Made by a program: the position numbers and the translations under genes | Assembly: GCA_022703255.1 (NCBI GenBank) | Contig: JAKLDZ010000009.1 | Span: forward strand, 1 to 36,101 | Direction: 5' to 3' | Length of the DNA: 36,101 bases | Source: Myxococcota bacterium | GTDB lineage: Bacteria; Myxococcota_A; Polyangia; Polyangiales; Polyangiaceae | Shown here: in pieces, positions 1-36,101 of the stretch | Position numbering within the stretch: position 1 is the first letter of the stretch | How the letters are laid out: every line of letters starts with the position of its first letter | Notes under the pieces: model-generated | The model's database searches: none | The model's input: the letters and a program-made list of their open reading frames with translations, nothing else | What the model was told of the DNA's origin: nothing

Positions 1-682
1 TATACATAAGCGTGGAAGGCGCGGTAATAGCCGATGTCAGCCAGGAAGGCTCCTCCGCGCGCGTGACTCGTTTCGTCCGCGTGCCGTTCGTGCAGATCAA
101 GCGGGTGACGTGGGCCTGGATGCTCAGGCAGGAGTAGCCGACGCTGCTGTTCTGGATCAGCACGCCGCCCCACATGGCACCGACGACACCGCCGCGACCT
201 TGAGGCTTCCCGACCGCGACGACGTAGGAGGTCGTCATGGTCGTGGAGAAGTTGCGGATCACGCGGAGTTCCGGCTCGTTCAGGGCCAGGGCTCCGGCTA
301 CGAGACGCGCGACCTGGGAGTCCGGGATGGCCGAGTAGCTCGGGGTGACGATCCCATCGAGCACGCCGTCCGCGTCGTCGTTGTCCGGCCTGCTCTGGGA
401 GCTTCGGAGCTTGAGCTTCGTCTCGCCCATGCGGCCGAGGCGGCGGTTGATCTCGTCGGCGCGTTCCTCACCGGACGCGCGGCTGAACCACCGATCCCAC
501 CTGACGCCCAGGAGGGAGCTGAGCTGGCTGCGGCTCCAGTCAGTGAGGGCGAGATCCGCGCCGCTCGGGGTCCTGAGGTTGCCCGTGCCCGTCATCGTGA
601 GGGCGTGGGCCTCGACGACCTCGTCAGTGTTCTGAAGGGCTTCGCGCGTCTCGAACTCGTGGATGAGGTCGGTGAGGTTCAT
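1..682 (-). CDS. DUF932 phage/plasmid-type protein, truncated at window edge
   Basis: A minus-strand frame opens with ATG at 682 and runs without a stop to the left edge, so about 227 codons are visible and the C-terminus is missing. The middle and end of the visible part look like DUF932, a family common on phages, plasmids and integrated elements. The cues are an NSxVGY-type motif followed about 15 residues later by a hydrophobic-C-T-N-G motif (RLICTNG). The biochemical role of DUF932 is not established. Its start overlaps the stop of the upstream small gene as ATGA (679-682), so the two are translationally coupled. Its place next to an integrase and a tRNA fits element cargo. Identification is from motif memory only; the family call is good, any function is not claimed. 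Confidence 0.72.
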   Translation of the reverse strand, partial: MNLTDLIHEFETREALQNTDEVVEAHALTMTGTGNLRTPSGADLALTDWSRSQLSSLLGVRWDRWFSRASGEERADEINRRLGRMGETKLKLRSSQSRPDNDDADGVLDGIVTPSYSAIPDSQVARLVAGALALNEPELRVIRNFSTTMTTSYVVAVGKPQGRGGVVGAMWGGVLIQNSSVGYSCLSIQAHVTRLICTNGTRTKRVTRAEEPSWLTSAITAPSTLMY

Positions 683-903
683 GACGCCACCTCCAACTCC
701 GCGCTCTCCGGCGCGGCAGGAGCCAGCACGTCGGCCAGCTCTTGGGGCAGGTCGGCGGTCGCCTTGTCGAACAGCGAGGTCACGAACGCGCTCAAGGTGA
801 TGTCCCTGGAGGCGCAGAAGATCCTGACTCGTCGGTACAGGTCTTCGGGCACGCCGACCGTCAGGGGTCGGACATTCGGCTTGTTGGCGTTGGAGATCTT
901 CAT
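679..903 (-). CDS. Small ribbon-helix-helix-like protein
   Basis: This 74-residue protein has a short basic N-terminus, then a beta-like stretch (LTVGVPEDLYRRV) and two predicted helices (FCASRDITLSAFVTSLFDKA), the usual layout of ribbon-helix-helix DNA-binding or antitoxin-like proteins. The acidic, alanine-rich tail from about residue 52 has no recognised motif. ATG at 903 begins just left of the divergent control region, and the stop overlaps the start of the DUF932 gene by four bases, so the two form one transcription unit. It could be a repressor of the element, or simply a small plasmid-type accessory protein. The DNA-binding idea rests on the fold pattern alone. Confidence 0.65.
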   Translation of the reverse strand: MKISNANKPNVRPLTVGVPEDLYRRVRIFCASRDITLSAFVTSLFDKATADLPQELADVLAPAAPESAELEVAS

Positions 904-909
904 GCGGGG

Positions 910-1019
910 ACTACAAGCCGTGAAGGCAGGCGATCAACTCGACCCCTCGGATTCAGGTCTCTGGCGGCACAGCGGGTTCCTGGAGCAGCGGTTGATCGTG
1001 GAGCCCGTGCGCTTGTAGT
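910..1019. repeat. Bipartite inverted repeat in divergent control region
   Basis: Between the small minus-strand gene (start 903) and the plus-strand helix-turn-helix gene (start 1200) lie two nested inverted-repeat arms. ACTACAAGC at 910-918 pairs with GCTTGTAGT at 1011-1019, and CGATCAAC at 931-938 pairs with GTTGATCG at 991-998. The gap between the outer and inner arm is exactly 12 bases on both sides, and the centre is 52 bases. All 17 arm positions match, while the spacers do not. This symmetry suggests a two-site protein-binding region such as an operator, a recombination-directionality site or an origin-like element. The rest of 904-1199 must carry the divergent promoters, but I could not identify them confidently. 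Confidence 0.6.
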
Positions 1020-1199
1020 TCCGGCATGCAGCCGTTCGCCGAACTCAACTCCCTCGCAAGCTCAACCCTTGAACATAGGTGGGACAGCGCCCGACCAATC
1101 GACACCGAGGGATCCGAAATCGACGGCGGGCACCCCGAGTTGATTGGGGTCTCCGGTGTAACAGCTCCCCAAGAAGGCTCGCAGAAGAAGGGCCGGGAG

Positions 1200-1871
1200 A
1201 TGCAGATGGACACGGATCAGATCGGCGTGCGCGATGTCGGGCTCGATGACGAGCCCCCGCCCGAAGGGGAAGGGGCAGTCGAGGAGGACGCGGGGCCGCA
1301 GTGGCTCCGGGTGCTGCTCTGGAACAACCCCAAGGTGTGGCTCAGATGCCCCGCTGAGCAGCAGCCAGAGGGCGCGCTGTGGGTAGGCGCGGGGAGGAAG
1401 CCGCGAGACGGTGAGCCGACCGTCGAAGTCGTCGATGACATCTGTGGGAAGCCCAAGTGGGAGCGCATCCGCTCCCCGGCCGAGTACCGCGCACGCGGAC
1501 TTCCGCCGCCGCTGATCACCGTTTCCGATGTGGCCCTCATGCTCGGCGTCGGCCGTGCCACGGTCGAACGCCTTCCGGCGGCCGAGCTTCCCTACGTGCA
1601 TGTGGGTCGTGGGACGAACAACCTGCGACGCAGATACAGACGCGAGGACGTGCTCGCCTTCATCGAGGCCCAGTGCGCCCGGAGCGCTGAACGCGAAGAC
1701 CACAAGATGGAGATGAAAGAATGGGAACGAGCGGTCTCATGCGCAAAGCGGGCAGGGGGAACTGGTACATCCGCATCTACGACCCGCGCTCGCGCACGGA
1801 GTACCGAGAGTCAGCCCACACAGCCGACGAAGCCATCGCTCGTCAACGCTTGGCGGAAGCTGAGAGGCTAG
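1200..1871 (+). CDS. Excisionase-like MerR-type helix-turn-helix protein
   Basis: The preferred start is ATG 1200, preceded by an AGAAGAAGG/GGGAG purine stretch; ATG 1206 is an alternative. The protein is about 223 residues. Residues roughly 105-165 form an excisionase/HTH_17 helix-turn-helix: a TVSDVALMLGVGRATVERL segment, then a VHVGRG turn, a basic RRRYRRED stretch and LAFIEAQC. Such proteins direct integrase reactions or bind att DNA. The N-terminal half has tryptophans and no family I recognise. The frame runs 151 bases into the integrase gene; the last ~50 residues are Ser/Thr/Arg/Ala-rich and look like out-of-frame integrase sequence. The natural end may therefore be earlier, or the overlap may be real. 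Position directly before the integrase supports the excisionase role. Confidence 0.68.
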   Translation: MQMDTDQIGVRDVGLDDEPPPEGEGAVEEDAGPQWLRVLLWNNPKVWLRCPAEQQPEGALWVGAGRKPRDGEPTVEVVDDICGKPKWERIRSPAEYRARGLPPPLITVSDVALMLGVGRATVERLPAAELPYVHVGRGTNNLRRRYRREDVLAFIEAQCARSAEREDHKMEMKEWERAVSCAKRAGGTGTSASTTRARARSTESQPTQPTKPSLVNAWRKLRG

Positions 1872-2962
1872 TCACCCTGGGGGCCTACGTCCCCCCAGCA
1901 GAACGGCGACGATTGGCAGACCGCATCGAGGTCACGATGCACGTCGCAATCGCTGAATACCTCGCCAACATGACGACCAACCGGATGTCGAAAGCGTACT
2001 CGGACACGACCGCGTACTTGCTGTTCAACTTCTTGGAGTTCTTCGAGCTGGTCGAGCTTCGGGGTCAGCACACGGCACCAGACGATCTGCCGAAGTGCAG
2101 GCTTCGGATCGCGAAGTACAAGAAGACCCCCGAGTCCGACTTGCCAGAGCTGCTCGCTCCGAGGCCGACCGACCGGCCAGCACGGCTCGTGACCGAGGCC
2201 ATCGTCGAGGGCTACAAGCTCCACAGGCTGGACGTGGACGACGCGGACGAGACGACTGTGAACAACGAGCTGAAGATCCTGCGCATGTTCGGCAAGTGGC
2301 TGGTCAGGCGCGCCATGCTCGACGAAGACCCGTTCGCCGGGGTCCACAGTGTCCAAGACGAGTTCCCCTCTGCCGGGCGGACGCTTGATGTCGGCGAGTA
2401 CGGACGGCTCGCCCATGCTTCGGAGCTGGACCTACAGCGCTGGCTGCTGGTCACCGGGTTGCACGGGCTGAGACGCGGCGAGACCGATCACCTGCGCCCC
2501 GAGGACATCAACGTCGAAGGTGGGTTCCTCGACATTCGCAAGCATCTCGGTAAGGACGGGGCGACCATCTGGCACCCCAAGTACGGCAAGGCACGCAAGG
2601 TGCCCATCGTCGAGGCCGCCACACCGTTTCTCAAGCGCGTGCGGGATCTGCCCACGGACAAGTACGGCCGGGTCTTCGGAGTCCACGACCGGCGCAAGGC
2701 CAAGAACCGGGCGCTGCTCGCAGCGGAGATCACCGGCAACGTCCGGTTCCATGACCTGCGCCACACGGCCTACACGATGCTCAAGGAGGAGGCGATGCGG
2801 CTGCTGGACCCGAAGCTGGCCCTCGCGGACATCCGCCTCATCTTCGGGCATGCGGACGAGACCATGGATGCGGTCTATGACCACCGCACGGTCGAGCGGC
2901 TGCGGAAGTTCATCTCCATCTCGCCGCTCGCGAAGCCCGTGGCTGACCTTCTCGCGGCCTGA
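1721..2962 (+). CDS. Tyrosine recombinase / integrase
   Basis: This 413-residue integrase catalyses site-specific strand exchange. The catalytic set of the phage-integrase family is visible in order: an arginine in GLHGLRRGE (about residue 250), a lysine further on, HDLRHTAYT (His-x-x-Arg, about 344-347), a histidine in FGHADE, and the nucleophile tyrosine in AVYDHRT (about 385). The N-terminal part starts RKAGRGNWYIRIYD, an arm-type DNA-binding pattern, followed by a core-binding SAM-like region. ATG 1721 has GGAGATGAAAGA just upstream; ATG 1739 is an alternative. The gene ends about 120 bases from the 3' end of a convergent tRNA-Pro gene, the classic arrangement of an integrase beside its own attachment site. 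Confidence 0.93.
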   Translation: MGTSGLMRKAGRGNWYIRIYDPRSRTEYRESAHTADEAIARQRLAEAERLVTLGAYVPPAERRRLADRIEVTMHVAIAEYLANMTTNRMSKAYSDTTAYLLFNFLEFFELVELRGQHTAPDDLPKCRLRIAKYKKTPESDLPELLAPRPTDRPARLVTEAIVEGYKLHRLDVDDADETTVNNELKILRMFGKWLVRRAMLDEDPFAGVHSVQDEFPSAGRTLDVGEYGRLAHASELDLQRWLLVTGLHGLRRGETDHLRPEDINVEGGFLDIRKHLGKDGATIWHPKYGKARKVPIVEAATPFLKRVRDLPTDKYGRVFGVHDRRKAKNRALLAAEITGNVRFHDLRHTAYTMLKEEAMRLLDPKLALADIRLIFGHADETMDAVYDHRTVERLRKFISISPLAKPVADLLAA

Positions 2963-2970
2963 GCCGGGTC

Positions 2971-2990
2971 TTGTACCCGGTTTGTACCCG
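2971..2990 (+). repeat. Direct repeat TTGTACCCG after integrase
   Basis: Immediately after the integrase stop the nonamer TTGTACCCG occurs at 2971-2979 and again at 2982-2990, 11 bases apart, about one helical turn. The first copy also takes part in a short hairpin (CCGGGT 2964-2969 with ACCCGG 2975-2980), and a second small hairpin follows (GCCCC 2990-2994 with GGGGC 3001-3005). Same-face repeats between an integrase gene and its tRNA target are typical of arm-type integrase or excisionase sites. This is inferred from position only; the hairpins could instead help end integrase transcription. Confidence 0.5.
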
Positions 2991-3041
2991 CCCCCTCTAA
3001 GGGGCAATCCGTGGCAGTTACGGGCTTCAGCGCACCAAAGC

Positions 3042-3072
3042 AAAAAGGCCGGATCCCGTGAGGAATCCGGCC
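3042..3072 (-). terminator. Rho-independent terminator of tRNA-Pro
   Basis: On the minus strand a strong stem (GGCCGGATTCC with GGATCCGGCC, one bulged base, 3047-3056 with 3062-3072) is followed by five Ts (3042-3046). It lies nine bases past the CCA end of the tRNA gene, so it ends the tRNA transcript. Because it sits on the element side of the tRNA, it may have been brought in, or rebuilt, by the integrated element. Confidence 0.8.
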
Positions 3073-3080
3073 CTCGCCAA

Positions 3081-3158
3081 TGGTCGGGGCGAGTGGATTT
3101 GAACCACCGACCCCTTGACCCCCAGTCAAGTGCGCTAACCAGGCTGCGCTACGCCCCG
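3081..3158 (-). tRNA. tRNA-Pro (anticodon GGG)
   Basis: The minus strand folds into a full tRNA cloverleaf with CCA encoded. The acceptor stem is CGGGGCG (3158-3152) with CGCCCCG (3091-3085), then discriminator A and CCA (3083-3081). The D-arm carries GCGCAGCCTGGTTAGCGC. The anticodon stem is CTTGA/TCAAG around loop CTGGGGG, giving anticodon GGG. The T-loop is GGTTCAAATCC. The proline identity follows from the anticodon and general similarity to bacterial tRNA-Pro. Its 3' end faces the integrase gene, so the T-arm and acceptor end are the likely attB core of the integrated element. Confidence 0.95.
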
Positions 3159-3192
3159 AACCGACCATCGGGTTTCCCCGAAAGACCCGCGC

Positions 3193-3220
3193 AACCTAGT
3201 CCAACGACGACCGTTTGCAA
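3193..3220 (-). promoter_or_regulatory. Candidate promoter of tRNA-Pro
   Basis: Reading the minus strand, TTGCAA (3220-3215) and TAGGTT (3198-3193) are 16 bases apart, a plausible sigma-70 type -35/-10 pair. A start about 7 bases further on would lie roughly 28 bases before the tRNA 5' end. Both hexamers deviate from consensus, so this is a moderate call. Confidence 0.45.
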
Positions 3221-3229
3221 GCACAATTT

Positions 3230-3838
3230 TCACGGCGACGCCGGCACGATTGGATTCGCAGCCCACACCGCGATCCAAACCGTCGCGCGCGCATGCGGTC
3301 GCGCCTCCACCGAGTACGTCCCCTTGTCCCGCACGCAGATCGGTCCCGACTCGCGCAGCAGCAACAACCCCGGCCCGCGGCCCGAACCGATGGGGCTCGC
3401 GTCGGGCCCGCGCAGACCAACGTCGAGCGCGATGGCCGCATCGCTCGCAGCGCCAACGCGGACGCACGCGTGCGCAGCCAGATCGACCCGCGCGCTCGCG
3501 GCCACCTCGGGGCTCGCATTGAACGCGGTCGGAGCCAGGACCGGGAGCATGCCCGGAGCGCAGGTGCGGCCGGCAGTGTCGAGGCGCGCCGAGGGCGACG
3601 CGGACGGGTCGAGGTCCTGGGCACACCCGCGATCGAACGGATGGGGGAGGCCGGCGTCGGGGGGAACGTCGGCGCTCGAGCTCGCGGCCGATGGAGAAGA
3701 CGAAGCGATCGAGGAAGCGGCGGAACGGTTGCACCCTGCGGGGGCGTGGGAGGGCGGGGGTTGTCCGCACGCGCCAGGCGCCAGCATCAACGGCAGCGGT
3801 GCACAACAGAGCAGGAGGGAGATCAGACGCGAGCGCAC
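3230..3838 (-). CDS. Alanine/serine-rich lipoprotein, unknown function
   Basis: ATG 3838 opens a 202-residue protein with a basic start (MRSR), a leucine-rich hydrophobic segment and a cysteine near residue 24 in an LAPGACG context, close to a lipobox. It is probably exported and may be lipid-anchored. The next ~50 residues are Ala/Ser/Pro-rich and disordered-looking. The remainder has four scattered cysteines (RGCAQD, GRTCAP, AHACVR, GPICVR) and an even hydrophobic pattern suggesting a small beta-rich domain. I recognise no family. It lies about 30 bases downstream of the SRPBCC gene on the same strand and may be cotranscribed with it. Antisense frames are also open here, as is usual at this GC; the signal sequence is the main reason for this choice. 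Confidence 0.6.
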   Translation of the reverse strand: MRSRLISLLLCCAPLPLMLAPGACGQPPPSHAPAGCNRSAASSIASSSPSAASSSADVPPDAGLPHPFDRGCAQDLDPSASPSARLDTAGRTCAPGMLPVLAPTAFNASPEVAASARVDLAAHACVRVGAASDAAIALDVGLRGPDASPIGSGRGPGLLLLRESGPICVRDKGTYSVEARPHARATVWIAVWAANPIVPASP

Positions 3839-3869
3839 GTTGCGGCGCTACTCCCCGGGGCGGGGAACG

Positions 3870-4505
3870 TCAAGGAGAGGTCGCAGAGGAGGAAGCGTTG
3901 CGCGCGGCGAGGGACTCGGCGCGGGTCCTGGAAGCGGTCACGGCCTTGTCCGAGGCGTAGGAGAGCTCGGGGGTCACGACGGAGCCGGGGAGCGGGAGCT
4001 TGGGGACGATGAGCATCTCGGCGCGGAGGATGGTGTGGGTGGCATCGACCGGGATGAGCCGCCAGGTGGCGCGGAAGTCGTGGACGTTGCCCTGCTGCAT
4101 GGTGCCTTCGATCACCTCGGTGCCGTTGGCTTCCTTCTTGGGCGCGGCGAAGCGGGTGACGGCCCAGACGGTCGCGGCACCGTGCAGGATGGGCACCTGG
4201 AGGTAGACGTCGGTGAAGTCCTTGTGCTTCTGGACGACGCGGCTGCGTTTGAAGCCGGGCATGAACTCGGCGTAGTGGGCGTAGTCCTGAACGGCGCGTC
4301 GCACGGAGGACAGGGGAGCGTTGACGAAGATCTGCGCGCCGCCGATGGGGATGGGAGTGTTCGACGGCAGTTGGAACCGCTCGGCCTTGCCGGCGTCGCG
4401 CAGACGAGAAGCGTCGGCGTGCGTGTCGGCGACGGCCGAGAGGGACAGGAGCAGGAGGGCCAGTGCGCTGGTCGAAGCAGAGAGGATGCGAACAACGGGT
4501 TGCAT
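3870..4505 (-). CDS. Secreted SRPBCC / RatA-like (polyketide cyclase fold) protein
   Basis: ATG 4505 is chosen because GAGGA lies seven bases upstream and a clear signal peptide follows (hydrophobic LSASTSALALLLLSLSA, cleavage probably near ADTHA). In-frame ATGs at 4550 and 4595 would only add an unlikely basic leader. The mature ~185 residues resemble the START/SRPBCC superfamily: ISVxAPLSSVRRAVQDYAHYAEFMPGF is the typical helix-grip beginning in which a membrane or hydrophobic ligand cavity forms, followed by alternating strands (VYLQVPILHGAATVWAV, THTILRAEMLIVPK) and a C-terminal helix. Known relatives bind lipids or hydrophobic ligands, or act like RatA. An exported version suggests an envelope role. 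It is followed on the same strand by the small lipoprotein gene. Confidence 0.75.
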   Translation of the reverse strand: MQPVVRILSASTSALALLLLSLSAVADTHADASRLRDAGKAERFQLPSNTPIPIGGAQIFVNAPLSSVRRAVQDYAHYAEFMPGFKRSRVVQKHKDFTDVYLQVPILHGAATVWAVTRFAAPKKEANGTEVIEGTMQQGNVHDFRATWRLIPVDATHTILRAEMLIVPKLPLPGSVVTPELSYASDKAVTASRTRAESLAARNASSSATSP

Positions 4506-4728
4506 GCTTCGTGTCCTCGTCGGTCGAATGGCTGCGGTGCGGGGGGACATCGCGCACGAGTGCAGGAGGTGTGCCGTCGCGGCGGCGTAGCGCATGCGCA
4601 GCAGACGGCCAAGATCCGCGGAAATGACGCCAACGGAGTCGGGCGGGACCTGTGGTCAGATGACGACAGGTGTTGCTGGGGTCGCTCGGCGGTTGCAGGG
4701 GACCGGGCTCGGGCTCGGACGTGAGGTG

Positions 4729-5115
4729 CTACGGGGTGGTGGGGGCGGAGGGATCGGAGGGGGCGTCGTCGAGGGGAGCCATGCGGCATGTGCCTTCGAA
4801 GTGGACGCCCTTGTCGATGAAGACGCTCGGAGCGTGGAGCGACGCGTAGACCTTCGCGGGCACATAGAGCTCGATGGAGTTGCGGGCGCGGATGGTGCCG
4901 CGGACGGTGCCCCCTCGAATGATGACCGAGGCAACGTCGATCTCGGCGTCAATCTCGGCCCCGTCTCCGATGATCAGCGTGTCGTCGCTCTTGATGATGC
5001 CGGAGAAGGCGCCGTCGAGGCGGACGCGACCGTCGAAGAGCAGCTTGCCTTCGAAGCGGGTGCCTCTGCCCAGGAGGGCGGTGATTTCCGATGCAGGGAG
5101 AGAGGTAGCGGGCAC
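4729..5115 (-). CDS. Bactofilin (polymer-forming cytoskeletal protein)
   Basis: This 128-residue protein has the bactofilin (DUF583) signature: a short N-terminal tail, then a right-handed beta-helix built from repeats with regularly spaced glycines and hydrophobics (RFEGKLLFDGRVRLDG, SGIIKSDDTLIIGDGA, ASVIIRGGTVRGTI). It ends in a proline-rich tail (residues ~113-128) common in these filaments. Bactofilins polymerise without nucleotides and organise envelope growth, stalks or chromosome segregation; which role applies here is not visible. The start is GTG 5115 with a weak GAGAG upstream. It is divergent from the outer-membrane protein gene across a 360-base control region, and the next gene on its strand starts about 220 bases downstream. 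Confidence 0.9.
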   Translation of the reverse strand: MPATSLPASEITALLGRGTRFEGKLLFDGRVRLDGAFSGIIKSDDTLIIGDGAEIDAEIDVASVIIRGGTVRGTIRARNSIELYVPAKVYASLHAPSVFIDKGVHFEGTCRMAPLDDAPSDPSAPTTP

Positions 5116-5161
5116 CTCTCGCCAGTAGCGCGAGCGTTGGCAGGTGGCAATCGGCTTGGGC

Positions 5162-5189
5162 GAGGGCGATGGGGTGAGGGCGATGGGGT
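5162..5189. repeat. 14-base tandem duplication
   Basis: GAGGGCGATGGGGT is repeated head to tail at 5162-5175 and 5176-5189, in the control region between the bactofilin and the outer-membrane protein genes. It has no evident function. Confidence 0.7.
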
Positions 5190-5197
5190 AAGAGTGA

Positions 5198-5238
5198 GAC
5201 GGTCCCCGGGGGGGGGGCGGAGCGGAGAGGGGACCGTC
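5198..5238. promoter_or_regulatory. Perfect 10-bp stem with G10-containing loop
   Basis: GACGGTCCCC (5198-5207) and GGGGACCGTC (5229-5238) form a perfect 10-base-pair stem. The 21-base loop starts with a run of ten Gs (5208-5217). The structure lies about 80 bases before the bactofilin start and about 240 bases before the outer-membrane gene. It could be a transcript hairpin, a G-quadruplex-prone spot, or a slippage tract. The rest of 5116-5475 shows a further G7 run near 5260 and a short stem AGCCC/GGGCT at 5332-5348, with no confident promoter. Confidence 0.5.
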
Positions 5239-5475
5239 AGGAAGGCAACGGAGGAGCGGGGGGGGAGCCGTCAGCGGGGCGACGGAGGCCCCCGATGGGG
5301 GAAAAAGGCCTTGTCAATCCGCGGGTTAAAAAGCCCTTGCAGCGGGCTCGTTTCCTGCATAAGCGGGGACGACCGCAAGGAGCGTTGGCCAACGGAATCG
5401 AGCCAGCGTTGACGCTCCCCGACAGACGTGCGAATCGGCACCCGTTTCAGGGAATCAGGCGAAGAGAGGCGAACG

Positions 5476-6774
5476 ATGCAGTTCAAGTTCCTTTCGTATG
5501 CAGCAGCGGCCGCTGCCGCGCTCGTGATCACGCCAGCGTATGCGCAGCCCGAGCAGCCTGCACCGCCGGCGCCCACGCCTCCGCCTTCGCAGCCCGCGGT
5601 GGGAGCGACCGTGACGGGCCAGGGCGTGACGCTGGGGACGTCGGGGACGACGACGCCGGGGTCGGACACGGCGACGAAGAAGGCCCCTGCGCAGGCAGAG
5701 GAAGCGAAGAAAGAGAAGAAGGTGCCGTGGCACGGCACGACGTTCCTGCTGTCGCAGTACGCGACGACGCAGACGATCGGGCTGGGCGGGGATCCGCAGA
5801 GCGCGAACCCGCTGTACGCGTGGTGGATGGTGTTCGCGCCTCGCTACTACTTCCTCGAGGACGACAAGCAGAGCCTGATGCTGCGTCTGCGTTTCGACGT
5901 AACGTTGGAGATGACCAACAGCGACTCGACGACGCGTCAGTCGGAGGCGGAGTTCGGCAACATCTGGGTGCTGCTTCCGTACTCGCGGACGCTGTACAAG
6001 AACGGTGCGTGGGCGACGCGGGTGTCCACCGGGCCGCGCGTGCTGATCCCGAGCGCGAAGGGCGCGTGGAACGCGGGCACGCGGCTGATGCCGGGTTGGA
6101 GCGCGGGCTTCAGCCAGGGCTTCCCGCTGGCCGGCAAGGGCAAGGACTGGTTCCCCTCGGCGGGCGTCAACGCGTCGATCGCCTACACGAAGTACATCAA
6201 CAACTCGACGACGCCGTACAACACCGACTTCTCCCGCACGCGTACGGACACCGCGGGCCGCTCTTTCGTCAGCAACTCGTACAGCGGCTCGATGCTGTCC
6301 AGCCACCAGATCCTGGCAAACGTCGGTGTGGATCTGCAGGTGACGGAGAAGCTGTCGGCGTTCGCGCTGAACTACTGGATCATGAGCTGGGCCTACAAGA
6401 CGTCCGACGCCGCCGTGAGCACTCCGACCGGGGCGAAGACCCCCGACTCTGGCGAAGATCCGCAGAACTTCCGCGTGCTGAACTGGCTGTACACGGGCAT
6501 GGAGTACGACGTCATCCCGCAGATGAGCGTGGGGCTCGGGTACTACAACCTGGCCAACCAGATCGGGCCGGCCGGCACGCGTCGCAACATCCTGTGGAGC
6601 CCTGACGCGGTGGTGTTCTTCGACATCACGGCGAACCTCGACGAGATCTACTCCTCGATCGCGGGCACCAAGGACAAGGACAAGAGCCAGAAGCGTCCTG
6701 GGCTCGCCGCCATGAGCGCCGCGCGCAAGGCCAACGCCGAGGCGGTCATGCAGAACCGCCCGATGGCCTACTGA
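5476..6774 (+). CDS. Outer-membrane beta-barrel protein
   Basis: ATG 5476 is preferred over the upstream in-frame ATG 5428 because GAGAGGCGAA lies just before it and a signal peptide follows directly (FLSYAAAAAAALVITPAYAQ, cleavage after AQ). The mature ~410 residues begin with a Pro/Ala/Thr linker and a charged KKEKK stretch. They then show alternating aromatic and polar strands typical of a barrel: WWMVFAPRYYF, LMLRLRFDVTLEM, FALNYWIMSWAY, MSVGLGYYNLANQ. The protein ends with an unusual alanine-rich tail past the last strand instead of a terminal aromatic. It may be a channel or porin-like protein; no substrate can be read. The gene stands alone on its strand, about 90 bases before the next gene pair. 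Confidence 0.8.
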   Translation: MQFKFLSYAAAAAAALVITPAYAQPEQPAPPAPTPPPSQPAVGATVTGQGVTLGTSGTTTPGSDTATKKAPAQAEEAKKEKKVPWHGTTFLLSQYATTQTIGLGGDPQSANPLYAWWMVFAPRYYFLEDDKQSLMLRLRFDVTLEMTNSDSTTRQSEAEFGNIWVLLPYSRTLYKNGAWATRVSTGPRVLIPSAKGAWNAGTRLMPGWSAGFSQGFPLAGKGKDWFPSAGVNASIAYTKYINNSTTPYNTDFSRTRTDTAGRSFVSNSYSGSMLSSHQILANVGVDLQVTEKLSAFALNYWIMSWAYKTSDAAVSTPTGAKTPDSGEDPQNFRVLNWLYTGMEYDVIPQMSVGLGYYNLANQIGPAGTRRNILWSPDAVVFFDITANLDEIYSSIAGTKDKDKSQKRPGLAAMSAARKANAEAVMQNRPMAY

Positions 6775-6862
6775 TCCCTCCCCCAACCCCGCATCCCTCG
6801 AGTCCCGGCCGTGTCGCGAGCGCATATTTGGCGTTCGGTCGTGGACGTGGTCTACTGATGCC

Positions 6863-7531
6863 GTGGCCGCCATTCGAACCCTTGCTACCGCGCTGCTCCC
6901 CGCGCTGATTGCGGCGAGCCTGCTTACGACCTCCGACGGACTCGCCCAGGACAAGAAAGAGGAGCCGTGTCTCCCGGGCAAGCCCTGCTCGGCCGCGTCT
7001 CCCGCGAAGGCGCCGTCGCCGCGCAGCGCGGGCGTTCGACGCAAGGCGAAGCTCAAGAAGATCGAAGGGCCGGTGGCCACCAACCTCGGGTTCCGCATGT
7101 TGCCCGGCGGAGCATCCGAGGTGTTCGTGCTCCTCAACGCCAAGGTCCAGCCCCAGGAGATCAAGACACCCGGCTCGGTCACCTACGTGCTCCCCGGGTT
7201 CCACGTGCCGGTGCACAACAACATGCACACGCTGCACACGCAGTACTTCAAGACTCCTATCGCGGACGCGCGCCTCGTACAGGGCAAGGAAGACGTTCGT
7301 CTCGTGGTGCTCCTGCGAGCCAACGCGGCGCCGACGTTGTCGGTGGCGGAGTACGATCCCGGACGTGCCTACGAGCTGCAGGTGAAGTTCCCCGCGGGGG
7401 ACTACCAGCCCGAGACCCACGAGGTCCTCCCACCGCAGCATCGTCCCCGGCGCGACCCCACCACCGAGCCATCCAAGAAGACCAAGGGCAAGAAAGCCCA
7501 ATCCAAAGCGCCGGGTCCTGCGGCCCCCTGA
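6863..7531 (+). CDS. Secreted protein with AMIN-like domain
   Basis: GTG 6863 starts a 222-residue protein; no good Shine-Dalgarno is visible and the nearby ATG 6858 is out of frame. Residues 1-29 form a signal peptide ending near GLAQ. A short Cys-containing stretch (EEPCLPGKPC) and a basic Pro/Ala linker follow. Residues ~75-185 resemble an AMIN-type beta domain: GSVTYVLPGFHVPVHNN, then HTQYFKTPIADARLVQG and VRLVVLLRANAAPTLSV. AMIN domains place envelope proteins at peptidoglycan or secretin sites. The tail is Lys/Pro-rich. The stop is six bases before the LptD-like gene, so the two are almost surely cotranscribed. The AMIN assignment is tentative. Confidence 0.68.
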   Translation: MAAIRTLATALLPALIAASLLTTSDGLAQDKKEEPCLPGKPCSAASPAKAPSPRSAGVRRKAKLKKIEGPVATNLGFRMLPGGASEVFVLLNAKVQPQEIKTPGSVTYVLPGFHVPVHNNMHTLHTQYFKTPIADARLVQGKEDVRLVVLLRANAAPTLSVAEYDPGRAYELQVKFPAGDYQPETHEVLPPQHRPRRDPTTEPSKKTKGKKAQSKAPGPAAP

Positions 7532-7537
7532 TCGGGC

Positions 7538-9364
7538 GTGCGCTGCCTCACCGCACTGGTCCCATCGGGCTGCCTCCTCGCCGCTGGAATCGCCCGCGCC
7601 GCTGAGCCCGGGCCACGCGTCGACTTCCGCGCCGACCGCGTCGTGATTGACCAGGGCTCCGCGGAGCTGGAGGGCGACGTCCACGCGACGTGCGGTCCCT
7701 ACGCGCTCGACGCCTCGAAGCTGCGGATCGCGACGGCGCCGGGTTCGGTCGAGGTGACCGGGCCTGCGACGGTGACGCTCTGCCCATGCCCGACGGCGCC
7801 AGTCTCGATCCGCTTTGCCCGCGCGACGATTCGTCCGCCGTCGGATCTGGTGCTGCGGAGGCCCGCGTTGCGCATTGGCGACACGACGGTGCTGTGGCTT
7901 CCGGCGGCGTGGCTGCGCACCCCGGATCAGCCCGGGCTCCTGACGCCGAGGCTCGCGTGGCGCGGTGACGACGGGCTGCTGATCGGCCCCGGATTCCACC
8001 TTCCCTGGGTGGATGCGACCAGCGCACCAGCATCCCTCGATGTATACGTATCCGGATACACGTCGGGCGGCCTCGAGCTGGACACCGCCTTGCGCACGCG
8101 CCGCGCAGAAACGCGCCTGCGGTTCGATCATGCCGGAGACGCGTCGCTCCTCGATCTGCGCGCCACCGGCTCCACCGGACCCGCACCGGTTTCGGCCTCC
8201 TGGTTCGCCGATCTCGCGCGGGGTTCTCGCGCCCCTGCAGGGCTCATCGAGTTCGACCGCGCCCTTCGAACCTGGGACCATGCTCGCGCCGAGGCGGTCG
8301 CACGCCCCTGGCGCTCCCTTTCGGTCGCCACCTCGATCGAAGCCTGGGGATCGCGCAAAACGCAGCGGCCGATGGCGTTTGGCCCGGTCGCATCGCTATC
8401 CGGAGAGGGGGCCTTGGGCTCGATAGGATCGTGGCAGCTCGCTGCGTCCTCCCGCTGGCTCGCCGCGCCAGACACCGCTGCCGACCGGATCTCGCGCGCG
8501 GTGGGCAGCGCGCACCTGATGACGTTCGCCGGACCGATGCGCGTGCGTGCGCGCGGACGCGGCGCAGCCACCGCGCTCGATCTCGACGGAGCCCGGGGAC
8601 AGGATCTGTTCGCATCGGGAGACGTGGATGCGGCGTTTCCTCTCGTACGCGGATTCGGTCGGGACGCGCTCTCATGGACCCACCGGGTGGAGCCGTTCGT
8701 CACGGCGGGCGCGATCGCCGCCAGCACGAGTGGGGAGTCGTTTCGCGTGGCGGGACGCCCCGCCGCGATCGCGGAAGGCACGCGGTGGATCGCGTCGACC
8801 GGAGTGCGAACGGACCTGGTCGCGCGGGGTGGGACCGCGGCCGCGCGAGCGGAGCTATCGGCGGGGCAGCTTGGGGGGCGCGACGGCGAGGCGGGGGCGA
8901 GGGTGGCGACCGGGAGCGTGGCGACGGAAGGGAGCAAGTTGTCGGTGCGGGCGGAGGCTGCGGCGGTGGACGATCATGGGCAGCGCGGGAGCCTGCTCAT
9001 CGGGCGCGCGCGGCTGGGCAAGGCGCAGGGCGCGCACGTGGCGGTTCGGGGAGCGCACCGCGACGCGGTCGATGCGGTCACGGCCCGGGCGCTGGTGGTC
9101 ACCGACCCGTTCGCGTTGGGAAGCTCCTGGTTGGACGCGTCGGGGACGTCGGTGGGGGCGGATGCGGTGGTGCCGTTGTTCCGTGGATACCGTGCACAGG
9201 CAGGGGGAGACGCGGACGCGCAGTCGTCGCGGGTGCTGGCATGGCGGGTGGGACTGCTCTACGCGCACCCGTGCGGTTGTCTGGCGGCGACGTCGTGGGT
9301 GTCGCACCGGATCGGGCGAGCGGGTGTGGACGCGTGGTTGTCGCTCGACTTGATCGCGCGATGA
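7538..9364 (+). CDS. lptD: LptD-like LPS-assembly outer-membrane protein
   Basis: GTG 7538 gives a 608-residue protein with a signal peptide (LVPSGCLLAAGIARA). Residues ~30-110 resemble the OstA/LptA-type beta-jellyroll: DFRADRVVIDQGSAELEGDV, then a block of alternating strands. They are followed by the typical LptD transition where the jellyroll meets the barrel (TVLWLPAAWLRTPDQPGLLTPRLA, then GPGFHLPW), and a long C-terminal region of short beta strands. LptD inserts LPS into the outer leaflet. It is shorter than the ~780 residues of enterobacterial LptD and the sequence match is remote. The disulfide pattern of E. coli LptD is not obvious; cysteines cluster as TCG, CPCP and near the C-terminus. 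The gene forms a unit with the AMIN-like gene. Confidence 0.62.
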   Translation: MRCLTALVPSGCLLAAGIARAAEPGPRVDFRADRVVIDQGSAELEGDVHATCGPYALDASKLRIATAPGSVEVTGPATVTLCPCPTAPVSIRFARATIRPPSDLVLRRPALRIGDTTVLWLPAAWLRTPDQPGLLTPRLAWRGDDGLLIGPGFHLPWVDATSAPASLDVYVSGYTSGGLELDTALRTRRAETRLRFDHAGDASLLDLRATGSTGPAPVSASWFADLARGSRAPAGLIEFDRALRTWDHARAEAVARPWRSLSVATSIEAWGSRKTQRPMAFGPVASLSGEGALGSIGSWQLAASSRWLAAPDTAADRISRAVGSAHLMTFAGPMRVRARGRGAATALDLDGARGQDLFASGDVDAAFPLVRGFGRDALSWTHRVEPFVTAGAIAASTSGESFRVAGRPAAIAEGTRWIASTGVRTDLVARGGTAAARAELSAGQLGGRDGEAGARVATGSVATEGSKLSVRAEAAAVDDHGQRGSLLIGRARLGKAQGAHVAVRGAHRDAVDAVTARALVVTDPFALGSSWLDASGTSVGADAVVPLFRGYRAQAGGDADAQSSRVLAWRVGLLYAHPCGCLAATSWVSHRIGRAGVDAWLSLDLIAR

Positions 9365-9399
9365 GGGACGGGCTCTCTGGAGTGGAGAGGCGGGGAGTG

Positions 9400-10158
9400 T
9401 CAGGGAGCTGGGAAGGCGGAGTGGATCTGGCCGATCAGGCCGATGAGCCAATCGAGCGTGGCGGGGTCGAACCCGCGCACGTTGAAGGGGACGGCGACCA
9501 GGCCTCCCTGACGCAGCTCGAGGATGCCCTTCCACCCGCCCTGCAGGAGCATCTGGCGGAGGTGCATCGGGAGTGCTGCGTCGCCTTCCTGTCGGGACGG
9601 GACGGTGACGTCGAAGCGTTGCTCGAAGGTCGGATCACCGAGGGCGCCGCCGGCCTGCTTGCTGTTGAACAGCGAGCTGAGGCCGAAGCCGATCTCGTCG
9701 ACGACGCCGGAGCCTCCGCCTTTGGATCGGACCGCTGCGCGTGCTGGGAATCTGGGGCTGGTGAGGAAGGCGAAGACATGGCGGTCCTCGCCGGTGGCGC
9801 GTTTGACGGGGTCGTCTTCGAGGCCCTCGAGGACCCACAGGGCGGCCTCGCCGAAGGTCGCGCGCAGCTCGCGGGCCGCAGTGGTGATGCGATAGGCGTA
9901 GATGCAGGGGTACCAGCCCTGGTACCAGCGCAGGTCGGGGGCGTTGCCGAGCTGGTAGCCGCGTGCGGCAGCCCAATCCTGCAGCGCGCGATCGGCGGCG
10001 TAGGGGTCGGGTCCTGCGGGCTGTGGGCCTGCGCCCCAGGCGGCTGGAGCCGCGGGGGCCGCGGCAGGAGCTTGGGCGGAAGGGACAGGTGGATAGGCCT
10101 GGGGAGGCGCGCCAGGAGGCGGTCCGCCAGCCGGGGGTGCGGGGGGTTGCTGTGCCAT
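9400..10158 (-). CDS. Proline-rich protein of unknown function
   Basis: The protein has a ~55-residue Pro/Ala/Gly-rich N-terminus and a globular part of about 190 residues beginning DRALQDWAAARGY. Visible features are WYQGWYPCIYAYR, a LRATFGEAALWVLEGLED segment and a final LDWLIGLIGQIHSAF helix. I recognise no family. Two starts are possible: ATG 10158 (MAQQPP), or GTG 10194, which overlaps the kinase stop as GTGA and would add a 12-residue leader. The overlap favours translational coupling, the leader looks unnatural, and neither has a good Shine-Dalgarno. It is the downstream partner of the Ser/Thr kinase gene, so it may be a substrate or accessory of that kinase, which is inference from position only. 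Confidence 0.68.
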   Translation of the reverse strand: MAQQPPAPPAGGPPPGAPPQAYPPVPSAQAPAAAPAAPAAWGAGPQPAGPDPYAADRALQDWAAARGYQLGNAPDLRWYQGWYPCIYAYRITTAARELRATFGEAALWVLEGLEDDPVKRATGEDRHVFAFLTSPRFPARAAVRSKGGGSGVVDEIGFGLSSLFNSKQAGGALGDPTFEQRFDVTVPSRQEGDAALPMHLRQMLLQGGWKGILELRQGGLVAVPFNVRGFDPATLDWLIGLIGQIHSAFPAP

Positions 10159-10190
10159 GGGGGCGAAGCATACACGAGCGACGGCAGGGA

Positions 10191-12644
10191 TCACGCGGAG
10201 GGAGAGAAGGGAGACCCGGAGGAGCGGGACGACGCGCCGGGCGGTGCGAAGACCTGGGCGGCGCGTGCTGCGACGTGGGATCGCAGCGACAGGAAGGCAG
10301 GGGTGCGTGCGAGCCGGACGAGGGCCGGGCAGCGGAGGAACCAGACGGCGTCGATGGAGTTGGGGGCTGCGGCGCGGATGGCGCTCCAGGCGTCCTCGGT
10401 CATGCCTCCCAAGGCAGCGCGCTCGGCGACGGCTTGCATGACTCGGCCGCGGCAGTACGGCGGAGCGTCGGGAGAGGCTGCGTAGGCGGTGAGGGCGCCG
10501 ATCTCCTGGTCGGGTTCCGGATCGAGGACGAGGCGCGCCATGCTGGTGTGCAGGTGGTCGGAGGGGAGCATGGCGGGGGAGACGGCGCCGTGGGTGGAGG
10601 CGAGCATCGAACGATCGCCGTTCCAGATGGCGATGCGCAGGCGGGCCGCGACGGTGGCCGGGTGTCGGGCGACGAAGGCGTCGGCCCGATCGAGGAGCTC
10701 GTAGGCTTTGCCCGGCTCTCCGTGGAGTCCCATGGCATAGGAGGCAGCCCAGAAGGCGACGAGGTTGTGGGGATCGAGGCGCAGGGCGACGTCGATCATG
10801 CGCAGGCCCTGCTCGGTCAATCCGGTCCAGCAGTGCATCTGTCCGAGCCAGGCGTGCGCATCGGCGAGGCCCGGGCTGCAGCGGACGGCTTCCTCCAACC
10901 TGCGCGCGGCGACGATCCAGTTGGCGTGGAGGAGCGCGTGGATGCCGAGGGCGAGGTGGGCCTCACCGACATGAGGGGACTGCTCGAGGACGTTGCGCGC
11001 GAGGGATTGGGCGGAGCTCGCGAGGCTCGAGGATGCGTGGGGATCGATGTGCCACAGGCGAAGCTGCGCGAGGGACTGCTGGACGAGCAGCATGGGATCG
11101 CCGGGACTGCGTTGCACGGCCTGGGAGAGCAGGTCGAGGGCGTCCTCGCAGGAGCGCGGCATCCACTCGGCGTAGGCGTGCCGGGCGCGGAGGAACACGT
11201 CGACGTTTTCGCGGTCTGCAGGGCGGCCGTCGTGGCCTCCTGCCATCTCGACGGTGAGGGCCTGAGCCAGCTGCTTTGCGATCTGGGACTGCAGGTCGAA
11301 CAGCTCCGAGGTGGGGCCTTCGAAGCGAGAGGACCACAGGACGAAGCCGCGCTCCATCTCGAGCATTCGGACGCGCACGCGCAGGGCGCCGTTGGCGCGT
11401 CTCTGCAGGGTGCTCTCGACGACGACGTCGACTCCTGCGCGACGGCCGACGCGCAAGGGGTCTTCGCCCGGCTGGAGCTGAAGGGAGGCGACGGAGGCGA
11501 TGCGCACGCCGGGGCAGAGGGCGAGCCGGTCGGTGACGGCGCCGGTCATGGCCTCTGCGAGGTAGTCGTCGGCTTCGCGGCCGAGGTTGCGCATGGGCAG
11601 CACGGCGAGACCGCGCACGTGGGGTGAGCTGGTCGTGGCGATGAGGGGCAGGTCAGGGCGGCTCGGGAAGCCGGATCCGGACGAGGGAGGAGGCTGCAGC
11701 TCGCGCCCCTGCAAGTCGTTGCGGCAAGCGACGAGTTGACGCAGGAGCTCATCGGCGGACGGAACGCGGTCTTCGGGTTCGCGCTCGAGCATGCGTGCGA
11801 CGAGGCTGGAGAGGGACTCGGGGGTGTGGGGGGAGACGGAGCGCAGGGTCGCAGCGGGGACCGCCAGGCGCGCGAGACGACGCTGCGATTCGTCGTCCCG
11901 CCCCCAGGGCATCGTGCCCGTGAGCATCTCGAAGAGCATCAGGCCGAGCGCGTACAAGTCGGTACGCTCGTCGAGCGCGCGCCCTTCAATCTGCTCGGGC
12001 GACATGTACTTCGGCGTGCCGGCGCCCTGCATGGGAAGCGGCGTGTCGCCCGGTTCGTCGCGGGCGAACGCCACACCGAAGTCCGTGAGCACCGCGCGTC
12101 CTTCGCGGCTCACGAGCACGTTGTCGGGCTTGAGGTCGCGATGCACCACGCCGGCTGCATGCGCGGCCGAGAGCGCGGAGGCGATCTGCATGGCGACGTC
12201 GATGGCCGCGCCGACCTCCATGGGGCCGCGTTCGAACAGGGCCGACGCGGTGTCGCCGATGACGCACTCCATGGTGAAGTAGTGTTCGCCTTCGAACTCG
12301 CCGGCGTCGAAGATGCGCACGACGTTGTGGTGCTGGATCTTGCGGGCGAGCTTGACCTCCCGGTAGAAGCGAGCGACGGAGAGCTTGCTGCCGGCGAGGT
12401 CCTTGCGGAGGATCTTGAGGGCGACCTCCTCGTCGAGGAAGCGGTCCTTGACGCGGTAGACCGATCCCATGCCTCCGACGCCGAGCAGGCCGATCAGCTC
12501 GTAGCGTCCGGCATAGCGCGACACGCGGACCCTCCCCTGGCTGGAGCCGGGGGAGCGTTTGCGGCGAAGGCGCGACGAGTCCCCGCTGGAAGGGTCGGAG
12601 CGCGGGGGATCGGAGGTGCGGGTCACGACAGAGCCCAGGGGCAT
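10191..12644 (-). CDS. Ser/Thr protein kinase with TolB/FlgO-like and TPR regions
   Basis: This 817-residue Hanks-type kinase starts at ATG 12644. The kinase domain (~45-305) has a Gly loop GVGGMGSVY, lysine in VALKIL, catalytic HRDLKPDN, DFG, and the activation end GTPKYMSPEQ, so it should be active. Residues ~345-470 resemble the FlgO/TolB-like domain seen in adenylate-cyclase-type proteins: GLAVLPMRNLG, YLAEAMTGAVTDRL, VDVVVESTLQR, LWSSRFEG. The remaining ~340 residues form helical TPR-like repeats (DPMLLVQQSLAQL, AHLALGIHALLHANW, AHAWLGQMHCW, ALRLDPHNLVAFWA). No transmembrane segment is seen, so it is probably cytosolic. It is divergent from the GGDEF regulator across 165 bases. A PP2C phosphatase is encoded elsewhere in the window. 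Confidence 0.9.
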   Translation of the reverse strand: MPLGSVVTRTSDPPRSDPSSGDSSRLRRKRSPGSSQGRVRVSRYAGRYELIGLLGVGGMGSVYRVKDRFLDEEVALKILRKDLAGSKLSVARFYREVKLARKIQHHNVVRIFDAGEFEGEHYFTMECVIGDTASALFERGPMEVGAAIDVAMQIASALSAAHAAGVVHRDLKPDNVLVSREGRAVLTDFGVAFARDEPGDTPLPMQGAGTPKYMSPEQIEGRALDERTDLYALGLMLFEMLTGTMPWGRDDESQRRLARLAVPAATLRSVSPHTPESLSSLVARMLEREPEDRVPSADELLRQLVACRNDLQGRELQPPPSSGSGFPSRPDLPLIATTSSPHVRGLAVLPMRNLGREADDYLAEAMTGAVTDRLALCPGVRIASVASLQLQPGEDPLRVGRRAGVDVVVESTLQRRANGALRVRVRMLEMERGFVLWSSRFEGPTSELFDLQSQIAKQLAQALTVEMAGGHDGRPADRENVDVFLRARHAYAEWMPRSCEDALDLLSQAVQRSPGDPMLLVQQSLAQLRLWHIDPHASSSLASSAQSLARNVLEQSPHVGEAHLALGIHALLHANWIVAARRLEEAVRCSPGLADAHAWLGQMHCWTGLTEQGLRMIDVALRLDPHNLVAFWAASYAMGLHGEPGKAYELLDRADAFVARHPATVAARLRIAIWNGDRSMLASTHGAVSPAMLPSDHLHTSMARLVLDPEPDQEIGALTAYAASPDAPPYCRGRVMQAVAERAALGGMTEDAWSAIRAAAPNSIDAVWFLRCPALVRLARTPAFLSLRSHVAARAAQVFAPPGASSRSSGSPFSPSA

Positions 12645-12809
12645 GCGGAGCGGCCGGAGCGCTCCACCGCGAACCGGTCCCGCATGCGAGCCGCTACTGT
12701 ATCAGAAACGGGACGGTGGCAGCGCGCGGAGAGACGATCGCGTCGAAACCGGTCCGCGAGATCGGTTGCCCATTGCACCGCCGCGCGCGATCTACGACCC
12801 TTGCGTTTC

Positions 12810-13865
12810 GTGTCAGACAGCGAACGCCCCAGACCCCCTGCGGCCTCGTCGCCGCGCTTGAGCGACCCGGGAGTTCCACGCATCCCACTGGTCGTCGTGG
12901 CCGATGACGACCGCGTGATGCGCGAGCACATCTGCCGCGTGCTCCGGGAGAACGGCTACCGCGCGGAGCCCGCCTGCGATGGTCAGGAAGCCGTGGATCT
13001 CGTCGCGCGAGGCGGGGTCGATCTGGTGTTGCTCGATGTCGTGATGCCTCGCCTCACGGGGATCGACGCGTGCCGGATCATCAAGGCGATGAGCGCGGAG
13101 GCTTTCGTTCCCGTGGTCCTGGTGACGGTGAAGAACGACACGGCGAGCCGGGTCGAGGGGCTGAAGATCGGCGCCGACGAGTACGTGGTCAAACCCTTCG
13201 AGAACCGCGAGCTGCTCGCGCGCCTCGAGTCGATGATGCGCATCAAGCGCGTGCACGATCACCTCGTGGCGGTACGGCAGAAGCTCGAGCGCCTCAGCGT
13301 CTACGACGAGCTCACCGGCGCCTACAACTACCGTTACTTGCACACGCGCCTCACCGAGGAGTTCAAACGCGCCGAGCGCTATCACGAGCCGCTGGCCTGC
13401 TGCGTCGTCGATGTCGACCACCTCCAACGCCTCAACGAGGCCGGCGGAGAGCAACTCGGCGACGCCGTCATCAAGGGCGTCGCCGACATCATTCGCAAGT
13501 GCGTTCGCGAAGTCGACGTCGTGGCGCGCTACGGCGGCGAGGAGTTCCTGCTCATCCTCCCCTCCACGCACCTGGCAGGGTCCATCGCCGTGGCCGAGCG
13601 CATCCGTCGCGACGTGCGCGCACGCTCCTTCGCCAGCGAGCGAGACGGAACGCCGCTCCGTGTCGCGGTGACGATCGGCGTGGCGCTGTTCCCGTCGCCC
13701 GATGTGAAAACGAAGAGCGCCCTGCTGCGCGCGGCGGACACGGCCCTGAGCTGGGCCAAGCGCGAAGGCGGGGACCGGATCTGCGTGTACCAGCAGCAGG
13801 GGACGATCTACTCGCCTCAGGCCGACGGCGCGACGCCGAAGGGCAGCGGAGACGGCTCGGCATGA
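12810..13865 (+). CDS. Response regulator diguanylate cyclase (REC-GGDEF)
   Basis: The protein makes cyclic-di-GMP from GTP under control of a receiver domain. GTG 12810 is preferred (TTG 12801 is an alternative), giving about 351 residues. The receiver (~30-145) has the acidic pair in ADDDR, phospho-acceptor aspartate in LLDVVMP, and lysine in VVKPFE. A helical linker leads to a GGDEF domain (~175-335) with SVYDELTGAYN, an intact GGEEF active site and an RxxD inhibitory site five residues upstream (REVD, then GGEEF), so product feedback is expected. The C-terminal tail is Gly/Ser-rich. It resembles single-receiver PleD relatives. The stop overlaps the next gene as ATGA, so it is coupled to the NtrC-like regulator. 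Its sensor kinase is not in the window. Confidence 0.9.
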   Translation: MSDSERPRPPAASSPRLSDPGVPRIPLVVVADDDRVMREHICRVLRENGYRAEPACDGQEAVDLVARGGVDLVLLDVVMPRLTGIDACRIIKAMSAEAFVPVVLVTVKNDTASRVEGLKIGADEYVVKPFENRELLARLESMMRIKRVHDHLVAVRQKLERLSVYDELTGAYNYRYLHTRLTEEFKRAERYHEPLACCVVDVDHLQRLNEAGGEQLGDAVIKGVADIIRKCVREVDVVARYGGEEFLLILPSTHLAGSIAVAERIRRDVRARSFASERDGTPLRVAVTIGVALFPSPDVKTKSALLRAADTALSWAKREGGDRICVYQQQGTIYSPQADGATPKGSGDGSA

Positions 13866-15301
13866 TCGAGGAAGGTGACGTCCCCCGAGCTGGCCCGCTC
13901 ACCGATTCCTCTTCGCCACCCGCGGGCCCGAGCGCAGCACCACCGCCCGCGGTCTCGCCTCCCGATCCCGGGCTCGGACGCGGCATCTGCGTGCTCGTTG
14001 CCTCCGACGAAGCGCTGCTGCGGCGATCCCTCGCCCGCGTGCTGATGGCCTGGGGATTCGAGGTGCTGACAGCCGAGGGCGTTGACGCGGCGCTCGGGTT
14101 GCTGCCCGGCCACCCGGTGAGCGTCGCGCTGGTGGACTTCAACCTCCGCTCCGCCGCCGATGAGCCCCTCGTCGACCTCGCCGCGCGTCAGCGTCCCGGT
14201 CTCGAGATCGTGGTGATGGCCTCTGCTGCTCAGATCGACCGCGCCGCGCTCTGCCTTCGAAAGGGCGCGTTCGGACTGCTCTCCAAACCGTTCGTGTCCC
14301 AGGAGCTGGTGGCCTGCACCGTGTCCCGCGCCGCCGAGCTCGCAGCCTTGCGTGCCGAGCGATCCAAGACCCACGCGCCCTGCCCGAACGATGACACGCC
14401 CTCTGCGCAATGGGAGCGCTCCCCCGCGATGCGCCGCACGCTCCGCCTCGCCACTGCGGCCGCGTCGGCCGACGTGCCCGTCCTGCTCGTGGGCGAGCAA
14501 GGGACCGGACGCAAGGTGATCGCCCGGTGGATCCACGATCGCAGCGCTCGGTCCGCGCGCCCGCTCGTGGTGGTCGACTGCGTAGCCCTGCCCCGCGAGG
14601 CGGTACGACAGGCTCTCGTCGAGGGGGCCGCGTTCGAGAATGCGGCCGGGGGCACGGTCGTGATCGACGAGCTTTCGTCGATGGCTCCGATCGAGCAGGC
14701 ATCGCTGCTGCAGCGGCTGGAAGCCGGGACGGCGGCGCGGGTGATGGCGACGGTGAGCGGAGCGCCGAAGGCGTTGGTGGAAGCCGGCGAGGTGCGCGCG
14801 GATCTGCTGTATCGGCTCGGGGTGATGGCGATCGACGTGCCGCCGCTGAGGCGGCGCAAGGACGACCTCCCGGTGATCGCCTACGAGGTGATGAACCGCA
14901 GCGCGCGGAGGCTCGATCGCGACGTGACGCGCATCAGCCGCGAGGCGATGCGCAAGCTGAGGGAGCATGCGTGGCCCGGGAACCTGCGGGAGCTCGAGAG
15001 CGTGGTGGAGCGCGCGGTGATTACCGCACGGGGCGCGACGATTCTCCCGTCGGACGTTTCGTTCGAGAGGGACGACGAGAGCGAGGCGCCTGCGGAGCGG
15101 ATCGGGTGGCCGGCGGATCTCACCGAGCTGCCGTTCGCGGAAGCCAAGACGCAGGCGGTGGATCTGTTCGAGCGGGCGTATCTGGCGGCGACGATCGACC
15201 GCGCGCGGGGGAACATCTCGGAGGCGGCGCGTCAGAGCGGCCTGGACCGTTCGAACTTCCGCCGTGTGCTCAAGAAGAGGTCGAAGCGGGGCGCTGGCTG
15301 A
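13862..15301 (+). CDS. NtrC-type response regulator lacking the sigma-54 loop
   Basis: ATG 13862 overlaps the previous stop (ATGA) and opens a 479-residue protein. After a Pro/Ser-rich start, a receiver (~40-160) shows SDE, phospho-acceptor in ALVDFNL and lysine in LLSKPFV. An NtrC-type AAA+ domain (~180-400) follows, with GEQGTGRK, Walker B GGTVVIDEL, the arginine-finger region RADLLYRLGV and PPLRRRKDDL. A Fis-type helix-turn-helix ends the protein (GNISEAARQSGLDRSNFRRVL). The GAFTGA loop and its surroundings, about 20 residues, are missing. The Walker A lysine position carries arginine, and the sensor-I asparagine is replaced. It is therefore unlikely to activate sigma-54 normally; relatives without GAFTGA, such as TyrR and HupR, act with sigma-70. 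Its end overlaps the convergent M20 gene by 32 bases. Confidence 0.88.
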   Translation: MIEEGDVPRAGPLTDSSSPPAGPSAAPPPAVSPPDPGLGRGICVLVASDEALLRRSLARVLMAWGFEVLTAEGVDAALGLLPGHPVSVALVDFNLRSAADEPLVDLAARQRPGLEIVVMASAAQIDRAALCLRKGAFGLLSKPFVSQELVACTVSRAAELAALRAERSKTHAPCPNDDTPSAQWERSPAMRRTLRLATAAASADVPVLLVGEQGTGRKVIARWIHDRSARSARPLVVVDCVALPREAVRQALVEGAAFENAAGGTVVIDELSSMAPIEQASLLQRLEAGTAARVMATVSGAPKALVEAGEVRADLLYRLGVMAIDVPPLRRRKDDLPVIAYEVMNRSARRLDRDVTRISREAMRKLREHAWPGNLRELESVVERAVITARGATILPSDVSFERDDESEAPAERIGWPADLTELPFAEAKTQAVDLFERAYLAATIDRARGNISEAARQSGLDRSNFRRVLKKRSKRGAG

Positions 15302-17087
15302 AGGGGGCCCCCCCGAGCCGCAACAGCACCTCTCCCATCGCTCGCACCGTGAGCCCGAGGGCGTCGAGGGCGACGTACTCGTCGGCACCGTGCCCCGTGT
15401 AGGGCCTTCCCACCATCCCGGGACCGAAGTCCACGGCCCCGTCGAATAGCCGCGCGTAGGTCCCACCGCGCAGGGCCCTCGGCTCCCCGTCCTTGCCGGT
15501 GAGATCCCGGTAGATTCCCAGCAGACCCGTCACCAGCTCCGAGGACGCGTCGACCGCCACGGGCTCTCCAACGTACTGCTTCGGATTCGCCTCGATCGAC
15601 GCGCCATGCTTCTTGCGGAGCCCCTCGAGCGCATCGCGCAGCGAGGCCTCGAACTGCTCCTTCGTCGTGCCCCGCGGACGCCTCATGTTCACGCCCAGCG
15701 ACACCCACCCCTGATCGATCCGCAGCAGCGTGGGGGCCACGACGAGCTTGCCCATGAACGCATCCTCGCAGGCGACTCCCAACCTCGCGCCGTGGTGATC
15801 ACCGTCGAGCTCGCCCGCAATCGAAGCGAGCACGTCGCGCGCCCCTCCCGGGGCGATTCCCACCTTCGTCGCGATCGCAGCCAGTGGCCAGAGGGCATTG
15901 TGTCCCTGCTCGGCGACCGACGCGTGCACCGAAGTGCCGTGCACGACGAGCTTCAGCGAAGGATTGTGCCCGTCCGCCTCCTGCAGATCGAATCGGTACG
16001 TGCTCGAGGGCTCCAGTTTCCGCCTCGCCTCGAGGTCTTCCCTGGCAATCCGATCCATCCGCGTACGCAGCGCCTTCAGCGTCTCACCCCGCGGCTCCAG
16101 CGTCATCCAGGCGAGATCCGGTACCTGCGTCAGGAACATGCCTCCGTGCAGCTCCCGCACCCAGGGCGCCCGACCACCCCGCGGCGCCAATCCCAGCGGC
16201 GCACGGAATCCCCACGAAACGAAGCCGCTCTGCGCGACCACCACCGGGTAGTCCGCATCCACAGACACGGTGTACCTCGCCTTCGGAGCCTGGGAGGCAT
16301 ACCTGCGCATCCCCTCCCAGTCCTCCTCCTCGGCCGTGCCAATCACCAGCGCCACCTCCCCGTCCGGCAGGATCCCGGCCGCGCGCACCTCCCGCATCGC
16401 CAACAGGATCGCCGCGATCGGCGCCTTGTCGTCCTCGCTCCCCCGGCCGTACAGCTTCCCGTCCTTCACCACGGCTTCGAAGGGCGACACGGTCCATCCA
16501 TTCGGCACCACGCCCGCGCCGAGCACCGCGGGAGGCTCGTTGACCGGAACCACGTCGCCGTGCGCGATCCATGCGAGGCGCCGCTCCTTGCTTCTTCCCG
16601 GCAGCGTGATCTCCCACGCATCGTGCTCGCCGACGACACGGAATCCCAGAGAGGCGTCTTTCGCCCACTGCTCCAGAAACGAGGCCATGGCGCCGAACTG
16701 GGGATTCGAGGGCGCGGGACCGATCGCCGCGACGGTTTGGAATCCCACCAGGCGGCTCGTGAGAGCGACGGCTTCGTCACGACCGCAATCGGTGAGAATG
16801 CGACGGACCACCGTGGCCTCCACGGGACCGCGCGGAGCGTTCCGGAGCACCGCAGCCCGGTATCTCGCCTGACGCGACCTCACGTCGCCACTGCAGTCCG
16901 GAGAATCCGCCGTCGTAGTGCCCGTGGCGGCGTCGGACGACGTGATGTCCACGGCAGGCGGAGAGCCTTCGCTCGTGGGCGCCCGCCGGCTCCCGGAGCA
17001 TCCGGCGAGCAGCGCCGCGGCAACGGCGGCGCCGGACCATTGGAGGCATAGGCGGGTGAGCCTGCGAAGGGGGGAGAGCGGCAGCAT
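15270..17087 (-). CDS. M20-family metallopeptidase lipoprotein
   Basis: ATG 17087 starts a 605-residue protein with a lipoprotein signal (AAVAAALLAGCSGS). The frame is open further upstream, but that leader is a degenerate relic and is not part of this gene. The body matches M20 (PepV/dipeptidase or ArgE/CPG2) enzymes: AWIAHGDVVPV with metal histidine and DVV, GRGSEDDKAP with the bridging aspartate, GTAEEEDWEG with the catalytic glutamate pair, SVDADYP, and a final GHGADEYV histidine. An insert with HASVAEQGHNAL fits the lid/dimerisation domain. The protein is longer than the ~470 residues usual for PepV. It probably hydrolyses peptides or amides at the cell surface. The gene stands alone and its 3' end overlaps that of the NtrC-like gene. 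Confidence 0.88.
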   Translation of the reverse strand: MLPLSPLRRLTRLCLQWSGAAVAAALLAGCSGSRRAPTSEGSPPAVDITSSDAATGTTTADSPDCSGDVRSRQARYRAAVLRNAPRGPVEATVVRRILTDCGRDEAVALTSRLVGFQTVAAIGPAPSNPQFGAMASFLEQWAKDASLGFRVVGEHDAWEITLPGRSKERRLAWIAHGDVVPVNEPPAVLGAGVVPNGWTVSPFEAVVKDGKLYGRGSEDDKAPIAAILLAMREVRAAGILPDGEVALVIGTAEEEDWEGMRRYASQAPKARYTVSVDADYPVVVAQSGFVSWGFRAPLGLAPRGGRAPWVRELHGGMFLTQVPDLAWMTLEPRGETLKALRTRMDRIAREDLEARRKLEPSSTYRFDLQEADGHNPSLKLVVHGTSVHASVAEQGHNALWPLAAIATKVGIAPGGARDVLASIAGELDGDHHGARLGVACEDAFMGKLVVAPTLLRIDQGWVSLGVNMRRPRGTTKEQFEASLRDALEGLRKKHGASIEANPKQYVGEPVAVDASSELVTGLLGIYRDLTGKDGEPRALRGGTYARLFDGAVDFGPGMVGRPYTGHGADEYVALDALGLTVRAMGEVLLRLGGAPFSQRPASTSS

Positions 17088-17133
17088 CGACGATCTTGGG
17101 CTCTTAGCACAGGGGCCCGCGAGAAGGTTCCCG

Positions 17134-17197
17134 CACGCTCCGCCCGGAGAACAAGAAGCTAGGAACAGAAACACCGGAATGAGAACAGAGAATGGCC
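17134..17197 (-). repeat. Dispersed 64-base repeat, copy 1
   Basis: Read on the minus strand from 17197 to 17134, this aligns without gaps to 22531-22594 on the plus strand, with 47 of 64 positions identical by hand count. The first 32 bases are the best, with 27 matches. The shared core includes CCATTC, CTGTTCTCA, CCGGTG, TTCTGT and CTCCGGG. It lies at the 3' end of a four-helix-bundle relic. Confidence 0.6.
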
Positions 17198-17553
17198 GGG
17201 GCCTCGGGTCGGCGCGGCGGCCGCGTCGATCCTTCCTGCGCTCGAGATGGCGAGGGAGGGTCGGCCGCGTCGATCCTTCGTGGCTGTGGAGACTGCCGAA
17301 GCTGGGGACAGCGTTCGGAAACCTTCGCGCCTCTTCGTACTTCGCGCCACGCGCAGGCCCGCGGCGCTCCAACGGCTTGACCCGGCACGCCGCTCCGGCT
17401 TGTTTGCGCGGCGAGGGCGGCAACTTGGGGACGCCAGCCGCGAGATCGCGGAACCGCTCCGCGAGGTCGTCGCCCGTGCGCAGCGGGAGCGTTCCCTGTT
17501 CCGCGTTCGCATTGCTGTTCCTGGTTTCCAGTTGTGATCGCCGTTGAATCCAT
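17160..17553 (-). pseudogene. Frameshifted relic of a four-helix-bundle (S23/IVP-type) gene
   Basis: This region is not empty. On the minus strand ATG 17553 begins a frame (MDSTAITTGNQEQQ) typical of the start of these genes. Recognisable sequence then continues in another frame: LPLRTGDDLAERFRDLAAGV, then RGPARGAKYEEARR. These match the family pattern of a helix beginning LAERLLDLAxGV and the hallmark GANYEEAR, found in four-helix-bundle proteins first known from 23S rRNA intervening sequences. The expected ADFVHK and KExREAxYWL part is missing or scrambled, and two direct copies of an 18-base unit lie in the damaged part. Imperfect inverted repeats sit at 17161-17195 and 17490-17522. It cannot make a normal protein. 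Confidence 0.62.
17218..17279. repeat. 18-base direct repeat
   Basis: CGGCCGCGTCGATCCTTC occurs at 17218-17235 and again at 17262-17279, a 44-base period, inside the four-helix-bundle relic. It is probably a local duplication that helped break the gene. Confidence 0.75.
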
Positions 17554-17603
17554 GGCGGCGTCGCCAGGGTTCACGGCTGCTGTGGTATGCTGACTCGTTC
17601 GCC

Positions 17604-17611
17604 GGAGGTGA
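17604..17611 (+). promoter_or_regulatory. Strong ribosome-binding site
   Basis: GGAGGTGA lies four bases before ATG 17615. It decides the start against the out-of-frame ATG at 17611. A possible extended -10 (TGGTATGCT) lies at 17582-17590. Confidence 0.65.
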
Positions 17612-17614
17612 TGC

Positions 17615-18595
17615 ATGCGACCTGCTGTCTGGATGACCTTCCTGCTCCTGCCAGTCGCGGTGGGTGCGTGTTCCAAGGAGAACGCGGTCGAAGCCGATGC
17701 TGTGACGGGAGAGGGGGTGGGGGCGCAGTGCAGCGGCTCGGACGATCGAGGATGCGGAGTTGCCGCGGTGTGCGTGATGGGGTTCTGCCGCACGGGGTGC
17801 ACCAACGATGCGGAGTGTCCGCAGGGGACGCTGTGTCTTGGAGAGTCTCCCCCGTACGGCTGTTCGCTCCCTTCGGAGCTTTCGTGCAAGCAGACCGGGC
17901 AGTCCTGCCGGCCTCCCCTCACCTGCGGCATCGACGGCAGGTGCCGATTCGGGTGCAAGAAGGACGCGGACTGCCCGCGCAACGAGCACGTTTGCCTCGC
18001 GGACACGTGCGTTTCGAAGAGCGAGCCCGGCAGCGAGGAGACGTGGTTCGCCTGCATCAAGGGGGGCCCCCCCGTATCGACGGCAGTTCGATGCTCCCAC
18101 CCCGACTACCAGTTGCAGGTGTGCAACACACGCGAGCCGGGCTGGGTTACGGTGGAAGGGTGCGGCTGTCGTGACCCGAAGGGGGCGGCGCTGCCCGTTC
18201 CCAGCGGGCTCTGTATCCGCTGCAGTGCGGTGGACCCCTCCGTCAACTGCGAGTCGTTGGAATCCAACTGCGCACAGGATGAACCCTGCTATCGCTGCGC
18301 CGTCGTGAAGTACACGCCGGATTGCGAGGACGTCGCTTCCTATGCTGCGCTCGCGCAGTGCGGCTGCCAGGCGGACGGCGGGGTCCCTCCCGTGTCCTGC
18401 GACGCCTGCATCGCCGTCGAGAGCGGGTGTCCCAACCCGTGCGAGGCACTGGATCCGCAGGCGAGGGACAAGTGCGAGATGTGCATGCACATGAAGGATG
18501 CGAACTGCCAGGATCCCGATGTCAAGCAGGCGCTGAAGTGCCTCTGCGAGTCGAAGTGCGGCGGGTCCTGCGAAGGCATCTGCGTCGGCGACTGA
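17615..18595 (+). CDS. Cysteine-rich lipoprotein
   Basis: ATG 17615 opens a 326-residue protein. The signal sequence ends in a lipobox-like VAVGACS, so it should be anchored at the cell surface. The mature protein is packed with regularly spaced cysteines, as in GCGVAAVCVMGFCRTGC, NDAECPQGTLC, CGIDGRCRFGC and DADCPRNEHVC. The N-terminal half shows repeats of a C-x-x-D-x-x-C-P-x-G-x-x-C type common in myxobacterial surface proteins. The C-terminal half has shorter clusters (CEMCMHMKDANCQD, CLCESKCGGSCEGIC). No enzymatic motif is present, so a disulfide-stabilised adhesive or structural role is possible but unproven. It stands alone, convergent with the next small lipoprotein gene. Confidence 0.85.
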   Translation: MRPAVWMTFLLLPVAVGACSKENAVEADAVTGEGVGAQCSGSDDRGCGVAAVCVMGFCRTGCTNDAECPQGTLCLGESPPYGCSLPSELSCKQTGQSCRPPLTCGIDGRCRFGCKKDADCPRNEHVCLADTCVSKSEPGSEETWFACIKGGPPVSTAVRCSHPDYQLQVCNTREPGWVTVEGCGCRDPKGAALPVPSGLCIRCSAVDPSVNCESLESNCAQDEPCYRCAVVKYTPDCEDVASYAALAQCGCQADGGVPPVSCDACIAVESGCPNPCEALDPQARDKCEMCMHMKDANCQDPDVKQALKCLCESKCGGSCEGICVGD

Positions 18596-18669
18596 CGTCG
18601 GAGCACCTCACCGGATCTGCACCGGAAACCATCGAAAACGCGCCGATGTACATTCGCCGACTGCAGCGC

Positions 18670-19122
18670 TCAGAACGATCCGTCGAAGCAGGCGCGGATC
18701 GTTCCGCTCGTGGCGACTCCGGGGCACGTCCCCTTCGCGAGCCCCACGAGCTCGAATTGCCAGAAGTCATCGCCGGCGAGCATGCGTGACTCCGGGCCGA
18801 CGCAGAAGGTCCCCTGATTGCCGGGGAGAGTGATCGAGCCCTGAATCCGGGTCGTTTCTCCTTGGGCTACCATGCTCTTCCACGTGAAGGAGAAGGACCC
18901 GTCTTCGTCGAAGGAGCCGGTGAACGAACCGGTGTCCCCCTGCATGAACGAGTGGCCATGCGTGCTGTAGCTGCCGGAGACCGACGTGCCGTCGACCTCC
19001 CCGTCGATGGTCATCTTGCGGCTTTCGCAGGCGGGCCCGGACATCGCGTCATCGGACTCGGAGTCTCCGCAGCCAACCAGGGTCAACAGTGCGAGTGCAA
19101 CGGCAAGGTTCGAGAATCTCAT
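18670..19122 (-). CDS. Small secreted lipoprotein
   Basis: ATG 19122 gives about 150 residues with a clear lipoprotein signal (AVALALLTLVGCGDS). The in-frame ATG at 19143 would add seven residues; neither has a good Shine-Dalgarno. The mature part is a small beta-rich domain with Ser/Gly/Thr-rich strands: KMTIDGEVDGTSVSGSY, GSFTGSFDEDGSFSFTW, TRIQGSITLPGNQGTFC. Three cysteines besides the lipobox are spaced across it. I recognise no family; the pattern fits a small surface or periplasmic beta-barrel-like domain. It lies downstream of the AAA ATPase gene on the same strand, about 175 bases away, so cotranscription is uncertain. Confidence 0.78.
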   Translation of the reverse strand: MRFSNLAVALALLTLVGCGDSESDDAMSGPACESRKMTIDGEVDGTSVSGSYSTHGHSFMQGDTGSFTGSFDEDGSFSFTWKSMVAQGETTRIQGSITLPGNQGTFCVGPESRMLAGDDFWQFELVGLAKGTCPGVATSGTIRACFDGSF

Positions 19123-19205
19123 GTCGCAGTACCGGACTCGCATCGAAGCAGCGTCGGATTGGAGTGTCAACCCGCCCAGAACGCCCGCTCGAGTCGTGAG
19201 TGGCG

Positions 19206-19224
19206 ACGTCGGCCTCACCGACGT
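19206..19224. terminator. Small palindrome downstream of the AAA ATPase gene
   Basis: ACGTCGG (19206-19212) and CCGACGT (19218-19224) form a perfect seven-base stem with a five-base loop. It lies between the ATPase stop (19298) and the small lipoprotein start (19122). There is no T tract, so it could end transcription weakly or be an operator of the lipoprotein gene. Confidence 0.35.
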
Positions 19225-19297
19225 TCTGCACAGTGGCACGGGGGAGACTTGCGGAAGAGTTCCGCGGGGTCGGGGGGGAGCGTGGGACCCGGGGAAC

Positions 19298-20845
19298 TCA
19301 GCACCCCACGATGCGTACGCGTTTGCCCTCGAACTCGACCTCGCGCACGAACAGCTTCTGCTCCCAGCTCAGCTCCTTGCGCAGATCGAACATCACCAGC
19401 CAGCCTTCGCTCAGCCCGCAGGTGTCGAGATAGCGCGTCACCTGCTCGAGGGCGTCCTGCTCGGTCTCGGTGTCCCTGCGCAGCTTCACCTCGATCGCGT
19501 GACGCTCGTGCTTCCACAGGATCATCAGGTCGAGCGCGCCGCGACCCAGACCGTACTCGCGCTCGATGCGCCCGCCGCCGTTCACGATCCGCTGCAGGAA
19601 CGCCATGAGCATCAGGTGCGGTCCGGCCTCGCGGTAGCTGAAGCCTTCGGCCGCGAGGTGCCCGTCCTTGCGCCAGAACTTCTGCCATTCGGTCATCAGC
19701 TTCGGCAGATCGAGCCCGCCGTCGGCCTTGATGTACCAGGCGGGCTGCTGCGCGAGCCCCAATTGCTGCGCATAGGTCAGCACACGCGGCATCACCTCCC
19801 GGTAGATCGGGTTCGCCACCTGTAGCTGCCCCTTGCGCACCGCAACGATCCCCAGGCCCAGGGTGTAGGCGAGGTCATCATCGAGCATGTCCGGCAGCGG
19901 CGCGCCCACCAGCATCGGCTCCACGATCCGCTTGACCCGCTCGTCGCGCAGCTTCGCGATCAGCGAGTCGATGTTCGTCCTGCGCTCCGTGATGATCGTC
20001 TCCTTGGCCGCCTCGACGTGCTCGGCCGTGACCGCGATCGAGCGGTCCTCGACATCGCGGTTGACGACCTGATCGGCCATGGCGTTGACGAGCCAGGGAT
20101 GACCCTGGGACAGGTACCAGACGCGCTCGACGGCCTCGGGCTCGAACTTCTGGCCTGTGTGCTCGGTGTGCTGGAGCAGGAGCTGCTCGACCTCTTCGCG
20201 ATTGAAGGGCTCGAGGGTGGCGGCCTCGGCGGTGATGTTGAAGGGGGAGGCGGAGCCGAGCCAGGAGATCGCGCGGCGATCCACCTCCGACAGCGCGTAG
20301 TCGCGCACCTGACGCTGGCCGATCAGCGCGACGCTCTGGGGAAAGGGGAGCTTGGAGCGCGCGATGTAGCCGTCGCGAAGCTGCGTCAGGAACAGCACCA
20401 TCGCATCGCCCACCAGACAGTCGACCTCGTCGAACAGCACGACCAGCGGGTGCTCGGTTCGCGAGCTGACCTCGCGCAGGTAGCCCAGGATGCACGTGCG
20501 GGGATCGTCGAGCAGTGCATCCGCCGACGGCATGGGCAGCTCGGGCAGGTACATCTGTATCGCGGTGTCGAGCTTCGCGAGGACCGTTTTGAAAGCCTTG
20601 GCCGGGTCCGGCTCGCCCCGCGCAGTCTGGACGTCGACCCACAGCGCCCGGTACTGCGCACCTCGGTTGAGCCGCTCGACGAGCCACTGCGCCGCCGTGC
20701 TCTTGCCCGTTTGCCGCCCGGCGTGGAGCGTGAAGTACTTCTCCTCGTCGATGAGCTTGAGCACGTGGCGGAAGCGCCGCTCCGGGGACAGCATGTAGTG
20801 CTTGCCGGGAACGCACGGGCCCGAGGTGTTGAAGTACGGGAGCAT
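19298..20845 (-). CDS. AAA ATPase with C-terminal PD-(D/E)XK-type nuclease
   Basis: ATG 20845 gives a 515-residue protein; a GTG 36 bases further upstream is possible. The N-terminus (MLPYFNTSGPC) leads into an AAA-type ATPase with Walker A GRQTGKST (43-50), Walker B LVVLFDEVD (about 145-153) and a sensor-like GQRQVRDYAL. A winged-helix-like region follows (QGHPWLVNAMADQV). The C-terminal ~120 residues end with GALDLMILW then AIEVKLRR, the D...ExK pattern of PD-(D/E)XK nucleases such as those fused to this ATPase family in many bacteria. The family's biological role is not established; defence or mobile-element functions have been suggested for relatives. It is a lone gene among repeats and relics, which supports recent acquisition. 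Confidence 0.85.
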   Translation of the reverse strand: MLPYFNTSGPCVPGKHYMLSPERRFRHVLKLIDEEKYFTLHAGRQTGKSTAAQWLVERLNRGAQYRALWVDVQTARGEPDPAKAFKTVLAKLDTAIQMYLPELPMPSADALLDDPRTCILGYLREVSSRTEHPLVVLFDEVDCLVGDAMVLFLTQLRDGYIARSKLPFPQSVALIGQRQVRDYALSEVDRRAISWLGSASPFNITAEAATLEPFNREEVEQLLLQHTEHTGQKFEPEAVERVWYLSQGHPWLVNAMADQVVNRDVEDRSIAVTAEHVEAAKETIITERRTNIDSLIAKLRDERVKRIVEPMLVGAPLPDMLDDDLAYTLGLGIVAVRKGQLQVANPIYREVMPRVLTYAQQLGLAQQPAWYIKADGGLDLPKLMTEWQKFWRKDGHLAAEGFSYREAGPHLMLMAFLQRIVNGGGRIEREYGLGRGALDLMILWKHERHAIEVKLRRDTETEQDALEQVTRYLDTCGLSEGWLVMFDLRKELSWEQKLFVREVEFEGKRVRIVGC

Positions 20846-20975
20846 GGGGCGACTATAGCGCGGGCGGGCACGGCGCCCCACGATTCGCGCGCGCTCGACC
20901 TCGGTTCAGAGGGTGCGCGCGGGCCGCTTCCGTTGCCAATGGCTCCCCGCGGACAAGCCCTGCAGCGCATCGGCC

Positions 20976-21005
20976 TTGGACACCGGAACCTGCGGCCCGT
21001 AGTCT
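20976..21005 (+). promoter_or_regulatory. Candidate promoter very close to the HExxH lipoprotein start
   Basis: TTGGAC (20976-20981) and TAGTCT (21000-21005) are 18 bases apart. If used, transcription would begin at or next to ATG 21013, giving a leaderless message, and no Shine-Dalgarno is seen before that ATG. The hexamers are weak matches. Confidence 0.3.
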
Positions 21006-21012
21006 TTGCACG

Positions 21013-22197
21013 ATGCGCGCGCCTTTGCTGGCAGCCTTGTCGTTCGCGATGATCGCGGCGGGGAGCGGTGCGTGCAGCAACCCCGCGCCAGGCGGCCCGA
21101 CCCGGCTTCTCGCGGCCGCACCTCCCGCCGTTTCCGCGCCCACGCCGCAAGCCTCGTCTGCGTCCGTCGCCGACGCTTCGCCTCCGCCGGACGTGGACGC
21201 CGGGGTCGAAGCCGCCGCGCCCGCCAGGCCCGGGGAGCACTGGACCGAGGCGCATCGGAGCGTGGACGCGTGCAACGACGAGTGCCGCACGTCGCCGAAG
21301 CCGAAGACGTACCGGGACCCGCACGGATCGAAGAGGAAGTTCGGCTACGACGGGTACGTGTGGGTGAACCTCGCGGTGGAGCGGGAGATCGACGGCCAGC
21401 GTCGCCTGCACTGCGTGCAGGTGCTGTGGCCTCCGACGGAGAAGAACAACGACGGCAAGCGATCACTGGCAGCGAAGGGGATCAAGCCATCGTGGTTCAG
21501 GCTGATCGAGCGCACGATGCAGCGTCTTCCGTGGAGGCACCTGCAGGCGGTGGAGCGGTTCGTGATCGACGATCGACCGTTGCTGCACGGCGTGGCGCCG
21601 TTCGATCGCGGAGCGCCTGGGGAAGACGCGCGGGACGGGCGCACCGTGTGGCTGAACTCGCACTTGTTCCGGGATCCGAACCATTGGATTCACGGCAACT
21701 ACGGGCATTACTGGGGGTATCACTGGCAGCGTGAGGGCGTGGTCCTCGGGCGTCAGGGAGCGGATCACGATCTGTTCAGCCCGGTGCTGCTGCACGAGAT
21801 CGGGCACATCGTGAACTACAACGTGGTGAACGGCTCCGCCGGGGATCCGACGTGTCCGAAGTGTTCGGAGATGTGCGGGGACGTTGGCAACTGCAAGGAG
21901 CTGACGCAGGAGCAGCGCGAGGCGCAGTGCGCGACGGCGTACTGCACGGGGTTCGGGCACGAGTCTGGGACGGAGAACTGGGCGGAGATGTACCGTTGGT
22001 TCTACCAGGGGAAGGCGACGCGTGAGCTGTTGGAGGCGAGCTTCCCTGGGTGCTACGAGCTGCTGGCCGGGGCGGGCTCGCGTTCGGGGCACAACGACGG
22101 TCTCGAGGCGCCGTGGGAGCGAGGGCTGGGTCAGACGGAGGGGTACCGCAAGACGCGGTGGGATTCGTGCAAGGGGCAGGCGTGTCGGAGCCGATAG
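21013..22197 (+). CDS. Lipoprotein with HExxH metalloprotease motif
   Basis: ATG 21013 opens a 394-residue protein whose signal sequence ends in GSGACS, a lipobox-like site. A ~60-residue Ala/Pro/Ser linker follows, then a compact domain. The zinc motif is LLHEIGHIVNYN, with two histidines and the catalytic glutamate. About 65 residues later a GTENWAEMYRW segment supplies a glutamate that could be the third ligand, as in gluzincin-type enzymes. A cysteine-rich stretch (CPKCSEMCGDVGNC) lies between. It should be a surface metallopeptidase, but its substrate and family are not recognised. The gene is alone, divergent from the AAA ATPase gene and followed by relics. Confidence 0.82.
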   Translation: MRAPLLAALSFAMIAAGSGACSNPAPGGPTRLLAAAPPAVSAPTPQASSASVADASPPPDVDAGVEAAAPARPGEHWTEAHRSVDACNDECRTSPKPKTYRDPHGSKRKFGYDGYVWVNLAVEREIDGQRRLHCVQVLWPPTEKNNDGKRSLAAKGIKPSWFRLIERTMQRLPWRHLQAVERFVIDDRPLLHGVAPFDRGAPGEDARDGRTVWLNSHLFRDPNHWIHGNYGHYWGYHWQREGVVLGRQGADHDLFSPVLLHEIGHIVNYNVVNGSAGDPTCPKCSEMCGDVGNCKELTQEQREAQCATAYCTGFGHESGTENWAEMYRWFYQGKATRELLEASFPGCYELLAGAGSRSGHNDGLEAPWERGLGQTEGYRKTRWDSCKGQACRSR

Positions 22198-22312
22198 CTC
22201 GCCGGGCGGGCGTCCTGGACGACTACGCAGAAGGGCAGAGGGGGGCGCGACGCATTCCCCGGGAAGGCGGGACGTCTCGATCTGCTGCGGGATTCGTCAC
22301 GATGTCGGGGCG

Positions 22313-22438
22313 CTGCTTCGCAGTGGCTACAGCGAGCGGGAGGTGCTCGGAGGGCGGCACGACGCCCGGACGCGATTCCTGCAGAAGCCCTACTCGATGG
22401 ACGAGCTGGCGGCGGAGCTGCGATCGCTGGCGGGGTGA
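22313..22438 (+). pseudogene. Relic of a response-regulator receiver domain
   Basis: A short stretch encodes the last ~41 residues of a receiver domain: LLRSGYSERE corresponds to the usual LLMSGYSE strand, then RFLQKPYSMDELAAELRSL is the conserved lysine/proline end, followed by TGA at 22436-22438. No phospho-acceptor part or upstream kinase frame is visible, so this is a decayed end of a hybrid kinase or regulator. The rest of the gap 22198-22611 holds only this relic and the repeat copy at 22531. Confidence 0.6.
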
Positions 22439-22530
22439 CGGCTGCGATCGCGCCGACAGCGCAGGTACGGTGATCGAATCCATCACGCACGAGCAGCGAG
22501 ATGGGGACGGGCCACCCGACAACGACAGCT

Positions 22531-22594
22531 AGCCATTCGCTGTTCTCACGCCGGTGCTTCTGTCTCGAGTTCGCAGCTCTCCGGGTAGTGCGTG
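22531..22594 (+). repeat. Dispersed 64-base repeat, copy 2
   Basis: This matches copy 1 at 17197-17134 (opposite strand) without gaps. The two copies point outward around 17198-22530. No four-helix-bundle remnant was seen beside this copy, so it may be a solo end left after decay or movement. Confidence 0.6.
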
Positions 22595-22611
22595 AGCGGA
22601 CCGTCTTGCGG

Positions 22612-24171
22612 TCAGTTCACCAACACCAGCGTCGTGCCGTCCTTGCCGCAGAAGATCGCCTCGCCGCCATAGCGCGCTCCACACGTCGGGCAGATCTTCC
22701 CCTTCGGCTCCACCGCCGCAGGCTTCTGCGCCGTCGCCTTGAACACCGGCGCCGGCACCAACGCCTCGCCGTGCTCCGGACACACCCGCGTCGATGCGTC
22801 GAACCCGCGCTTGCATACCGGGCACACCCCGCCCGCAGGCGCTGGACGTGCCTGCTCCGTGACGGGGACGAGCCTCGTCCCGTCATCCGGACAGAAGATG
22901 CCGTCGGGAGGGAAGTGCTTGCGACACACCGGACAGCTGAGGCGCGGCCTTGGATCCACGGGCGCTGCGACCGGAGCAGGGGCCGGAGCTGCGCGCGCAG
23001 GCCGGGGCCGCTCGACCACGACCTCCTCCTCGACCTCGACGGCCTTCTTGCGAGAGCCGCGGCGCAGCAGCAGCAGTCCCGCGACCGCGAGCACGAGGGC
23101 CATACCGCCGACGATACCGACGAAGGTGAGCTTGCGACGCCGCGCGGCGTCTTCCCCGACCGCGGCGCCGCCTCCGAGGCTGCCGGAGGCGATGGTGACC
23201 ATCGCTGCTTCCTCGGCCTCTCCTCGGGCGTTCAACCCGCGCGCGGAGAGCAGCGCGTCGTAGCGTTCGTTGGAGGCGACCTCGACGACGACGCGGACGT
23301 GTTGACCGCCGAAGGCGACGTCGAGATCGGTGGAGCCTTCGGGGGCGTCGGCGGGGACGCGGACTTTTCCGGCGCTGTCGACGGTGAGGGCGTTGGAGGG
23401 AACGGACCAGGTGGGGCGCACGTCGACGCGGCAGCCTTTGGCATCGACGACGCGGGCGGAGAAGGAGAACTCCTCGCCGGGGCGCATGAGCTTGCGGGCG
23501 GGGCGGACCTCGATTCGGGCGGGCTCACCGATGGAGGCGCAGGCGGCAGGAGGAGGCGGAGGCGGCGCGGTCTGCGTGGGCGCTGCGGTGCTCGCCACGG
23601 GGGGCGGCGCGGCGAGGGTGGCGGACGGCGTGGCGGTCTGGGAGGGCGGGGGTTCGCCCTCGCGCTGGAGCAGTCGGAAGGAGCGCGTGCGACGGACGCT
23701 GGCGGTGCAGTTCTGCCCTTCGAGGACGAACTGGTAGGTGCCGGTTTCGCTGAAGCTGATGGTGTCGTCGGTGGCGGAGATGCTGGTGATGATCACCGCC
23801 TGGCGGGGATCGTTGGCGGCGGTGGTGCAGCGGTTGGACCATCCGCGAGGGGCAGCGGAGTGCGACGATCGCTTGAGGCCGGGCATTTGCTCGAAGCAGT
23901 TGGTGGTGCTGTAGGAGCCACCGGCGCCGTTGATGGTGAGCTCGTTGCCGGACTGGACGATGGTGACGGTGCCACCGCCGGGGCCGCCGCCCGAGGGGCG
24001 CGGGCCGCACTTCTCGCCCCAGTCCCCGATGTTGTACTGGACGATCATCGCCGATGCGGACCAGGTGCCGCTGAGCGTGGGGCGGGACTGCGCGACGGCG
24101 TCGGTGCAGGGAAGTCCCGCGACGATCAACGCGGTCGCGATCCGGAATCGGTGAGGGATTCGGGGGGGCAC
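22612..24171 (-). CDS. Membrane protein with Ig-like outer domain and three zinc ribbons
   Basis: GTG 24171 is the best start because a signal-like segment follows (FRIATALIVAGLPCTDAVAQ); the frame is open upstream but has no natural start. The protein is 519 residues. Residues ~28-150 form a beta-rich domain (LSGTWSASAMIVQYN). A Pro/Ala/Thr linker and an Ig/Big-like domain follow (PARKLMRPGEEFSFSARVVD, then LTVDSAGKVRVPADAPEG). A transmembrane helix lies at about 348-369. The cytosolic tail has three zinc-ribbon units at about 413-431, 450-468 and 494-512, each with three cysteines and Asp or His near the fourth position (CPVCRKHFPP...CPDDG, CPTCGARY...CGKDG). It may relay an envelope signal inward, which is inference. 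It ends the long minus-strand gene run, about 100 bases after the thioredoxin-rhodanese gene. Confidence 0.82.
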   Translation of the reverse strand: MPPRIPHRFRIATALIVAGLPCTDAVAQSRPTLSGTWSASAMIVQYNIGDWGEKCGPRPSGGGPGGGTVTIVQSGNELTINGAGGSYSTTNCFEQMPGLKRSSHSAAPRGWSNRCTTAANDPRQAVIITSISATDDTISFSETGTYQFVLEGQNCTASVRRTRSFRLLQREGEPPPSQTATPSATLAAPPPVASTAAPTQTAPPPPPPAACASIGEPARIEVRPARKLMRPGEEFSFSARVVDAKGCRVDVRPTWSVPSNALTVDSAGKVRVPADAPEGSTDLDVAFGGQHVRVVVEVASNERYDALLSARGLNARGEAEEAAMVTIASGSLGGGAAVGEDAARRRKLTFVGIVGGMALVLAVAGLLLLRRGSRKKAVEVEEEVVVERPRPARAAPAPAPVAAPVDPRPRLSCPVCRKHFPPDGIFCPDDGTRLVPVTEQARPAPAGGVCPVCKRGFDASTRVCPEHGEALVPAPVFKATAQKPAAVEPKGKICPTCGARYGGEAIFCGKDGTTLVLVN

Positions 24172-24271
24172 GATCGAGCGAGAGGTTACCAGATCGAGCG
24201 CGGCTTCGTCACCGCGTGCGATCGGAGCGCGGGTCACGGCGGGAGTGGGTGCAAGCCGCGGGGGCGACGGG

Positions 24272-24934
24272 TCAATCGGGGCGTTCGACGGCGAGGCCTT
24301 CGGCCTCCCAGGCGAGGACGCCGCCATCGAGGAAGGCGACGGGGACGCCGCTTTCGTTGAGCCTGGCGGCGATCTCCTTGGTCTTGTCGCCGGAGCGGCA
24401 GTACAGCACGGGGGCGCCGGCGAGCATGTGCAGCTCGGCGAGGCGGGACTCGATCTCCTCAATGGGCATGTTGACGGCGCCGGGGAGGTGGACGCGTCGA
24501 TACACGAGGGCTTCGCGGGTATCGACGAAGACGATGCGGCCCTGCTTGTGCAGTTCGAAAGCTTCGCGCGGGGTGATTGCGCCTTCGGAGCGGGGCAGGA
24601 AGGGTTCGAGCATTTGCCGGAGCTGTGCGCGTTTGAGGGCGCCGGCCTTGGCGGCGACGGGGCGTCCTTCGGCGAAGACCATGAAGGTCGGCACCGACTG
24701 GATGCGCAGCTGCGAAGCGAGCATCTGCGACTTGTCGATGTCGACCTTGACGATCCTGGCCTTGCCTTCGAGCTCGCGCGCGAGGGCTTCCACTTCGGGA
24801 GCGATCGTCTTGCAGGGGCCGCACCACTGTGCGGTGAAGTCCACGAGCACTGGCAGCTCGCTCATGAGCACCTCGCGTTCGAAGGTGCGCTCGTCAACGT
24901 AGGGGACAGCAGAGGGAGTGGATTGGTTTGCCAT
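24272..24934 (-). CDS. Thioredoxin-rhodanese fusion protein
   Basis: ATG 24934 has AAGGTCAGG upstream and gives 220 residues with no signal peptide, so it is cytosolic. Residues 1-112 are a thioredoxin: WCGPC at 37-41, DIDKSQ, and cis-proline in SVPTF near residue 80. Residues ~118-216 are a rhodanese domain: FVDTREALVYRRVHLPGAVN, then the active-site loop YCRSGDKT with the sulfur-carrying cysteine, and FLDGGVLAWEAEGL. Both catalytic cysteines are intact. The pair could reduce a persulfide made by the rhodanese half, or deliver sulfur; the substrate is not visible. It lies 27 bases after the second permease gene and is probably in the same operon. Confidence 0.92.
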   Translation of the reverse strand: MANQSTPSAVPYVDERTFEREVLMSELPVLVDFTAQWCGPCKTIAPEVEALARELEGKARIVKVDIDKSQMLASQLRIQSVPTFMVFAEGRPVAAKAGALKRAQLRQMLEPFLPRSEGAITPREAFELHKQGRIVFVDTREALVYRRVHLPGAVNMPIEEIESRLAELHMLAGAPVLYCRSGDKTKEIAARLNESGVPVAFLDGGVLAWEAEGLAVERPD

Positions 24935-24961
24935 CGGGGAACCTGACCTTCCGGGCGGGAG

Positions 24962-25750
24962 TTATCTGCTCCCTGTCGGTCCGTCGCGCAAGGGGGAGGT
25001 CGACTGCGGGCGGGGATCGAGGCTTCGCCGCACCGTCTCCGAGAGGCGAACGAGGGCGAAGACCGACGCGAGGACCAGGGTTGCGGGGAGGAGCGCGTCC
25101 TGCGGCCTGGACGCGGAGACGGAGCGGGCGATCATCGATCCCCAGGACGCCGGGCCGTCGGGATGGGACAGCCCGAACAGGGCCAGCGCGCCGTCGATGA
25201 GGATGGTGACGCCGAGGGTGAGCACGGCGGATTCGGCGACGAAGGGGAGCAGGTGCGGGCCGAGGTGACGCCAGAGGAAGCGGGAAGAGGGGACGCCGAG
25301 GGCGCGGGCAGCCAGGGCGAACTCGGAGACGTGCAGGCGGAGGGTTTCGGCGCGCACGACGCGGATGGACTCGGGGAGGCGGACGAGGGCGAGGGCGAGG
25401 ATGGAGACGACGAGGTTGGCGTCGGGAGCGATGGCGCGCAGGAGGGCGACGATGATGATGCCGGGGAAGGCGCCGAGGACCTCGACAGCGTGGGCGACGA
25501 GGCGGTCCCAGACGCTGCCGGAGAGAGCGGCGGAGGCGCCGAGGATTGAGCCGAGGGAGACGGCGAGGAGGGAGGCGGAGAGGGCGACGATCAAGGTGTA
25601 TCGTGCGCCGAAGCAAATGGAGCGAAGCGCCCCGTGGGGCAGAAACGAAGCGATGCACGCCGCGGCGAAGACGGCGGCGAGAGCGACGAGCGCGATGCGA
25701 GTGAGGGCGTCGGAGCGCAGGGAGGTGCGGAGGCGACGCGCGGCGCTCAT
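24962..25750 (-). CDS. ABC transporter permease, DppC/OppC type
   Basis: ATG 25750 overlaps the stop of the upstream permease gene (ATGA), so the two are coupled. The 262-residue protein has a cytosolic start, a first membrane helix (IALVALAAVFAAACIASFL) and five more helices. The binding-protein-dependent permease loop is visible as EFALAARALGVPSSRFLWRHLGPH, matching the EAA---G motif that contacts the ATPase. The end (LVRLSETVRRSLDPR) is typical of the DppC/OppC family that moves peptides or nickel. Neither the ATPases nor a solute-binding protein is encoded nearby in the window, so the substrate is unknown. Confidence 0.88.
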   Translation of the reverse strand: MSAARRLRTSLRSDALTRIALVALAAVFAAACIASFLPHGALRSICFGARYTLIVALSASLLAVSLGSILGASAALSGSVWDRLVAHAVEVLGAFPGIIIVALLRAIAPDANLVVSILALALVRLPESIRVVRAETLRLHVSEFALAARALGVPSSRFLWRHLGPHLLPFVAESAVLTLGVTILIDGALALFGLSHPDGPASWGSMIARSVSASRPQDALLPATLVLASVFALVRLSETVRRSLDPRPQSTSPLRDGPTGSR

Positions 25751-27234
25751 GGGTGCTCACCGAGGAGCTTGTCGCGGCACCTGGGGTCGAGCCACGCGTG
25801 GGCGAGATCCCCGGCGAGCATGACGAAGGCGGTGAGCGCGGAGCCGCACACGGCGAAGGCCATGAGGAAGGGGACATCGCGGGAGAAGACGGCGGAGCTT
25901 ACCGCGGAGCCGAGGCCGCGAAGCGACAGGATGCGCTCGATGACGCAGGCGCCGGTGAGAGCGACGGGGAAGTCGGCGGTGGCGATGGCGATCGCGGTGG
26001 CGATCGAGGGACGCAGCAGGTGGGTGAGGACAAGCCGCGGGGTCCCGGCGCCGCGAGCTCGCGCGGCGCGAATGAAGTCCGAAGCGGCCGCGTCGAAGGC
26101 AGCGAGGCGTTCGTGTCGGGCAGACGGTGCGATGAGCGTGAGGGCGAGGGCGAGGAAGGCGGTGGCGACGGCGAAGCGTGGCGAGGCGACGAGGGCCACG
26201 AGGGCGCCGAGGACGACAGGGGAAACGGCGTGCAACGCGACGCCGGCGAGGGTCGGAGCGCTGTGGCCGCGTCGATCGCGGTGGAGCGCGGAGAGGAGCC
26301 CGAGCAGGATCCCGGACGAGACGGCCATGATCTCTGCGACGGCGATCAGCGCGAGGGTTCCGGGACCGCGTCGCCGCAGCTTGTCGAGGACGGGGATACC
26401 GTCGGAGCCGACGCCGAGACGAAGGGAGCTGGCGTGCAGCGCCCAGTGTCCGTATCGGGTCTCCAGGATCGTTGCGGACAGGCGTGCGGGACCAGTGAGC
26501 ACGACGTAGTCGGCGCGCGACGAGAGCCACCATTGGTTCCAGCGCATGGCGCAGCGAGCAGCCGCGAAGATGGAAGCGTTGTGCGCGATGCGGTCGTCGC
26601 GACCGGAGACGTGGGAGGCGACATCGAGCAGGCGCGACGCGCGGGAGACGTCATCGCTGGTGCGCACCTCACCGACCTCGGCGAGGAGCTGCTCGAGGGC
26701 GAAGGTGTCGAGCTCGGTGAGCTCGGTGCGTCGGGCCTGGGAGTCTGCCGCGGCGAGGCGTCGGACGGCGCGACGCACGACGGAGGACTTGAAGTCGACG
26801 GAGCGTTCTTCCCAGAAGCGCGACCAGAACAGGACGGCGTCGGCAGCAGTACGGAAGCCCTCGGGGCCGAGGATTCCCATGCGGATGGCGACGGGAGCGA
26901 GGGCGAGGGCGACGCGGGCGCGCTCGTCGGGGGGGAGGGCGTCGAGGGCAGGCAGAACGAAGGGGAGAGCCGCACCGCCGGCGCGCACGAGCGGCTCCGC
27001 GGCCTGCGGGGAGGCGTCGCCGCGCGCGATGCGAGCGACCGCGGCCGTGGCGATGCTGCGGACGTCGCGCGGTTGCGGGTTGAGGAACAGGGGCAAGGTC
27101 TCGTCATCGCGGGCGACGCGGGAGGAGACGGTCGGGTCGAGGGGAACGAGGGCGAGGAAGCCGAAGGCGATCAGCGTGATCGCCACGAGCGTGGGGATCA
27201 TCCAGAGAGCCCGTCGGAGGGCGAAGCGCAACAC
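25747..27234 (-). CDS. ABC transporter permease, DppB/OppB type with large outer insert
   Basis: GTG 27234 starts a 495-residue protein four bases after the phosphatase stop. The first helix (MIPTLVAITLIAFGFLALVP) and the final five-helix core (from about residue 295) fit DppB/OppB. The coupling loop is DFIRAARARGAGTPRLVLTHLLRP and the end has RGLGSAVSSAVFSRDVP. Between helix 1 and helix 2 there are about 265 residues, against roughly 65-70 in ordinary family members. The extra ~190 residues are helical and alanine/arginine-rich with HEAT-like periodicity (VRRAVRRLAAADSQARR). The insert should lie outside the membrane and could be a built-in partner or receptor domain. The gene is followed by its DppC partner with an ATGA overlap. 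Confidence 0.85.
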   Translation of the reverse strand: MLRFALRRALWMIPTLVAITLIAFGFLALVPLDPTVSSRVARDDETLPLFLNPQPRDVRSIATAAVARIARGDASPQAAEPLVRAGGAALPFVLPALDALPPDERARVALALAPVAIRMGILGPEGFRTAADAVLFWSRFWEERSVDFKSSVVRRAVRRLAAADSQARRTELTELDTFALEQLLAEVGEVRTSDDVSRASRLLDVASHVSGRDDRIAHNASIFAAARCAMRWNQWWLSSRADYVVLTGPARLSATILETRYGHWALHASSLRLGVGSDGIPVLDKLRRRGPGTLALIAVAEIMAVSSGILLGLLSALHRDRRGHSAPTLAGVALHAVSPVVLGALVALVASPRFAVATAFLALALTLIAPSARHERLAAFDAAASDFIRAARARGAGTPRLVLTHLLRPSIATAIAIATADFPVALTGACVIERILSLRGLGSAVSSAVFSRDVPFLMAFAVCGSALTAFVMLAGDLAHAWLDPRCRDKLLGEHP

Positions 27235-27238
27235 GGCG

Positions 27239-28456
<1,218 letters not shown>

Positions 28457-28460
28457 GCGC

Positions 28461-29930
28461 CTACGCCTGGCTCAGTTCGATTCGGAACAAGTGCTGGCCC
28501 ACGCGAATCGAGTCACCATCCCGTACCGGGCAATCGCCACGCACCGCGATGAACGTACCGTTCGACGAGTCGAGATCGACCAGCGTGAACTTGCCGGAGG
28601 CGGCGTCCTTGCGGACGGCTGCGTGGCGACGGGACATGTAGGGATCGTCCGTGAACACGATATCACCCGACTCGCGACCCAAGACGGTCTCGAGCCGGTG
28701 AAGATGGTACACGTCCCTGGCCACTCCCTCCACCGTTCTTTGGACCAGCCTTGCAGGACGCGGCAGAGCCGGGGAACCGAACACGAGGGTGCCGTGCTGA
28801 ACCGCCGGCCCCAGTCCCAGCTCCGCATCCATGATGACCTCGAACCTTAGCACCTCCACGCCCAACAGGAGCAAGTCCCCGTCCACCAGCTCATGGGCGG
28901 CCTTGAGGCGTACGAACACTCCGTTGGTGGACCCGAGGTCCCGGACGTACCATCCGCCGTCCTTGCGCACGAGCCGGGCGTGCCGCGGAGACATGTAGCG
29001 ATCCTCGGGGAGAACCACGCTCCCTTCGTTGCGCCCCAGATCGATCTGGTCGCCCGCGATCGGGTAGCTCGGCCCCTCCTGGCCGTCGCCCGCGATGATC
29101 ACGATGCGCCCGAAGGACTGCGCCCCCGGGCTCTGGAAGGGCGCATAGGGCCCCGTGGACGCGCTTCGCTTGTCGTCGGGAGCCGGCTCGCGGGGCCTCG
29201 CAGGGGGGACGGGTTGCGGCGCGACAGGAGCGGGTTTGGGGGACAGGGAGGCGGCCTGACGCGCAGCCTCTTCGACCGCGGCCTGGATGCCCTGTCGCGT
29301 TGCGCCCTTCGAGTACTCGGGAGAACGACCCAGGGGTTCGGGAGAGGCGGGGCGATCGGCCTGGACCAGGGGCGCGCCGCAGAACTTGCAGAAGCGCATG
29401 CCGGCTTCGCAGACTCCCTGGCACCGATCGCAGACGAGAGCCGCGGGAGCGGGGCGAGCGGGCTCGGGTGCGAGGTGCACGGCGGCAGCGGGACGCAGGG
29501 GTTCGTGGGCGACGGGTTGGGGCGGCTGAGCAGGTTGCGGCACCGGGACCGGCGCTTGCGGAGCGGGCGCAGGCTGCGGTCGTGGCTGCGCCTGCGGAAC
29601 CGGTGCTCCCGCCGTCGAAGGCTCGATCGGCGTGCCGCACGACACACAGAAGCGACCACTCGTCGGGTTGCGCGTCTGACAACGCGGGCAGATCGTCGCA
29701 GGGCCGGGCACCTGCGCCGCAGCAGCGGCTGAGAACGCGAACGCGGGAGCCTCGGCGCGCGCCGAACCGGGCGCGGGGGGAGCAGGGGCCGGGCCCACGG
29801 GTGCGACGGGCAAGCCCGCAGGTGGCGTGGGCTCCACCATCCTGCGTGGAGGTTCCTGCAATCGTCGTCCGCAGTCCTGACAGAAGATCAGGTGCGATGG
29901 ATTGTCTCTTCCGCAGCGGTCACAGATCAC
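28461..29930 (-). CDS. Triple zinc-ribbon, double FHA-domain protein
   Basis: GTG 29930 opens a 489-residue protein. Three zinc ribbons with CxxC pairs lie at about 3-20 (CDRCGRDN...CQDCG), 81-98 (CPRCQTRN...CVSCG) and 167-184 (CDRCQGVC...CKFCG), separated by long Pro/Ala-rich linkers. Two FHA domains follow at about 276-370 and 395-487. The first has LGRNEG, SPRHARL and STNGVFV; the second has LGRESG, SRRHAAV and SSNGTFI, so both keep the phosphothreonine-binding residues. The ribbons probably bind protein or nucleic acid partners. No enzyme domain is present, so it is a reader or scaffold. It is directly followed by the PP2C gene, with which it is surely cotranscribed. Confidence 0.92.
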   Translation of the reverse strand: MICDRCGRDNPSHLIFCQDCGRRLQEPPRRMVEPTPPAGLPVAPVGPAPAPPAPGSARAEAPAFAFSAAAAAQVPGPATICPRCQTRNPTSGRFCVSCGTPIEPSTAGAPVPQAQPRPQPAPAPQAPVPVPQPAQPPQPVAHEPLRPAAAVHLAPEPARPAPAALVCDRCQGVCEAGMRFCKFCGAPLVQADRPASPEPLGRSPEYSKGATRQGIQAAVEEAARQAASLSPKPAPVAPQPVPPARPREPAPDDKRSASTGPYAPFQSPGAQSFGRIVIIAGDGQEGPSYPIAGDQIDLGRNEGSVVLPEDRYMSPRHARLVRKDGGWYVRDLGSTNGVFVRLKAAHELVDGDLLLLGVEVLRFEVIMDAELGLGPAVQHGTLVFGSPALPRPARLVQRTVEGVARDVYHLHRLETVLGRESGDIVFTDDPYMSRRHAAVRKDAASGKFTLVDLDSSNGTFIAVRGDCPVRDGDSIRVGQHLFRIELSQA

Positions 29931-29996
29931 GATGGGGAAGGGGACAACGGCAGGCTCGGTCCCGTCAAGATCCCTTTTGCGATCCGGGGGGCCATC

Positions 29997-30725
29997 TCAA
30001 CGAAAACCGAGCGGTTCGCGGTCTTCGAGGGTGATCTCGAGGCCCAGGAAGTGGGCGACCCCGGTCTCGCGCAGCTGGTCGGCCTGGTCGGTCCAGCGAG
30101 CGAGGAGCAGGGGACGGTACAGGAAGGCTGCGCCGATGACAGAGGTGCGGGTGAGCTCGAACTCGAGGCCGAGGCCGGCGAAGGTGGTAGCGCCGAAGGT
30201 TTCGGCTTTCCACTCGTCGCCGAAGGCGACGGCGCCCAGGCCGCTGACGAAGTACGGCTCGGTGCGCAGGCCGAGGTTGAAGTAGTAGCGCATCTCGGCG
30301 CGTGCGACCTGCAGCGAGCCGAGGCGCATGATGCCGCGGGTGTCGATGCGGTTGAACTCGTAGGCGCCGCCGACATACCACGGTCCCCTGGAGCGGTAGC
30401 CTGCGCGAGCGATGATGCCGCCCCCGGAGCCGAGGATGCAGGGCGCCTTGGCGCCGGACGCGCAGACGGCGCCCGCACCGAGGTTGCGGGTACCGGTGAA
30501 CGCGACGCCGAACTGCAGGAAGGAGACGTTGATGGGGGGAGGACGGACAGCGGTGGGGCGAGACGCGGCGGGGGGCTGCGGCATCGTCTGGGCAGGGGCC
30601 CGGCGAGGGGTCAGCAGGGCCGCGGCGATCCCCGCCCAGCAGCACAGGCGTACCGCGGCCCGGCGACTCGCGACGGAATCGCGATCGCGCACCCGGGAAT
30701 TCAAGGCCTCGGAAGGATTCGACAC
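29997..30725 (-). CDS. Outer-membrane beta-barrel protein (small)
   Basis: GTG 30725 gives 242 residues with a long basic leader and a signal peptide (LCCWAGIAAALLTPRRAPAQ). A Pro/Ala-rich linker follows, then an eight-strand-like barrel of the OmpW/OmpA-beta type. Paired aromatic strands are visible: VSFLQFGVAFTGTRNLGAGA, IIARAGYRSRGPWYVGGAYEF, AEMRYYFNLGLRTEPYFVSG, FAGLGLEFELTRTSVIGAAF. The end (FLGLEITLED) is shorter than in classic porins and lacks a terminal Phe. No substrate is indicated. It precedes the FHA gene by 66 bases on the same strand and may lead the operon. Confidence 0.75.
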   Translation of the reverse strand: MSNPSEALNSRVRDRDSVASRRAAVRLCCWAGIAAALLTPRRAPAQTMPQPPAASRPTAVRPPPINVSFLQFGVAFTGTRNLGAGAVCASGAKAPCILGSGGGIIARAGYRSRGPWYVGGAYEFNRIDTRGIMRLGSLQVARAEMRYYFNLGLRTEPYFVSGLGAVAFGDEWKAETFGATTFAGLGLEFELTRTSVIGAAFLYRPLLLARWTDQADQLRETGVAHFLGLEITLEDREPLGFR

Positions 30726-30744
30726 GTCTTCGTTCTCACCAAGC

Positions 30745-30773
30745 TTGACGGCTCCCAGCCGCTTCGCTTAAAC
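30745..30773 (+). promoter_or_regulatory. Sigma-70-like promoter of the acidic protein gene
   Basis: TTGACG (30745-30750) and TTAAAC (30768-30773) are 17 bases apart, with the -35 matching consensus at five of six positions. A start near 30780 leaves room for the GGAGG at 30788-30792, nine bases before ATG 30802. Confidence 0.5.
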
Positions 30774-30801
30774 GCCCGAAGGATCCTGGAGGCAAAACCG
30801 T

Positions 30802-31167
30802 ATGGAGATCAACCTCGACAAGCGCGCCGTCCGACAGATCCGTCTATCTGCCGAAGACGCCATCGAGGAGGGAGACACCGAAACCCTCCGCGAGGACATC
30901 CTCGAAGCGTTCAGCGAGGAACAGGTCGAGGACATCGAGAGGCTGCTGGATAACGGCGACTTCTTCGAGTTCCTCACCGATGTCCTGGACGAGTGGAGCG
31001 GCGACGACGTGGACGAACTGCTCGAGATCCTCGAGACCCGCCTGGGCGAGCTGAATATCGACCTGAAGTACGAGCTCGCGACGGAGGAGGCGACCGAGGC
31101 CGAGGAGTTCGACGACGACGACACCGACCTCGACGACGAAGAAGAGGAAGACGACGACGACGACTGA
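30802..31167 (+). CDS. Very acidic small protein, unknown function
   Basis: ATG 30802 has a good GGAGG. The 121-residue protein is helix-forming in its first ~90 residues (RLSAEDAIEEGDTETLREDILEAF, then ERLLDNGDFFEFLTDVLDEW) and ends in a nearly pure Asp/Glu tail from about residue 103. It has few basic residues, no cysteine and no signal peptide, so it is cytosolic. Such acid tails occur on histone-like-protein partners, ribosome or chaperone co-factors and RNA polymerase-binding proteins. I do not recognise the family. It is a single-gene unit with its own promoter and a hairpin after its stop. Confidence 0.85.
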   Translation: MEINLDKRAVRQIRLSAEDAIEEGDTETLREDILEAFSEEQVEDIERLLDNGDFFEFLTDVLDEWSGDDVDELLEILETRLGELNIDLKYELATEEATEAEEFDDDDTDLDDEEEEDDDDD

Positions 31168-31181
31168 GGCGTGAGCGGGGA

Positions 31182-31209
31182 CGGGCCCGGGGCGCAGGAT
31201 CCGGGCCCG
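31182..31209. terminator. GC-rich hairpin between convergent genes
   Basis: CGGGCCCGG (31182-31190) and CCGGGCCCG (31201-31209) form a perfect nine-base-pair stem with a ten-base loop. It lies between the acidic protein stop (31167) and the stop of the convergent TPR lipoprotein (31235). There is no U tract, so it may pause or protect both transcripts instead of acting as a classic terminator. Confidence 0.45.
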
Positions 31210-31234
31210 GCGCGCCGAGAGCGCGTGCCCTGCA

Positions 31235-32352
31235 CTACGGGCCCACGCTGTTGCCCGACGTCGTCGCCGGGGCGAGCTCACGCGCGAGGTAATCCCTGCA
31301 CGCGCGAGGCTTGTCCAGCTCGGGAGCCGACGGGCAGAGCAGTCGTGCGCACGGCGCGTGACGGGACTCGGGGAGCTTCTTCACGAGCAGCCCGACGGCA
31401 TCGCACGCACCGGCGCTGTCGCCGTCCTGGCGGGCCAGCAGCGCCTCCTGCCACAACGCGTCGTCGCGAAGCAGCGAAGTCGTGTGCTGCTCGAACAGCT
31501 TGCGGAACTCCTTGCGCGCCGTCGCATGGTCGCGCAGCGCATCGCGGTACAGCTCCGCGATGCGCATCTGCGCCTTGCCATAGCGCGGGCGCTCGTAGCT
31601 CCCGTTCATGCTCGAGGGCTCGCGGTGCGACAGCAGCTCGCGCAGCCGGTCGACGGCGACTCTGGGCTCCCCGAGCTTCTCGTCGAGCTCCGACGCGCGA
31701 AACATCGAGTCGTCGAAGAGCGAACCCGACGGATACGGATAGTCCTTGGCGGTCTGCACGAAGCCGTCGCGCGCCCCGCGCACGTCGCCCACCTCCAGCA
31801 GCCGATCGGCCACGAGGTACGAAGCCGTCTCTCCGCAGTCGCTCTTTTTGAGCCACGAGAGGTTCTGCCGGAGCCAGTCGAGCGAGGCCTGGGCTCCGCG
31901 ATCCGACGCGATGTGACGCACCACACGTTCGAGGGATGGTCGTGCAACCCCCGAATCGGGATACTTCTTCAGCGCGTCCTCGACCATCTGCCAGCCCTTG
32001 GCGACGTCGCCATGGTCGATTTCGATCCCGGCGAGCTCGAAGGCCGCACGCGGGGTGCGAAGCCCGCCCGGGCTCAGGGCGATCAGCTCACGGTAGCACC
32101 GCGCGGCTTGCTCCCAGCGCCGCGCACGCGCGTAGGCCGCCGCCTCGAGATAGAGCATCTCGTCGCGATCCTTGACCCTCTCGGCCGCCGCAGACGCCTC
32201 GCGGTACTTGCCCGCGGCCTCCTCGTAGCGTCCCGCCGCGTAGGCGCGATCCGCCGCGGCATGAGCTTGCACGTGTGCCGACGGGAGCGTGGGGGCGCAT
32301 GCCGAGCCCAGCAGGCACGCCAAGGCGACGAGCTGCAATCGCACAGCGGGGC

Positions 32353-32356
<4 letters not shown>
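31235..32356 (-). CDS. TPR-repeat lipoprotein
   Basis: GTG 32356 overlaps the threonine aldolase stop as GTGA and is followed by a lipoprotein signal ([16 protein letters not shown]), so the protein is 373 residues. The frame is open far upstream, but there it is antisense to aldolase coding. The body is a series of TPR-like helix pairs: [65 protein letters not shown], and more to the end, with [20 protein letters not shown]. It is probably a surface or outer-membrane-anchored scaffold, like BamD- or YbgF-type proteins but not specifically one of them. It is the last gene of the radical-SAM-led run. Confidence 0.85.
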
Positions 32357-33402
<1,046 letters not shown>

Positions 33403-33486
33403 CGCGTTCTTGAGGTAGCACGGAGCGCGGGAGCGCGGAACGCCCAGAGGCGATGTCCGCGAAGCGGGCTCGGTGCGGCGCGGGTG

Positions 33487-34479
33487 TCACCCTCCGAGCA
33501 GATCCAGCGCGATCAGCACGAGCCACACCGCCAGAAGCACCAGGGCGCCGGCGATCTGCACGACCGTCGCGACCCTGCCCTGCAGCGGTCTGCGCGAGAG
33601 CGACTCCCCAACGATCAGGCATGCGCGGCCGCCATCGAGACCCGGAATCGGCAGCAGGTTGAACAGCCCCACGATGACCGAAAGAAGCGCCGCGAACGAC
33701 AACACCCTGCGCGCATCCCACCGGCCCGACTTCTCCACGCGCACCGCGAGCCCCACCGCGGATACCGGCCGTTGCCCGCTGCCCGGCATCACCATCCGTC
33801 CCGCGCGCGCGAGCAATCCCGCCGACGTGCGCAGCGGCTCCACGAGCCCGCTCCCGACCGCCGCCGCGGGACTTCGCCGCTGCAACTCGGGCCGAGGTAC
33901 GTACCGGGCGCCGAGCCCGGGCCGCGTCGGATCCTCGGGAGACACCTCGACCGCCACCGTGGCGCCGTCGCGCAGCAGCTCGAGCCGGACCGGTCGCGGC
34001 GATGCGGCGCGCAGCCGGGCGCGAAGCTCCTCGACGCTCGCAATGGCGGCGTCGTCAGCCGTGGTTACGACGTCGGCGACCCGCAGCCCCTGGGAGGCCG
34101 CGTGCGCCGAGACCGCGGTGACCTCGAGGCCGACCACGCGCCCCGTTTCGTTGCCCCAGCCGAGCGACAAGGCAACGCCCAGGGCGGCGGCGACGACGTA
34201 GTTTGCCGCCGCGCCGCCCAGCGTGACCGCGAGCTGCGCCGCGTGCGACGGTCGAGGCCCCGGCTCGTCGCCGAGCCCCGCGACACGCACGAAGCCACCG
34301 AGCGGGATCGGTGCGATCCACACCTGCGTGGCGCCGAGCCTTCGACGAAACAGTGGTGGGCCGAGCCCGAAGCTCACGAGGGTGACCTGCAGACGCAACA
34401 GCCGCGCGACCGCGGCGTGCCCCAGCTCGTGAAGAACCGCCATCAGCGCGAGGCCGGCGATGACGGCAACCGCAGCCAT
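33487..34479 (-). CDS. M50-family site-2 protease (RseP-like)
   Basis: ATG 34479 opens a 330-residue membrane protease. The zinc motif HELGH (17-21) lies in the first helix. FGLGPPLFRRR and PLGGFVRVAG are the usual strand and membrane-reentrant turn. A single PDZ-like domain follows (about 110-170, with SQGLRVADVVTTADDAAIAS). The third metal ligand is in NLLPIPGLDGGR. RseP has two PDZ domains and ~450 residues, so this is a short one-PDZ form. It cuts transmembrane or lipid-anchored segments inside the membrane. The gene begins 12 bases after the small lipoprotein stop, so the lipoprotein is a natural candidate substrate, which is inference. Confidence 0.92.
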   Translation of the reverse strand: MAAVAVIAGLALMAVLHELGHAAVARLLRLQVTLVSFGLGPPLFRRRLGATQVWIAPIPLGGFVRVAGLGDEPGPRPSHAAQLAVTLGGAAANYVVAAALGVALSLGWGNETGRVVGLEVTAVSAHAASQGLRVADVVTTADDAAIASVEELRARLRAASPRPVRLELLRDGATVAVEVSPEDPTRPGLGARYVPRPELQRRSPAAAVGSGLVEPLRTSAGLLARAGRMVMPGSGQRPVSAVGLAVRVEKSGRWDARRVLSFAALLSVIVGLFNLLPIPGLDGGRACLIVGESLSRRPLQGRVATVVQIAGALVLLAVWLVLIALDLLGG

Positions 34480-34491
34480 TCCGACGCGCCG

Positions 34492-34773
34492 CTACCTGCC
34501 GGCCTCGGGATCCGCAACCGCGTGATCGATCGGCGCGTCCTGCACAGCCTGATCGAGCGTGGACGCCTCGCTCGAGACCTGATCCACCGTGCCGTCGAGA
34601 TCGCCCTGATCCACTGCGGCATCCACGGTCTTGGGGTCCACCGCGGGCCCGCAGCCGCCCAAGGACGTCGCGGTCATCGACGCAGCCACCAGGATGCGTC
34701 CAACCATGGTTCCGCGCGCCTTCGGATAGGAGCGAGCCGGGTAGTCAAGCAAAGGGGTCAGTCTCGAAGCCAT
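34492..34773 (-). CDS. Small acidic lipoprotein, possible radical-SAM partner
   Basis: ATG 34773 is preferred since GGAGG lies six bases upstream, giving 93 residues; ATG 34707 (MVGRIL) would give a more ordinary signal start. The signal ends at TSLGGCG, a lipobox. The mature ~55 residues are almost all Asp, Val, Ala, Gln, Thr and Ser, with a loose repeat of a hydrophobic-Asp-Gln motif (AAVDQ, GTVDQ, STLDQ). A single histidine (PIDHAV) is the only aromatic-like residue, and no cysteine remains after the lipobox. It lies 25 bases after the radical SAM gene and 12 before the M50 protease. It could be the substrate of the SPASM enzyme, as known for radical-SAM/lipoprotein pairs, but no recognition signature is visible. 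Confidence 0.65.
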   Translation of the reverse strand: MASRLTPLLDYPARSYPKARGTMVGRILVAASMTATSLGGCGPAVDPKTVDAAVDQGDLDGTVDQVSSEASTLDQAVQDAPIDHAVADPEAGR

Positions 34774-34798
34774 GCGTCCTCCAGAACTGCTGATTCGC

Positions 34799-35923
34799 TC
34801 ATCGTACCGCACCGGGATAGTGCCGTCGAAGGAAAGCCTCGTTGCCTTCGGCGAAGAGCGCCTCCGCGACGTCGTCGGCCGCGCGGATCGCGAGCTGCTC
34901 GTGCAGGCACAGGGCGCTCGACGGCTCCGACGGCAGCCGCGTCATCGCGAAGTTCGCGCACGCACACCGGTTCCGACACCGGCTGCGGATCGAGCAGGTC
35001 AGGCACTCCGCCGGGAGCGTCCGCATGCCCGCGACCCACTCCGCGAGCTTGCGTGCGTCCACCCCCGCCGACACGTGACCGATCACGAACCGATCGGAGC
35101 GGTCGTCGCCGATCATCCGGTCGCAGGGGAACAGGTTGCCGGAGGGGGCGACGACCAGATCGCGACACCCGAGGTCGCAGTGTTCGCTGGCGAGGATGCC
35201 GCCCTTGACGTGGGCGGAGATCTTGGCGTCGAGGGCGGAGATCCACAGAGGATCCCCACACCGATACGACGCGAGGTGCCGGGCAGCCAGGGCGGCGTAG
35301 GCCTCCGTCAACGACTCCCGCACCGCAGGCGCGGACCAGTCGGCGGACCAGTTGGGGTTGACCACGAAGTCGCGCACGCCCAGGTCCCGGGCCTCGTCGA
35401 TCGACTCCCCGACCCATTGCAGGTTCGACGGGTCCAGCACGAGGATCGCGCGGACGCGAAGGCCGGCGGCCAGGGCGCAGCGGAGCCCGTCGACGACGCG
35501 TGCATGGGTCGAGGCTCCGCTCGCATCACGACGATTGGCGTCGTGCGCAGCGGCGATTCCGTCGTAGGAGACCGCGACCAGGAACCGCTCCTCCGCGAGC
35601 CACTCGCAGCGCTGCGGCGTGAGCAGCGTGCCGTTGGTGGTCACCGTGGGGGAGAGCTCGACCCCCTTCGGCGCGCACAGCCCGCGTCCGAGCGCTGTGA
35701 ACGACCTGAGCGTGTCCCAGCGGAGCAGGGGCTCGCCTCCGAAGAACACGAGGTGGAGTCGTTGGCCGACGCGATCCAGGGCGAGCTCGAAGGCGGCTCG
35801 CGCGGTGTCCTCCGACATGGCGGCGTCGCGCTTGGGACCCGCATAGCAGTAGCGGCAACGCAGGTTGCAGTCGTGCGTCAGGCACAGCGTGAGGTGGACG
35901 TCGGGGGCCTTGAGCGGCTGCAT
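34799..35923 (-). CDS. Radical SAM/SPASM maturase
   Basis: ATG 35923 is chosen; the open frame further upstream has no likely start except ATG 36022, which would add a proline-rich leader. The 374-residue protein has the radical SAM cluster motif C-x3-C-x2-C in HDCNLRCRYCY (Cys 19, 23, 26), the GGEPLL motif, and substrate-barrel strands (VSYDGIAAAHD, AILVLDPSN). The C-terminal SPASM region is clear: HCDLGCRDLVV, NLFPCDRM, then C-x2-C and the cluster CRNRCACA. Two auxiliary iron-sulfur clusters are therefore likely. SPASM enzymes modify ribosomal peptides or proteins (anSME, PqqE-type). The first gene of the run is followed by the lipoprotein and protease genes. The 178 bases to the right edge show nothing recognisable. 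Confidence 0.9.
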   Translation of the reverse strand: MQPLKAPDVHLTLCLTHDCNLRCRYCYAGPKRDAAMSEDTARAAFELALDRVGQRLHLVFFGGEPLLRWDTLRSFTALGRGLCAPKGVELSPTVTTNGTLLTPQRCEWLAEERFLVAVSYDGIAAAHDANRRDASGASTHARVVDGLRCALAAGLRVRAILVLDPSNLQWVGESIDEARDLGVRDFVVNPNWSADWSAPAVRESLTEAYAALAARHLASYRCGDPLWISALDAKISAHVKGGILASEHCDLGCRDLVVAPSGNLFPCDRMIGDDRSDRFVIGHVSAGVDARKLAEWVAGMRTLPAECLTCSIRSRCRNRCACANFAMTRLPSEPSSALCLHEQLAIRAADDVAEALFAEGNEAFLRRHYPGAVR

Positions 35924-36101
35924 CGCTGCGATCGGAGTATGCGTGGGGGCGGAGCGAGGGACAAGGAGAAGACGAGGCGATCGGGGTTGAAGCCGCGGAC
36001 ACGAGCCACAGGGGGTCCACATGCGGCTGCGCGCAAGCTCGAGAGCGTCGCGGCGAGGGTGGAACAGGGAGCGTGGGACGGATCCGAGCGCGGGCGGTGA
36101 G

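Follow-up and report, generated by a model that had tools for sequence, protein, structure and literature searches.

A candidate maturation cassette for a small modified lipoprotein in Myxococcota

Three consecutive genes in the window

The DNA analysed here, called the window, is an entire contig of 36,101 bases (G000:C889, from a genome in 932 contigs), and the DNA upstream of the enzyme gene considered below is missing from it. A preliminary description made from the letters of the window had placed three consecutive genes on one strand, separated by gaps of 25 and 12 bases and encoding a radical SAM/SPASM enzyme, an acidic lipoprotein of 93 residues and a one-PDZ M50 protease. Coordinates, strand, order and gaps were all reproduced (Table 1). 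The assignments of the products held as well: the enzyme has the CxxxCxxC motif and a complete set of SPASM cysteines, invariant in three genomes; the product of the middle gene is 93 residues long and has an LGGC lipobox; and the protease has HELGH, NLLPIPGLDG and a single PDZ domain. The reading frame of the radical SAM gene is open to the contig end and contains an upstream ATG at 36022, and we placed the start at 35923 because homology supports this position.

Table 1. Genes and motifs of the locus, with positions in the window
Feature	Position	Strand	Remarks
Radical SAM/SPASM enzyme gene	34799-35923	minus	374 aa; start ATG at 35923, in-frame ATG also at 36022
CxxxCxxC radical SAM cluster motif (C19, C23, C26)	35846-35869	minus	invariant in three genomes
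SPASM region C249-C339, seven cluster cysteines	34907-35179	minus	all seven invariant in three genomes
Small prolipoprotein-like protein gene	34492-34773	minus	93 aa; likely substrate
YP motif Y16-P17, ahead of signal segment	34723-34728	minus	invariant in seven members
Conserved block M33-D64 (signal-segment end, LGG-C41 lipobox, GPxxD, GDLDGxVD)	34582-34677	minus	
Lipobox Cys41, sole Cys of the window's protein; Asp46 at C-x4-D	34651-34653	minus	C41 and D46 invariant in seven members
One-PDZ M50 site-2 protease gene	33487-34479	minus	330 aa
HELGH zinc site of M50 protease	34417-34431	minus	H17, E18, G20 and H21 invariant in aligned copies
NLLPIPGLDGG motif of M50 protease	33628-33660	minus	NLLPIPGLDG invariant in aligned copies

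A search of other genomes for the three-gene order, the check proposed in the preliminary description, recovered it on contigs of G001 (JACRCQ010000022), G016 (MWCO01000003) and G067 (PNBO01000347). Together with the window's own genome (G000) these make four genomes from two families that share the order on one strand, and their enzymes are 52-62% identical. In the comparison of G000 with G001, residues 1-64 of the small protein gave a dN of 0.16, the enzyme one of 0.32 and the protease one of 0.38; by this measure the small gene is real and the most constrained part of the three. Because the order recurs and the small open reading frame is under stronger purifying selection than the enzyme, the grouping is, on this comparative evidence, more than chance.

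Directly after the M50 gene lies a gene for a GntG-type PLP aldolase (32353-33402, minus strand), which was not seen adjoining the cassette of G001, G016 or G067. Elsewhere in the window, positions 30802-31167 of the plus strand encode a 121-aa protein with a long Asp/Glu tail and no clear Pfam or NCBIfam match.

The enzyme has the build of peptide maturases

The enzyme matches the Pfam Radical_SAM family with 58 bits, and its nearest NCBIfam models are those of PapB and QhpD, with the SCIFF maturase fourth. PapB-type ranthipeptide maturases, QhpD and the SCIFF maturase share its radical SAM plus SPASM build, which here has the spacing C249-x12-G-x4-C267 and C307-x2-C310-x5-C316-x3-C320-x18-C339. 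While the PapB model (NF047865) scored best for every family enzyme tested, the window's enzyme reached 165 bits and those of four relatives 168-218 bits against a cut-off of 340, and no enzyme tested attained the cut-off of any of its best 25 NCBIfam models. The closest solved structure is 5wgg (E 8e-37), which we take to be the SCIFF maturase CteB. A Pfam search of the enzyme found no match to a leader-binding domain. PapB-type precursors consist of a leader and repeated CxxxD/E motifs, whereas the partner here resembles a lipoprotein, bears a signal and has one Cys and a C-x4-D motif.

The preliminary description had also seen a kinship with Bacteroidetes-type systems, which resemble this one in that they too pair a small lipoprotein with a radical SAM enzyme. 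This kinship did not survive comparison, the enzyme scoring 34.2 bits with TIGR04133 against a cut-off of 425. The small protein had no match to TIGR04134, the partner lipoprotein family of TIGR04133, in NCBIfam at E values up to 1, and the cassette described here differs further in adding an Lnt and an M50 protease.

Conservation of the small protein centres on its lipobox

No Pfam or NCBIfam family matched the window's small protein at its cut-off. Including this protein, the family has seven members, which aligned without difficulty. Invariant in all seven are M1, L5, P7, Y16, P17, M33, A35, T36, L38, G39 and G40 and, from the lipobox Cys onward, C41, P43, D46, D51, A53, D58, L59, V63 and D64. 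Conservation therefore sits in the YP motif, in the signal segment with its lipobox and in the approximately 23 residues after the Cys, with 15 of the 32 positions of block M33-D64 invariant and none past residue 64. The conserved C-terminal core that had been expected is thus the variable part of the protein. A recurring hydrophobic-Asp-Gln pattern noted in the same description is present (VDQ, VDQ, LDQ) but local to this genome; the homologues keep the Asp positions of the repeat and replace Gln by K, E, T or D.

The small protein has the hydrophobic signal and lipobox Cys by which bacterial lipoproteins are recognised, both assigned by eye, and LGGC is invariant in the seven members. In three of them (G000, G001 and G067) Cys41 is the only Cys.

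Several other identities for the small protein were considered and rejected. The score for an Lpp/OprI alanine zipper was 16 bits against 43. One relative gave a weak match to the NCBIfam model 'lipo-invert' (NF058595), which never rose over the cut-off and is regarded as noise, matches of similar strength occurring all over the genomes and in some controls. A candidate homologue in G313 (E 3.6e-7) proved to be the Asp-rich linker of an ordinary lipoprotein, and weaker matches were likewise discarded.

Enzyme and small protein occur together

The close enzyme clade (50% identity or more) was found in nine of the 318 genomes of the class: G000, G001, G016, G061, G062, G063, G067, G069 and G266. 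The small protein (E below 1e-15) is present in seven of these nine and in none of the other 309 (Fisher p approximately 6e-13, uncorrected for relatedness through shared ancestry), in a set of genomes that vary in completeness and include many metagenome bins. In the two enzyme genomes without it, G069 and G266, the enzyme gene is itself truncated by the end of its contig. G061 and G063 carry the enzyme gene and the small gene on separate contigs, with flanking sequence on both sides of each, and the pairing therefore needs more than common linkage to account for it; G062, in which the small gene is 287 bases from a contig end, was left out of the linkage comparison. Linkage in four genomes and unlinked co-occurrence in two support a functional pairing of the enzyme with the small protein.

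A diverged Lnt adjoins the enzyme or the small gene

A diverged gene for Lnt (apolipoprotein N-acyltransferase) is divergently adjacent to the enzyme gene or the small gene in all seven evaluable genomes and in no other. It adjoins the enzyme gene in G001, G016, G067, G069 and G266, and the small gene rather than the enzyme gene in G061 and G063. This arrangement could not be seen by the preliminary description because the window's contig ends, 178 bases upstream of the enzyme. G000 and G062 are outside the count of seven, their contigs ending at that point; the genome of G000 is 74% complete and holds no copy of the neighbour-Lnt clade elsewhere.

The G001 copy, on the opposite strand upstream of the enzyme, scored 194 bits with TIGR00546 (cut-off 132.9). 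Scores in six genomes ranged from 186 to 207 bits, and the G266 copy was assigned by homology. A profile of the seven, run over the class genomes, returned them at 743-838 bits and the next genome at 353, of which only the gap down to 353 is informative, the profile having been built from those same seven. In a tree the neighbour Lnts group together in a single clade (support 100/100) that excludes the ordinary Lnt of G000, G001, G016, G061, G062 and G063. Like ordinary Lnt they retain the E-K-C triad (7/7), but they are tied to the enzyme and share the fixed changes CYE to CFE, GE to SE and ND to DD. The Tyr adjoining the catalytic Cys is essential in E. coli Lnt, and its fixed replacement by Phe here therefore suggests a changed function. 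A further Lnt-like copy occurs elsewhere in G001, G016, G061, G063 and G266. In G067 and G069 (84% and 74% complete) the neighbour Lnt is the only one found, and there it could be the general Lnt.

The M50 protease is a dedicated but optional paralogue

The protease matches Peptidase_M50 (PF02163) with 127 bits and has both hallmarks of site-2 proteases, HExxH and NxxPxPxxDG, which together with a PDZ domain it shares with RseP and Eep; the closest solved structures are Aquifex S2P and RseP. It differs from them in having one PDZ domain, in scoring below the RseP equivalog model TIGR00054 (123.6 bits against a cut-off of 147.6) and in its placement, the four cassette copies forming one clade (support 100/100) on a long branch from 27 RseP-like copies. 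The phylogeny thus supports a dedicated paralogue. It is confined to four genomes and absent from three of the seven that hold enzyme and small protein (G061, G062 and G063), which have just an ordinary RseP-like protein; the M50 protease is therefore an optional part of the gene set. An M50 protease beside this enzyme family was found only in the four-genome cassette. At locus L132 (G061:C79) an ordinary-looking RseP start is seen at about position 9553, approximately 1.3 kb beyond the extra Lnt, in a frame that looks broken in the assembly.

The enzyme belongs to a wider family

By homology, the enzyme is a member of a PapB-like family of Myxococcota and PVC bacteria that is uncatalogued in NCBIfam. 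The family was found in 69 of the 318 class genomes (E below 1e-50, mostly at 30-43% identity) and also in the PVC groups Akkermansia, Kiritimatiellia, Pontiellaceae and Lentisphaerae. Many of its enzymes are adjoined by a protein that combines a YP motif with a hydrophobic segment and a lipobox Cys; the genes for such proteins in some cases overlap the enzyme gene and in others occur in tandem copies (Akkermansia, Pontiellaceae). Among small proteins tested across the wider family, none reached an NCBIfam cut-off.

Open reading frames of this YP-plus-lipobox type were counted at 75 loci with one fixed pattern, which was drawn up after the first loci had been seen and is not blind for those: 38 lay within 450 bases of the enzyme gene and in its orientation (64.5 kb), eight lay at a greater distance and one was on the opposite strand (204 kb). 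The control gave 17 in 602 kb, some of them true small genes of the window's clade. At 24 loci added later (L154-L158, L163-L184) an adjacent match was found in 12. Several wider-family loci without a match to the pattern hold variants.

A Tat-like RRxFL/M signal is present in 9 of 44 YP-plus-lipobox proteins of the wider family and would suit a substrate that is cross-linked in the cytosol and exported afterwards; small proteins with such a signal occur at L168, L170, L173-L177 and L088. Two candidate shared features were rejected. The tail motif [LIVAM]xG[DE][LIVMAP]..P was enriched (12 against 2.7 in shuffles) but is absent from the window's clade, and C-Xn-acid after the lipobox, seen in 31 of 44 wider-family proteins, was hardly commoner than in control lipoproteins (25 of 40).

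The window's own genome contains a second family member (L069, G000:C186; enzyme at 1472-2578, minus strand), with a YP-plus-lipobox protein 62 bases upstream (MTKLSQVPARPTSRRTAPSYPRALLGIGAMMLATACGG...) that has a Gly-rich tail. In Akkermansia glycaniphila (L089), upstream of position 6001, at least four tandem copies of 54-79 aa precede the enzyme, one stretch being N-masked. At L025 and L139 the proteins directly upstream of the enzyme are larger (293-316 aa); they have the YP motif and lipobox and share a domain with HG(D/E)GRGATGCVV..PPVFLSEEEAL.

Discussion

What the sequences show directly is which genes make up the set, how they are conserved and occur together, and that the Lnt and the M50 protease each form a clade of their own. 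On balance we lean towards reading the locus as a cassette dedicated to the maturation of a single small, modified lipoprotein. We infer the following course for it. The small protein would be made with a YP-bearing n-region, a signal segment that is hydrophobic and conserved, and an LGGC lipobox, and the radical SAM/SPASM enzyme would modify it in the cytosol before export, most likely in the conserved part from the Cys onward (GPxxD...GDLDGxVD). The general machinery would then export, lipidate and cleave the protein, and the diverged extra Lnt would finish its N-terminus. The M50 protease, where present, may clear or cut the signal segment of the substrate, as RseP does with ordinary signal peptides; it fits the cassette because site-2 proteases cut both signal peptides and lipoprotein signals (PMC10202637; PMC8144685).

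For the chemistry, a thioether from Cys to a non-alpha carbon would be the first guess because the nearest characterised enzymes (PapB, QhpD and the SCIFF maturase) make such links. The guess comes solely from the relatives of the enzyme, since C-Xn-acid is hardly commoner here than in control lipoproteins. A thioether at C41 would need the lipobox Cys, because this is the sole Cys in three of the seven proteins, and it would conflict with lipidation, for which the constant Lnt speaks. If lipidation is favoured, the chemistry would be different or would act elsewhere in the Asp-rich block.

Were the enzyme instead to join Cys41 to Asp46 by a thioether, the thiol needed by Lgt would be removed and the peptide would not be a lipoprotein; the M50 protease would then cut the membrane segment and free it. 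The invariance of C41-x4-D46 in seven members, the sole Cys41 of G000, G001 and G067, the ranking of PapB and QhpD as nearest models with the SCIFF maturase fourth, and the linkage of Cys-Xn-Asp by PapB for n of 0 to 6, completely for 1 to 5 (PMC9413430), are consistent with such a scheme. We nevertheless regard modification and release without lipidation as unlikely, since the constant, dedicated Lnt, whose target is a lipidated N-terminal Cys, speaks for lipidation, the M50 protease is missing in G061-G063, and C-Xn-acid is common in ordinary lipoproteins. The complete modify-and-release pathway envisaged in the preliminary description is not supported, since three genomes keep enzyme and substrate without the dedicated protease. 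Because the extra Lnt is the more constant partner, the reading shifts to lipoprotein finishing rather than release.

The small protein could also be an accessory or structural lipoprotein of the pathway, with the enzyme acting on something else. It is without the repeated core motif of classical precursors, and its gene is unlinked to that of the enzyme in G061 and G063. This seems improbable to us in view of the wider family, whose enzymes often adjoin a YP-plus-lipobox protein, in tandem in Akkermansia and Pontiellaceae, which is a usual sign of a substrate. Least probable is that the M50 protease cuts a short pheromone out of the lipoprotein signal at its conserved end (MTATSLGG), in the manner of Eep in Enterococcus, with further precedents in Listeria and Streptococcus (PMC10202637): a dedicated site-2 protease is present and M33, A35, T36, L38, G39 and G40 are invariant although signal segments usually drift, but the segment is kept in G061-G063 without the dedicated protease, conservation continues past the Cys, no conserved receptor or transporter gene was seen beside the cassette, and the enzyme and Lnt would go unexplained.

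Returning to the dedicated maturation cassette, a more specific and tentative possibility is that the enzyme alters the lipoprotein N-terminus such that ordinary finishing enzymes cope poorly, that the cassette supplies its own N-acyltransferase and sometimes a signal-peptide protease, and that the wider family makes YP-recognised, radical-SAM-modified lipoproteins. If true, this would be a private pathway for a chemically distinct lipoprotein, and the wider family in Myxococcota and PVC bacteria would represent a general class of such modified lipoproteins, with a YP motif in front of the export signal as the recognition feature.

We found no earlier description of this system in the open literature; one could exist elsewhere. 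The gene set suggests an undescribed way to make a chemically altered lipoprotein. Radical SAM peptide modification and lipoprotein maturation are usually treated as separate, and the cassette would join them. Such a cassette, with a diverged Lnt tied to one substrate, offers a compact and testable setting in which to study the making of modified lipoproteins. It could also aid the annotation of an enzyme family that is still missing from NCBIfam and that, in gut bacteria such as Akkermansia, lies beside similar small proteins.
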